From the NCBI RefSeq assembly GCF_000002865.3, contig NW_001865073.1:20780-84779 (forward strand): DNA of 64,000 bases, read 5' to 3'. Of the stretch, positions 1-64,000 are shown one piece after another. A model generated the notes under the pieces. That model was not told the origin of the DNA, did not search any database, and saw only the letters and a list, made by a program, of their open reading frames with translations. The DNA comes from Monosiga brevicollis MX1. Lineage: Eukaryota; Opisthokonta; Choanoflagellata; Craspedida; Salpingoecidae. Positions within the stretch are counted from its first letter, which is position 1, and the number at the start of each line of letters is the position of its first letter. The position numbers were made by a program, and so were the translations under genes.

Positions 1-196
1 GCAGGCGGCAGGCGCAGCCGGTACTGAAGTCGGCATGTTCTCATGGTTGTGCCGGAGATGAGACTTGAGGGTGTTTGCGCGTTGATGGTGGTAGAGGCAT
101 CCGTCGACAGGGCAATGAAAGTACCCGTCCTCGTTTCGGTGTTGGATAATCACTTGTCCGTTTAATGTGATTCGCGTGCTTTTTTGATGGACCTAT
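1..196 (-). CDS. C2H2 zinc-finger protein, partial
   Basis: Reading the minus strand from about 196 down to the window edge gives an open frame. It holds one clear C2H2 finger: FHCPVDGC, then a spacer with two histidines in LKSHLRHNHEN. Upstream of the finger is a short stretch, NGQVIIQHRNEDG. A TAG just before 196 could be a splice acceptor, so this is probably an internal exon. The gene runs off the left edge, so its length, start and role are unknown. A single finger does not show DNA binding. A transposon-derived zinc-finger gene cannot be excluded. Confidence 0.5.
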
Positions 197-1201
197 GTGC
201 CGAACAGTGAGACGTGTCGCGTTTTTTTTGTGTGTTTTTCTGTCTGTGTGTGCTTTTTTTGGCGACGTGATAAAGCGACCTCAGGAACAACGTACCCGAG
301 AAACGTGTTGCTCTCGTGCCAGACGATTAGGAAATGCACGCTCGCAATGACAGCACAACACTTCTTGGTTCTGTGCCATGCTGCGTTGGTGTAAGGAGCA
401 GAGGGTGGCGAGGACTGCAAGAGGGCAAGGCGCGGCAAGAGCAGATAGCTCAGGTTCAAAAATGAATCTTGGTGCTGTCTCAGAGGGTGAAATTTTTGTT
501 ACACTTTGGTTTTCTTTTAAATGTGGAAGGTGTAACGGTCATGTTCTGGACGTTGTGAGTGAGTGTAATGTTGCTTGTCAATTAACAGTGTACACGGTTC
601 AATACCTCACAGCCATCGTCATCATACCGCCCATGCATGATGACAATACAACGTTAGGGTCTTTTCTTTGAGCTCACTCTCACACCACAACTCTACATTC
701 CTGAATAGCGTTAGGTCGTGGTGTCAAGCATGTCTTTTCCCTAGACGCAAGGTAAAGGTTGATAAATGCATGGGAACGCTCTACTGGGATGATCGTCTAT
801 GCACATGTGGTCACGGTGTCTGGCGACACCAGCACTTGTGGCTCATGGTGATGGAAAACAAGGTCGCAGGAGATGATAACCCTTAGGAGGGCCGCCCCAA
901 ATCCCAGACGATCATGCGCAAGCACTTCAGGCCAGGGCCAAGCAGGAGCAACAGAACACGCCAGGGACAACACGTCAAGCGAGGCCACAGTCGACAGAGA
1001 AGGCGGCAAGCTAACTCTGCCACCGGGCCTGAAGCGGGTCAGTTGTCAAAGGCAACAACAAGAAAGTGAAATTAATGAAATGGTCGTGGTGCTGGCCAGG
1101 GTACAAAATTCCGAGGCAGGGCCAGACTCTTGATGTGGCGTTGAACTATCATGTCAATTTGCTTGTGTGCACCATGCCATGCTGTATGCAGCGCAAAGAC
1201 A
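197..1201. other. Intergenic stretch, no gene recognised
   Basis: Several short open frames exist on both strands. None has a recognisable domain, a convincing splice pattern or a good start context. It lies between the zinc-finger fragment and the 3' end of an ankyrin gene. An upstream exon of the zinc-finger gene may be hidden here. Confidence 0.4.
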
Positions 1202-2471
1202 TTACGGAGAGGATGCCGACGGAGAGACAAGTCCTGCGTGTGCCTCGAACAAGGGTTCAATGTCGTCCTCGTAACCTTCTTGCTGGGCGAGCTCCAGGGG
1301 CACTTGGCCAAACTGTGCGAACGAAGAGCAAGGCGGGCGCCGATGACCATGGGTGGAATCAGGCATGGGTCATTTGTCGCGCGATTCACTACTCACAGTA
1401 TCTTCGGCGTCCGTGTCGGCATCAAAGTCCAAGAGAACCGCGACCACGCCTTCGTGGCCATTGCGGCAAGCTTGATGCAAGGGCGTCTCGTCCATCTGCA
1501 AGCGACCAACCGTTCAGTTATAAAAGGGCAGGGTGCGTGAAGGAGTTTTGGCAACGACCACTCACCTTGTTGCATGCGTTGATATCAGCTTGTTTTTCCA
1601 GCAGCAATCGTACAACCTTGTCATGGCCGTATTGGGCGGCGAGATGCAACGGAGTGTCGCGTTCCTATGGACAAGAGAGGAAATAGGCTTCAGGGTCAGT
1701 CACAGGGCCGGCGAAAAAAAGAAAAAATAAAAACAGTGGCCATCACACCTGGTTTCTGGCATGGACATCAACGCCGTGGTCCAGTAAAATGCCCACCATC
1801 TCTCGGTGACCTTTTCGGCTGGCTCGATGCAAAGGTGTCCAGCCCAGCTGCGAGGCAAATGACATCAGTCCGCACGTGACCAGGGCGAGCAGCGCCTTTG
1901 CAGTGCACTGAACCAACCCGATCAGCGGCGGTGGCATCGGCATGGCGGCTGAGCAAGGCTTTGAGAATTTCAAGATGGGGTGTTTTGCAGACGTCGAGCA
2001 ATGCTGTGCTATTGTCCTGCCCACATCGCAGCGGCCAGGCGGGTGAGCGATCCGCTAGCCGCGGCTGGGATGGAAATCGCAAGTCCTACTCACCTCATCG
2101 CACGCCTCCGTGTCCACATCTAGGTCCAACAAGAGTTTGACGACCTCGCGATGGCCCTGGCGACAGGCATAATGCAGAGGGGTACTCCGATCCTGTGGGT
2201 TGATAAAGCCAGCGTCAGCCGGCCAGCCAGCCAGCCAGCCTACAGTGCGCGCGCAAGCACGCCAGGACACGCCCTGTACCAGGCAACATACCCAGCCCCG
2301 GTGTGTTGCAGCGCTTCGAGCGCGTTGAGGATCCCAGCTGTTTAAGAGCTGTAGCGCCACTTTCGGGTCGGCCAGGGTGCACGCCGAAAACAGCTCCTTG
2401 CCATCGGACGTCATTCTTTCCGACGCCAGCGCCCTGAATGAATGAACCAGGTGTCTCGGACCCACAGCCAC
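1202..2471 (-). CDS. Ankyrin-repeat protein, one repeat per exon (paralogue 1)
   Basis: Seven exons read on the minus strand. Exon 1 (about 2292-2471) encodes an N-terminal cap with LFSACTLADPKVALQLLNSW. Five exons follow, about 2094-2192, 1918-2016, 1749-1847, 1566-1664 and 1397-1495. Each is 99 nt, begins and ends between codons, and encodes exactly one 33-residue ankyrin repeat (DRSTPLHYACRQGHREVVKL, GWTPLHRASRKGHREMVGIL and so on). The last exon (about 1202-1312) is a degenerate capping repeat ending SPSASSP. Ankyrin repeats bind other proteins; the partner is unknown. No enzymatic domain is visible. A second gene of the same build lies at 51-53 kb. The start at 2471 is the most upstream ATG; the internal ATG at 2414 is an alternative. 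Confidence 0.85.
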
Positions 2472-3369
2472 CTCAAGCTAGCTATATCAGTCGGGCCCTT
2501 GGGGGAAAGCTATCACCACTGTCTCTGCTGACCGCCGCCGCCGCTCACACCGCGCTGCCGCTTTAAGGCGAAGGGGCGGGAACAAGACAAACCCCCGTTA
2601 TTCTTGAACTGACATCTCGGAATTAACTTGTCAGAATAAATGAGACGTCAGACAATTGTTAGACAGTTGTGCTGGTCAGTTGTCTGGTGTGTGTGTGTGC
2701 GCAGCACGTGTGAATCTCTCATTTCAAAGGTGTGTGTGTGTGTGTGTGAATGACGCGATGCACCGTCATGACGTGTGCGTGGAAACGAGTTTCATCAATC
2801 AAGTGGTGATTGGGGGTGGCAACATTTGGACCAAGAGCCGGTTTACCTTATACACGTCCTTCCAACGATACATGTGTTATATTTGTCGAAATCCAAACGG
2901 CAGCCAACAGCCCGGCTGGTGTGAAGCGCGGCGGGGCAGGATGATGGCAGCTCGCTGCTCCGTGTTGGCGCGGCATCCAAGGGCACAGCGTTGGGCCAGA
3001 GCCTTCACTTGATTGACAACATCTCGACAGGGTTGCAACCCCACCCCCAACCGCCCTGCCGCATCTTCAGGAACAAGCCAATTTACAGCATAAGGGAATT
3101 TGAAGCACACACACATTGCGGGCCCAACCTGCAACTGTATGCGACCAGACCTCCAGCGTCCCTTGCACCTCGACGCGCACACTGCACTGCTGTACTAAAC
3201 ATGTACTGCCCGGCACTGCCAAGTGCACACCCAGGTTTGGGTGCGATGACATTGGCCATGGGGGCCGGCGGTCCCATAGGAGATGTAGTCAGCGAAATGG
3301 AGTGACTGACATTCGTCTAAACACGTGTCGAAGTGTCCTGGAGGATCATGTCCCGACGGCTGAAAAGAG

Positions 3370-3562
3370 AGGTAGAGAGCAGATCAGAGCAGAGCAGAGC
3401 AGACAGGGGTAGTGAGCAGAGAGCAGAGTAGCAGAACAAGAGAGAGCAGTGCAGAGTACAGCGAACAGAGAGCAGCGAACAGAGAGCCACAGCAGCAGAG
3501 CAGCAGAGCAGCAGAGCAGCAGAGCAGCAGAACAGCACACACACACACACGCACACACACCG
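3370..3562. repeat. AGAGCAG / CAG short tandem repeats ending in (CA)n
   Basis: Irregular tandem copies of AGAGCAG pass into a run of CAGAGCAG units and then ACACAC. The open frames here are only the translated repeat. No spacer-repeat regularity of a CRISPR kind is present. Confidence 0.85.
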
Positions 3563-4124
3563 AGCGCAGTCGTCAGGAAGGTTTGCACAATCATTGATCA
3601 TGATGATGATGCCCAAAATTACACTGTTAAGGTTTCAGCAACAATGTGACTTTACGACGATAATACTCTAGTTATAGTAGCAACTCGTTTAATAATACCA
3701 TGCAACGCTTGGAAGTTATTGTAGAAGATTAAAGGGATAATGAAGAATATTTGAACCAAGTCTGTGACTTCATGATCTGTCCTAAAGGTTTCAACCACTC
3801 TCTCTCTCCAAGTTAACCCCTCCTGTAGTGGTTACCAAAGTCGCTCTCTCTGAGTTTTCTCGGGTCTTTACAACCCTCTCTCAAACAATCGTTGCATCAA
3901 TCACTCTCTCTGAATTCATCTCATCCTTTGATTTATTCTCACCTTCGCCATAGGTTATTCCCCATGATTACTTTCAAAGATCATGCTTCTCTCTGAATTA
4001 CACGCAATGGAACAAGCCCTCTCTTAACCAAGCTTCAGCCTCATGTCACCCTCTTCTAACCACCTCTCCACCCCAACCCCTCTCTCACGCCACGCGCCCA
4101 TGGTGTGACGGATCTCGTGTGCGC

Positions 4125-4125
4125 G

Positions 4126-4174
<49 letters not shown>

Positions 4175-4280
4175 CCATCCGCCGCGCTCGCCTGGCTCCT
4201 GCTGCGCGTCTCCTCTCCGCCTCGGTCTCTACCTCTGCCTCTGCCAACCTCCATCCCTCTCTCTCTCTCTCTCTCTGTGT
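4125..4280 (+). repeat. CT microsatellite upstream of the ATP-grasp gene
   Basis: Two nearly pure CT runs (about 4127-4170 and 4256-4278) are separated by CT-rich unique sequence. They lie 260-420 bp before the ATG at 4544, on the sense strand. They may be part of a promoter or 5' UTR. Confidence 0.8.
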
Positions 4281-4543
4281 TCCGGGTGCTATTCCTATAC
4301 CTGTTCTTCATTTTTTTTTTCCTTTTTCTCTCCTCTCGTCAACGACTGGGGGTGCTGAACGTTGCGCCCTCTGCACTCTTCCTCTCAGGGGCTTTCAGGT
4401 TCCCCCCCTCCATTCCATCCCGGCGACACCACACACGCACACCGCGTGTCGGGTGTGTGAACCCCTCTTCCCCTCTTCCTCTTCCCTGTTGCCATTGATC
4501 TGGATCTTGGCAGCCCATCAGCGTCGTCATCATTATCAGCATC

Positions 4544-6591
4544 ATGCTCAGCTGGCCCTCTCTTCTCGCCGTGGCGATCCTTTGCTCAGCCGTACGTCGC
4601 TGCGTTCGCGCATGCACGCATCTCCCTAGCTCCTTGCTGCAACCCCCTTCCCCCCCTTCCCTTCCGTTCTCCAACGCTTGTCTCACTTTCCACTCTCTCT
4701 CTCTCTCTCTCTCGGCTTATGCTTGCTTTCCCAGGTCGCCTTGGCGCTGTGTGAAGTCAACATCTCCGCCTTTGATTCCGATCCTCTCGATCAGGACGAG
4801 CTTGTCAGCCAAACGGCCCCGGCCGCCGCTGCCGCCGCCGCTGCCGGTTGTGCCAGCTCGGAAACAGCCAATCTTGTCGGTCCGTCTACCGTTGCCCACC
4901 CTTCTCCCCCTCCCCGATCCTCGACGATCAAGAGGCCCGCTTATCCCCCCTCTCCCCCCTGCATTGCCAGATTCCCTCGTCGTGGCTGAGCTGAGCCGCT
5001 TGGCCTCCGTCGCCGTCTGGAACTACGCTCCCGTCATGGTCCTCACCCTCTTTCTCGGCTTTGTTATCACGGCCACCGCTGGTCTGTTGGCCCTGACCGG
5101 TCTCTTTGGGTATGTGATCCACCTCCACTCCCACGTCCTCCTCGCCTCCTCTCCCGACTGTAGCCCCAAGCTCATCGATCCACCCCTCCACTTGTGCCTT
5201 TCTCGGTTTTCTTCCTGTTTTAGCCGACGGGCCACATCGGCCATCGCTAGCACGCTGGCCTACTGGCGTGGCCTGGCCTTTTTCTCCCTGGGCGGTGCCT
5301 ACGACAAGAGCCCCGTGTTCCAGGAGCCACAGCAGATTCGCCGCCGTGTCCACGTCTACAGCCTCTCCCTCATCCTCTACCTCTGGAATCGTCCCCACTA
5401 CCGTTCCGGCACCTTTCAGCAAGACACGGCCAAGAACCTGCGCAACGTGTGCTTCCCCGGCACTGGCATTCCCCTCTCCTGGATTGCATTGGCCCGCCCC
5501 GTCATGGTCCTGGCGCTCTTCCTCGGCGCCCCCCTATTGGCCCTCGTCTACGCCGTGGTCCTGACGGGTCGTGCGGGCCTTCCAGCCATTTTTGAAAAAT
5601 ACGAGCAGCTTCTCCTGGAACCCGAGGAGTGGTTCTTCTACTGGCGTCTCAACTGCCGCCTCGCCTCCTACCACGCGTACCTCACCAAGGCTCAGGGCTT
5701 TTGCATGGAAGACAAGTGGACTTTTCTGGTCGAGGCCGAGCGTCTGGGCGTCCCCATCTCCCCCGTCATGAAGGTCCCTGCCCTGATTGTCAAAGACCGC
5801 AACGAAGAAGGTGGCATGGGCATTCACCTCTTTCGCAACGCTGAAGCCGGTAGGTCTTGAGCATGGGACCTTGCCTCGCTCTCATGGCTTGCCCTGCCTC
5901 GCATCACGCGCGCACGCATTTGTCTCACACCCGTTGACATATCCCTGCCCGTGTCTCAACAGGGGGACGTTGGATCATCCAGCAAGCTCTCACCAACGAC
6001 GAGAGCATCGCCAAGTGGCTCCCGGAGCATGCTCCCCTCAGCACCATGCGCGTCATTACTTCCAGCGACGGTGCCATGCATGTGGCCACTGACAAGGGTT
6101 TGCCCGACTCTGATGCCGATCGCCTAAGCGATGTACGCGTGTTGTCCTGCGTGTTCCGGGCTGGCCGCGAAGGAGCCGCTACCGACCACTCGAGCATTCT
6201 CTTTGACGTCGACCAACGGTCCGGCCGCATTGGCAACGGTACCACCAACGCCCACTGGTACCGCCTTGGCCTCCATCGTCACCTCCTGCAGTACCAACCC
6301 GCCCCGCAATGCACCGAACACCCCGACTCGGGTGCCACCCTGACCAACGAATCCTTTGAGAACATGGATGATATCAAGCGCCTGTGTCGTGAAGCACACG
6401 CCCGCCTCCTTCCCGACGTTCCTCTGGCCGGTTGGGACGTGGCGCTCACCCGAGAGGCTGGGCGGTGTTTGCTTGAAGTCAATCTCAGCTGCAACTTTTT
6501 CAACGGCAGCTTCGACCGTGACCTGTACTTTAACTGGATGCATGAGCTCCTTGCCAGCCTTGATCAGCGTCGTCGTCAGTTGAACCAGTAG
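4544..6591 (+). CDS. Membrane-anchored ATP-grasp protein (sugar-transfer-associated ATP-grasp type)
   Basis: Exons are read at about 4544-4591, 4735-4885, 4971-5107, 5223-5850 and 5962-6591. The second-to-third junction is the least certain. The protein opens with a short hydrophobic segment, an acidic/alanine-rich linker, then two membrane segments (MVLTLFLGFVITATAGLLAL and MVLALFLGAPLLALVYAVVL). The C-terminal half resembles the ATP-grasp family linked to sugar transfer. Its signs are GWDVALTREAG followed by LLEVNLSCNFF, where the E and N of EVN would bind metal and ATP, and an earlier KWTFLVEAERLGVP. ATP-grasp enzymes join a carboxylate to an amine or thiol through an acyl phosphate; the substrate here is unknown. 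In bacteria the family sits in polysaccharide loci, so a surface or vesicle glycan or peptide role is possible. The assignment rests on motifs read by eye. Confidence 0.7.
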
Positions 6592-6857
6592 AGAGGCACA
6601 CGACATCCACGTCTTTAGCCTTTCTTCGCCATAGTTGGCTCTGGCCATATTCAAAGCTGTATTTTTTTTTTTTTTCCTCGTTTGGTTTCTCCTCGAGCAA
6701 GCAAACCGTTTGTTTGTGAAGATCGCGGCTGTGCCGCCAATTCTCCTGCTGTCATCATCGGGACAGCTCTGCGACGCGAACGTGCCTCGCTTTCTCCCTC
6801 GACAGCTGTATGCTGTTTTGCTTATTCGGTCTCGTGCTGTTTCATGTTGGGTTTTTC

Positions 6858-6892
<35 letters not shown>

Positions 6893-7207
6893 AATTGGGT
6901 TGGGCTGAAGATGGTGCAGAGTGCGCCCTGGGATGGCTACCTCTATGCCTTGGGTATGAAAATTCAGCTACTCGAGTATAAACTTGTTGTCGACTGTGTA
7001 TCATTCCTGATTCCTGCGCCTTCCGTACGCTTGATAATTTTGCTAAAGGGCTTTTTGGCCTCGATAACAGAGGGTATGGTGTTTCACATGACAAGACTCG
7101 ATTGATCAAGGCAAAAAGGGAAAGCGCGCCCTGAGCAGGGGGAAAGGCGCAGAGGCCGTTCGGACCAAAAGGACATGCGAAAGCGCGCCGGTTTGGAAGA
7201 CTCTATT
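6592..7207. other. Convergent 3' region with poly-T runs
   Basis: This is the gap between the 3' ends of the ATP-grasp gene (+) and SPTLC1 (-). It holds T-runs at about 6661-6675 and 6860-6890. Some open frames cross it but look like noise. No RNA gene was recognised. Confidence 0.5.
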
Positions 7208-9720
7208 TTACAGCTGGGCTTGCTCAAAGAACATGACCAAGGTGTCAATGTCCTCCTCCGTGTGCTCCGAGGAGAGAGCCTGTTGAGCCGACGAGACAAG
7301 GCAGCACAATGAATGAGCTTGGCTTGGCGATGAGCAAGAGCAGGGGCAAAGAAACCAATGCGTACCACGCGGATAGATGCACGATGTTGCGTCATTTCAT
7401 CATCTCGGAGGTAGTTGGCCCGAGTGAGAGCCAGACCATGCTTGAAGCCAGACTCGACAAGAGTTTGCAGCGTCTGCTCCTGGTCGGCAATGGAGGCCGT
7501 GGAATTGCGCAGGCTCACATGGACAATGGGTGCCTGCTCGGAGCCTTCACAAACAAAGTTTTTGTTCTGCGCGATGCAGCCACGCCATGAGGTTGGAAGG
7601 GGGGCCAGGGCAACTGCTGAGATGAGGGCGAGCAAACAGGCCTGTCTGACGGCTTGTCTGCAGCGGTGTCCAATCAAGCTGAGCGTATGACGAACCGTCT
7701 TCATGGCGCGCAGGAAGCCATGCACGTTGGCGCGAAGGCGCTGGCGGCGCTGGCGGCCCTCGGTGTTGCCAATACGCTCCAGTGTATTGAGGGCGGCATT
7801 GGCCAAAAGCGGTGGAAGCGAAGCGCTGTAGCAGTAGCCCTGACCAGAGAGGCGTTGATGATCAATGACAAAAGCACGGCCAGCACAAAAGCCACCCACA
7901 GACGCAAGCGCCGTGCCCATGGACACGGACATGATATCCACTTCCTCGGGCTAAAGAGGGCGTTGGCAACACAAGTGAGTTTGCTCGTGCTTTGTCCACA
8001 ATTGCCACCCGTCCCCAAAGTGCTGATGTTGTCAAACATACGTCAACATCAAAATGTTCGGTAATGCCGCGACCCGACTCGCCCAGGACGCCAAACGAGA
8101 AGGACTCGTCGATGATAAGGCGAACCAAGTACTTGTACTTGAACTCGACGAGCTTGGGAAGCGGACAGATATCACCCGAGTTGGCAAAGACGCCCTCGGT
8201 AACAAGGAACCGGCGAGTGGCCTTGGCCTTGACGGGGTCCTACACGCAATGCCCAACCAAAGTTAATGTATATAACCGGCCCCTGCCGGCAGAGAGGAAG
8301 GGAGGGCAATGCAATGGTGGCCGACGCAGCATGAGACCGACCTTGGCATCCTCCTTCTTCTGGGTCTCGAGCTTCTTTTCCAGGTCGGCCATGTCGTTGT
8401 GGGCATACTTGATGATGCGGCTGCGGACGGGCAGAGCGAGCGGGAGCGCGGTAAGAAGGCGAATGTGGACATGGGTGCTTGTGCGTGCGAGCCGTCGAGG
8501 GACAGACCTGCGCGATGCAACGAGACCCTTTTGGATGGCAAAGTTGACGTTCTCATCACTGTGAGAGGTGTGTACAGGGTGGTGAGCCAAGAGCGTCAAA
8601 TTAGGGATGGACGCGGCAACAAATAATAATAATAATAATAATAAATAAACGGGGACCTGGGTCGGCGGAACAAGTGAACAACAACGTGGGTGATGGAAGC
8701 AAGGGCCGAGGACTGACACAAAGATAATGTCGCCACGCTTTGAGTAGGCGGGAATGGCGCTGGCAATGGTGGCAAAGCCGTACGAGTACAGGATGGCTTC
8801 CTCGACCTTGCAAAACTTGGCGAGTTCTTCCTCGAGCTGGAGATGGCAGTCAATGGTACCATAGAAGCCACGGGGGCCGCATGAGCCCACGCCGTACTTT
8901 TGGATGCTTTTCACCGCGGCATCCTCGACGGCCTTGTCGCCGACAAAGCCGAGAAAGTTGAAGGTGGCAAAGTTGATGCACTCTTGACCGTTGACGAGGA
9001 CTTGGCGACCGGCCGCGCTGCAAACAGGGCAAGAAGATGAGGGAACAAAGGCGAGGCGTGCGAGAGGGAGCCAGGGAGAAGATAGGGAGAAGCCAGGGAG
9101 AAGCCAGGGAGAAGACAAGGAGAAGACAGGGAGACAAGGGGGATGGGCTTGATGACAGGTGAGAGGCAACGTACGAGTCGAGGACGGGAGTCATGGTGGT
9201 CTTGACGAGCTGAGTCGAGGGCTTGGCCAGGGGCTCGGGCTCAAATTCCGCAATGAGCTCGTCCTCCTCCTAACAACAGCCCGCCACGCCACGAGACCAG
9301 ATTAAGACGTGAGACCACTCGTGATCCACAGCGCGGAACACGGAACAATGACACAAGAAGCCGAGAAATGCAAGGGGGGGGCAAACCTTCTTGGACAGGG
9401 GCTCGTCTTTCGGAGTGTGTTGGCGGTAACGCTTGGCAAACGCCAGCCAGACGAGAGAAAGAACGAGCAGGGCCTCAATGACAACATGCCAGAGATGAAT
9501 ATCGTCCAGCTGCGCAGGCGGGCCATCAAACAAACAAGGACACGATGAACAAGGCGAGGGGCTGAGCCGCATGGTCGAGTGCCAACACGACTAAATCGAG
9601 CGAGCTCAGACGGAAAAGACAGGTGTACGGCGCTCGCCAATTGCACCAGGGAGATCTACACCATCAACCACCAACCTTGAGAAGCTGAAGCAGCTCAAAC
9701 AACCCCTCCTGGTAAGTCAT
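7208..9720 (-). CDS. SPTLC1: Serine palmitoyltransferase subunit 1 (LCB1 type)
   Basis: This is a subunit of the ER enzyme that condenses serine with palmitoyl-CoA, the first step of sphingolipid synthesis. Exons are read at about 9676-9720, 9387-9509, 9175-9269, 8718-9017, 8508-8558, 8342-8420, 8042-8239, 7690-7950 and downstream to the stop at 7208. The first exon gives [15 protein letters not shown]; the second carries the N-terminal membrane helix ([16 protein letters not shown]). The fold-type-I aminotransferase core follows: [34 protein letters not shown], then [15 protein letters not shown] and [20 protein letters not shown]. As expected for subunit 1, the PLP-binding lysine is missing, so it should act with a catalytic subunit 2 not seen here. 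A splice at FV|DENVNF restores the family reading. The last two junctions near 7300-7600 are less certain. Confidence 0.93.
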
Positions 9721-10566
9721 GCTGCCTGTGTTGGATGCCCGAATGCCCCTTGTCGCCGCCGTCGTCGCCGCCGCCGCCGCGCACCAAAAGAATAAAAAAA
9801 AAATGAAAAAAAAAATTATTTTTCATGTGTGATTGTGAAACGGCAAGAAAATTCAAGAGAGACACGACGATCAGGGACAATCGGCAGAGATGGGAGAGGT
9901 CTGATGTAAATCAACTGGTGACTTTACCTTGAAAACATGCGAGAAACAGAGGTAGGGAAGAACTGTGAAGGAAAAGCAGAGAGACGTGAAGCGAGAGGCA
10001 AGAGAAAGCCTTTTTGATAATGTTGCGGCAAAGAACAGAAAAGTATTTTGAGATATTTGAATGGGATCTAGCTTGACGGCTATCCGAGGTCTATAAAGAC
10101 GGATGGATGTATTTTACTAGTTCGATCAAGTGCCAGCAGTACACTTTTTGATGCCAAATCGTTCTATTTATAGACGTATCTCATCCTCTATGCATAGATA
10201 GACACAACGTCGACGTCACGTGTTGTTGTTCTGTGCGTCTGACCGCTACCAACCGTAGTGCCGTCGTCTACAGTTGGTAGCGACACGGCCCTTCAACCCT
10301 CTTACCAACTGTTGCTGTTGACGACTCCAATACCCTTGTCGTCCCTCTGTCTCTCTCTCTTCTCTTCTCTCTCTCTTCTCTTCTGTTCTGTCTCTTCTCT
10401 GCCTCTTCTCTGCCTCTTCACACTTTCATTCTCTCTCTCTTTTCTCTCACTCTCTCTCTCTTCTCTCTCTTCTCTTCTCTCTCTCTCTCTCTCTCTCTTC
10501 TCTTCTCTCTTCTCTCTTCTCTCTCTCATCAGCTAGCATTTGACTTTCAACTCCTTCACTGCAGAG
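9721..10566. promoter_or_regulatory. Divergent promoter region of SPTLC1 (-) and DLD (+)
   Basis: About 850 bp separates the two start codons. It contains a GACGTCACGTG cluster near 10212-10222, which combines a CRE half-site with an E-box core. A long CT tract on the DLD sense strand ends about 37 bp before the DLD ATG. There are A/T runs at 9785-9825. Regulation is inferred only. Confidence 0.35.
10345..10530 (+). repeat. CT tract directly upstream of DLD
   Basis: Irregular CTCTCTTCTCTT repeats cover nearly 190 bp and end shortly before the DLD ATG at 10567. Such sense-strand pyrimidine tracts recur before several genes in this window. Confidence 0.85.
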
Positions 10567-12761
<2,195 letters not shown>

Positions 12762-13050
12762 ATCTCCCGTCCATTTCGTTGTGGTGCCCTTTCGCCCATT
12801 TCGCACCCCACCATCAACTGGGTTGAAACCAATTTCAAATTTCTTCTTTTTTATTTTTCTTTTTTTTTTTTTTTTTTCTTTTTTTTTTCTTTTTTTTTTT
12901 GACACGTACAACGATCATTCTGTTTGCTTTTCATACCCTGTCAGCACCGTGGTTGTCTTCTGTCGACGAAGCAGCAGGTCGCAGCATATGTCAAGGCAGT
13001 CTCGCATCGATTCTCACAGAAACAAACAAGGCTCAAAACCCACGGTTCAC

Positions 13051-15348
13051 TCAAAGCAAGCTGGGCACCCGAGCTTCCTCAATGCGCGTCTTTGCCTCTA
13101 CCAAGGATCGTTCACGCTCACTAAGCTCGTCAATCTGGTCGAGCTCGCCCTGCATGGGCATACCCATCCTGAAAGGTTGCTCTTCTGCTTGCAGCACATT
13201 CGCAATTGCTGAAGATATATTATCTTCGTCGAGGAGGAAAGGTTTGATCACCAACTCATATCGAGTCGCCAAGATGATGCTGTCGGTTAAGCGCTTCAAC
13301 ATCACCTTCCAATATGCACACAGTCGGATTTGCACCTGCAACAATTCCTGCGTCTCGTTGCTTTCCTTCCTGACATCAGCCCAGGTCAGGGGCTCCGACT
13401 TGCCGGGGAGCATCACAAGTAAGCGGCCTCTTTCCAGATCCGAGAGCAAATCACTGACAATGGACATGAAGTAATGATTGGTGGTGGTGACAGACTTCTC
13501 CCACTCGATTACCCGTGTCACTTGGTGACGGGCGCTTTTGGCCTGTGCTTCCAAGTAGGTTTGGGCGGCAGCACAGACCACCTGCTTTGCTTGTATGCCT
13601 TGGAACGCTTCGGCTAGCAGCACATGGCTTTTGCGCGAGACAGCTTCCGCCACTTGATTCACAAAGTCCAGCGCCAACGTCGGCAAGTCTTTGCGCAATC
13701 TTTTCAGTTGCTCTGTCGTCACGTTTGCAGGCACGGTCCCGGGCAAGCCATCGCCGCCACGCAAGTGTGAACACCTTTTGACGAGTTCGGCATGAAAGCT
13801 GGCTGAAAAGAAAGTTGACTCGTGATACAAGCCAGCAAGCTTCCTCTCAAGGCTGGATGGCGATGAGTGGGCCAGCTGATCCAGTTGAGCACACAACAGG
13901 GCGTCAGCGTCAGTCGATTTCACTGATTTTTGGCAGAGAACGAGCTGTACCGAATGTACCGTGATACCCCTTGTGCCTGGAAGCTGAATCTCGCCGTCGT
14001 TGTTCCTTTCAAAGGGCAAGGTAACCGTCTGAGCTGCCGTTCTGTAAGTCACATGGCCCATGACGACCAGGTCTTCGGGCCACGGTGATGATGTAGACTC
14101 GGAAGCCATACGGCAACTCAACCTAACATCTTGATTATGTGTTGGTGGAAGGAGCATCACGCGCAACTTCATGTCATCACCAAGGTCGATATCTTGATGA
14201 CGGGCAGAATCGAGTTCAACCTCATGGCTCCCTTCGAGGAAGTCCTCCAAGACGCCCCTCTGCAGTAAAGCGTGGTCGTCGGACGTGCGACCTTGGACCT
14301 CATCTTTTATTTTCTTGACAAAGCCCTCCAATCGGTTTGAGATCTCTCTCAGTGCCTCAAACTCACTGGTGGGCTTTCGCGGCAGTTCCCTCAAGCGGGT
14401 GCGCACGTCTAGCAGCGCCTCTTCGATAGCTGTCTTGACCTTGGGCAGTGTGGCGTGAATGCGCTCAGCCTGGAGTTGCACTAGTTGTTGAGTAAGACCA
14501 GCGATGCCCTGCCTGTGAGCATTATCAGGGAAGATGTCTTTGAGGCAGTCTTGCTCAAGTTGCCGGGCCTCATCGTTTGACATGTCCGCCTCACTCTCCT
14601 CTTGAGTGCGGTTGCGCACAAGAAACGCCGTTCCTGGGCCGCAAAGCTTCCTGGCGCCCTCAAGAGCCTTCCTCAAGGCTTTAGGGGGGCACAGATCAAT
14701 CTTGGTGAGGCAGACGAGGGTTCGTTCTTTGTCCTTGTCCACGGTGCGAGAGAGCTGCAGCGATGCTGAGGCCGTGACGTCTGATGTCGCATTCACAACG
14801 TTCAGCAGGACCGCTTCCTTGGGGTCCATGTATTTTTTATACATGGCTTTGATCGTTTCCTCAATGTTTTCCGACTGGCCCTCCACGGCAACTCGCGTCA
14901 TACCAGGCAGGTCGATGAGGGTGAGATCAACTTGATTCTTCCGAAAAATGGTGAGCTCAAGAGGCTTGTCCTCGACGTCCTTGTCAGACCCCACCAAGTC
15001 GTCTGTCATGTTTGCCACAGACTCCGAAACGCGATCCAGATCACTGATCACCTTTTCTGAGATAGATTCATCGCGATTGAGGGGCTTGAGAAGGACGCGC
15101 TCCGCTTCATCGCCGGCGTTGCGCAGCTTGAGCATCAACGGCACGCGAGTGACAATGCCTTCACCACGAGGTAGGTTGACGCCGCTCAGAGCTTCGATAA
15201 TGGACGTCTTGCCCGACGATTGATCACCGACTGCCACGATCGAGGTGACGTTAATCTTGTCTTCGTGCTGTGTCAGCCTGAACAGCTCATCGTTGAGCTG
15301 CAACAAGGGCAGAATGTGCTCATTGGCCAAGTCTGGAAGATGCGCCAT
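13051..15348 (-). CDS. Dynamin-family large GTPase, Mx-like, intronless
   Basis: A single uninterrupted frame of 765 codons. The N-terminal GTPase domain has all expected motifs: P-loop GDQSSGKTS near residue 41, the switch I region LPRGEGIVTR, DLPGM (G3) and TKID (G4). The signature LPRG-x-GIVTRVPL is typical of dynamins and Mx proteins. A long helical middle/stalk region follows. The C-terminal 100 residues look like a GTPase effector helix bundle (ELSERERSLVEAKTRIEE). There is no PH or proline-rich domain, so it is Mx/dynamin-like rather than classical dynamin. Such proteins assemble into helices and remodel membranes; in vertebrates Mx proteins act in antiviral defence. The role here is unknown. 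It is notable as the only long gene in the window without introns. Confidence 0.9.
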   Translation of the reverse strand: MAHLPDLANEHILPLLQLNDELFRLTQHEDKINVTSIVAVGDQSSGKTSIIEALSGVNLPRGEGIVTRVPLMLKLRNAGDEAERVLLKPLNRDESISEKVISDLDRVSESVANMTDDLVGSDKDVEDKPLELTIFRKNQVDLTLIDLPGMTRVAVEGQSENIEETIKAMYKKYMDPKEAVLLNVVNATSDVTASASLQLSRTVDKDKERTLVCLTKIDLCPPKALRKALEGARKLCGPGTAFLVRNRTQEESEADMSNDEARQLEQDCLKDIFPDNAHRQGIAGLTQQLVQLQAERIHATLPKVKTAIEEALLDVRTRLRELPRKPTSEFEALREISNRLEGFVKKIKDEVQGRTSDDHALLQRGVLEDFLEGSHEVELDSARHQDIDLGDDMKLRVMLLPPTHNQDVRLSCRMASESTSSPWPEDLVVMGHVTYRTAAQTVTLPFERNNDGEIQLPGTRGITVHSVQLVLCQKSVKSTDADALLCAQLDQLAHSSPSSLERKLAGLYHESTFFSASFHAELVKRCSHLRGGDGLPGTVPANVTTEQLKRLRKDLPTLALDFVNQVAEAVSRKSHVLLAEAFQGIQAKQVVCAAAQTYLEAQAKSARHQVTRVIEWEKSVTTTNHYFMSIVSDLLSDLERGRLLVMLPGKSEPLTWADVRKESNETQELLQVQIRLCAYWKVMLKRLTDSIILATRYELVIKPFLLDEDNISSAIANVLQAEEQPFRMGMPMQGELDQIDELSERERSLVEAKTRIEEARVPSLL

Positions 15349-15877
15349 GATGCTGCACTGTGCGTCAAAACGTCAACAAGCAGGCCAAAAGAATGAAAAA
15401 TGACTCAAGGTTCCACGATATTGGCCACCAGGTCTTGGGAATTCAAGAGATGCGTGTGCAGCCTGTGATGTGTGTCTGTGTCTGTGTCTGTGCCTGTGGT
15501 ACGTGTACGTGGACGTGGACGTGGACGTGGACGTGTACGAGTACGTGTACGTGTCTGTTTACGTGTACGTGTGTACGTGCTTGTTTTCGAAGGTATGGAT
15601 TTTCGCCATAAGCTTGTCGCCAAAAAATTTACTTCTCATGAGAAGGTCGAGACTTGCTGCTTTTGACTCCCTTACGCTGGTGTCTCCCTCGGATTCACTT
15701 CTCATGAGAAGTGAGTCTTCTCATGAGAACGTATGCGTGGGGCCATTATGGGTGCATCTCCTTTTGTGAGTCGATCGACTGGTGGTTGCAATAATGTCAG
15801 CTTTCGAATCCAGCCATACACTCTAAGATATCAATTGCCAAGGAAGCTCAAACAAGCATCAAGCAAAAAGAGTCGCG
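15349..15877 (-). promoter_or_regulatory. Upstream region of the dynamin gene with three TTCTCATGAGAA palindromes
   Basis: The palindrome TTCTCATGAGAA occurs at 15633-15644, 15699-15710 and 15718-15729. The middle copy extends to a perfect 20-bp palindrome at 15695-15714. All lie 285-380 bp upstream of the dynamin ATG, in the gap behind the CPT1 3' end. Nearer the gene, 15475-15580 is a GTACGTGGACGTG-type tandem repeat. The spacing suggests a dimeric-protein binding array, but this is inference. Confidence 0.4.
15475..15580. repeat. Tandem ACGTGG/ACGTGT hexamer repeat
   Basis: The run goes from CTGTGTCTGTG to ACGTGGACGTGG and then ACGTGTACGAGT variants. Open frames through it encode only dipeptide-like repeats and are not taken as genes. 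Confidence 0.8.
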
Positions 15878-18810
15878 CTAAACGAAGAGAGCCTTGATGT
15901 CGGCCATGGCCTTTTCAATGTTCTTGGCAAAACGGTGTGAAGACTAAAGGAACATCACATTACAGAAGTGAGTGACAGGCAAACACGGGGTGAAGTAGTT
16001 TAGAAGGGAAACGAGCTATCCCATGACGCACCGTTTTGTCGGATGAATTCTTGCTGGTGACGTGAAAGGACACGAGGCTATCAGAGCCAATGATGTAGCT
16101 GACACCATAGCCATCATCCGTCACGGGACCGAATCCACCGCCGGTGCTAATCTTGTTCAGGTTGTTCTTGATGTCAAACAACTTGGTCTGCTGGACCGGG
16201 GTTTGACTGGTGCTGAGCATCCAGGGCTTTGAGAGCACCTCGTTGAGGAACTTGGACTCGATGCCGCGCGCAATGGACACGACGTAGAGGCAGAACAGGT
16301 GGCGATCAATGCCACGACCAGCCATGGCATCCTTGAAAGCAATGACGTGACGATCGACAGCCCTGAAAACAACCAAGCAAATGTAAGTGTGAGCTAGTCA
16401 AAGCAACGGGCAAAGTGTGCGTTGTTTGGGAGGGCACTGGTCGCGACGGACGCGCCGCGGCGACCCTACAGCAGCATTGACTCACGAGCGCAAAAGGGCG
16501 ATGCACTCTTCCTTGCTTGACTTGGGGTCTTCCATGGCACGAACAAAGGCAACAGAGTCGTCGGTGACGGGGCGCACGGTCTCGGTGCGACCATCGCGGA
16601 AGAGACGGGTCATCGAAGCCTCGTAGGTTTGGGCAAAGCGGCCTTGGTCACGGAAGTACGCAAGTTGAAGGGCCATTTGGAGCCAGCCATCGGGAGAAAG
16701 CTTGCAGCGCTTCATCAGGCCCTTGGAGTAATCGGTAAAGGGGAGGAGGCGGTGGTCAAGATCGTTAATGGCCTTGGTGGCGGTGTCCACGGCTTCACGC
16801 ACAATGCTCTCGGCCTGTTCATCAAAGGCAAACTTGAGACGCAGCGGAAGCTTGGGCTCGGTGCGCGCCTGGGGAACAGCCTTGTTCAGACCGTTGTCAT
16901 CGTAGCCGGTGCCGGAGAATTCCATGGCCAGCATGCTCTCAAAGGCGTAGGCAGCGACGGGGGCATCTGCCCACGAGTGCTCGCAGTTGACGCCGCAACG
17001 GCCGTTGGCAAAGATGACGAGGGTGATGGACTTGTCAAACCAGCGGTTGTAGCCGTTGCCGTGCAGCAGGGACTTGGCCAGCGGGTGACCTTCAGCCCAG
17101 TCCTTCATGTCGGGGTTCTCAGGGCTAGAGTCGTCGAGGACCACAAAGATGACGGCACGCTCAATGGCCTCCAGGGAGGCCCGAGTGACACCTTCTCCCA
17201 TGTGGTCGGAGCGGAAGTTGGCCCAGGTGGTGCGATCCGAGGCGGTCATGGCCGGCAAGTGGTGCTCGGCAAAGGTGGGCTTGTCGGCGTCGTGATCGGC
17301 ATCCTCCAAGATGTAATCGAATTGCCTGAGTAGAGCGGCGTGTTGCGAGGATTAGCAAAGGAAGCGAAGGAAAACAATGAAAAACGGATACGGGAGGCGC
17401 TCCGACCACCCTAGGAAGAGGGGCAAGGATTTGAAGAAAATCGATCCAGGAAGGGCCAAGCACTGACTTTTCGAGGTCACGGGGCGAGAGGCGCACACCC
17501 TTGACATCAAAGCAGTTGACCACGTAAAAGCGGCCCTTGCAGTAGACGGCAATGTGGGCAGACTCGGGGTAATGCTCAATCACGTCTGCAGATGGTGCGC
17601 GAGACAAGCAGGTCAAGACGGAAGGCAAGGGTAAGAAAGGGCACCGGAAGCGGGCGGGCTACGGCTAGCGAGAGGTGCTGGCATGAGGTCGGGTCGCCCT
17701 GCCCCTGACTAGAATGCGCGAGCACGACACGCACCTTCTTCAAGTTGAGGGATGCGGCAAGTGCCAAAGGTGCGGACGTGTTGGCTCATGCAGAGGGGGA
17801 CGGCACCCTGGATCAGCAGGGGTTCGATTTCGCAGCGATCGAGCTGGCGCTTGAAGAGCATGAGGTTGTGAACCAGGTTACCGGCACGAGCAGCTTGGAC
17901 GTGCGTGGGTGACCAAGAGTAGGCGTCCATGATGTAGTAGTTGCTGTTGATCATCAAGGAGTCGCGCGAGCGAAGGTACACGAAGCGTTCCCACCAGTCT
18001 GACACGTAGTTGCTCGCCCACCTGCGGGTTGGGTCAGGACATGCATCAACACGACCAAGGTGCGCGAATGAGTGGGCAGAGAGACATGAACGTTGGGTGG
18101 AAGGGGGTCGTAAGACGGGCACGAGCCGCGGTGTGCACACGTACAAGGCTTTGAGCTTGAGGAAGAACTGGAGGCCGGGGCCCTCGTTGTGTTCAAAGTC
18201 ATGAGCCAGGCGAACCATGCGATCGTATTCAACATCGTCCATGAGAGGGCGGGCCGAGAGGAGGTAGCGGCGGCAGGTCTCGCTGAGGGCGGGGACGGGC
18301 AGGGAGGGCAAAACGCGCTGGAAGGAGTAGGTCAAGGGTTTGCCAAAGCCTTCGAGAAGACGGACGGTCATGAGCCAGATGATGGTCAGGGTCGAGGTCT
18401 TGCTGACGGGCTCGTAGAGATAGCCCTTGTAGGAGAGAAGCCATTTGAGCAAGGTACGGGAGCCCCAGATACCAGCAAGCCAGAGGCCGGTGCCGGAGAC
18501 GAGGACGCCAGCGCTCAGCTGAGCAAAGCGGTCCGTGAGACGGTTGACCAGCGGCAGCTGGATCATGTGTTGGTGAAACTGGGGCACGTAGCGTTGCAGC
18601 AGGTAAGCTGATCCCAAAGACAGATACCTGACGCCGAAGAAACATCAACGGAAAGAAAGGTGTGAGAAGGCGCCTTGAACATGAGCATGAGGACTGAGGG
18701 GCAAAGAAAAAAAATAAAAAAATAAAAAACGAGGGGCAGCGGCACGAAGTGCCATGGAATATGGCAGTCACATGCCATGTGCTGGGTCAGGAAGCGAGCA
18801 AAAAAGGTTC

Positions 18811-18855
<45 letters not shown>

Positions 18856-19362
18856 ACAGAGACGACAAGTCAATCGGCACCGCGGGGCAGCGAGGAGGAG
18901 ATGTCAACAAAAACCAATCAAGACACGTGCGAGCAGGCGCACTTTGTCGTCGCCGCACCACAACAAAAATAAAACACATCAACAACATCCCACACACACA
19001 CACACATACACACACGGAGGGTACCGCCCCTGGTTGAGCTGCCTGGTTTTGTGACCCGACCAAAATGCAAAGGGGGAGGGAGGGACCGAGCGAACAAGGC
19101 AAAGGCGGGGTGTAGAGGCTTACCAAGTGGCCGTGGTTGAAGGAAACACGGCGTTGACAATGGCGCGTTGGATGCGGTTGGCACGGCTCTGTGCGCTGGT
19201 CACGAGGCCGCGGGCCATGTTGGTCATGACCTCCATGGCAGTATCGCCCGAGTTCCAAACGCCACCACGGGTGGAGTAGGTGTAGGTCTTGGCCGCGTAC
19301 TCTGAGTTGCGGCGGGGCCGATTGTACGGCTCGGACCGCGCCATGGCGCGCGCTTCAGCCAT
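15878..19362 (-). CDS. CPT1: Carnitine O-palmitoyltransferase 1
   Basis: CPT1 is the outer-mitochondrial-membrane enzyme that moves long-chain acyl groups from CoA to carnitine, the gate to beta-oxidation. Seven exons are read at about 19124-19362, 18145-18627, 17735-18021, 17468-17585, 16486-17325, 16032-16362 and 15878-15943. All are GT-AG and in frame. The start MAEARAMA resembles the MAEA start of animal CPT1. Two hydrophobic segments near the N-terminus fit the two membrane spans. The catalytic core has CEHSWADAP with the active-site His and RDGRTETVRPVT, a carnitine acyltransferase signature. The N-terminal malonyl-CoA-sensing region is present in outline. Intron 1 contains a long CA repeat. 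A GA run just upstream (19558-19590) is a CT tract in this gene's sense. Confidence 0.95.
18812..18860. repeat. (CA)n microsatellite in CPT1 intron 1
   Basis: An uninterrupted ACAC run passes into ACGCAC variants, inside the first intron of CPT1. A shorter second CA run lies near 18990-19015. Confidence 0.9.
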
Positions 19363-19639
19363 GATGAACGGTCGGGAACAACAAAGCGCACCACCTACCA
19401 AACCAAAAAGCGCAATCAGCCAAGCACACACACACATCCATGAGCCCAGTCAACAACACCCATACACCACCCCGCCGCCATAGAGGAACATTGCATTCAT
19501 AAACAACGGGGCCCAACACACGGCGGACCACTGAACAAACGGCAGCGCCACAGAGAGTGAGAGAGAGTGAGAGAGTGAGAGAGAGAGTTGACGACCACAC
19601 ACTTGAGAGAGAAATTGAAGAAATTGCTCAACACACACA

Positions 19640-19890
19640 CCTCTCTCCCTCTCTCTCTCTCTCTCTCTCTAAATCTCTCTAGCTCTAAAGCTCTCTCTAA
19701 ATCTCTCTAAAGATCTCTCTCTAAAGCTCTCTCTCTAAAGCTCTCGTTCTCTCTCGCTCTAATCTCACTCTCTCAATCTCTCCCTAAATCTCTCTTTCTC
19801 TCTCAATCTCTCCCCAAATCTCTCTCTCTCTCAATCTCTCTTTCTCTCTCTCAATCATCTCTGTCTCTCTCAATCATCTCTTTCTATCTC
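19640..19890. repeat. CT-rich array with interspersed AAATCTC units
   Basis: CT dinucleotide runs are broken by regular AAATCTCTCT and CAATCTCTC units, as in a decayed microsatellite. Confidence 0.8.
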
Positions 19891-20345
19891 TCTCGCACCA
19901 CTACTGATCGTATCACACCCAAACTCCAATCAGCACACACACTTCTACAAGAATCTTCACACGTAAAGACCCATTTAACGTTATGCTTGCATGCGAGTTT
20001 ATATACAAAGATGTATCCATGTGTATACCTGTGGGCATATATTTGTATACGCGTGTGCGTGTGCGTGTGGGTAAAGCAAAGGGGTTGCAGATATCAGGAG
20101 GTCATCCTCGACCATGATCGGCAACCGCAGAGGGGCTGTACGGTTGGGGATCAGGCAGATTGACGACATCAGGTGAAATCGAGGGAGAGAGATGGATATG
20201 CGCAGGGACGAGTGCCCCGGCTGCCATTTCATCGTTCCCCTCCCTCCAAAACCAAATGCCTTTTGCTGTTTTGTTTGCTCCTCCCTCTCCTTTTTGTCTC
20301 AAAAACGTAACAATCTCTTGTGTGGCTATCAATCTCCCTTCCGCT

Positions 20346-20349
<4 letters not shown>

Positions 20350-20414
<65 letters not shown>

Positions 20415-20423
20415 TTCTCTCTC

Positions 20424-20458
<35 letters not shown>
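20350..20458. repeat. CT microsatellite
   Basis: About 50 bp of pure CT is followed by CT with TTT interruptions. There is no adjacent gene start in the sense direction. Confidence 0.9.
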
Positions 20459-20764
20459 ATATGACATATAGCCGGAAGCAATCACATTTCGACGTTGTTG
20501 CAAGTTGTTGTAAAGGGCAGCCGAGCCCGGGCAGCAGTTGGCGGCGATGGGAATTCCAAAGCGCCACATCAAAACAATGATTGGGGCGCACAATGCACTG
20601 GAGGTGTTCGCTCCTCAAGGGGTGGTCTGTTGTTGTGAATATGTGTTCTCAACTTTGTCTTACAAGCAGAGGGGCTGCACCTGACAGGTGGTAAAGAGTC
20701 ACAAACTCAATTAAAAACACTTGAGCATCTATCTAACCAGTACCGCCGACTCAATGTGAGACGG

Positions 20765-20870
20765 TGACTCACACGCACACTCACTAAACGATATCATGAT
20801 GACTCTTACGCACACACTCACTGAACGATATCATGATGACTCACACGCACACACTCACTGAACAATAAAA
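20765..20870. repeat. Three-copy tandem repeat of about 36 bp
   Basis: Three units begin GACTCACACGCAC (or GACTCTTACGCAC) near 20765, 20801 and 20838. Units one and two end ACGATATCATGAT; the third ends AACAATAAAATCATG. The palindromic GATATC core is kept in two copies. Confidence 0.8.
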
Positions 20871-20909
20871 TCATGCAGTTGAACACGAAGGAGGGTCTTG
20901 GCACGCCGA

Positions 20910-21560
20910 CTACATGTAGTGCATAATGAGTTGTCCGAAGATATTTGGATCGATGAAGGCATATGGATCGATAAAGGCATTTGGATCACCCCCACCTCCC
21001 CAAGCACCAATACGAGAAACACACGTAAAGGAAAGAGAAATACCAGTGACTCGTCGATTGGGACCGACGGCTTTCTCAAACTCCGTTTTTGCAGTCTGCA
21101 AACAAACCTCAGCGGCCGCGCGCTCCTCATTTGGCTGGATTGAGGCGAAGGACTCGAGGTCGTCTAAAGTTTGAGGAGCAAACTGCAGAGTGTCGTGAAC
21201 TTCGTTTTGACGATCGGCGAGCCATGCGTCGCCGCCTGCACGACGCAGATGAAGATGATAAGACGCCTCCTCCTGAGGTTGATCACGCTGGTTCACCTCG
21301 TCCACGTAGGTAAGTTCAATCAAACAATCGATCAACCTGTTTGGCCAAGGTTCTTGTAGAAAAGCGCGATGGTTTTGCGCAGGAACCACATTGTACGGAA
21401 GTACTCTGGCCTGGGGGACCTGTTGCACTGCAAACACGAATTCAGCCATCCTTGTGGCTTTGAGAGACCAGAGGGAAAGGCGCTTCAGGCGGAACTCGGC
21501 CCGCCCTTGCGCCCGCGTCAATCCAGGCGGAACGTTGCCCGCGTCAACCCAACTAGTCAC
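20910..21560 (-). CDS. Hypothetical protein, doubtful
   Basis: A long minus-strand frame covers this stretch. After a CT-repeat-coded start it has ordinary amino-acid composition, with NRLIDCLIELTYVDEV and LQFAPQTLDDLESFASIQPN. It ends with a short internal repeat, NAFIDPYAFIDPN. I recognise no domain. The frame upstream of about 21560 is translated microsatellite, so a start near 21449 (MAEFVFAV) would be more sensible. The opposite strand is also open in places and carries a possible GTAAGT donor near 21308. The strand and even the existence of the gene are uncertain. Confidence 0.25.
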   Translation of the reverse strand: MTSWVDAGNVPPGLTRAQGRAEFRLKRLSLWSLKATRMAEFVFAVQQVPQARVLPYNVVPAQNHRAFLQEPWPNRLIDCLIELTYVDEVNQRDQPQEEASYHLHLRRAGGDAWLADRQNEVHDTLQFAPQTLDDLESFASIQPNEERAAAEVCLQTAKTEFEKAVGPNRRVTGISLSFTCVSRIGAWGGGGDPNAFIDPYAFIDPNIFGQLIMHYM

Positions 21561-21574
21561 TGGAAAATGCAGCC

Positions 21575-21675
21575 CAAGCTCTCCCCCTTTCTCTTTCTCT
21601 CTTTCTCTCCCCCTTTCTCTCTCCCCCGTTCTCTTTCTCTCTTTCTCTCTTTCTCTTTCTCTCTTTCTCTCTTTC
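21575..21675. repeat. CT-rich tract with CTTTCTCT units
   Basis: Irregular CTCTTTCTCT repeats end in a short CACACA run, just before the first copy of the duplicated segment. Confidence 0.8.
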
Positions 21676-21711
21676 ACACATACACACACAAACAAACTCG
21701 TTCTCGGACTC

Positions 21712-22215
21712 TTCCTCCAAACTTTTACAACGATGTGTTTCTGACGAGCTGACGTACATTGGCAAGAGTTGTGGTCCTAAGAAGGGTCACACGGAGTCCC
21801 CTCGAACGCGGCGTGTGCAACATCGCTCATCCCCGTATGGCACGATCTCAATCTACCAGCGTCTCTACGTTTGGCGCCACTGGCCGATGACTGTTTGATG
21901 ACCACTCGCGAGCTCAAAACAATGAATCCTGTGCACCTGCATGTAATCCATGTTCCTCTTCAATAATTCACACTAGCTTCTCATTAAGATCGGCACAAGA
22001 TTGTGTATCCACCGTTAACGGCACAGTCGACCGTTTCCCACACTTTTGCCACTGAGATGGATGGGTCCTGGCAGAGATGTACCGAGCAGCAACCCACCGG
22101 TTGCTGCTTGGGATGCAGGGTCATGGAGCATGCACAAGCATGTACTGGGCGCGCGTCATGGCGAACAAGGCTGTATAAAGCGCACGCGCGCCGTGTCACC
22201 CAGCCAGCGCCCGCA
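21712..22215 (+). repeat. Duplicated TATA-bearing segment, copy A
   Basis: About 500 bp is closely similar to 22620-23212 in the same orientation. Shared landmarks are the GCGTACATTGGCAAGAGTTGTG region (its 5' part differs slightly), ATCGCTCATCCCCGTATGG, the TTCACACTAGCTTCTC block and the GGCTGTATAAAGCGCACGCG block. The copies differ by scattered substitutions and small indels. Copy A is followed by a long CT minisatellite rather than by a recognised gene. Confidence 0.85.
22174..22179 (+). promoter_or_regulatory. TATA box candidate in copy A
   Basis: TATAAA lies within GGCTGTATAAAGCGC, with GC-rich flanks and a CT tract starting about 50 bp downstream. It is identical in context to the copy at 23159. 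No gene start is recognised behind it. Confidence 0.35.
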
Positions 22216-22229
22216 TCTTTACGGTCTAC

Positions 22230-22233
22230 GGTG

Positions 22234-22279
<46 letters not shown>

Positions 22280-22373
22280 ACTCTCTCTCTCTCTCTCTCA
22301 AGCATCTCTCAAGCATCTCTCTCTCTCTCTCTCTCAAGCATCTCTCTCTCTCTCTCAAGCATCTCTCTCTCAA

Positions 22374-22409
<36 letters not shown>

Positions 22410-22610
22410 CATCTCTCTCTCTCAAGCATCTCTCTCTCTCTCTCTCTCTCTCAAGCATCTCTCTCTCTCAAGCATCTCTCTCTCTCAAGCATCTCTCTCT
22501 CTCTCAAGCATCTCTCTCTCTCAAGCATCTCTCAAACAAACAAACAAACAAACTCTCTCTCTCTAACAAACTCTCTCAAACAAACTCTTTCTCTCTCTCT
22601 CAAACAAACT
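22230..22610 (+). repeat. CT minisatellite with CAAGCATCTCTC units
   Basis: Pure CT runs alternate with many CAAGCATCTCTCTCT units and end in CAAACAAACAAACTCT. It lies between the two copies of the duplicated segment. Confidence 0.9.
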
Positions 22611-22619
22611 CTTTCGTCG

Positions 22620-23212
22620 AACTCCTCCAAACGTTGTACATTGAAACCCTCTGCGTTTCTGTGGTTGAAAGCAGACGAACTGACCGAACTGGCGTACATT
22701 GGCAAGAGTTGTGATGCACGTCCTTAAAAAGGCTCCCTGAAGTTGAACACGGAGTCACATCGAACGCGGCGTGTGCAACATCGCTCATCCCCGTATGGCA
22801 CGATCTCAATCTACCAGCGTCTCTACGTCTGGCGCCACTGGCCGATGACTGTTGATGACCACTCGCGAGCTCAAAAACAAGAACAATGAATCCTGTGCAC
22901 GGCATTTAATCCATGTTCCTCTTCAATAATTCACACTAGCTTCTCATTAAGATCGGCACAAGATTGTGTGTATCCACCGTTAACGGCACAATCAACCGTT
23001 TCCCACACTTTTGCCACCTATAGATTGAGATGGAGATGAGATGGGACCTGGCGGGCAGAGATGAAACGAAGCAGCAACCGGTGAGTTGTTGCTCCGGACG
23101 CAGGGTCATGGAGCATTCACAAGCATGTACTGGGCGCGCGTCATGGCGAACAAGGCTGTATAAAGCGCACGCGCGCCGCGTCACCCTGCCAGCGCCCGCA
23201 TCTTTACGGTCC
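22620..23212 (+). repeat. Duplicated TATA-bearing segment, copy B
   Basis: This is the second copy of 21712-22215, somewhat longer because of small insertions near its 5' end and around 23020. It ends about 310 bp before the SEL1L start codon and probably includes that gene's promoter. Confidence 0.85.
23159..23164 (+). promoter_or_regulatory. TATA box candidate for SEL1L
   Basis: TATAAA in the same context as in copy A, about 360 bp upstream of the SEL1L ATG. It is followed by a CT tract at about 23320-23425 that would fall in the 5' UTR. Assignment is by position only. Confidence 0.4.
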
Positions 23213-23522
23213 TGTATCCCGTCCGACTGCAAGTCTCCAAGTCTTCTTGAAGACTCGATTTGAGGTTGAGCCCATTTTTTCTGACGTGTCGTTTACATTT
23301 GGTCACGCCATTCCTTGATCTCTCTCTCTTCTCTCTCTTCTCTCTTTCTCTCTTCTCTCTTCTCTCTCTTCTCTCATCTCTCTCATCTCTCACTTCTCAT
23401 CTCTCTCATCTCTCTCTCTCATCAGTGATTCTTTTTTTTTACTTCTCGAGCACTGCATTTGTCGCGTTCAATTGGCAGCGGGGTGTGCATGGCCACACGC
23501 ACGCACGCACAGATACACAGTC

Positions 23523-26007
23523 ATGGTGCGACGGTATGCGCCGGTATGGCGGTGGTCAGTGGCCGTGTTGCTGGTGGTGGGTCTGAGTTTGTTGCGGGCG
23601 GATGAGCAGGAGGAGGCTGGTGCTGTGACGGCGCCCGAGCTGGATGCGGAGGCGACGCCCGAGCACGAGAAGCGCTTTGCTCAGGGGATGGCGTTGATTG
23701 CCAACGAGGCCGTGCGTGAGGGCTATCGCGTTGTGCAAGAGGCCTCGGACCTGGGCAGTGACGCGGCGCGTGTGACCCTGGCTCTGAGCTACCTCTACGG
23801 CAACAGCACGGCCACCCCGCGCAACTTGACCCGGACCTTTATCCTCTGCAAGGAGGGCGCTGATCAAGGCCTGCCCGAAAGCGAGTGGTGTCTCGGTTTT
23901 CTCTATGCCATGGGTTTGGGTGTGGACGCGAGCCAAGCCAAGGCCCTGCTCTATTATACTTTTGCTGCCCTCGGAGGCAGCATCAACGCCCAAATGTCCA
24001 TGGGCTTTCGCTACATGTCGGGTGGGGCCGTGGCCAAGGATTGTGAGGCCAGCCTGGGGTACTATCGACCCGTCGCCGAAGCTGGTCCGTCCTCCGTCCT
24101 CCGTCCTCCAACCCCCGCGCCTCACTGCTGCAGTTGTGCTGTTGCTGCCATCCCTATGCTCGTCGTCGTTGTCGTGTTTTGGCCTCGGCGTTTAGATTGA
24201 TTGATTGATTCTCATGTGCGCAAAGCGCCGGCCCCTCATGACGCGCTTTTTTTTTTTTTTTTTTTCTTATCTAAACGCAGTTGAAGCATTGGTTCACGAA
24301 GCCGGCGCAGTTGTCGTGGAGCGTCAGCGCATTAGCATCACGGGCCACAAAAAGGCGCGCACCATGGGCAGTCCCGAAGTGGTGCAATATTACCAATACT
24401 CGGCCGACCGAGGCGACGCCCCAAGCCAGTTGACCCTGGGTCAATTACACCTGCAGGGTCACGGCGTTCCACAAGACTTTCAACGCGCGCGCCACTATCT
24501 CGAACTCGCTGCTGGCAACGGTGACCCCGATGCCATGGCTTCGCTCGGCGACATGTACGTCAACGGCCTTGGCGTGGAACAAGACAACGCCACCGCCCTC
24601 AAGTATCTGGAAACGGCTGCCCAACGCAACAGCGCTGCCGGCCGTACCAGCCTCGGCGTCATGTACCTCAACGGCTGGAGTGTTCAGCGTGACCCGGAAA
24701 TGGCCTACAAGCTCTTTCACAAAGCTGCCGCCGCCGGCCACCCAGACGGTCAGCACAATCTGGGCAGTCTCTACTATAGCGGCACTGGCACCACCAAGGA
24801 CTACCGCAAGGCCATGCACTACTTTACTCTGGCCGCACAGCAGGGCCACGTCCTGGCCATGTACAACCTGGCCCTCATGCATGGCCATGGCATTGGCACA
24901 TCCCGCTCTTGTGAATCAGCTCGCGGCCTGCTCAAAAATGTGGCCGAGCGCGGCGAGTGGGGTCGGGAACTCATGAACGCCCATGAGATTTACGAGAGTG
25001 GGGACACGGATGAGGCCCTCTTGCGGTACCTCGTGCTTGCTGAAATGGGCTACGAGGTGGCGCAGCACAACGCCGCGCTTCTCATGGACGCGGGCCGCAG
25101 CACCTTGTTTCCCTTTGATCGCATCGACGTGCAACAGCGTGCCCTGCTCAACTGGCAGCGCTCAGCTGACCAAGGCGCGACCCAGTCCCGCCTCAAGGTC
25201 GGCGACTACCACTACTACGGCCTTGGCGTTGACGCCAGCCTCGAAGCCGCAGCTCAAGAATACCGCTCCGCCGCCGACCACAACAACCATCAGGCCATGT
25301 TCTACCTCGGATCGATGCATCACTTTGGCCTCGGCCTCGATCGGGACCTCCATCTTGCCAAGCGCTTCTATGACCTGGCCATCGAGACCTCGGCCGAAGC
25401 CTATGTTCGTCCGCTTTGACCCTACGCGCTTGCCTTGGCCTGCCTGCGGCAGCTGGTGACGCCTTGCTCCTCCATCGTTTGCCCCTGCTATCTCTCACCT
25501 GGATCCCCTGACTTTTTGCTCTAGGTCCCCACCATCCTGGCGTTATATCACTTGTACGGCCTGTTTGCGCTCGAGTATGCCCAAGAGTACTTGCATAACC
25601 TGGAGCTGCCCGCGTCTCTTGCCAAGACCATGGATGTCATGATGACGGGTGATTTCGACGCTCTCATCGAAGTGAGTTTGGGGCCTTGCTTGACCCATGC
25701 CACTCGTCTTGACTCTGCACCATTTCTAAACTCTGTTTCTGGCGCGTTTGCCATGTTTCGCCGTGCGCAGGGTAACGAAATGCCAATTTTGATGTTTTTG
25801 ACGGCACTGCTGGTTGTGGTGCTCTTGACCCGGCAGCTACGCCGCCACCAATACCAGCAGTTTGTGCTAGCTCAGCAACGCCTGGCCGAGGCTCAGCGCC
25901 AACGTGAGGCCGCGGCGGCGGCGGCTGCTGCTGCTGCTGCTGCTGCAACCACAGAAAGCCAAGTTGCCGAAGCCGTCGCTGCACCAGCGCCGGATGAGGG
26001 GCAATAG
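23523..26007 (+). CDS. SEL1L: SEL1L/Hrd3-like ER-associated degradation adaptor
   Basis: SEL1L partners the ER-membrane ubiquitin ligase HRD1 and hands it misfolded luminal proteins. Exons are read at about 23523-24085, 24281-25404, 25525-25671 and 25771-26007. The N-terminus is a signal peptide (WSVAVLLVVGLSLLRA). Many SEL1 repeats follow, seen as A-x-LG-x-x-Y/H-x-x-G-x-G, for example AMASLGDMYVNGLGVEQDNA and GQHNLGSLYYSGTGTTKDYR. The C-terminal part has YDLAIETSAEAYVPTILALY, then a membrane helix (PILMFLTALLVVVLLTRQ) and a charged, alanine-rich tail with a run of alanines. This layout is that of SEL1L rather than a soluble SEL1 protein. It lies behind a duplicated promoter-like segment. Confidence 0.92.
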
Positions 26008-26444
26008 CTGTGGGCCAACATACAACCCGCCAATGCCCACTCTGTGCAGTCATGTCTGGTTGTCCCTGATCCCCCCTCCAAGCCCGCCTGCCGATCTGGC
26101 TGCCAACCGTGTTGGCTGTCTTGTTGGTGCGCCGGGCTCGGATGCAGGAGCCTTGTGAGGCTGCTGCTGTGTCAATGTCATGTTCGTGTCGTCCCGGCGT
26201 CTGGCAGCTGTCCGTGTCCCAGGACAGGTCGTGCCGCTGATATGTAGCCTTATTAAACATTTGAAATGATTTGTGTTGCGTCTCATTTTTCATTTTTACA
26301 ACCAAAAAAGCAGTGGCCAGTATGGCCGCGCGCACGCTGCGGCACTCTCACAAGCCCGTACCCATGTATTCAAAGCTCCTCCTCAGGAGGCAATCACATC
26401 AAAACACCACATGGAAACCAGTCAACGTCTGGCTGAGCCTTGCT
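26008..26444. other. Convergent 3' gap between SEL1L and the small basic gene
   Basis: Short unique sequence with a possible AATAAA-like TATTAAACA near 26250. No gene recognised. Confidence 0.4.
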
Positions 26445-27189
26445 CTACAGCTTGGCGATTTTCTAGCCAGCAGAACCGCCACAAACAAAGCATTCAAATC
26501 ATGAGGCCAGGCCGACCTTCCACTGTCACTTTGGGACAGGCAGACGGCTTGACACACCTTGGTCTTGGACTTGCGCGCGAGCTTCTCAAGCCGCACCTCC
26601 AGCTTGTCTGAAATGGCCTCGCCACGTTCAAGGCGTTTATTCTTGCGACGCTTGGCTGCCAGGGCGGCACGCTTCACCTTGGTCTTTTTAGCACCAGCCT
26701 CCTTGATCTGCTGACTAAGGCCCAAACCACGCGACCAATGCCACAAGCGTCAGCGATTCATGTCAGCCCAGAAGACAATGGACCGCGCCGGTCACGGACA
26801 TGGACATACGTGGCAGTTGCGCGAAGGGAAGCCGCCGTGTCAGTCGAACCTGACTTGGGGGCATCGCTGGCTGATGTTGAGGCAAAAGCGAAGGATAAGG
26901 CATCCAGGGCATTTGACAGCTCCTTGTCTATCACATGTCCAGCGAAGAGACGGCGCAGGGGGGAATGGCCAAATGAGGGAAAGAAAGATGACGGAAGAAG
27001 TCGTGTCGTTGTCTTGAGAAATGGCAAACGCGTGCTTGAAAAGTACAGCTTTGGATCATGATCTGGTCGCGTCAGGAGACACGTACTTGCTTTGCGACGA
27101 GCCGTCTTGCTCATCGGGGGCGCCACGGACATGCCCTGCACCGGCCCGCTCTTCTTCGTGACCTGCTTCTTCTTCCCACCCTTGGCCAT
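26445..27189 (-). CDS. Small lysine-rich protein, unknown
   Basis: Four exons are read on the minus strand. Exon 1 runs from the ATG at 27189 (MAKGGKKKQVTKKSG) to a GTACGT donor near 27085. Exon 2 starts NKELSNALDALSFAF and ends at a GTATGT donor near 26808. Exon 3 starts QQIKEAGAKKTKVKRAALAA and ends KSKTK near 26558. A tiny last exon (about 26445-26462) encodes KIAKL and the stop. All phases agree. The product is about 130 residues and strongly basic at both ends, with a helical lysine/arginine-rich second half (KRRKNKRLERGEAISDKLEV). This looks like a nucleolar or ribosome-biogenesis factor, but I cannot name the family. Confidence 0.6.
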
Positions 27190-28229
27190 GTTGCGCCGGT
27201 ACTGTCCCACACTTTCCACCTTCTCACACCCCGAACGCTTTGTGTTGGCAAACTCAACCCCCGCACCTCGCCTGCCCAAGCTCAGCAAACCCAGAGCTCG
27301 ATCACACAGCAGCTCGACCGACCGGCGACTGCGAGCTCGCTTGAGAAAAAAAAATAAAAAATAAAAAAAAAAACTCACACACACACACACACACATAGCC
27401 GCGTGTGGGCATTCGTCTGACAATGACAAATTGATCTGACAATATAATGGTTATTTTCACTGTATTCGAAGGCTGGTTTTGCCTGATTGGGCTGCTTTCT
27501 TGCATGCAAGGCCCATCAAGGCCTGCGGGTTGGGAACGCGGACATGGCGACCCTTGAGCCGGACCACACATACTCTTGCCTGCTTGGCTGCTTGTCACTG
27601 GTCTTGTCCGCTGGAGCATCGGGCCTGCGCGCTGGTGCGCCAGCTTTCTCTATTTGTTTTGTCTTTCTCTGGTCCGGCCCGCGGTTCTCATTCCATTGAC
27701 CCAGGTATGTCATTTCGACCCACCATCTTTTTGTGTGGGGGCCACGCTCCACGCTCGTGCCTGCCTTATGGTATGCCCTTTCTTCATGTTAGCCATCGTG
27801 ATTGGCCGCTGTCCTCGGGATGATCATAGCTTACCCCCCTTGCCCAAAAAATATGCGTTACTCATCCAGGTGACACTTTGGCTGGTGGTCGACACCACCA
27901 ACATCCCCCACCCCGTCTGGACCACACCGCTGTTTATCCCACGCAAACAACCTGCATCTGACGCAAATCCCTTGCCAGCGCTTATCCACCACCCAACACC
28001 AACGCCTCGCAGCATTTCCTCTCGTGTCTTCCACCCAGGCTGCCTCGCTCACTCGGTCATTGCCTGTTGGTCGTTGACCGGCCCGCATCTCGGGGAAAGG
28101 CATCGCCACCTAGTGCCGCACCCTGACAGTGCCCGGTGGCTCCTGTTGTCCTTGCCATATCGCCCTTCTTGGGCTCGCGACCAGAACAGTCTGTCCGCCT
28201 TGGCCTCGTCGGCCGGCGCGCTCGTCGCG
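27190..28229. other. Divergent promoter region, small basic gene (-) and receptor kinase (+)
   Basis: It contains an A-rich run and a CA repeat at 27340-27395, and two CTGACAAT motifs at about 27417 and 27437. A GC-rich stretch with long open frames follows, but no recognisable domain precedes the receptor start. Confidence 0.4.
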
Positions 28230-31200
28230 ATGGTCGCGCCACTGCGCCTTTCGGCGTCCAGCCTCTTGCTATTCTTGAGCCTTGCTCCTGCAGGTCAGCT
28301 TTGCAACGCGCTCATAAGTTCTCTCGTCTCGCCTCTCCCCATCGCTACGTGCTCCCTTGCATTCTTTTGCTCATCCCGCTGCCTCTACTCTTGGTGCTTT
28401 CTTTGAACCCAATCACCAACTCCTTCCGGTGCCTCGCAACTTTTCAGTAGCTTTGGCCTTGAACATCAACAGGGCTGACCTGATCCTCAGCGACGTTGGC
28501 CCATGCGAGCTAACCCTGCAATTTGATGGCTCGGTTTCCGCTACCGATGTACACCTCGAGCAAATGATCTTGACAGAGGGCTGGTATGCCCCACCTCAGA
28601 CCGTCGTTACCTCCGGCCCTCGACGAGTCGATGCACAAACGCTGTCGGCCAACCTGGATTGTGTGTCCCACGCGCTCAACCCAGCGTCGCACAGTTATAC
28701 CCTAAGCTTTTCTCCAGCGCTGCACGCTGACCTTCCCGCTGGCAACAGCACACTTATCGTCAACCTCACACGCACGGCCGAAGCCCCACTGCGCTTGCCC
28801 GCTAATATCTGCACCCGCCTCGTGACCGAGGGGCCCGCCACGAAGGACATCACCATCACCACCCTGGCCCAGGCTCAAGATATGGCCCGCCGACGTTGTA
28901 CGGGCTTTTTTGGCGCCTTGACCTTTCGCAATCTAACGCTGAGTCCTGCAGACTGGCGTGCCCTGCTCATGCCGCTTCGCCTCGTCGAGGGCTCTCTGCG
29001 CTTCGAAGCAACCCCCGGCCTGCAAGTCGAGGCCCTCGGTGGCTTGCAATGGCTTGCTGCGCGCGGCCCTTATCATCAGGATGAGCGCGGAACGTACGGT
29101 CTGCGCATCAACAACGTGCCGGGTTTTGTCGTGACCGACGGCCTCCGGCTCCTTTCTCTGCGTACTGGCCAGCGCATCGTCGTCATTGGCTCAGAGGCGG
29201 CACAGTGCCCGCCGGCCGACAATGAAGCCCTTCAGGCCTGGATTCTCAGCGCCCCGCTCGTGGACCTGCGCTACAACGTCAGCGCCTGTGTCGATACCAG
29301 CGAGGATAGCAACTGCGCAGGCGCTGTGGACGAACTCACCGGCCTGTGCCGCCACTCGGTCACCGACAAGTCCGTGTGTCCCGGCGGCATTATCACGTCC
29401 CTGGCTGACCTGGCACCCTATTCCGACTACTTGTGCACGGTCATCGACGGGTCCCTGAAGATCCTGGGCCCCCTCGAGTTTGCAGAGCACGAATTGGGCG
29501 TCCTGGCCCGCGTTGAGCACGTGTTGGGCGGCGTCATTGTTCAGGATGCCCCCTCACTCGTCAGCCTCGACTTTCTGCAATCGCTACGCACAGCTAACAT
29601 GGTAACAGTGACCGACAACGTCAATCTCCTCGACCTGCGACTTCCGCTTCTGAAGAATACCATCCCCATGGTCCTCACCAGCAACCCCCGTCTCTGCCAC
29701 AATGTTTCGCGGGTCCTCGAAAGCGCCTCGTGTGGCATAGTTGACGTTTCCGCCCGCATTCGGTGCCCCGCACTTGCCGCCGCCTCCTACAACCAAGAGT
29801 CGCTCTTGGTTTTGCTCGAACAGCAGCTGTCCTGGCCTCGCTCCAACATTGTTCTTCTGCCATCCTTTGGCACAGACACGGACGTCGGAGCCGTCATTGA
29901 AGTGACGCTGGTTGCTTCGATGGGTGATTCGCAGATGCTCCGCCGTGCGTTCCAAGATCTGCTTGACACAGGCGCCTGGGATCGCGCCGCTGCTCTCTTG
30001 CCCAGCGGCCAAACCCTTGTTGGTGCTCTCTTCCTCCAGGCCCCGCACCGCACCCCAAATGCCGCCTCAGCGGGGTCGGGTATTGTTCTGAGCGCGCAGA
30101 CTGCCAGCACCGGCGCCCTCATCTCGTGGGAACTCGGTGGGCTGGCCCCTGACTCGCAGGCGAGCTTTGTGCTGCAGGTACAGCCCCGCGTTTCAGACAC
30201 CCTGGTGGACGAGCTGACCGCCTACGCCTTCACCGCCGACCTGGCCTTGGACAGTTACGACGTCGTGTTCTCCCAAGTTCGTGCTGCCCTGACAGCCGGC
30301 ATGCCCGGTTTTGATATCAGCCTCGCATCTACAAGCCAGACATTTTTCTTGCTGCGCAGTTGCGATGCCATCATCGATGGCGAGACTGTGGCCATTCAAC
30401 AGACGTGCTTGGACATGGACCTAGCCTATGACCTGCGCGTTCTGGGCTTTGTCGACGGCTCTGCTGTAGCAAGCGACACCATCACCATCCAGCTGGCGGA
30501 CCCTGCCCTGCGTGTGCGCAACGTGAGCCTGCATGCCACAGGGCCGTCCGCCCTCACAGTACACTGGGCACCGCCGGTGGCGGCTGACCGTACCGCGGGA
30601 TACGAGGTCTTCATCCGGTACGCTGGTGTCGACAGCAACGGTGCCATGTACCTCCTCGATGCTGCCCAAATTACCGCAGGCACCTCCAACCCCACCGCCT
30701 TTGGTGTCCAGGAGCTTCTGCTTGATGGCTCTCGCCAGCGCCTCGTCATCAATGACCCAACCGCCACGAACCTCGAGTTGAATGGCTGCTATTTCAATTA
30801 TCACGCCAATGCCACCACGTGCTTGGCCCCCTTCACCGTTTATGTCGTCGGGGTCCGCCCGGTCGATGGCACCAGCAAGGGTGTCACGAGCTATTTTGTC
30901 GGCACCACCGGAGCAGACATGACGCTGTCCGAGCCGCCGGCCTGGTCCATGGCCTCAGAGACCCCCGTCGAGGTGCAAGGCCGCTCCGCCACCCTTCGTT
31001 TGCAGCGTCCGGTCAACATGCCGGCGGTCGCCACCCGTGTTCAGGCCGTTGTGACTGGTCCGTACGGAGAGCGTGTGATGAGTCGTGATATCATTGACCC
31101 TTTGGCCCACCACGTCAACCGATACAACGAATCCATGGAACTGGCCCTGGATCATTTGGCCCCCTACTCCAACCATACCATCAGCCTCATGTTTGTTGAT

Positions 31201-33537
31201 GACATGGGCGTGGTCAGCGCCAGCCGCAGCGTCTCCATCCTCACTGCGCCCGGTGCCCCAGACGCCGTTGCATCCGTGTCAGCAATGATCGAGGACGATG
31301 GCCGTCTTCGCGTGACTTGGTTGCCTCCGGTTGTCACCCCTGGCCCCCTCGTGTGGTACGAAGTCCTGGCCAATTTTGAGAACGAAACCGAGACAGGCGA
31401 GCTGGTGCACAATGGCACGGCCACCAGCATCACCATTGCCGCCAGCCTGGCTCAATCACAGATTGCCGTGCGGGCTGTGACGCCCGAGGGTGTGTCCAAC
31501 TTTGAGACGACGCGAGCCACCCTTGCCAGTGGTCAGCAGGAACTGCCCGTCAGCTACATGACCTTGGGCCTGGCAGTGGGTGGTGCCGTGCTATTGCTCG
31601 CCGTGGTGGGCTTTGTCCTGCGGCGTCGCCTGCGAAGCCTGCGCAAGGCCGCAGAGGATGAGTGGCGCGTGCCCGAGGCGGATGAATTTGAGTACCCGCG
31701 CGAGCGTGTGCGCTTGGGCCGCCAGCTTGGATCGGGCGCCTTTGGCATGGTCTTTGCGGGTCACGTCACGGACATTCGCGAAATCTCGGGTGAGGTTGCC
31801 GTTGCGGTCAAGCTGTGCTCCAGTAAGGCTGCCAAGGAGAAGAACGACTTTTTGGAAGAAGCCAACTTGATGAAACGCTTTGCCAAGCCTTGGCATCCCA
31901 ACGTGCTGCGTCTCTTGGGTGTGGTCACGCAGGAAGAACCCATGATGATTATCTTGGAGAACATGGCCAATGGTGATCTGCTCGGGTTCCTGCGCGGAGC
32001 ACGCCCTCCGGCACCCGGCCAAGACGCGGCCTTGACAATGACTGATCTCGTCTACATGGCAGCCGACGTGGCCAGCGGCATGGCCTTTTTGGCTCAAGGC
32101 AACTTTATCCACCGCGACCTTGCCGCACGCAACTGCCTCGTGGCAGAGGACATGGTCGTCAAAGTGGCCGATTTTGGCCTCTCTCGGGCGCTCAATTACT
32201 CAGACTATTATCGAAAGAATGGCCAAGCCCTGCTGCCTGTGCGATGGATGTGTCCCATGGCTTTGTGTGAGGGCAAGTTTACCACGGATACAGACGGTGA
32301 GTGCCTAGTTGTCTGCCTTTCCTGTATCGCTCGAGCAAGAAGAAGGTGGAGGTGGTGGGGGGGGCGGCGGTGGATATGATAGATGAGCTGGAGGAAGAGG
32401 CGAATTGGCGCGCTGTCCTCATGCCAACTTTTTTCTGCCTTGCTTTTTGATCCATGCGCGACCAACAGTCTATAGCTTTGGTATTCTTCTGTACGAGTTG
32501 TTCACCCTGGGTGCCCTGCCCTACACGGACATGAGCAACCAACAGGTGTTTGAGCAGGTTGTGGCTGGTTACCGAATGGAGCAGCCCCAGGGCTGCCCGG
32601 ACGTGATTTATAAGATCATGTGGGAATGCTGGCGCCTTTCGGATCGCCCGTCTTTTGAGAACTTGGAGGAGGTATGTTTGCTGGCAGTTGGTTGTGCCTG
32701 CCGTACACATGCGGAGACGCCTACCCGTTTATGTATCCTCACACGTGTTTCTTGATGATCGGCCGGCAGCGCTTGATGAATATTGGTCGTAGGTTGGAAG
32801 ATGGCGACCTCACCGTCCTATCCAGCTCACAACAGACGGCGCCCAGTGCCTCACTTGGCGCCGGTCTGCCCCCGACGCTGGTGGATGAGATCACGGGTAT
32901 GCCCATGGGTGAAGACTCTGCGCAGTCATACACCGCCATGGATGGCAGCAAGCCAGCCTCTGCTGTTGATTACAGCAAGTATGAGGACATGGCAGATGCA
33001 CACGTGCCTCTACAGCCGGTGGCTCCGAGTCCCAAGAGCACCTTGACGCGCCACACGCGTGGTGCTCGCTCAGATGTTCGTGCAGCGCAATTTAACGCAG
33101 ACGATGAGGAGCTACAGCATTTGGAACGCCTCAGGGATGAAGGTCCTGCGCCCACGAGTCAGCCCACGAAACGACCTGATTACGTGGTCACGATGGATAC
33201 GTATTCGCAAGTGCGACCGCCGGTGCCAGCGCCGCCCTTGCGCCGCAACCCAACACAGCAACGCCTGCCCCCCATGCCTCCCCGTGTGTCTGACAACAAT
33301 CAAGGACAGCTTACGCGGCCATCACAGCTCAACCCTGGCGCGAAGGCCTTTTTGGACTCGCAGCACCGCTCGACATCTGGAGCGTCGCAGGGCTACGATG
33401 ACCCCAACTCTTTGTTTGCAGCTATTCGAGACCGTGTTCATTCGCGCAGCAAAACGCCGGGCTCGCGGCACTCTTCCCTTGGCGATGTCCGATCCCAGCA
33501 CTCGGCCAGTTCGCGCGTCTCCACGTCGGCTCTTTGA
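28230..33537 (+). CDS. Receptor tyrosine kinase with L domains and fibronectin III domains
   Basis: Exons: about 28230-28293 (signal peptide MVAPLRLSASSLLLFLSLAP), 28448-32296, 32469-32671 and 32770-33537. The ectodomain has two receptor-L-like regions; the second reads CTVIDGSLKILGPLEF and later PSLVSLDFLQSL, as in insulin and EGF receptors. About four FN3-like domains follow (for example LRVTWLPPV). The membrane helix is LGLAVGGAVLLLAVVGFVLR, then RRRLR. The kinase has the glycine loop LGSGAFGMVFAG, VAVKLC, HRDLAARN and DFG, so it should bind ATP and transfer phosphate. The usual APE motif after the activation loop reads CPM (WMCPMALCEG). The activation loop has SDYY. The 250-residue tail carries several tyrosines (VDYSKYEDM, YVVTMDTYSQV) and proline-rich stretches, possible SH2 and SH3 docking sites. 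The ligand is unknown. Confidence 0.9.
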
Positions 33538-33851
33538 AGGCCACCATCGACGTGATCGTTGTTGTAGAGGGCTACAGGCCTGCATGCAGATGGAGAGGAG
33601 TCGGTGATTGACTTTAATGTTTATTATTTTGTTGACTTGCATGTCATCTTGAGTTTATGAGTTTGAGGCGGTGCTTGTCCTGCTGATGTTTGGCAACCAT
33701 CGTCCCCCAATTGACTGCCTGCCTATCCACATTAAACGAGTCCCAAACTCACACTGATCGCTGGCAATCACCACCCTCTATCAAATCAGTATGAGAACTC
33801 TGACGGACATAAACAGAAAAAGAAGAGAAAAACGGCAAAAAAAGAATTGAG
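33538..33851. other. 3' UTR and spacer after the receptor kinase gene
   Basis: AT-richer sequence with TTTATTATTTTG near 33620. A-rich runs are near 33825-33845. No coding feature. Confidence 0.4.
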
Positions 33852-34016
33852 TCACAGGCGGAGGAATCGAACCTGCCTCCTCCTCCTTATGAGGGAGAAC
33901 ACAGCAAACAGCGGACCAGATACATCTTGTATGTCGCAGAGGAGCGACGTGACAACATGCGGCAGTCAAGAGGACGTTGCTGCGGTTTTAGGTGTGCTAC
34001 CATTACACCAGCCTGT
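33852..34016 (-). tRNA. Candidate tRNA, CAT anticodon, with ~90-nt insertion
   Basis: On the minus strand the 5' seven bases CACAGGC (34016 downward) pair perfectly with GCCTGTG at the 3' end (33853-33859). TGGTGTAATGGTAGCAC follows the 5' acceptor strand as a good D arm and A box. GGTTCGATTCC forms the T loop and B box, with one mismatch in its stem. Directly before the variable region, TCTCC-CTCATAA-GGAGG makes a five-pair anticodon stem with loop CTCATAA, giving anticodon CAT (Met, or Ile if modified). About 90 nt lie between D arm and anticodon stem. That is not the usual intron place after position 37. The insertion itself has two small perfect hairpins (GTCGC/GCGAC and ATACA/TGTAT). It could be a tRNA with an ectopic intron, or a tRNA-derived relic. 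Confidence 0.55.
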
Positions 34017-34558
34017 GGTTGAGGCGACGAGACCAGTGGACAAGCCAGCGGCTCGTTCGGCCACGACGAGGTCGGGGTATAATCTCGTATATCAACCCCG
34101 ATTGACTTTGATTTTATGGTTCACAGATTGATAACTCGCCTTGCAATCCAGCTGCGGCAGGACGCGACCGAGGAACAACCCTCTTGGCTCGCAAAAAGGG
34201 CCAAAAAAATGGTCCAAAAATGGTCCAAAAATTAAAAAATTATGAAGCACAACTCAACAGTGCAAGCAGGCACGCACAAAGCTCGAGAACGCGAGAAACT
34301 TAATTCTACCCCCCGAACATAAATAAGCCTTTTTTTTTTTTTTCTCGGGTTTGATCGCCCTGTCGTTGTCGCTGCTGCTGGTGCTGCCGCTGCCGCTGGT
34401 GGTGGTGGCGCTGCCGCTGCCGCTGCTGCTGCTCAACCAGTCTTTGCTCGCCGATGTTCGATTGGAAGAATGGTGGCGGAGAGAGCTGTTCAAACTTGTG
34501 GTGCAGCATCTCACATTGTTGTTTGTCGTTGTCGTTCTTGTGGCAGTTGGCCGACAGC
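34017..34558. other. Intergenic stretch before the COA1-like gene
   Basis: It contains a repeated AAAATGGTCCAAAAA near 34205-34235, a T run at 34330-34343 and a GCTGCTGGTGCTGCCGCTG-type repeat at 34370-34435. The CTG-like repeat may be 5' UTR. No gene recognised. Confidence 0.4.
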
Positions 34559-35183
34559 ATGGCGAGTTTGGAGCGGCTGGGTCGGATTGCGGCAGGCGGG
34601 GCCATTCTATCGTTTGGCAGTGCCTTTGTGGTTTACGACCTCGTGCGGACGAGCATCATGAACAGCAGCTATGTTAAGGAGGCTTTACAACTTGTCGAGG
34701 CCAGCGAGGATGCTCGATTAGCTTTCGGTGGCGTCATCCGTCCGCAACCCGTGCACCTTTTCGGCTCGCAAACTCGTGTCCTCAATGACGGCGCACGGGT
34801 ATGTCGGCTCGGCAGCACGATTGAGGGTCTCCATTGGTGTGCTCTTCAGGTTAAATCAAACATCGCCGCCTTCTCTCTTGTTCAAATTCTAGGTGTCGGT
34901 GCCCATTCTGGGCAAAGGAGATGAAGATGGACATGTACACATTGAGGCCACCCGCCTGCCCGACGGCAACACGTCAGTCACATCTGCGTCGGGCCCTCGC
35001 TGCTCTCCTAACTTGCCAGTTCTATGCATATGCATATTCTGCCTTCTCTGCTTGACGCATCACTCATCATCCATGGTTGGCGTTGTTCAAACACCGCGTG
35101 CTCCTCTCCCCCCCAGCTGGCAACTCGATCGTTGCATCCTGAATGTGGAATGGCCTGAAGAGAAGCAGTTTGTCTTGAAGTAA
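34559..35183 (+). CDS. COA1: COA1/TIM21-like mitochondrial inner-membrane protein
   Basis: Exons: about 34559-34798, 34893-34972 and 35117-35183; all are GT-AG with matching phases. The product is about 128 residues. It has an N-terminal basic start followed by one membrane helix (GGAILSFGSAFVVYDLV). A small domain follows: SSYVKEALQLVEASEDARLA, then FGGVIRP, VSVPILGKGDEDGHVHIEAT and WQLDRCILNVEW. This spacing (helix, Y-x-x-A-x-x-L, LG-x-I, P-V/I-x-G, G-x-x-x-x-x-A, W-x-L) resembles COA1, an assembly factor for cytochrome oxidase and complex I related to TIM21. The match is by pattern, not by close identity, so another TIM21-type protein is possible. Confidence 0.6.
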
Positions 35184-35876
35184 AGCACTGGTTGCTGCTC
35201 TCAGAGGCATGGCCACGCCTTTCAACCTGTACCAAGCAAAGGCCTTGTTGGCGGTCGCCCCAAGTGGCGTATTTTTTCCTTCAAGGACGGGCGCCGAGTG
35301 CTGTGCACTTTCCGCGACTTGCATGCCTTGGTGTGACGCCAGCCTGCATTGCCTTTCCGTAATCCCCATCATTCTGCGTCCCCGACTTGCTGTCATGCGC
35401 TGGACGTGGACGCTGCTGGAGCTTTCAAAGTTGATATCAATCAATCCAATCAATCCAACAGCGAACAAACAAGAAAGAGAAGAAGAAAAATGAGCGAGCC
35501 GGGCAAGGCTCAGCTCAGGTCCAGCGCGCGCATACATGCCTTCCTATGCAAAACATGATTTTACCGCAAACACCATGGACCACTATTGTCGAATCCAGAA
35601 ACAGTCGAAACCGTAAAAACAAAAGACACACACACGTTCAGCCATCAATGAAAAGCACCACAAATCAAGTGAAAAGAAGAGGAAGAAGGACAAGTGACGG
35701 CGAGGGCAGACGCATCATCAAAGCAGAAAAGAGGAAATTGGACGACTGGAAGATCAACACAATACAAACGCAAAAAGGAAAAAAAAAAAAAGAAGGGGTT
35801 TGTTAGAAGGGAGAGGAAACACCCGCCCACTTGTTGGGTGGGTGCGCAGAAGCAGTCAACTCCACATCGGGTTTGC
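35184..35876. other. Convergent 3' region
   Basis: Gap between the COA1-like gene (+) and the cysteine-rich gene (-). It is A-rich with an A run at 35775-35795. No gene recognised. Confidence 0.45.
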
Positions 35877-38800
35877 TTATTCAGGGATAGTGGCTGGCGA
35901 AAAGTTGCACGAGCCGTCGGTCGCAAGGCAGCCCACAAGAGCAAATTCCATCGTGCTCATGGCCGTGTCAAAGTCTGTGGCGGGAGTAGAAGCCGTGCCA
36001 AGACCCAGGTAGAGGAAACGCATCTCTTGGGCCTCGCCGTTCAAAGTCAGATACAGACCCGCGACCTGATCTCCAGCTACATCAGACAAGCGGAACGCAA
36101 GTCACACGGAAGGGCGGAAGCAGGGACATGATGAGTTGGAAGGTTGCTTTGATCAAGTTGAGGGAGAGACGCCATGTCAAACCCATGCAGTGATTCGGGA
36201 ACAGCAATCAATAAAGTGGTCACCAGACAAGCAATGCAGAGGAGGAGAGAAAAAAAAAAAAAAAAAGAGAAAAAAAAATCAAAAATACAACCCAACCAAG
36301 GTGAGACATACGTTGAACGGGGAGGGCTCCGTTGGCCGGGGCTTGGTGGAAGGAGAGGGTGATCGGGGCACCACCGCTGGAGGTATTGCCCTGAAGCGAA
36401 AAGTCGGCCTCATACTTGTCATTGGTTGCACGGTCCATAAAGGCAACCTTGCCATCACTGAAAAATTGCACATCCCACTCGGTGCGGGTAAAGTCCTTGT
36501 TGATGGCAATACCGCGGAAAATGCCTAGGAGCTCGCCCGAGGCGTGGCAGAAGACGGCGCACTCGGCCGTGGTGTATTGGCAGGCAGGGTCGGTGGTGTT
36601 GCAAGCTTCGCATTGGCCAGTCACGTAGTTGCACTTGGCAAAAGGCGGGGCGTGGCAGTTGCGGCTGCAGTCAGTCTGAGTCTGGTTACCTTCGCCAGCA
36701 ACGCACTTGGGTTGCGCTGGGTTGCTAAAGTCACAACCAAAGTTGCCGTGCTGCGGGTTGGGGGGCAGGCAGTCGTTGACACAGGCCTCGAGGGACATGT
36801 TGCCGTTCAAGTTCTGCTGGCAAGTCTGGTCAGTGTGGTTGCAAATGTACAGGCCACCAAAGGCGCACGAAGCGTTGCAGTGCTTGACGCAGCCTGCCTC
36901 GTGGTTGTCCGGGTTGCAGGGAATGCACTGACCCGTGAGGGGGTCGCACTCGCCAAAGCTGGCGGTTTGGTTGGTGCACTTTTCCTGGCACGAGCCCACC
37001 GTGTCGGTGCAGTCGGGGTCGGAGCTGATGTCACACGACTCGCACTGGAGGGTCTGCATGTTGCACTTGGCGTGGGGCAGGTCGCAGATGGCATCGCACT
37101 CGGCCTTGGTCTGGGTGCAGTTGGGCGAGCCCTGGGAGCAGATCTCGCACTGCTTGGTGAGGGGGTTGCAGGAGGCCATTTGGTTGGGCTGGCAGGTGGC
37201 CTCACACGAGGCGTCATCCTGATATTCGCCTTCGTCCGACTTGTAGCACTGAGGCAGAGTCTGAGTCCAGTTGCAGCTGTAGCCCGAGCAGTCCTCCGTG
37301 CGGAAGCCCTCGCAGGTAAAGGCATGGGGAATGCCGTTGGTGTAGCCGGCGCACTTGTAGGGGGAGTCACCGGAGGAATTGTAGTGGAGGTGGCCGCCCA
37401 TGCACCAGCCGCACTTGACATCACCACCAGGGGCGGCAGCAACGCACTCGCTGCAGTTGGTGAAGGCATTGCAGGGATCGGTGTCGGCCGGAGCCTGGAC
37501 CTCCGCGATAGGCTGGGCGTAGAGGTGACGGGGGCGGCGGTGGGGCACGGCCGGGGCGAGGTGGGTCTTGACCAAGGCCTGGGCCTGGGCGCGAGCAGAG
37601 TCAAAGACGGAGGAGAAGTTGCACGAGCCCGACTTCCAATCTTCGCAGGCAAAAACGACAAAGACCTGCACGCCAGGCATTTGCATGGCCTGGTTCACGG
37701 TGTAGGGGGCGTCCTGGCCAGGCGGGGCGAGGGCAATGTAGCGAGCGATGGTCTCAGGGCCGTAGTTGGCTTCAGTGTCCAAAATGTTCTGAGAAGTACC
37801 GGCCAGGGGTCCCGAGAGCCAGGTGAAGACGGTTTGGCCGTTCATGGTGACGTTGGCCACGCCCTGGGTGTTGTTGGGATAGAGGAGGGTGACGGTGGAG
37901 TCGGAAAAGTTGAAGTCAAACTCGCCCAGGGTGATGCGCTTGGAAATTTCAACACCACGGAAGGTCTTGTCCTTGAGGTCGGCGGGGGGAAAGTGACCGC
38001 AGGTGGCGTTGCAAAAGCTCTGAGGGTTGCCCGAGGCGCTCTCTTCGCACACCAGTTGCGTCGGGTTGCAAGAGTAAAACTTTTGCGGGGGAGGGGGAGG
38101 AGTGGGGGTCGGGGGCGGGGTTGGAGGTGCAGGCGGGGTGGGACCCGGGGCGGTGGTGGTGGTTGAGGCCGGGGTGGGGTTGGGGCCGTTGTTGCACTTG
38201 GAGCAAGCCGTCTTGAAGTCTGAGCAGTTGGCTTCGTTGATGGCACACTGCTTGCAGGTGGGGCTCTCTGGGTTGGAGATGTCACACTTGAACTTGGCCG
38301 AGGCTGGCGGGTTGCAATTCTCGCAGGCCGTGGTCTTGTCAGAGCAGTTGGGATCGCTGGTCGACTTGCACTCCTGGCACTGGTAGGTAGTGGTGTTGCA
38401 AAGGTAGGTCGAGGGGGTCTTGAAGCAATGGGCCTGGCAAGAGTTTTGGTCGGGGTAGAGACCGCTGCCGGCCGGGGCCAGGCTGCACTTGCCAGTTGCA
38501 TAGTCGCACTAGAAAAATAAGACAACAGAGGGGAAGGGTTGAGCAGGGTTCACGAACGGACACGGATGGTAGGACGGAAGCGAGGGAGAAAAAAAAACAG
38601 AAAAAAGCAGAAAAAGAAAAAAAAAAAAAAAAAAAATAAAAAGTCAACGCACAGCATAGTCGGCGGTGCACTGGTCGGTGTTGTACTCAGAGGGGCAGAT
38701 GAAGGAGGGGCCGCGGACATCGACGCACTTTTTGCCAATGCTATTGTCTGGCGAAAGCACGGCACAATCTGTGAGACGACGTCCGAGTGGTGGATCGCTT

Positions 38801-39037
38801 GCGCGCTGCGGGCGGGAGAAAGAGGGGGAAGGGCAAACCTTTGTAAACGACGTTGGAGTGGCACCAGCCGCAGTAGACGCGGCGGGATGAGGAGGAGCCG
38901 TTGAAAAGGCAGGTTTCACACGTGGTAAAGTTGCTGCACTCGTCAATGGCTGCCACACCCGAGGAGGCAGGCAGCGCCACAAGGCCCAAGAGGACCACGG
39001 TCGCCACGGTGGCGGCCATAACGTGCGTGGCCGTCAT
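35877..39037 (-). CDS. Large secreted cysteine-rich protein with PSI-like modules
   Basis: Exons: about 38839-39037, 38653-38768, 36312-38508 and 35877-36076. It begins with a signal peptide (VATVVLLGLVALPASSGVA). A PSI-like unit follows (CSNFTTCETCL, then VYCGWCHSN), and a second similar unit lies mid-protein (CNAFTNCSECV, KCGWCMGG). The rest is a long series of short cysteine modules of the type C-N/D-x-x-T-x-Q-C-x-x-C, e.g. CNMQTLQCESCD and CDPLTGQCIPCN. A proline/threonine-rich linker separates the two halves. Two copies of a roughly 120-residue beta-rich domain are present; they start FRGVEISKRITLGEFDFNFS and FRGIAINKDFTRTEWDVQFF. Each ends near GSCNFS. No membrane helix or GPI signal is seen. 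Likely an extracellular-matrix, theca or adhesion component. The function is inferred. Confidence 0.75.
38600..38642. repeat. A-rich run in an intron of the cysteine-rich gene
   Basis: An A homopolymer with few interruptions. In the sense of the gene it is a poly-T tract about 100 nt ahead of the splice acceptor of exon 3. Confidence 0.8.
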
Positions 39038-40022
39038 TGTGCTGTCGTGTCAGGATCAAGAGACAGACAGGGGACTGGGGTGAGCAAATCGATTCAGACG
39101 CGACTGTGACAGCGAGTGTGTGCTTGTGTGTCGCCGTGTCGGCAGCGTGACACACACAGCGCTGCCATCCTCAAAGATGACGCACACACACATACACACA
39201 CACACCCTCCCAAAGGAATCCGTGACCCAAAAAAACAGCCATGGAAGGACAGACACGAGCGCACAGGGGGGATCAAGCCCCAGTGGCTGCTCGGGCGGTG
39301 CGCACTGACCGGGACTGCTGATCGCTTCGAGCACGACGCCGAACGATCGAAAAAAAAAAAAAAACGCCAAAAGTGTCGTGTGAGCAGAGAGATGCGAAGG
39401 GCTGTGGGATGGCCAGAGACAGCGAGCTGAAGAGGTACAGGGTGCAGAGATGATTTGGCCTGTGGGAGTGATTTCAGAGAGAAACGTAGTTCGCGACTTT
39501 ATCTAAAAGAATATTTGTAGGCATAAGCAGAGAGTATTTGCTTTCAAGAAAGGTTATAGAGATGTAACTAAACCTGCTGGTAACATGCAGAGACACATCC
39601 CCCAAAACACAACAGAGCAGAGACGACAACCTTCACGTCATGAGAAACATGTGTGTGTGTGTGTTACACAATCCAACACATCTGCTGATTTGAAAGAGAG
39701 AGAGAGAGAGAGAGAGCAGCTTCTTGCTTTTTGCGGTAACGTAACATGTGCGGCCGCAACACAATGATTGTCAGATATAATACTAATGTAACATACGTCA
39801 CACTTATAGTTGATCAAAGTGGAACAAATGACATACATTATGAATCGTCAGCCTCCACGCCGGCCTACAGGCTCGTAAGGTACAAGCCAGCAGGATGACA
39901 TCTGGTAGCGCGACCTATCAGCAATGTGTCTGATTGTCAGCAATTCGTTCGTTCTTCTGACATTAATGTCAGAAGTTATTATTTCCGTGTATTATTGTCA
40001 GAGAAAACGGGTCAGCGCCAAG
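39038..40022. promoter_or_regulatory. Divergent promoter region with repeated ATTGTCAG and a perfect palindrome
   Basis: This lies between the cysteine-rich gene (-) and DCAF4 (+). A 22-bp perfect palindrome at 39954-39975 (core CTGACATTAATGTCAG) lies 47 bp before the DCAF4 ATG. ATTGTCAG also occurs near 39768, 39933 and 39996. A GA run is at 39696-39717 and short CA/GT runs are elsewhere. The clustering suggests a bound promoter element. Confidence 0.45.
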
Positions 40023-41564
40023 ATGAGCGAGCCGGCGACGACGGCGGCGGGCCCGCTCGGGCGATTGCCTGGCATGTACTATGATCCGGAGCGAAGGCGA
40101 TACTTTGCTGGGGAGGCACCGGTGGTGGCTGTGGAGAATAGGGAGGTTGAGCGGGAAGCAGCGCTTTCGGTGTTGCCGTTTGCCCTGGGCACGGCGTCCG
40201 TGGCTCATCGGCCCAACGTGCTTCATCGTCTCGACGTGTGGCGTGAGCTGCATCACAGCCAGCGCACGCCGTTGAGCAGTGCTCGGCGTGCTCGACTAGC
40301 GCATATCCAGCTTGCCGATGCACGTCCCATTCATCCCGCCCCTGCCGTCATGCGATACGCTGCCTATCTACCCCATGCCAACACCAGCGTCCTTTATCAC
40401 GAGCTCTGTGTCGAACACTTGCGCCTGGAATCAGACCCGGTAGAGGGCGCACCTGCGCACACAGATGCCCCGGGTCTTACAATGCAGCGCGGGCGAATGG
40501 AAATAGGTTAGTCTGCTTTGAACTTTTCCCTTACCTGCCGCCCGCCACCGCTTGTGCTGCCCAAGCCTCAGTGCTCACGCCCTTGCTCCTCTGTCCATGA
40601 ACTAAATGTAAATACCTGCTTCAAAAGCCGACATGACGCTAAATGCACGCCTGCATTTCATGCAAGGCTCTCGGCACTTTGTTTCGCTTGGCCCGCGCTG
40701 TTTTGTTGTCCTCGGCCTTGATCAGGACCTCAACGTCAACTGGCGCAGTGCGCACGTGTTTGGGGCCCAGGCCGTTGATTACAATGAGGTACACACCGCC
40801 CCGTGCTGCGACAGCATCTTTTTTTTTTTTTTTTTTTTTTTTTTTTGCCTTTTACCACCACGCCAAGACTAATCCTCCCTCTCACTCAACGCCCTTTACC
40901 AGTTTGGTTCTCACTGCTGCCCATTGCATCGATTTGTCTGGACCAGCTGACTATGCAGGTGGCCGCCGTTGGCCGAAATCACAAGCTTATGAGCTGGATG
41001 CGCGGCTTTGCCCATAGCGTCGAGCACCGCCCGCTTCCAGCCTGTACCTCCGATCCCACCTGTCTGCACACGAGTCCGGCAGCCGTGCAGGGACTGGGCG
41101 TCATTGGCTGTAGAAATGGCGACCTTTATTTGGTCGACACGCGGGCGCCCCGACCCGAGCGGCCCCGGCCCACTCTGCGCGGTCTCAACATGGTCTATCT
41201 CTACCGCCAGGACCCCTGGCTCTTGACCAATCACACCGCCCAGGACCAAGGCCTGCGACTGTACGACGTCCGCCATCTCACCCGCCCCCTTCTTACGTTC
41301 CAAGGTTACGCCCAATACACCAATCATAATGCGGTGCCGCAAGTCTCGCATGGCGAGGCCTACGTCGCTGCCGTGGACAACCGCGGTCTCTTGCGAGTCT
41401 TTCGTCCGGATCGCGCCGCCCCAGTCATCACTATGCGAGTTCCAAAGGCCAAGGGGGATTGCAGTTGGCACCGCAACCTGGTTGCCTCAGATCGTGATGA
41501 GCTGGTGCTGCCAATGCAAGGAGGCGTCCCTTGGCGTTATCTTGCCGTCCCTCCTCGCCTGTAG
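40023..41564 (+). CDS. DCAF4: DCAF4-like WD40 substrate receptor of CUL4-DDB1
   Basis: Exons: about 40023-40506, 40628-40788 and 40959-41564, with matching phases. The N-terminal GMYYDPERRRYFAGEAP closely resembles the DCAF4/WDR21 signature (GxYxDxxxxRYF). Downstream the protein has degenerate WD40 blades: FVVLGLDQDLNVNWRSAHVF, GVIGCRNGDLYLVDTR, DQGLRLYDVRHLTRPL and YVAAVDNRGLLRVFRPD. DCAF proteins dock substrates onto the CUL4-DDB1 ubiquitin ligase; the substrate is unknown. The second intron carries a run of about 26 T. A palindromic element lies just upstream. Confidence 0.8.
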
Positions 41565-42010
41565 TCTGTCATCTTCATGCGGGGACTCAATCCTGGTGTC
41601 CTCGTCTTCCCACCTCAGCGCTGCGCGCTTTGTCATAGCTCTCCCGCCGCGCCTTGCCGCATGCCATCGCATCTCACGATGTCATGTCAGTGCTCAGGTG
41701 CAGCCAAGTTAATTGAAAAGTCAATTCTCAGGGTGATGGTCACAGCAAAACAAAATCTGACCACGTGCCCTTCAAGCGCCTTGGCTTGCACCGGTCTCCT
41801 AATGATAAACTGGCCGAATGAACCAGCACTATAAAGCACCCACTAAAGCAGCCGACAAAATAACAAGGACATGCCTGTCCCCACTCCGGGCTTGGCCCGC
41901 AACACCAAACACACCTCTCGCACGACGGCAAACACAACTCAGATCACCGCACTTTTTCTCACGAAACCGATCCTATTCTGTGGTGGCCCGGCCAGAAGGT
42001 GGCATCAACA
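41565..42010. other. Convergent 3' region
   Basis: Gap between DCAF4 (+) and STARD3 (-). Unique sequence without recognised features. Confidence 0.4.
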
Positions 42011-42538
42011 TTACATAAAAACACCCCCATTTTGGACAGGGGACGAGATTTGGGTAGCGGCACGCGCATTCTTCTCCAACTGCCGCCGAATGTCCTCAAT
42101 AAAAGTAATCAAGGTTTTGCTGACGTTGGTGCGCGACTGGCGCGGACCAAACCACCCCTTCTCCTTGAGATCCATGTTGAAGATCCAGGTAAGGCGAGTC
42201 ACACGAGCCTGGCCCGATACCCGCTGCAGAAAGAAACCAGAGCTGCGGTCCTCACACCGCGTGTATGTCTTTTTTGCTGGAATCGTCGGCACCCTATCTC
42301 ATGAATGTTGGACGCCAGAGCAGAGACAACACATCAGGAAGCCAGATCAGATGCTCGGTGGACAATGATAAAGTCAAAAAGGAAAGAAAAGAAAAGAAAT
42401 GCGTGTCCGAGCACGTACGCAACACTACTGGTGGCAATGGTAAAGTCTCCACCATCGTGGTACCACTGGCGCACGGTCGTAAAGTCACGTTTGCCTCCCT
42501 GTTGTTTCAAGAAACATGATCTAGGTGAGAAAAGATGA

Positions 42539-42570
<32 letters not shown>

Positions 42571-44903
42571 CAAAGCACGTACACCCAGGGTTTGATCTGA
42601 AAATATCCAGTACACCATGTCTGTTCGCGAATTGACGCGGCGCAGAGTCTAAAGATGCACCAAAAAAGTTTGTCCGTCAGGGGTGTTTTTAAGAAGATAT
42701 GTCTACCAAGTCAACAATGAGGGCCAATGAAATGCCAGGCGCACAGACCGAGCAAGATTCGTGGATGCTGGACCACGTGGGGAAATTGTTAAAACCATCA
42801 TACAGAAATCTACCAGGAAAAGGGTCAAGCGGGTGAGTTGCATGCATGACGGTTCCAAGGTGGATGGGCGTCGCTCACGCTCGTACTTGAACAGCTCCTC
42901 GGGAGGAGCAAACACGAGCCCACAAGCTTTGAAGACGACGCCTTCGGATTTGACAATTGAGTGCACGCTGATTCCGTTCTGCGCAGCACGGTGGCCATTG
43001 AGCAAACAGACGCGATGCAATATGACTCGGGAGGTATAGCGATGCAGGCATCAGGGCTGACGTACACGATAATCTTCCTTGACGCGCCACAGCTTTTCCT
43101 GAAGGCGCGCATGTTCCATCACAAAGTTGACGGCTTCAGCTCCACACGAAGCGTAAAAGTGATCCTGGTGTCGAGCATCGCCCAAAAGACGGCAATTTCC
43201 CGTTCGGATGGCAAAGTGCAAGTGAGTTGGATTTTGACAGAGATTGCATAGAAAAAAAGAAAAAAAAAAAAAAAGTTGTTACGGGGGCATACCGATTGTG
43301 GGCCAACGGTCTTGATGGTACGTAAGCTGACACCGCCTTGAGCTGCCAAAGTCTGGTGCATGGTGCTGTAGGTGCTTTGGCTTTGAACCTGCGGTTAAAT
43401 AGGTGGATAGGTGGCCAGGGAGCGCGGGTTAGCTTTTGACATGAAACGAGCAAAAGTTTGAAGCTTTTGGCTGCGTATAGGCAAACGAGAGAGCTAATTC
43501 ACACCTCGTGCATTTCAGAAGGGGGCGTGGAGAAGGTGGGTGATTCGTTGCCTGAATAAAACTCTTCCTCATCCAGGTCCGCACCTGGTTCTTGGTCACT
43601 ATCACCCAGCGTCTGTGCATGGGAAACGCCGCGCGGAGGTGCAACACAAGTAAGCACGGAACGGCACCCATATCCAAGGTTACAAGTAACGCTGCGCCAG
43701 ACGGCCATCGTACGTGGTTTAAGCTTTCGTGCCGAACGGGCTGTCGAGAGGCGCGAGCATATTGAGGGTCCATCGTGGGCATGTGGGAGTTCTGTTGGTA
43801 AGCGGGTGGCATGGGTTCGGAGGCTCCAGCAAGGCTCGGGGCGGCAAAGAGCTGTTGCATCCAGGGGTTCATGTTGAGCTGGGCACCCAAGTCTTCCTGG
43901 CCTTCCACGATCAATTGGCGCAAGCGGTTGGGGTCGACGGCACCAGAGGAGCGCTCGCCGTAAAGGAGGGCTATTCAAAGGAGACAATGCCGGGCCGGGA
44001 AGGAATGGATGAGTTTTTTTTTTTTTTTTTTTTTCGAGCAGGGGTATTGAAGGACGAGCGACAGCTGGTCTAAACCACGTACCCAGTTTGCGATTGAGAG
44101 GAGAGATGCGGGACAGCCAGACGTAGGCCTCAAACCAAGGCATGACGAATGCCACCACGATGACGAGGTAGTCAGACGGGTGTCTGGAGGGGTCAAGAAA
44201 AGGTATATGAGCTGTGTACCAAGTACGGGCGAAGTGACGTGCGCACACCGGATGAGTGCCCTGCTGGCAGGGCGAGGTGCGGGGTAGGTACGCACTGGGA
44301 GTTTTCAGCAAAGCCATAGAAGAAAATTTTAACCAAGGTGAACACGGTCGAGCCGGCCACGGCAATCCACATCCACAGCGACGTCTGGGCACGGGTGATC
44401 CAATATGCGCCCAAAAGCAAAAAAGCACGAAAGACCGCCACGCACTGCTCAAGCCATGGTTGATGGTGTCGAAAGGGAGGGTGAGACAGAACAGGACGTA
44501 GAACAGCAACTTTTTGAAAGCGAGTAGGTGCTGGGTCTCGGACCAGCAGGATTGCACGCGTGGTGGTGGTGGTGGTGGTCATGGGGTCAAGACGACGTAC
44601 CACGACATCAAAGAGAGACTGCTCAAACTTGTAATGGACGACACTCTCAGCAATGTAGTTTTCCTTCCAATGCCCTCCAAAGCCCTGGCAGAAAGACAAG
44701 ACACGGCGCCGTAAGCACCCATCTAAATTCACAAGGCATGCGTGGTCCCGTCTGAGCCAAAAGCAGACCTGAGAGACGATGGCCCACATCAAAAAGCTAA
44801 AGAGGGCGTCAAAGGCACAAAAAAGAGCCAATACACGATGGGCACGCAGGCGAAGGTTGTGAAACGCCGAGCGAACTGAGATCAGCGCATCGTCTGCGGC
44901 CAT
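42011..44903 (-). CDS. STARD3: STARD3-like sterol-transfer protein (MENTAL + START)
   Basis: STARD3 sits in the late-endosome membrane and moves sterol at contacts with the ER. About 13 exons are readable: 44769-44903, 44601-44684, 44296-44444, 44183-44083, 43970-43714, 43612-43505, 43388-43293, then START exons down to 42011. The N-terminal MENTAL part has four membrane segments (VLALFCAFDALFSFLMWAIV; SLFDVVCVAVFRAFLLLGAY; MWIAVAGSTVFTLVKIFFYG; YLVIVVAFVMPWFEAYVWL). A linker follows with an acidic tract and EFYSGNE (43544-43564). This fits a phospho-FFAT motif, with Ser in place of Asp at position 4, as in animal STARD3. The START domain includes LWRVKEDYRNGISVHSIV, RTDMVYWIFSDQ, RDFTTVRQWYHDGGDFTIAT and a C-terminal helix TLITFIEDIRRQLEKN. 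The ATG at 44903 gives MAADDALISV. Confidence 0.88.
42539..42566. repeat. A homopolymer in a STARD3 intron
   Basis: A pure A run on the plus strand, which is T in the sense of STARD3. Similar runs are at 43260-43275 and 44016-44034 in other STARD3 introns. Read in sense they are extended polypyrimidine tracts. Confidence 0.85.
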
Positions 44904-45827
44904 GGAGCTGCAAAGGGCGTATAGCGGCGAGGCGCGGAAGGAAATGCAGCCAGGGCACGGGGATGAGGCAAGCTCATGCACGGGTGGGTGCGGAAACATG
45001 TTCAAAGGGCGTTCAGAACGGATGCAACTCGGCTGCAAATGCAACCCAAGAGCGCAAGACACAAGCACAGCAACGGGCGCGTGTCGACGCAAGGCGTCGA
45101 CGGCGAGCGCAACTGCCGATAGAACAACAAGATCGCCCGCGAGAGCTTCAAGAGGCGGCTACGTACTATGAGGTGTAGGGCTGAAAGGCGGAACCAAGCC
45201 CTGTACCACCATCAGCAGCATGGCTATCATGCATCCGCCCATGACTCAGTCCATTTCCCGCCACCCCGACGCTGCCATTGCCAAGTAGCGGCTGCCGATC
45301 CATTGGTCCGTCTGTGTGTGTGTGTGTGTGTGTGTTGGAGGGAGAAATAAAATTCAACTTAAGAGAACAAAAACACAAAAAAAGAGGGACGTGGAAGGAA
45401 AACAAATGATTTCTCACTTCTCTCTCTCTCTCTCTCTGTCTGTCTCTCTCTCTCTGGTTTTTCTCTTTGCTCTCTTCTCCGTCTCTGCCCCTTTGCTTGG
45501 TATGTGTCTGTGTCTCTGCCCCTTTACGCTATCCCAGTCTCTGTCTCTGTCTCGTTACTCACTCTGTCTCACACTCTCTCCGTCTTCGTCTTGCGTCTCC
45601 ATCTCTGGCTCTCTCACTGTCTCCATCTCTGTCTCTTGACTGTCTTTACTCCGTCTCTCTTTTATCTCGGTCTCGCTTCTTGTTGCTCCTGTGCAGCACA
45701 GCAGCACACAGTGATCGTGCGCCGAGGGCCGTCGCTGCGTCGTCGTCGTCGTGGGCGGGAGACGGGCGGATCAAGGTCCAGGGGGGTGTGGTGGTGGTGG
45801 TTGATTGATTCTCGAACGATAGTCACC
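44904..45827. promoter_or_regulatory. Divergent promoter region, STARD3 (-) and small acylated-type protein (+)
   Basis: It contains a GT run at 45314-45334 and an irregular CT tract at 45420-45665. The CT tract is on the sense strand of the following gene and ends about 165 bp before its ATG. No gene recognised in it. Confidence 0.4.
45420..45665 (+). repeat. CT-rich tract with CTGTCTCTGTCTC units
   Basis: Irregular CT and CTGT repeats over about 245 bp. Frames through it encode serine/leucine-rich noise. Confidence 0.85.
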
Positions 45828-46214
45828 ATGGGCTGCTTGAATCGCCGCCGGCGCAACACGGCCGTGGTGGTGCAGGGCGTCAACTCGAATGGTACCAGCG
45901 TCCAGCTTCAGCAGCACACCCGCCGCGTCGTGGCCTTTGACGAGGACAACAATGCCACCGTCAACACGGCTCGCCACAACAGCGCCGTGCAATGGGCGAG
46001 TCCTGCCGCCTCCGCCGCCTCGCCTGCCGCGCCTGCGTCTCCAGGCTCAATCGGCGCGTCACCCCAGCCCGTTTCCGCCCTTCGCCAAACAAGCGCGGCC
46101 TCGCCGTCAGCAGCAGCGCTCAGCCTCTTGGATCTCATCCCCAATTACCCCTCCAAGACCGTACCTGAGGCACCCCGAGCGCCACCCCGGACCCTTGTTC
46201 TTCGTGCCGTGTAA
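45828..46214 (+). CDS. Small protein with N-terminal MGC acylation-type motif
   Basis: Single exon, 128 codons, with the start context CACCATGGG. The protein begins MGCLNRRRRNTAVVVQGVNS. Gly2 could be myristoylated, Cys3 palmitoylated, and four arginines would help bind an acidic membrane surface, as in Src-type SH4 segments. The middle has a Gln/Thr-rich stretch and the second half is low-complexity Ala/Ser/Pro (SPAASAASPAAPASPGS). It ends LDLIPNYPSKTVPEAPRAPP. No folded domain is recognised. Likely a peripheral membrane adaptor or an intrinsically disordered peptide. A downstream exon is possible but no convincing donor is seen before the stop. Confidence 0.55.
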   Translation: MGCLNRRRRNTAVVVQGVNSNGTSVQLQQHTRRVVAFDEDNNATVNTARHNSAVQWASPAASAASPAAPASPGSIGASPQPVSALRQTSAASPSAAALSLLDLIPNYPSKTVPEAPRAPPRTLVLRAV

Positions 46215-46467
46215 ATGACCCGCCTTTGCCCCGCGTTGCTTGAACCCCATTGAACCCCCTTCCCCATTGAGACATGAAACAACCAACAGCTCTTCCCGTT
46301 CTCCTGCTCGTACCAAGTGCGTGCTCGGCCCTTTGTGATTGGCCCCAATTCGAGTCAAAAGCTTTGCGATGCCTCTTTTCGGCAATCATCCTCTGTCCAT
46401 CATGGTCAGCATGACACAAAACGCCAGATATCGCAGCCGAGCAGCAAAATACACGGCGCTGATTCAA

Positions 46468-49446
46468 TTATGGGTTGATCGCCGTCAGGCATTGTCCTTC
46501 AAAACTGGATGCCCGACTCCCTTCCATGCTCATTTGTACCACCCGTTGGGCATCGGCCTCATACAGCCATGCCTGCACATTCACAGCCAAATCCCTCGTG
46601 AGTTTGTAGGAAAGACCCCCATTTTTTTGCAAACGCGACAGAGCTTGCATATGCGCCGCCCACCTGGTTCGATTGCAGCGGCTCGCCACACGGGTAACGT
46701 CCCACGTCCGCCTGACCCGCATTCACATCCAGACAATCTTGCAGATCAGTGAAGATGACGTGTCCCGTGGCCGGGTCATGCTGCAAGCTGGACGCTTCCG
46801 CGCACGACCCCAGCTTTAAGGGATACACCTGTTGTCGCCACCCAAACGCGTCGCGCGATCAGTCATCGCGCAGAGAGAGAGAGAAAAAAAAGCCTCCCGC
46901 AGTGAGGAAACAGGTCCTACATTGGTGTGGGAACCTCCCACAACACACAACGAGCTGTCGGCGCCCGAAGTCAAATGTGCCGTGCTCGTGTTGAACGAAA
47001 ACATTTGCATCTTGTTCGTGGGCGAGCACGGCTACGGAAATGGCAGGAGCCGCTCGTCAGGGCGACTCGATTACGAGGCGCCGAGCAACCATCAGTTCCC
47101 GACAGACCTGCAGGGCCAAGGTTGCATTGACTACGGGACTGCTCTGGATGTATGGCTGCCCGCATGCCGTCAAAAAATCACACGTGCAGCCGTTTGGACA
47201 CGTCTGTGCGCCGCGAGCACGCAGTTGCGTGTTGAACGCTGCAATGGCCTCGACAAACTCTGGGCTGGACGCGTTGACTGACGCATTGTAGCTCCAGAAC
47301 GCAGCCGCTGCCACAAACCCGCGCGGCCAAATCATGCCCCCCACACTCTGCACACCACGTCGGTTCATGTGCAATGCATCATCATCATCATCATAAGAAC
47401 ACGCCCGACGATCGCCGCCAACTGCGTTCTTACACAAACCTGCGTAAACTCGGCGTCAAACTCGGGGGCAAATAGCGTGCTGCCCGGCGGAATCCTGGAA
47501 CTGTCGTGGCATTGATCAATGTAGCAGTAGTTGTCGGTCCACATGGACATGGATCCACCAAGCAAAAGGTGTGTTTCATTGGCCGGCACGCCCGTGGCAA
47601 TGTCATACCAACAGCTCGTCCACCCAGCAGGATCTATTCGCACACGACGCACAATATGATCAGCAGGCCATGATGTGTATGTGTGAGCAATGCAGGAATG
47701 CGGTAAAGTATTTGGGACCTATCGTTGCAGACCGTCCAGACAATCTTACAGGGTTGGGCCGGTTCGGTAAAATAAAAATGCGAGCCCTGCGCCTCCACTG
47801 CTTGGCGACCCGTGGCGGTGATCTCGGCCGGGGTGTGTCGCGACCATGCGGTCACGATTGTATCCATGGTGGCAGCCCCAGCATCAAAATACACCTAGCA
47901 GAGTGACATTCTGTGAGCCGTGGTCCACGCCTGGGTCAAAGCCCTGAGAGCCCCGGGTCGTCCCACCTCTTCCCAACCCATGGGCGTCTTGGAATAATTG
48001 GTGGCAATTGTTTGCAGCAGCTGTCGCTCAAAGTTGAACGTGGAGTTGAGGGAGCAAGGGCCCTTGACGCTCGTCTCGTCACAGCCCACATTAAAGACAG
48101 GGTCATCAAAAAGCGCTGCCATTTCCTGCAGGACATCCTGCACAATGGCAAGGGTCCGTTGGCCGGGATCATTGAAGAGCTGCAGCTGGTCAGCACTGCA
48201 AAAGTCCAGCTCGCCGGCCAGAGCTCGAAAACCATGGCTATGGCCCGGCACGTCAAACTCTGGCACAACGCGAATGCCACGATCCTTGGCATAGGCCAAC
48301 AAGCCTCGAATCTCGGCCTAATCCACAATTTGGGGTGTGGGTGTGAGACGTGAGCTGGGCTCACCGATAGTCTCGGTTTCTTTCCGCATATTCACAAGAC
48401 ATGTACCTGGGTGTAGTGGCCGGCCAAGATGCCGGTTAGAGAATCGGTAAGGTTGGGGTACCGCTGCGATTCGACTGAAAAGCTACGATGCGAGTGCCGC
48501 ACCACAGGCACCACGACCAGCAACAAGAGCGGGGTGAGGGGGTAGCTGAGGCTTGGGCTTCCTGCGGCTGGCATCAGCCAAAGGTTTGACAAGTGCCACG
48601 GCGTACCGGCAGTAGTCGCTGGCATGGAGGTGGAGGACATTGAGCTTGTTGGCAGCCATGGTATCCAAGAGACCCTCCAGCGTCGACACGGGAAAGAATC
48701 GCCGGCCCGTGTCGAGCATGAGGGAGCGCCAGCTATACTGAGGTGAATCTTGGATGCTCACGTGACCGTGTTTGAGTTGGCCATTATAAAGGAGCTGTGT
48801 CAACGTCTCAAGGCCGTACTGAGCTCCGTAGACGGTGATGGCATTGATCTGGACTTGCAGCACGCTGGTATCGACCAGCATAACGGTGACTTGATAGTCG
48901 TAACGGGTGCCGAGATCGAGTGTTTCGTCAACATTATCGATAGCGAGCTCGATCAAAATGCTCTTGACCACTGTGACAGCCTCTGCTCGGGCCGTCAAGG
49001 GTCGTGCTGCGCGCAGACTTTGGTCCAGCAGAGCAGCATACCGGCCCACCGTCCGCTGGAGTCTTTCAGGCAAGTCAAGATCTAAATGAGCAAACTCGCC
49101 GAACGAGCAGAGATGTACAAGCAGTAGAGGGCACACACAGGCTCCATGTTCTTGATATTTACCGGGGAGAGCCTGATGCAGTCTGATTCCAATGGATCTC
49201 GGCTGTTTCGAGCTGCAGCGTCATGGGCTGCTGGCATGCCGCTTGCTGTGGCACGGGCCACACTAAGAATACACTCAACAATCGATGCAGTGACAATCCA
49301 CTATGGCCTTTTTAACAGTGCGTTTACTCGAGATCTCCAAAGCAGCACGTACCGGGGACGCATGAAGGCCATGCTTCTGCTGCCGCATCTGCTACTGCTG
49401 TCGCAGCACAGCCCCAAAGCACCAAGATCGCCACTGGCCGCCACAT
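46468..49446 (-). CDS. Beta-N-acetylhexosaminidase (GH20) with C-terminal ricin-like domain
   Basis: GH20 enzymes remove terminal GlcNAc/GalNAc from glycoconjugates, usually in lysosomes or outside the cell. The gene starts at 49446 with a signal peptide (VAILVLWGCAATAVA). VWPVPQ follows, the usual start of the mature enzyme. The core shows YSWRSLMLDTGRRFFPVSTL, NKLNVLHLHASD, GIRVVPEFDVPGHSHG, then NVGCDETS, GWEEVYFDAG, HLLLGGSMSMWTDN and IWPRGF. The catalytic Asp-Glu pair is kept in a changed setting (NVGCDE for HxGGDE). Exons beyond 47057 add FSFNTSTAHLTSGADSSLCV, DLQDCLDVNAGQADVGRYPC and NQAWLYEADAQRVV, then GQCLTA. This resembles a ricin-type beta-trefoil lectin. Phases fit at each junction read there. 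The splice joining the second and third exons (near 49096-49180) is unresolved; a GC-AG intron would fit. Confidence 0.85.
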
Positions 49447-49447
49447 C

Positions 49448-49626
<179 letters not shown>

Positions 49627-49663
49627 AACTTACAACTTCAAAGAGCTTTACTGTATAGAGGTA

Positions 49664-50599
49664 CAGTGGGATACCCTCCAACTTTGAAATATTAAGGTAG
49701 AAAGTCTCATTCAACTTTGACTTTTTGAGCCGAATTGCATTTTTCCCTTCACAAGGGCAACTTGCAAAGTGACCGTTACAAAATGCCGCCGATCCGGCGA
49801 AAAAATGGTGTATGCCTCGCACTCAATGCTTGAACAGCTGCAATGGGCGCAAGCAATGGAAGACGGACATCAGACAGCCGCTGCCGTTACGAGTGAGGCG
49901 AACGTTTGACTGGCAACTGGCAGCTTGCCCTCGCTATTTCGACCCAGGTGATGCTGCGCACTCAACAGGGTCGCGGCCATTTTATGGAGGTGCAAAGAGA
50001 CCCCGCTTTCAAGGGGGCAGATTGTAGCTATGATGGCACTCTGGATGTCGCAAGTATTGTCGACAGGATGGCCCTTGTCAGCTTCCCCCACTTGCGTTGC
50101 GATGGGTCAGAATTTAATGACCTTCAAATGCCACCGACAGGCCAGGCAGACTGGTACAGACAGCGTGGCTCGATTTCAGATTGCAGTTGAGGACACAGAA
50201 GAGGGCAGCGGTTGCCATGATCCAGCTCGCTCTTGCCGATGACGAAGCTGATGCGACTCGAGAAGAGGCGGAAGCGGAGATGAGAGAGATTCGGCTGTAC
50301 TGACCTCAATTGAGACACTGACGGTCCGCCTCAGCCAACTGTAACAACTTGCAAGTGTGGCACCAGAAAAGCTAACCGATGGCTATGATGACTGGCACCG
50401 CTTCCATCGAACGTGCAAAAGACAAAAGACCCATGCAAGGCCGGCAAACATACATCCCGGCAAACATACATCCAAGACCATCTCCGTCATGCATACACAT
50501 AGAACCTGTGTAGTGGTTTGGAACAAATGTTAGAAATTACCACTTAACTTTGAAAGTTGACGCCAAAACCCCCGTTCAAAGTTAGGGGGTACCCCACTG
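49664..50599. mobile_element. Short Tc1/mariner-type DNA transposon, probably non-autonomous
   Basis: The ends are inverted repeats: CAGTGGGATACCCTCCAACT at the left, and at the right the inverse of CAGTGGGGTACCCCCTAACT. Both continue with TTTGAA. The outer bases are TA on each side (49662-49663 and 50600-50601), the usual target duplication of the Tc1/mariner/pogo superfamily. Subterminal copies of AACTTTGA recur at both ends. The 936-bp interior has no recognisable transposase, so it is likely mobilised in trans or is a relic. It sits beside a TAGAGGTG minisatellite whose sequence also flanks its left end (TATAGAGGTA), so it landed inside that repeat. Confidence 0.7.
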
Positions 50600-50619
50600 T
50601 ATAGAGCTAATGAGGAGGT

Positions 50620-50895
50620 ATAGGGCCATAGAAGCATAGAGGTCTAGAGCTGTCGAGCTGTCGAGCTATGGAAGTATAGAGGTGTAGAGGTGTAGAGGTG
50701 TAGAGGTGTAGAGGTGTAGAGGTGTAGAGGTGTAGAGGTGTAGAGGTGTAGAGGTGTAGAGGTGTAGAGGTGTAGAGGTGTAGAGGTAGAGGTATAGAGT
50801 TATAGAGGTATAGAGGTATGGAGGTATGGAGCTAGAGAGGAGGTATAGAGCTATAGAAGCATAGAGGTCTAGAGCTACATTGTATAGAGCTGTGT
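50620..50895. repeat. Minisatellite of TAGAGGTG units
   Basis: An 8-bp unit, GTAGAGGT, is repeated more than a dozen times between about 50675 and 50790. It is flanked by variant TATAGAGGTATGGAG units. It is not the TTAGGG telomere repeat. Confidence 0.9.
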
Positions 50896-51066
50896 AGCTG
50901 TGGAACTGCGGAACTGTCGAGGGGGAGAGAGCGCGCTTGAGAGCTAAACACGTGACTCCCAGACGGCTGGGGCTGAACTGCACGGCTGACATGACAATCG
51001 GATATTGTGTTTGTTGAGTGAAGCACCAATTATCTTTCTTATTCATCGATTGTCAAGGCAAACTGG

Positions 51067-52805
51067 CTATTGGTGTTCGGGGGGTGGTGCGTCTGCCGTG
51101 TCCGCACGAGGCTGGCTGCGGATGACGCGGGAAATCATCTCAATCATGTCTGGGATCGGGGTGGCTTGATTCCCCGGCATGGGCTGGTAAGGGAGATGTT
51201 CACAGGGCTGAAGCTGTTGCTGAAGCGTAGCCAACGACATTTCATCAAAGGCCCGAGCTTCACTTCGCCAACCAACGGAGAAGAGGACAGCCAGCCGTCG
51301 CCTGACGGCATCGGCATGGCCTTCTGCCAAAACTGCATTAACTGCGATTCAGCCAAGGCCGAGAATTTGGTGACTTGGGGGCCCGGACTGCCACATCCGC
51401 TCACAGCGTGAAGACGACTGGATGAACTTACCTGGAGCTAGGCGCGAGTGAACCAAGGCAAATGGAAAGTGACCTTTGTAAACAGCCCGCAGCGCCCCGA
51501 GATGTGCAGAACGATGCTGTAGAAAAAGAAAGGATGAAACCGGCAAGCGTGAGAATCAGAGCTTGGCGTTTACGCTGGGTGCCCACAAATTGGGTCAAAC
51601 GACAACAAAAATAAAATGAATCGGAAAAAAAAAAAAAATAACTCAAGCCCCGCACGGTACCCGTGCAAAAAGATCGGCGTCTTGCTCGAGGTTCCATAAA
51701 TACAGGTCCAGAGGAGCAAGGCCGTTCTACCAAGGGCAATCACACGTTGGCATGGGCAGGTGGACTGGACGAACGCAGGTCTGCACGCATATGTGCAAAG
51801 CAAGGGCCAAAGAGACCGGGGAAATTGGATTAACCAACCGTGCCTCCTTTGGTCAAGTCGGCATTGTGCTTCAGCAAAAGGAGAAGCAGCTGCGGCGAGG
51901 CTTGACTGCAAGCAATCAGCACAGGTGTTCGCTGATCCTACATGTGCATCGTATGATACTTAAAAGGTCATGACCATATGTGGGGCCGGCCAACAAGCTA
52001 TAGCTACCTCAGTAAGGGCGTTTACGTCAGCGCCGGCCTGAATGAGGTCCCGTGCAATGTCAACACGCCCGGCCCAACAGGCCGCGTGCAGAGGCGTCCA
52101 ACCAGCCTACACAAAGTCTTTTGAGTCCACCACAAACGGCTGCAAAGCGCTCCCATAATGGACGGCATTGAAGGATTTGAGCCAAAAAAACGGGGGGGGG
52201 AGCTGCCGTACCTCGTTGGCCAAGTTTGGGTTGGCGCCGGCGGCCAAAAGCAGGCCCGCTGCGACCCGGTCACTGCGCCAAGTTGCTTGCAGCAGGGCCG
52301 TGGTTCCTACCTGCAATGTCCGCCAGCAGTGCACCCATCAGTCGGTACGGATCCAGGGCAAACTCTCTCTGATCAAAGCATGGCTACAGTGGATGCAAGG
52401 TGGGAGCGGCACATGCGTACGGGATCAGTGCGCGAGTCGAGCTCAACGCCAATGTCCAGGAGCTGTCGGACGACTTCGACATGCCCATGCCGACAGGCTT
52501 CGTGCAAAGCAGTCCGCCCATCCTGTAGTAACAAACAAGCGTCAGCAGGGTGATGCTGCTGTTGGGATGGAGCCAGACATGTCAGAAAAACGCACTTGGG
52601 CGGCAAAGGCACGGGCGGCGTCACGCGCGCGGGACGGGGACCAAGTTTTCAACAGCTCCAATGCAGCATCCGGGGAGCTCTGCGCACAAGCGTTCCAAAG
52701 CAAACGCCCACGCTCCTGGTCACTCTCCCACCACACGTTCAACAGACGGTCCCAAGCTCCAGAGACGAGGCGGGTCGCTGCTGCGACCACACGTTTGGAG
52801 CCCAT
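51067..52805 (-). CDS. Ankyrin-repeat protein, one repeat per exon (paralogue 2)
   Basis: Exon 1 (about 52596-52805) encodes MGSKRVVAAATRLVSGAWDR and a cap with LLWNACAQSSPDAALELLKTW, clearly related to the cap of the ankyrin gene at 1.2-2.5 kb. One 102-nt exon (52421-52522) and three 99-nt exons (about 52212-52310, 52008-52106, 51839-51937) follow. Each encodes a single ankyrin repeat: DGRTALHEACRHGHVEVVRQ, GTTALLQATWRSDRVAAGLL, GWTPLHAACWAGRVDIARDL and RTPVLIACSQASPQLLLLLL. Shorter exons continue (NGLAPLDLYLWN; HRSAHLGALRAVYKGHFPF), then a C-terminal exon from about 51341 rich in charged residues, ending DAPPPEHQ. The C-terminal part is longer than in paralogue 1 and has no recognised domain. 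Probably a protein-binding scaffold. Confidence 0.82.
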
Positions 52806-53821
52806 ACTCCTACTCTGCCGCTGGCCGGACCAACGCATCCACACGTAACCGAGTGTCAACTGTCACGCACGCCATCATTTAACAGGGCCGCAACAACACC
52901 GGGGGGATTGTTGGTTGAAGATGGGCGTCTCACCAAGCTCTGTTCTTTCGACTGGCTGGTGTAAAAGAAGCAGTGACCAATTAGAATGCGAACCGAACTG
53001 GCCTCTATCAACAACACACACATAGGAATAGTGAGCGGCATGAGCGGCATGAGCGGCGATGCGCGCGGCGGTCAGCCGGCAGAGATACAGTTCAGCGGCA
53101 ACAATCAAGCTGAACCCACTGAGAGCCCCATCGCCAGCAACAGCACAACACCAACCAGACTAGGGGGTCGAGCAAAGCAAACTGGGCCATCAGCAAAAGC
53201 GCGCTGACCGGCGGCAGCGTGTGCGGGTCCGCGCGCGCATTCGCAAGAAGTGTCACGCTCTTTTCAAAAAATTTGAGCCAATGCGCGCTGAATGTGAAGT
53301 TAACGTAGAAAATATTCAAGTTGTTGGAGAAAATATTTTGGTTTTCGTTGCATAAAATCGAGTTTAAATAGTTTTATAATGTTTGCAGAGCAACTTATCA
53401 AAATAAATTGTAAAGGTTATTGATAATAATATATGAGTTTCAAACCTGAATATTTAATCTTTTGCAGATAGCATATCGTCATCTTCTTGAATCGTCGCTA
53501 CATTTACTTGGTAAAATGTTCATGCGTATATCACAGAATATCTACATCTTCTCAAAGGTTTGATACAACTTTTATATCAAGTACACTTTGACGTTCAAAA
53601 CCTCGGCGCGCGTGAGACGGCGTCGCCTTCCAGCTAGCTTCCTGTCGGCGGTGCAGGTACATGTGGCGGTGCCTGTTGTGAGGCTGGCGTGGGATACACG
53701 CGCTCCCATGATGGCTCGATACCTCCAAGGTTGAGGTGTTTACTTTTCGGGGGGGTTTTTTTTTCTGGTCTGGCGTTGTTGTTGTGTGGCATTCAGCGCG
53801 CGCGGGGTTGAAAGCTTGAGG
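52806..53821. promoter_or_regulatory. Divergent promoter region, ankyrin gene (-) and FG-GAP receptor kinase (+)
   Basis: The right part (53310-53570) is strikingly AT-rich compared with the rest of the window. It contains AAATATTTTGGTTTTCG and TTATTGATAATAATATATG. GC-rich sequence returns just before the receptor start. A short GAGCGGCAT triplicate is at 53030-53055. No gene is seen. Confidence 0.45.
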
Positions 53822-56800
53822 ATGGACACCTCGCGCCATCTGGTCCCGCTTGGGCTTCTCTTCCAGCTCGTGCTGATATGCTTGGTTCAGCATGCTAAAG
53901 CTGCGCATGACGTGGATCGGAGGGCATGGGTGGAAACTTTGGGCTGGAACTCGACCACCTACGAAGCTGCAGGTGCCTATGCCGTCCAGACGGCGGATTT
54001 GGATGGCGATGGTTACCCAGACATAGTCGTGGCCCAATACGCCTCAGACCGTCTCGCTTGGGCCCGCAATGATGGACGCGGTAACTTTGGTCCGACCTTG
54101 ACCATCGACGCTGGAGCCAATGTCCTTGATGCCCGGGCTTTGGCCATTGCTGATCTGGACGCGGATGGACACATTGATGTGCTGCTTGGCAGCGAAGGCA
54201 CGGACCAAGTCGCTTGGTACCGCAACGAGGGGCCCACGCGCAACACCAGCTTCACCGGCCCCTATCTCGTCTCGGCCATTGAAACAAAAGATCCCCTGGC
54301 CATGGCTGCCGGTGACCTCTCGGGCAATGGGTTCATGGACGTTGTCTGCGCCACCAACGTGTATCGTGGTGGCTTCATCGCATACTTCTTGAACCGCGGT
54401 CGTGGGCAGTTTCTGGCGCGCACAATTCTCGCTGACGGTGTGCAAGTCTCCCAGATTCGCAACATCCAGCTTGGGGACTTGGACCTAGATGGTGACCTCG
54501 ACATTATTGCCGGTAGCTACTATACGGATCACCTGTTTTGGTTCATGAACTTGGGCGACGGCACCTTTTCTGAGATCATTTCAATTTCCCACTCCGCCCC
54601 CGGCCCAGAATCCATCGCTCTGGGGGATTTTGATGGCGACGGAGATATTGATGTTGCCGTCTCCATGATATACAATGGGTATTTGACTTGGTTCCGGAAC
54701 ACGCTTGATACTGATCCCACCCTGGACGCACAGAGCTCGTTTCCAGCCCTCGACCTGCTCGGCAACTGGGACGTGGATGGCAACGACATTCCCGACATTG
54801 TTGCCCGCCGTTCCGACTCGTCACTCGTGTGGTTCTTCAACAGCGATCTCACCGAGCCCCGCGCTTGGGATGCCCAAGACTTTGGCACTTCCGAGCTGCT
54901 TGTGGGGGCCGCCGACTTTGACAGCGATGGCCACCCTGATCTGCTGGCAAGCGGCGGGTCTGCACGGGCCGGTGCCTGGGTTTCACGCAACGCCGCCTAC
55001 GCGGTGACACGTGGCGGTGCACTGGCGGCTCTAGCCACGGGTGATCTGGATGGTGATGGCCGCGATGATCTGGTCACTGCAGAGGGCCTCGAAGGACGCC
55101 TTGATTGGTACCGCAGCTTGGGCGATGGTCGCTTCTCCCCGAGGGGCATGCAGAATCCCAATGCAACCGTGGATGACCTTTGGCCTCGTGCAACCGCCGC
55201 TGTTGTCGTCGTCGACATGGATAACGACGGCGATCTGGACGTCCTTGCGGCCAATAACATTGACAATGTGGTTGTCTGGTATCCCAACCAGGGCGGCGGT
55301 GCGCTCTCGGAGGCTCGCCGAGTCGCGAGTACCACCACTCAAGTCGTGCATCTCTCCACGTTTGATGCCAATGGGGATGGTGCCTTGGACGTGCTTGTGC
55401 TCGATGCTGGCAGGGGCTCCATGTCCTGGCATCGCAGCGATGGACTGGGTTCCTTTTTTCCACTACCATACAGCCTGGGCACCAATCTCACGGGCCTGAA
55501 GATGGCCTGCGTTGGTGACTTGGACGGTGATGGGTTTACCGATGTCATCGCCAATGTTGTACACGCAAAGCGGCTAGGCTGGTTTCGCAATGCCGGTGAC
55601 GGTACCTTCTCGGTGTCCAACGCCACTCTACTTCCAGGCCAGCTGCCACCTGTGGATGTGCTGGCCCTGGGCGACTTGGATGGCGATGGCCACCTAGACG
55701 TGGTTGTGGGAACGGCGGCCACCAGCACCATTCTTTGGTATCCAAACATGGGCAATGGGACCTTTACTGCGGCTCGTGTTCTGACTCAAACTGCGAGCGG
55801 CGTGCATCAGCTACTGCTGGGGGATATTGATGCAGACGACGACGTTGATGTGATCGCGTACCTTCACGGTGCCAAGGAACTCGTCGTGCTGCCAAACAGA
55901 GGCCAGGGCCTTTTCGATCCCGCCGTGGTGCTGTCTCGGGCGCAACACGACATTGTCGCCCTCGTCTTGGGGAGTGAGACTTCAGCCGGGGTCAATTCCA
56001 TCTTTGCCGCGTCCTACAGCCAAGGCACGGTGTTGCAATTTGACAATGCCACAGTGCCTGGCGTCCTTCATTTGCACCCGGTGGTCGACCACAGTGACAC
56101 AGCGCTTCTGGCAGCGCCGATCGATTTAAACGGAGACGGCGCACCTGATATCGTGGGCGCAAGCGTCACAGACGGCACCATCTTTTGGTATCGCAATCAA
56201 GATGGGACGGGCAGCTTCTCCCCCATGCCCAACGTCATCGCACCCGCCCTGGGCTCTGCGAGCGTCTCAATCCTTACCACGGGTGATCTCAATGCAGATG
56301 GCTTTCTGGATGTCGTGGCTGTTGATGGCGAGTCCGGCACCGTGCGCTGGTATCAGCACTTGCCCAACGGCACGTTTGCCGCCCAACCCACCGTGCTTGG
56401 CGGTCTCAGCAATATCATTGCGCTTGAGCTGGCAGACATTGACGCGGATAACGCCACAGATGTGCTCGCCGCCGTGTCCTCCCGCAGTGGCAGCGGCGCT
56501 GAGACAGTGGATCTGCTGTGGTTGCGCAACCACGGTCCAGGCCAATTTGAAGCAGAGGCTCGGATTGTTGCTCGGGGTGTCGCTCAGCAGCTGCATACTC
56601 TAACGGTGGGCGATATTGACCGTGATGGAGCCCTCGATGTGTTGCCCGCCCGAGGCGAGGGCACGCGACTGGCCTGGTATCGACAAAGCCCGGATGGGGT
56701 GTTTACGGCGCATCATCTGGCTCCCCTGGTTGAGGAAACGCGCGCCTTCTCCGTAATGATGATAGCTGCTTCAGCGCTCGCAGGCAGTCGAGGCTTGGCC

Positions 56801-59227
56801 GTCAGCGTGGACGACACTGTCAGCTTGTGGTCCAACAAGCAAACCTTTGTTGAGGAGCCCGTTATCTCATACAACATCTTTCCCGCGGGTCTTGCCGCTG
56901 CCGACTTCGATCAAGACGGTGATCTCGATCTACTCAACATGGGTACCACCGGCTTTTGGTATGAGAACAATGGCTTTGGAACCTTTTCTCATCAGCGCGC
57001 AGTGACATCACGAGCAAGTCGAGGTGTGAGCGTGGCAGATTTTGACCTCAATGGCCGCCCTGATGCCGTTTGCGCCGAGCCTGACTTGAATACCTTCTCC
57101 GTCCTTCTGTCCACGCTGTACGTCTGGCTCGATGTGTGGGACTGGTGGAGATGGAGCTTTTTTTCTCTCTCTCTTTTCTTTTTTCCACGCTCAAATGTTT
57201 TTCCTTGTTTGCCCTAAACCATCTCTTTCGGCCATCAACTCGATGCAAAAGGGCGTAGATTGAAGCCTCTCACCATCACTGTTTTGTGTTTTTCTCTTGT
57301 AGAACCTCAGAATGGGTGACATCAACGACAACTCCCCAGACCACGACCACCTCCGATCCTCAAACACCAGCCACTCATGCTGCTGCCTCCGCCAGCCCCT
57401 TTTCCACCGAGACATTGGTTGTTATCGTTGTTTTGCTAGCAGTCGCAGCAGCCGCCACAGCTGTCTGGTGCTTTTTACGCCTTCGCCGACGCACCGTGGT
57501 TGGAGATCTTGAGACCAGCACTGTCCCAATGTCAGCAGCTGGTCAGCTAGAAATGTGCTTGCTCGAATTTTCTGGCCAAATCAAGAGTTTGACTGCTGCT
57601 CAACCGGAGCACAGGGACTGGGTGCTGGTGCCTGGGTACGTCCATTGCCCGTGCAATCAACTCGAACACTATTTTTCAATTTTTTAACTTTTTTTCGCAT
57701 GTTTTAGGGCCGCACTGAAACGAAAGCAGTGTTTGGGTAAAGGAAATTTTGGGAGTGTATATGCGGTACGTGCCTTGTTTAACCAAGAGGCTATTTTGTT
57801 GCCCCGGCTCCGCTGAACCGACATGCATGTTGTGTCACAGGCCACGCCCGTCAGCCACATGGATGTCTTCCAGCGCCCCGCAGTCGCACTCAAGGTTTTT
57901 GAGGGCATCGAGGTGAGTTTGGCAGCTCACGGGAACATTTGCTGACCGATTTCGAACAAACATCTCATTGCACGGTTGCGCGTAGAATACTGATTTCCGG
58001 GCCGTCATGATGGAAGCGGCACTGATGCACACAGTAGCACAACACCCCAACATTGTGTCGCTGCTGGCGGTTGTGCATGACTGGTTTGTTTGGCATTGCA
58101 TTGCCTTGTGGGCGTTCTTGGTTCATTTCAATTCACCCTCGACCCTGGCGGGCAAACATAGTATTCCAGTGGCCTTGGTGCTGGAACTGGCTGATTTGGG
58201 CGACTTGCGGCGATTTCTACGCCAATCTCATCAGGGCGGTCTCTCTCAAGCCGACCTGACCGAATTGTGGGGTGACGTGGCCTCGGGCCTGGCCCACGTT
58301 CATGCCTGTCGCTTGGTACATCGTGATTTAGCCAGCCGCAACGTGCTGTTGTTCACGCAAGGAGCGGGCCGCCCCACCGCCAAGCTTGCAGACTTTGGGT
58401 GTAAGCGTGTTCGAAGCTGTGTTGTGCCATCGCTCCGCTTGGCTCGACCTTGAGGCCTGCTGGTTTGTTCACCCCTTTTTTTGTTGTCTTTGTGGCTGCA
58501 TGTCTACAATGGGACGTTGATGATCGTGGTGGTGGTGGTGGTGGTGGTGGTGGTGCTTGTGGATAGTGGGTCGATATGTAACACAGGAATCCGATTATTA
58601 TCGCTCGACGAGCCAACTTGACTTGCCTTTCCGATGGATGGCACCGGAAGCATTGCGTGCGGGCAAATTTTTGATGGCATCGGACATTTGGTCCTTGGGT
58701 GTGGTTGCGTGGGAGGTGAGCACTGGTCTTGCAGCATTTGTGATTTTGTGAACCGCATATCACAAGGCCATTGCATACGAGTGGTGTTGAATGTTGGTCT
58801 TTAGTCTCTCATGTCTGATGCCTGTTCTCCAGATATTCAACCCTGAAAGTAGCCCCTATGGTCTTCAAACGCTGCAAATGATCATGGAAGCTCTGTCAGC
58901 CGGGATTCGCCTCAGCCTTGACAACGTGCCCAAGCCGCTGAGACCGTGCGTCGTAGTTGATGCGATGATCGTGATGACTGTAGTCTGGATACGCTCTTTG
59001 CGCGACGTCGATGCGTTCTCATCTCGACGCTGACCCATGCCACTCTTAGGTTCATTCATGAGTGCTGGCAGGCCAATCCAACGGCACGCCCAACAGCCGA
59101 CGCCGCCGCCACGGCAGCCACAGCAGCCAGTCTGGCCCTCCGCAACAGTCACCAAACCAATGCTACCTTTGACGCCACCACCGCCGCCGCCGCCCTCATG
59201 GCCGACACCAGCGAGAGTGTGCTCTAA
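53822..59227 (+). CDS. Receptor tyrosine kinase with FG-GAP/VCBS beta-propeller ectodomain
   Basis: Exons: about 53822-57117, 57303-57635, 57707-57765, 57841-57912, 57986-58083, 58162-58400, 58567-58715, 58833-58945 and 59050-59227. The signal peptide is [20 protein letters not shown]. One 3.3-kb exon encodes some 19 calcium-loop motifs of the D-x-D-x-DG-x-x-D type ([26 protein letters not shown] and so on), in FG-GAP/VCBS repeats as in integrin alpha heads. A Thr/Pro-rich stalk and a membrane helix ([20 protein letters not shown]) follow. The kinase shows [33 protein letters not shown], then [13 protein letters not shown] and [12 protein letters not shown], so it looks catalytically intact. 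A C-terminal alanine-rich tail ends DTSESVL. The upstream in-frame ATG at 53786 was rejected because the hydrophobic signal follows the second one. Confidence 0.92.
58528..58557. repeat. (GGT)n run in a kinase intron
   Basis: GGTGGTGGT over about 30 bp, ahead of the acceptor of the exon that begins just after DFG. Confidence 0.85.
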
Positions 59228-59420
59228 ACTAAACGACACCATCGTAGTGAGAGAGGAGAGAGAGAGAAGAGAGAGAGAAGAGAGAGTGTGTTAATCGAGA
59301 AACAAAAAGCCACATAAAGAAAACAACTGTTCTTAACATACTTTACATGGCAACGACAATAATGTCAGAAAATACACAAACGCAAAGTGTTTTGGCGCCC
59401 GTGATGATCCAATGCGCGCG

Positions 59421-59455
<35 letters not shown>

Positions 59456-59888
59456 GTTCAGAACAGGTGCGTGGCGGATCGGGAAGGGGCGGCCGACGGG
59501 TTCACAACAAGCAACGAGCACAGCGTGTTGCGTGTCATCGGGCTCCCTTCTGCCGGGCTCATCGGGCTCCCTTCTGCCGGGCTGGGTGGTTGATGTTTTC
59601 ATCTATCGGTCGATGAATCGCAGCTTCTTCCATCTTCTCTTTGTGTTCTTTTTTTGGTTGGCAGACACATCAGCCGCCTTTTCGCGATTGCGCGTCTCAT
59701 GTCGTGTCCGTGCCTTCCTTGACATGCATCTTGCAAACCCCGCCTCCCACAGGAACTGCACTCACCTCTTGCGCGTGACAATCATCGGTTCCGGGCTACC
59801 GGCTGAGCCCGCCCACACTTGTTGAAGTTTTGTGAGTGGTTGGCACCGGGGTTACATCTGCCGCCGTGCGGCGCCCCTTCCCTTCACC
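59228..59888. other. Intergenic region with GA, CT and a 23-bp duplication
   Basis: A GAGAGAGAAGA run is at 59248-59288 and a CT run at 59426-59450. A tandem pair of ATCGGGCTCCCTTCTGCCGG lies near 59537-59583. Open frames here seem non-coding. The CT run is on the sense strand of the next gene. Confidence 0.5.
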
Positions 59889-61393
59889 ATGAGCGCCAAG
59901 AAACATGCCATCGAGAACAATCTCGAAGCTGGATTCTTCAGCAAGATGAGCTCACTCAGCATTAACGAGCCCTATGAGCGCAAGATCAAGCGTAGGTAGC
60001 TGACCGGACCGACGCTTGGCAAGTCGCTCCAAGCCAAATCGCCTGGCTCACCTCGACGCCTGGCTGCGCCCCCTTGATGCAGCTTTGTCCAGCACCAAGG
60101 GCAAGCAGATGATGGTTTCACGCGGAGGCGATCTCTTCGAGAAGAAGCCCCCTCGTGCATTTGAGGTTTGTCCTGCATACTCTGCTCCATCCAGGCATGC
60201 ATCGCTTGTCAACGGTGGCGTCTGCATGACTTGCTTCTCTCTTGGTGGGTGGCTGGTCTACAGGGCGAAGCCTATTTTGACCCGGTTAAATACCAGCACA
60301 AGCTTGAGCGCAAGGCCAAGCAGAAGCAGTTGACCTATCGCTTCAACCCCGGTGGCAAGGGTTGCGACACCTTTGATGGACCCATCTCGCACATGGATCC
60401 CCGCTCACGCCCCGTCAAAAAGAGTGCCAAGGAGCCACGCAACTTCCTGACCAATCCCGGCAAGAAGGGAACCGGCTTTGGGTTTTCAGGCGTAACTCTC
60501 AGTCAGTTGATTGCTTCTCGCTCTCTTCAGTTTTCCCTTGGAATGGGCACATGCCTTCACGTTTGACGGCAGCCCAATGGTCAAAGCGATTGAGCGTATT
60601 GTGCTGCCCGCGCTGCCCGCGTCTCACCTCGCGGTCCCGACGTTTGTAGGTCAGCCGGCTTACCTGCCGCAAGATTTCGAGTCCGAGCAGCGTCTCGAGC
60701 TCACTCGGTATGCCACACCTTGTGCCTCTGGGCTTACCTGCGATGTCTCGGGACTCTCTTGTCTTGAGTTAAAACCTTGCTGCCTTGTGGGTACACCCCT
60801 GACAATTTGGTTTCATTCCCGTGCGCAGCAAAAAACTTGAGCCTCGCGGAAAGCGCTTTCAAACTGTTGTGCGCAGCAGTTCCAACGGCACCTTTGACTC
60901 CAATCCCTATCGTCCCTATTGTACGTGGGCTCCTTCTACAGCGCCGAGTTCCAACAAGTGTTTGGCCGAACCATCTCACGCCATGGCTCGGTGTGGCCCG
61001 CGTTTTCTAGCTGGGAAGCTCCCGCGTCCGCGTACAACCCCGGCTGCCAAGGCGAAAGAGCCAGTGGTCCCGTTCAAGCCGACCTCTACTTCGGGCTCGC
61101 GCAAGGCGGTGGCGGGTAAAACGTCTCACCTGGACACGTTCTCCCCATTCAGCTATGCCCCAGACCCATATCAGAAGAAGACCAAGGTAGAGTGCAGCGC
61201 TGATGCCTGAACATCTGCTACAAAGTCGTGAGCTTTGGCTCGTCACTTACACCATTTTGTCTTATCGCAGAAGAAGACAAAGGCCAACCCCAAAACCTTT
61301 CGACCAACAGCTCCGGCCAAGTCGAGCTACGTCCGCTCCCCCATGGCCATGACAGTCACACGTTCCGTTCGTGCCCAATCTGGGCGCTCTTAG
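59889..61393 (+). CDS. CFAP96: Cilia- and flagella-associated protein 96 (C4orf47/UPF0602 family)
   Basis: This is a flagellar/centrosomal protein family found in organisms with motile cilia. Exons read: 59889-59991, 60083-60165, 60264-60501, one or two exons around 60590-60915, then about 61040-61185 and 61271-61393. Family landmarks appear in order: AGFFSKMSSLSINEPY near the start, STKGKQMM, FEGEAYFDPVKY, NFLTNPGKKGTGFGF (the most conserved block), RGKRFQTVV followed by SNPY, VVPFKPTSTSGSRK, FSYAPDPYQKK and a basic C-terminus RSPMAMTVTRSVRAQSG. The exon around 60590-60700 (PALPASHLAVPTFVG) is weakly supported. Its presence agrees with a flagellate host. Confidence 0.82.
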
Positions 61394-61779
61394 CTCCTGC
61401 CCCGTTTGCCGTTGCTGAGCCGTTTGAGTGGCGTCAAGTTGCAGCCATGGCCTGTCATCAACTGACGCTGTGAGGCTGCACATCACACGTCATTCAGACA
61501 AAGTGTCTGAACACACTGCTGCTGTTGCAGCGCGAGTAGCTGGGTGTCCATGTCTTTTTTTTGCTGAACGGTGTGTCGTTGCTCCGCCTCCCCTATTTGG
61601 TCACACCCTCATGTGCATAGACGTCTGGGAGGAAGCAGGGTAAATACTGACCAAACCTGAAATTGATTATCATTCAATTTGACATCCGAGTTTGGAAACG
61701 CTTGATTTGCGTTTGCAAGCTAGTAGCCGGCCTGTCCGATCGATCCCGCATAACCAACGCAGCCAACCCTGTGCGCAAC
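61394..61779. other. Convergent 3' region
   Basis: Gap between CFAP96 (+) and DNLZ (-). No feature recognised. Confidence 0.4.
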
Positions 61780-62840
61780 TCAAGCATTGTTTTTGGGCCG
61801 GTCCTTCTCTTCACTGTGGTGAGGCGCTTCATCTGACGGGTTTGAGCCAGTGTCGCTACGCTTGATGCCCTGCGCGGCCAAAAGCTCCTCCATGTCCCTG
61901 CGGGGGAGGTGGTAGAACCATACATGAATCCTGGTCAACGAAGCGAAAAGTGTAGGTGCCGACTTGTCCAATGAGAGCTTACCGGCCCTCAAACGTGGTT
62001 CGACGCTCCACCTGCCCGCCTTTGGCAGCGACAAAATCCTCCACGTTGCTGCACGGCACCACGCAGTGTGTGCGCATGAGGCGCGAGTGTCCATGACAGA
62101 CGCAGCAAGCATGACTTTGAGTGCAGGTGTACAAACCGGCCGTCTTCCTCGTTGAACCAGCCCAAGTTGTCAGCCACTAGATGCAGGGCCTTACACCCGT
62201 CACACCGCACAATCACGACGCCTGAATCCGGTGAAAGCGTCAGCGTGGCGTGTCAGCCTGTTCTGGACCGCCACGCCTTCATCCTTCTCCCAGCGGCACC
62301 GAAAGCTTGGACGCACCTTTGTGATAGGAGTGCTTGCTAAAAGTTTTTTGCTGCCGATGTTGACACTGATTGCAAGTGAACAGCATGGTGTATGTTGGCT
62401 CTACCGTGCCTATATCCCAGGCCAGCGGAGCGCCGAGCGCTGAGTTCTGAAACGTGGTCACCACAACCAGATGCGGCAAAAGGCCACAAGCAAGCCAACA
62501 GATAGGCAGGATACCCTTGACAGGAGACCCTTGACATGCCACAGCAAGACTCGCACGACGACGCAGCAGTCCACGCCGCAGACGCACCCAGTGGTTGACC
62601 GGTATCCTCATCAAGACCTGTTGTAACATCTGCTGGGTCACCACCTCGCTCTTCGGCCAAACCTCGCACGCCCCAACCTCGCCGCAGCGGCCGCGCACAC
62701 AAAGCCAACTCTTGCCGCCGCAAACTAGCTGCCAATCCCACACTACGACGCCATCCCGACCCCGTCGCAACCCCAGAACCCACAGCAGACCCCGACGCCT
62801 TGACTGCCGCCGCCGCTGTCGTCGCCACTCGCCGCCACAT
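61780..62840 (-). CDS. DNLZ: DNL-type zinc-finger protein (Zim17/HEP1), mitochondrial Hsp70 escort
   Basis: Zim17/HEP1 keeps mitochondrial Hsp70 soluble and active during protein import and Fe-S assembly. Exon 1 starts MWRRVATTAAAAVKASGSAV, an arginine/alanine-rich targeting sequence, and is read to a donor near GLAEERG. Exon 2 has LFTCNQCQHRQQKTFSKHSY. Exon 3 has GVVIVRCDGCKALHLVADNL then GWFNEEDGR. The two CxxC pairs bind zinc, and DNLGWF is the family signature. Next comes a 66-nt exon (about 61982-62047, NVEDFVAAKGGQVERR) and then the last exon (about 61780-61904, DMEELLAAQGIKRSD). Both exons resemble the single helix seen at this point in animal DNLZ. The 66-nt exon starts and ends in the same phase, so it can be skipped without a frame change. 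Confidence 0.88.
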
Positions 62841-63285
62841 GTTGCTGAGCTGCTTTTGAAACGGATCTGCAATGCCTTAAAAGTAAATTACTTTACAATA
62901 GCAACGTGTCAGCCAACTGATCCTTTTGACAAACAGACTGAAATACTTTTATGGCTTTGAAGTATAAGAAGTATTTTAAACGATATCCATTACGTACAGA
63001 TGGCCCAAAGAGTTGTGATAAATAAGTAAAATACTAGACTGCAAATCCGGTAAAAGTTGTCGCTGCTCTCTTAGCAACCCTCTCCTCTGTCTGTGTGTGT
63101 GTGTGTGTGTGTTGCGATTTTTTTTTTCATTTTTTTTTAAAAACGGCAGCGCCATCGCAAAAGGGGGGCATCGGTGAAGGCCTTTGACGCACTCGCACCC
63201 GTTGCTGCAACGAGACCAGCGCCTGCGTTTGCACTCTAGGCGTTACTTGGCTTTGAAAGGAAGGTGCAGACGTTGACCATCAACC
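62841..63285. promoter_or_regulatory. Divergent promoter region, DNLZ (-) and CFAP206 (+)
   Basis: An AT-richer segment lies at 62870-63050, a GT run at 63088-63110 and T-rich runs near 63118-63138. No gene seen. Confidence 0.35.
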
Positions 63286-64000
63286 ATGGCGCAGGCTGAG
63301 ATGGTGGTGCGCACCATCCTGCGCAATGTGCTCGACATCTGTGAGGCGAAAAACGTCTCCATCGTGCAGTCGCTGGAACGAAGCACTGCTCAGGCCCTGA
63401 TCGGCAACCTCGTGCGTATTTTTGCCACCCCCACACGTTCATGCCAGCTGGTGACCATTTGCCTGCAACGTTGCGTCTTCTGGCTCAGATCATACATGGC
63501 CTGCCCGTCTTCCTTTAACATCGAATTCTCTCTCTCCCCCTCGCTCTCTCCCTCTCTCTCGTGGCAGATCAAAGCCGTCATTCTCGATCCCAACAGTGGC
63601 TTCAGCCCCGACCAGACGCTCGCGCCCCAGCATATCACCGCTCTCACCGAGGTAAAGTCTCATGCCACACACCTGGCGCGTTTTTTCGTTGCAAAGCACT
63701 CGGCATGCTTGCGTGTCGGGCTCGTAATTTCAAGGCGTTGGGATCACGCTGGACCCAAGCCCCTGTCTTACCTCATGCGTCCCGTGCCCCCTTCCGTAGC
63801 AAGTGGCAGACATGCTGCTCACCAACAACGTGGGTGTGCAAGCTGTTGTCCTTCAAGTCATTTTCGGTGCCAATTTCAAGACCATCGGTAAGTTTGTTTG
63901 GTTTTTTTGCCACTTTTCAAGCTCAAGAGTACCTCAGGCAGGACGCGCAAGGAACGTGTGATGCTTTATAAACTCGATCATTGACCAACGAATTGTAGAG
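63286..64000 (+). CDS. CFAP206: Cilia- and flagella-associated protein 206, 5' part
   Basis: CFAP206 is a radial-spoke/axoneme protein of motile cilia. The first three exons are in the window, at about 63286-63411, 63568-63651 and 63800-63887. A fourth appears to begin at the last two bases. The start context is ACCATGG. Reading gives MAQAEMVVRTILRNVLDICE, then IKAVILDPNSGFSPDQTL and QVADMLLTNNVGVQAVVLQV. The block KAV-I/V-LDP-x-x-GF-x-x-D-x-TL is the N-terminal signature of CFAP206. The rest lies beyond the right edge. Intron 1 contains a CT tract ahead of its acceptor. Confidence 0.78.

Follow-up and report, generated by a model that had tools for sequence, protein, structure and literature searches.

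A gene of tRNA type in Monosiga brevicollis appears to be interrupted by 94 nt between its D arm and its anticodon arm, a reading that is well supported by the letters of the gene. It lies on the minus strand of the 64,000-nt stretch of DNA analysed here (the window), running from 34017 (C1) to 33852 (A73) over 166 nt. The best single interpretation, to which we give a probability of about 0.42, is a tRNA-like gene of RNA polymerase III (Pol III) that putatively carries an ectopic intron. An initial annotation of this DNA had noticed an interrupted tRNA-like gene at 33852 to 34016; the observation is confirmed, and the extent needed correction by one base, C1 lying at 34017. The gene, its parts and its flanking signals are as follows.

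33852..34017, minus strand: whole tRNA-like gene, 166 nt including A73 (from sequence, fold and register analysis)
34011..34017, minus strand: 5' strand of the acceptor stem, CACAGGC, forming 7/7 pairs with 33853-33859
33994..34008, minus strand: D arm GTGT-AATGGTA-GCAC, positions 10-25, overlapping the A box; together with positions 8-9 (TGGTGTAATGGTAGCAC) identical to tRNA-His(GTG) of the same genome
33900..33993, minus strand: insert of 94 nt, putative ectopic intron at 25/26 (ARAGORN placement scans; self-folding; no other genome match at E<=10)
33900..33984, minus strand: predicted long hairpin in the insert, closed by CGCAGCAA/TTGCTGTG (minimum-energy fold)
33882..33898, minus strand: anticodon arm TCTCC-CTCATAA-GGAGG (shuffle tests, register and fold)
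33889..33891, minus strand: anticodon CAT (ARAGORN on the spliced form)
33877..33881, minus strand: variable loop AGGAG, 5 nt (register)
33860..33876, minus strand: T arm GCAGG-TTCGATT-CCTCC with the B box GGTTCGATTCC, 4/5 pairs, mismatch C50:C64 (register)
33853..33859, minus strand: 3' strand of the acceptor stem, GCCTGTG, pairing with the 5' strand
33837..33843, minus strand: terminator-like run of seven T, then G, 8 nt after A73 (sequence)
34078..34091, minus strand: two TATA words, at -74 and -64 from C1 (word scan)

As described in the initial annotation, the acceptor stem pairs throughout, and the D arm with its A box and the T loop with its B box are both present. All the acceptor pairs are Watson-Crick, and the arms sit in exact tRNA register. 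The two boxes were assigned by the A-box and B-box consensus sequences. The five-pair anticodon stem with its CTCATAA loop was likewise found, one of its pairs being G-U, and the interruption follows C25 and not position 37, again as had been claimed. When the 94 nt are left out, T8, A14, the GG of the D loop, the T loop TTCGATT and A73 all fall into place. Removal of the insert from this point outside 37/38 restores 20 of 21 stem pairs, with 4/4 in the D stem (one G-U), 5/5 in the anticodon stem and 4/5 in the T stem. The acceptor helix is 7 bp long without extension into the flanks, and its pairs have a probability of 0.99-1.0 in the predicted fold of the unspliced RNA. A 9-bp acceptor is among the features of tRNA-Sec; such a helix is absent here, and this identity was dropped by eye. 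What the DNA itself shows is a set of cloverleaf parts in tRNA register, followed downstream by the T run.

Standard searches pass over the gene. Run without introns, ARAGORN finds no tRNA anywhere in the window, and Rfam at its gathering threshold gives no tRNA match there. At E<=10, four Rfam matches fall in the region 33600-34300, with neither tRNA nor Vault among them; one, to COG2908 RNA, overlaps the gene and looks like a chance match (13.0 bits against a gathering score of 58.7). A box C/D snoRNA within the gene was rejected, there being no C or D box and no such match by Rfam in the region.

For the placement of the insert we made contiguous deletions of 60-100 nt and scored the resulting 2504 distinct spliced forms with ARAGORN. 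The best forms are Met(CAT), with a score of 120.2, and have the D arm joined to position 26 or 27; the next-best anticodon, Ser(GCT), reaches 112.9, and no anticodon but CAT comes within 7 points of the best score. Reference tRNA entries in 42 loci, mitochondrial ones included, score 107.8-123.3, a range within which the spliced form falls. Among the neighbouring placements we infer a junction at 25/26; joined there, the spliced form shares a stretch of 20 nt, TGGTGTAATGGTAGCACTTC, with tRNA-His. Loop CTCATAA and A73 match the expectation for elongator tRNA-Met, the loop presumably marking an elongator rather than an initiator. A canonical intron was rejected, for ARAGORN finds no gene when the intron is fixed at 37/38. 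The check proposed in the initial annotation, a tRNA finder that permits introns, had a divided outcome: the ectopic deletion gives Met(CAT) at its high score, whereas a run with a free intron position returns Ser(GCT) with a 77-nt intron at 34-35, and the score on a profile of the genome's own tRNAs (see below) is low.

The chance of an accidental anticodon arm was estimated by shuffling, with dinucleotides preserved, the letters that lie between the D arm and the T stem; an arm was counted if it had five pairs, T33 and R37 in register. Such an arm arose in 31 of 20000 shuffles, and 2 of 1000 reached or exceeded 120.2 with ARAGORN. Because the 3' strand of the anticodon arm lies within a GGA repeat, a stricter null held the repetitive GGAGGAGGAG fixed, and here the arm arose in 217 of 30000 shuffles. 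From these two counts, the chance of an accidental arm is roughly 0.2-0.7%. Between the D arm and the T stem, this is the sole 5+7+5 arm with T33 and R37. Beyond the anticodon arm, the acceptor stem, the D arm and the T arm fit a tRNA by themselves.

The insert folds well on its own (-27.4 kcal/mol, z -2.72, with 3 of 200 shuffles as good), as does the whole unspliced RNA (z -2.36; 4 of 200). Of the two small perfect hairpins that the initial annotation had noted in the insert, both GTCGC/GCGAC and ATACA/TGTAT are there in the letters, but the predicted fold is one long arm that holds the first only; the closing pairs of this arm, CGCAGCAA/TTGCTGTG, have probabilities of 0.52-0.99. In the predicted unspliced fold, the acceptor stem is kept together with a 5-bp D-like hairpin, the 85-nt arm of the insert and an anticodon-like hairpin. 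The D-like hairpin, lengthened by three letters of the insert, has GGTGT/ACACC in place of the canonical D pairing; pair probabilities are 0.50-0.61 for the anticodon hairpin, 0.02 for the canonical D pairing and 0.0-0.12 for the canonical T stem. Folding better than shuffles would suit a structured intron and a retained arm alike.

If the insert stays in place, Pol III would make from this gene a stable non-decoding RNA, tRNA-like and with five arms; the vault RNA of the species would be one form of it. We consider this unlikely, yet it is the foremost of the rivals: the whole RNA and the insert both outfold their shuffles, the unspliced fold retains the arms just listed, the genome encodes vault protein repeats, and vault RNAs are, according to excerpts of PMC7904556, Pol III genes with an internal box A and box B, of 88-140 nt. 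Good folding, the vault protein and the Pol III origin of vault RNAs are the reasons for which a tRNA-like non-decoding RNA is kept as a serious rival. On the other side, an RNA that does not decode needs no in-register anticodon arm with T33 and R37, and the T run 8 nt past the terminal helix resembles a tRNA trailer. Against the vault form in particular, the Rfam Vault model (RF00006) has no match in the genome, where 48 of 2521 candidates were scored, and none in the region at E<=10; the gene, at 166 nt, exceeds the length range of vault RNAs and differs from them in having all parts of a tRNA in register, the anticodon arm and the T arm among them. The vault protein repeats of the genome number four and lie at C37:631971-632909 (genome G000; loci L060-L062), where C37 is a contig.

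The flanks of the gene were compared with those of 54 nuclear tRNA genes, which have distinct flanks within the loci fetched and are part of the genome's set. A run of four or more T within 40 nt downstream is present in 48 of the 54. A TATA word at -55 to -10, found in 39 of the 54, is absent from the tRNA-like gene. A TATA word only at -68 to -78 is seen in 3/4 tRNA-Phe and 2/3 tRNA-His genes, and the words at -74 and -64 of the tRNA-like gene would fit, weakly, such a class with a long leader. Since a TATA word is common in any 100 nt, it is weak as promoter evidence. Both TATA words are enclosed by a perfect 7-bp inverted repeat, TCGGGGT...ACCCCGA, at 34072-34101, which starts 55 nt upstream of the gene.

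Several other tRNA genes of the genome have features of their own. Four copies of tRNA-Phe(GAA), one at L024:57-209 and three in L025, are conserved beyond the gene itself, over about 44 nt upstream and about 36 nt downstream, up to the T run. Their TATA word lies near -70 instead of about -35 in 3/4, and leader and trailer pair together in the one copy that was folded (L024). The conserved leader and trailer suggest a larger functional precursor of this tRNA. Three tRNA-His(GTG) genes (L051: 1493-1563, 1755-1825 and 2150-2220) have in common the complementary leader and trailer letters TCAAGGA and TCCTTGA, and TATA words at -74 to -78 occur in two of the three. Two tRNA-Ser(GCT) copies, L040:94-176 and 521-603, score only 33 bits with the Rfam model and have no T4 run within 40 nt; possibly they are pseudogenes.

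The genome has 39.47 Mb in 57 contigs, among which C57 is presumably mitochondrial, as we judge from its size and gene content. In the search with the Rfam tRNA model, 63 of 760 candidates were scored, and the tRNA set of the species is therefore incomplete. Among the candidates scored, two ordinary nuclear genes for Met(CAT) have the CTCATAA loop; both are on contig C46. A pattern running from this loop to the T arm has seven matches in the genome, namely this gene, the two on C46, two on the presumably mitochondrial C57 and two in which ARAGORN sees no tRNA. Outside its anticodon loop, the gene looks toward other isotypes. With tRNA-His(GTG) it shares every letter of positions 8-25 (TGGTGTAATGGTAGCAC) and of the B box GGTTCGATTCC, and the nearest relatives of the body among 17 tRNAs are Arg(CCT) and then His(GTG), Met being absent from the eight best shown; judged by its letters, the gene body is not Met-like. 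The same 17 type-I sequences of the genome, selected by leaving out Ser, Leu and sequences that failed a cloverleaf filter, made up a profile of the genome's own tRNAs. On this profile, the spliced form scores 50.4 bits, below all 17 real tRNAs (54.7-78.3). For each of the 17, sequences of its isotype and anticodon were withheld from the profile; the spliced form, scored against the full set with tRNA-His, had an advantage and still ranks below all 17.

The initial annotation had named several standard elongator Met genes elsewhere and poor scores for any intron placement as findings that would speak against it. Two such genes are present, and the scores are mixed, with 120.2 from ARAGORN against 50.4 bits on the profile. 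With two ordinary Met(CAT) genes, the tRNA-like gene would be dispensable, and it may accordingly be a decaying redundant tRNA gene that gained 94 nt and went out of use with its Pol III signals intact. This we also hold to be unlikely, and rank next. The low rank on the profile and the mismatch in the T stem point the same way, as does the review PMC4090602: where a eukaryotic tRNA gene carries a short insertion in its D or T arm, it is mostly one among many synonymous genes, and such genes are supposed to be pseudogenes. Decay is harder to reconcile with the seven intact acceptor pairs and the intact T7 run, with an insert that has no other genome match and folds above expectation, with the lack of a 4-8 nt target-site duplication at the insert ends, and with the genome searches, in which no recent source copy was found. 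In these, neither the gene nor the insert has a second match in the genome at E<=10, a search for this type of D arm followed by a spacer of 90-120 nt turns up no further gene in the genome (the spacer of this gene, 121 nt, being just outside), and the joined 72-nt query brings up no intron-less copy in the genome. The 72-nt query recovered only the gene's own 3' part, missing its 24-nt 5' part and the tRNA-His genes, so short or diverged relatives would escape it. The exact 24-nt 5' part is absent from the prokaryote genomes searched. Transposon insertion was rejected, given that gene and insert have no other genome match and no such duplication. As far as the searches show, the gene appears to be nuclear and single-copy.

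Very improbable, finally, is a chance resemblance, or another tRNA with an anticodon-loop intron such as the Ser(GCT) of the free-intron ARAGORN call: an accident would hardly produce acceptor, D arm, T arm and T run all together, nothing is found with the intron at 37/38, and Ser(GCT) with a long variable arm was rejected, as it scores lower, makes a variable arm of the anticodon arm and is an isotype for which genes, though low-scoring, are found on contig C48.

A putative ectopic intron raises the matter of how it would be recognised. The initial annotation had suggested looking for a bulge-helix-bulge at the junctions, and in its strict form this motif was not found: cut pairs were combined with helix lengths in 70 tests, all with cuts that spare the D stem and give a product of 71-75 nt, and none had a complete central helix of 4-5 bp. 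In a wider scan such helices are complete when the cuts fall at 18-21, but the D stem then loses its 3' strand and is broken. The proposal of an ectopic intron stands in part; a tRNA-type gene interrupted at this place speaks for it, and the missing strict motif, the two standard Met genes and the low score on the own profile speak against it. M. brevicollis has a canonical tRNA splicing system. In three of its Tyr(GTA) genes a short insert occupies the usual intron place, and of these genes ARAGORN reads one as Tyr(gta) with a 13-nt intron and two as '???(gt)', and tRNA_int_endo (PF01974) matches at two places of the genome, on contigs C41 and C42, the match on C42 containing a TGA. The encoded endonuclease says nothing on cutting at 25/26.

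The gene adjoins a receptor tyrosine kinase gene, past the 3' end of which it lies on the opposite strand. The kinase is 100% identical to MONBRDRAFT_12183 of M. brevicollis MX1 over 89% of the 254 residues queried. MONBRDRAFT_12183, at 28318-32379 on the plus strand, has the insulin-receptor-like combination of Receptor L, fibronectin III and kinase domains, and its later exons probably extend to 33537; the kinase region is 60% identical to a protein of Salpingoeca rosetta. A stop-to-stop frame of 131 aa (33736-34131, plus strand) overlaps the tRNA-like gene.

Under the ectopic-intron reading, RNA polymerase III would transcribe the gene from its internal A and B boxes, and the insert would fold as a separate arm beside the tRNA body. 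It would then be excised as an ectopic intron, either the tRNA splicing endonuclease or some other nuclease making the cuts, and the ends would be ligated. The mature tRNA would have 72 nt and a CAU anticodon, by which MetRS might recognise and charge it.

Published work places ectopic introns in archaea, with 25/26 among the positions, in the red alga Cyanidioschyzon merolae and in nucleomorphs, and states that tRNAscan-SE 2.0 analyses archaeal candidates for non-canonical introns (PMC4090602, PMC3978253, PMC8450103, PMC4033280, PMC6188563, PMC7904556). A count of M. brevicollis tRNA genes, made by tRNAscan-SE 2.0 at its default settings, is given in PMC6188563. Among crenarchaeal ectopic introns, that of tRNA-Pro(UGG) of Pyrobaculum islandicum has the same insertion point at 25/26, and archaeal tRNA introns measure 11-129 nt, so that 94 nt would fit (both from excerpts of PMC4090602). 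Crenarchaeal ectopic introns have a strict or relaxed bulge-helix-bulge, whereas the M. brevicollis gene has no strict one that keeps the D stem, and the organisms belong to different domains of life. C. merolae and the nucleomorph of Guillardia theta are eukaryotic systems with tRNA insertions outside 37/38 as here, in G. theta including elongator Met (excerpts of PMC4090602). Many ectopic introns of G. theta have no defined bulge-helix-bulge, in the wording of passages of PMC3978253, which for the strict form is also the case here. In G. theta, however, the inserts are of 3-24 nt and their excision was seen by RT-PCR (PMC4090602, in part), while the insert of M. brevicollis measures 94 nt and is a putative intron; C. 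merolae and G. theta are also lineages that do not count among the relatives of animals. tRNA-Tyr(GTA) of M. brevicollis shares genome and Pol III gene type with the tRNA-like gene, and has a short anticodon-loop intron instead (13 nt, in one of three copies).

Excerpts of PMC4090602 describe eukaryotic tRNA introns outside 37/38 as supposedly rare, naming nucleomorphs and a red alga as places of occurrence. Another review (PMC3978253, in part) doubts that an endonuclease with accessory subunits would cut tRNAs interrupted at positions other than 37/38, given the probable contacts of yeast Sen54 with the D arm and acceptor stem. An intron at 25/26 without a strict bulge-helix-bulge would demand a recognition of the splice sites unlike the ruler mechanism proposed for the eukaryotic endonuclease. 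In the literature searched, no paper joins tRNA, intron, D-arm and choanoflagellate and none joins vault RNA and choanoflagellate, and the titles and abstract starts of the best-ranked matches named no choanoflagellate gene of this kind. As far as was searched, and with somewhat less than even confidence, we propose that this may be the first nuclear tRNA gene among animals and choanoflagellates with an ectopic intron (94 nt, at 25/26, with no strict bulge-helix-bulge), or else a new five-armed tRNA-like RNA, maybe the choanoflagellate vault RNA. If the insert is spliced, a close relative of animals would be able to excise an intron from the tRNA core; if it is retained, the gene would provide a candidate structural RNA in an organism that encodes vault protein.
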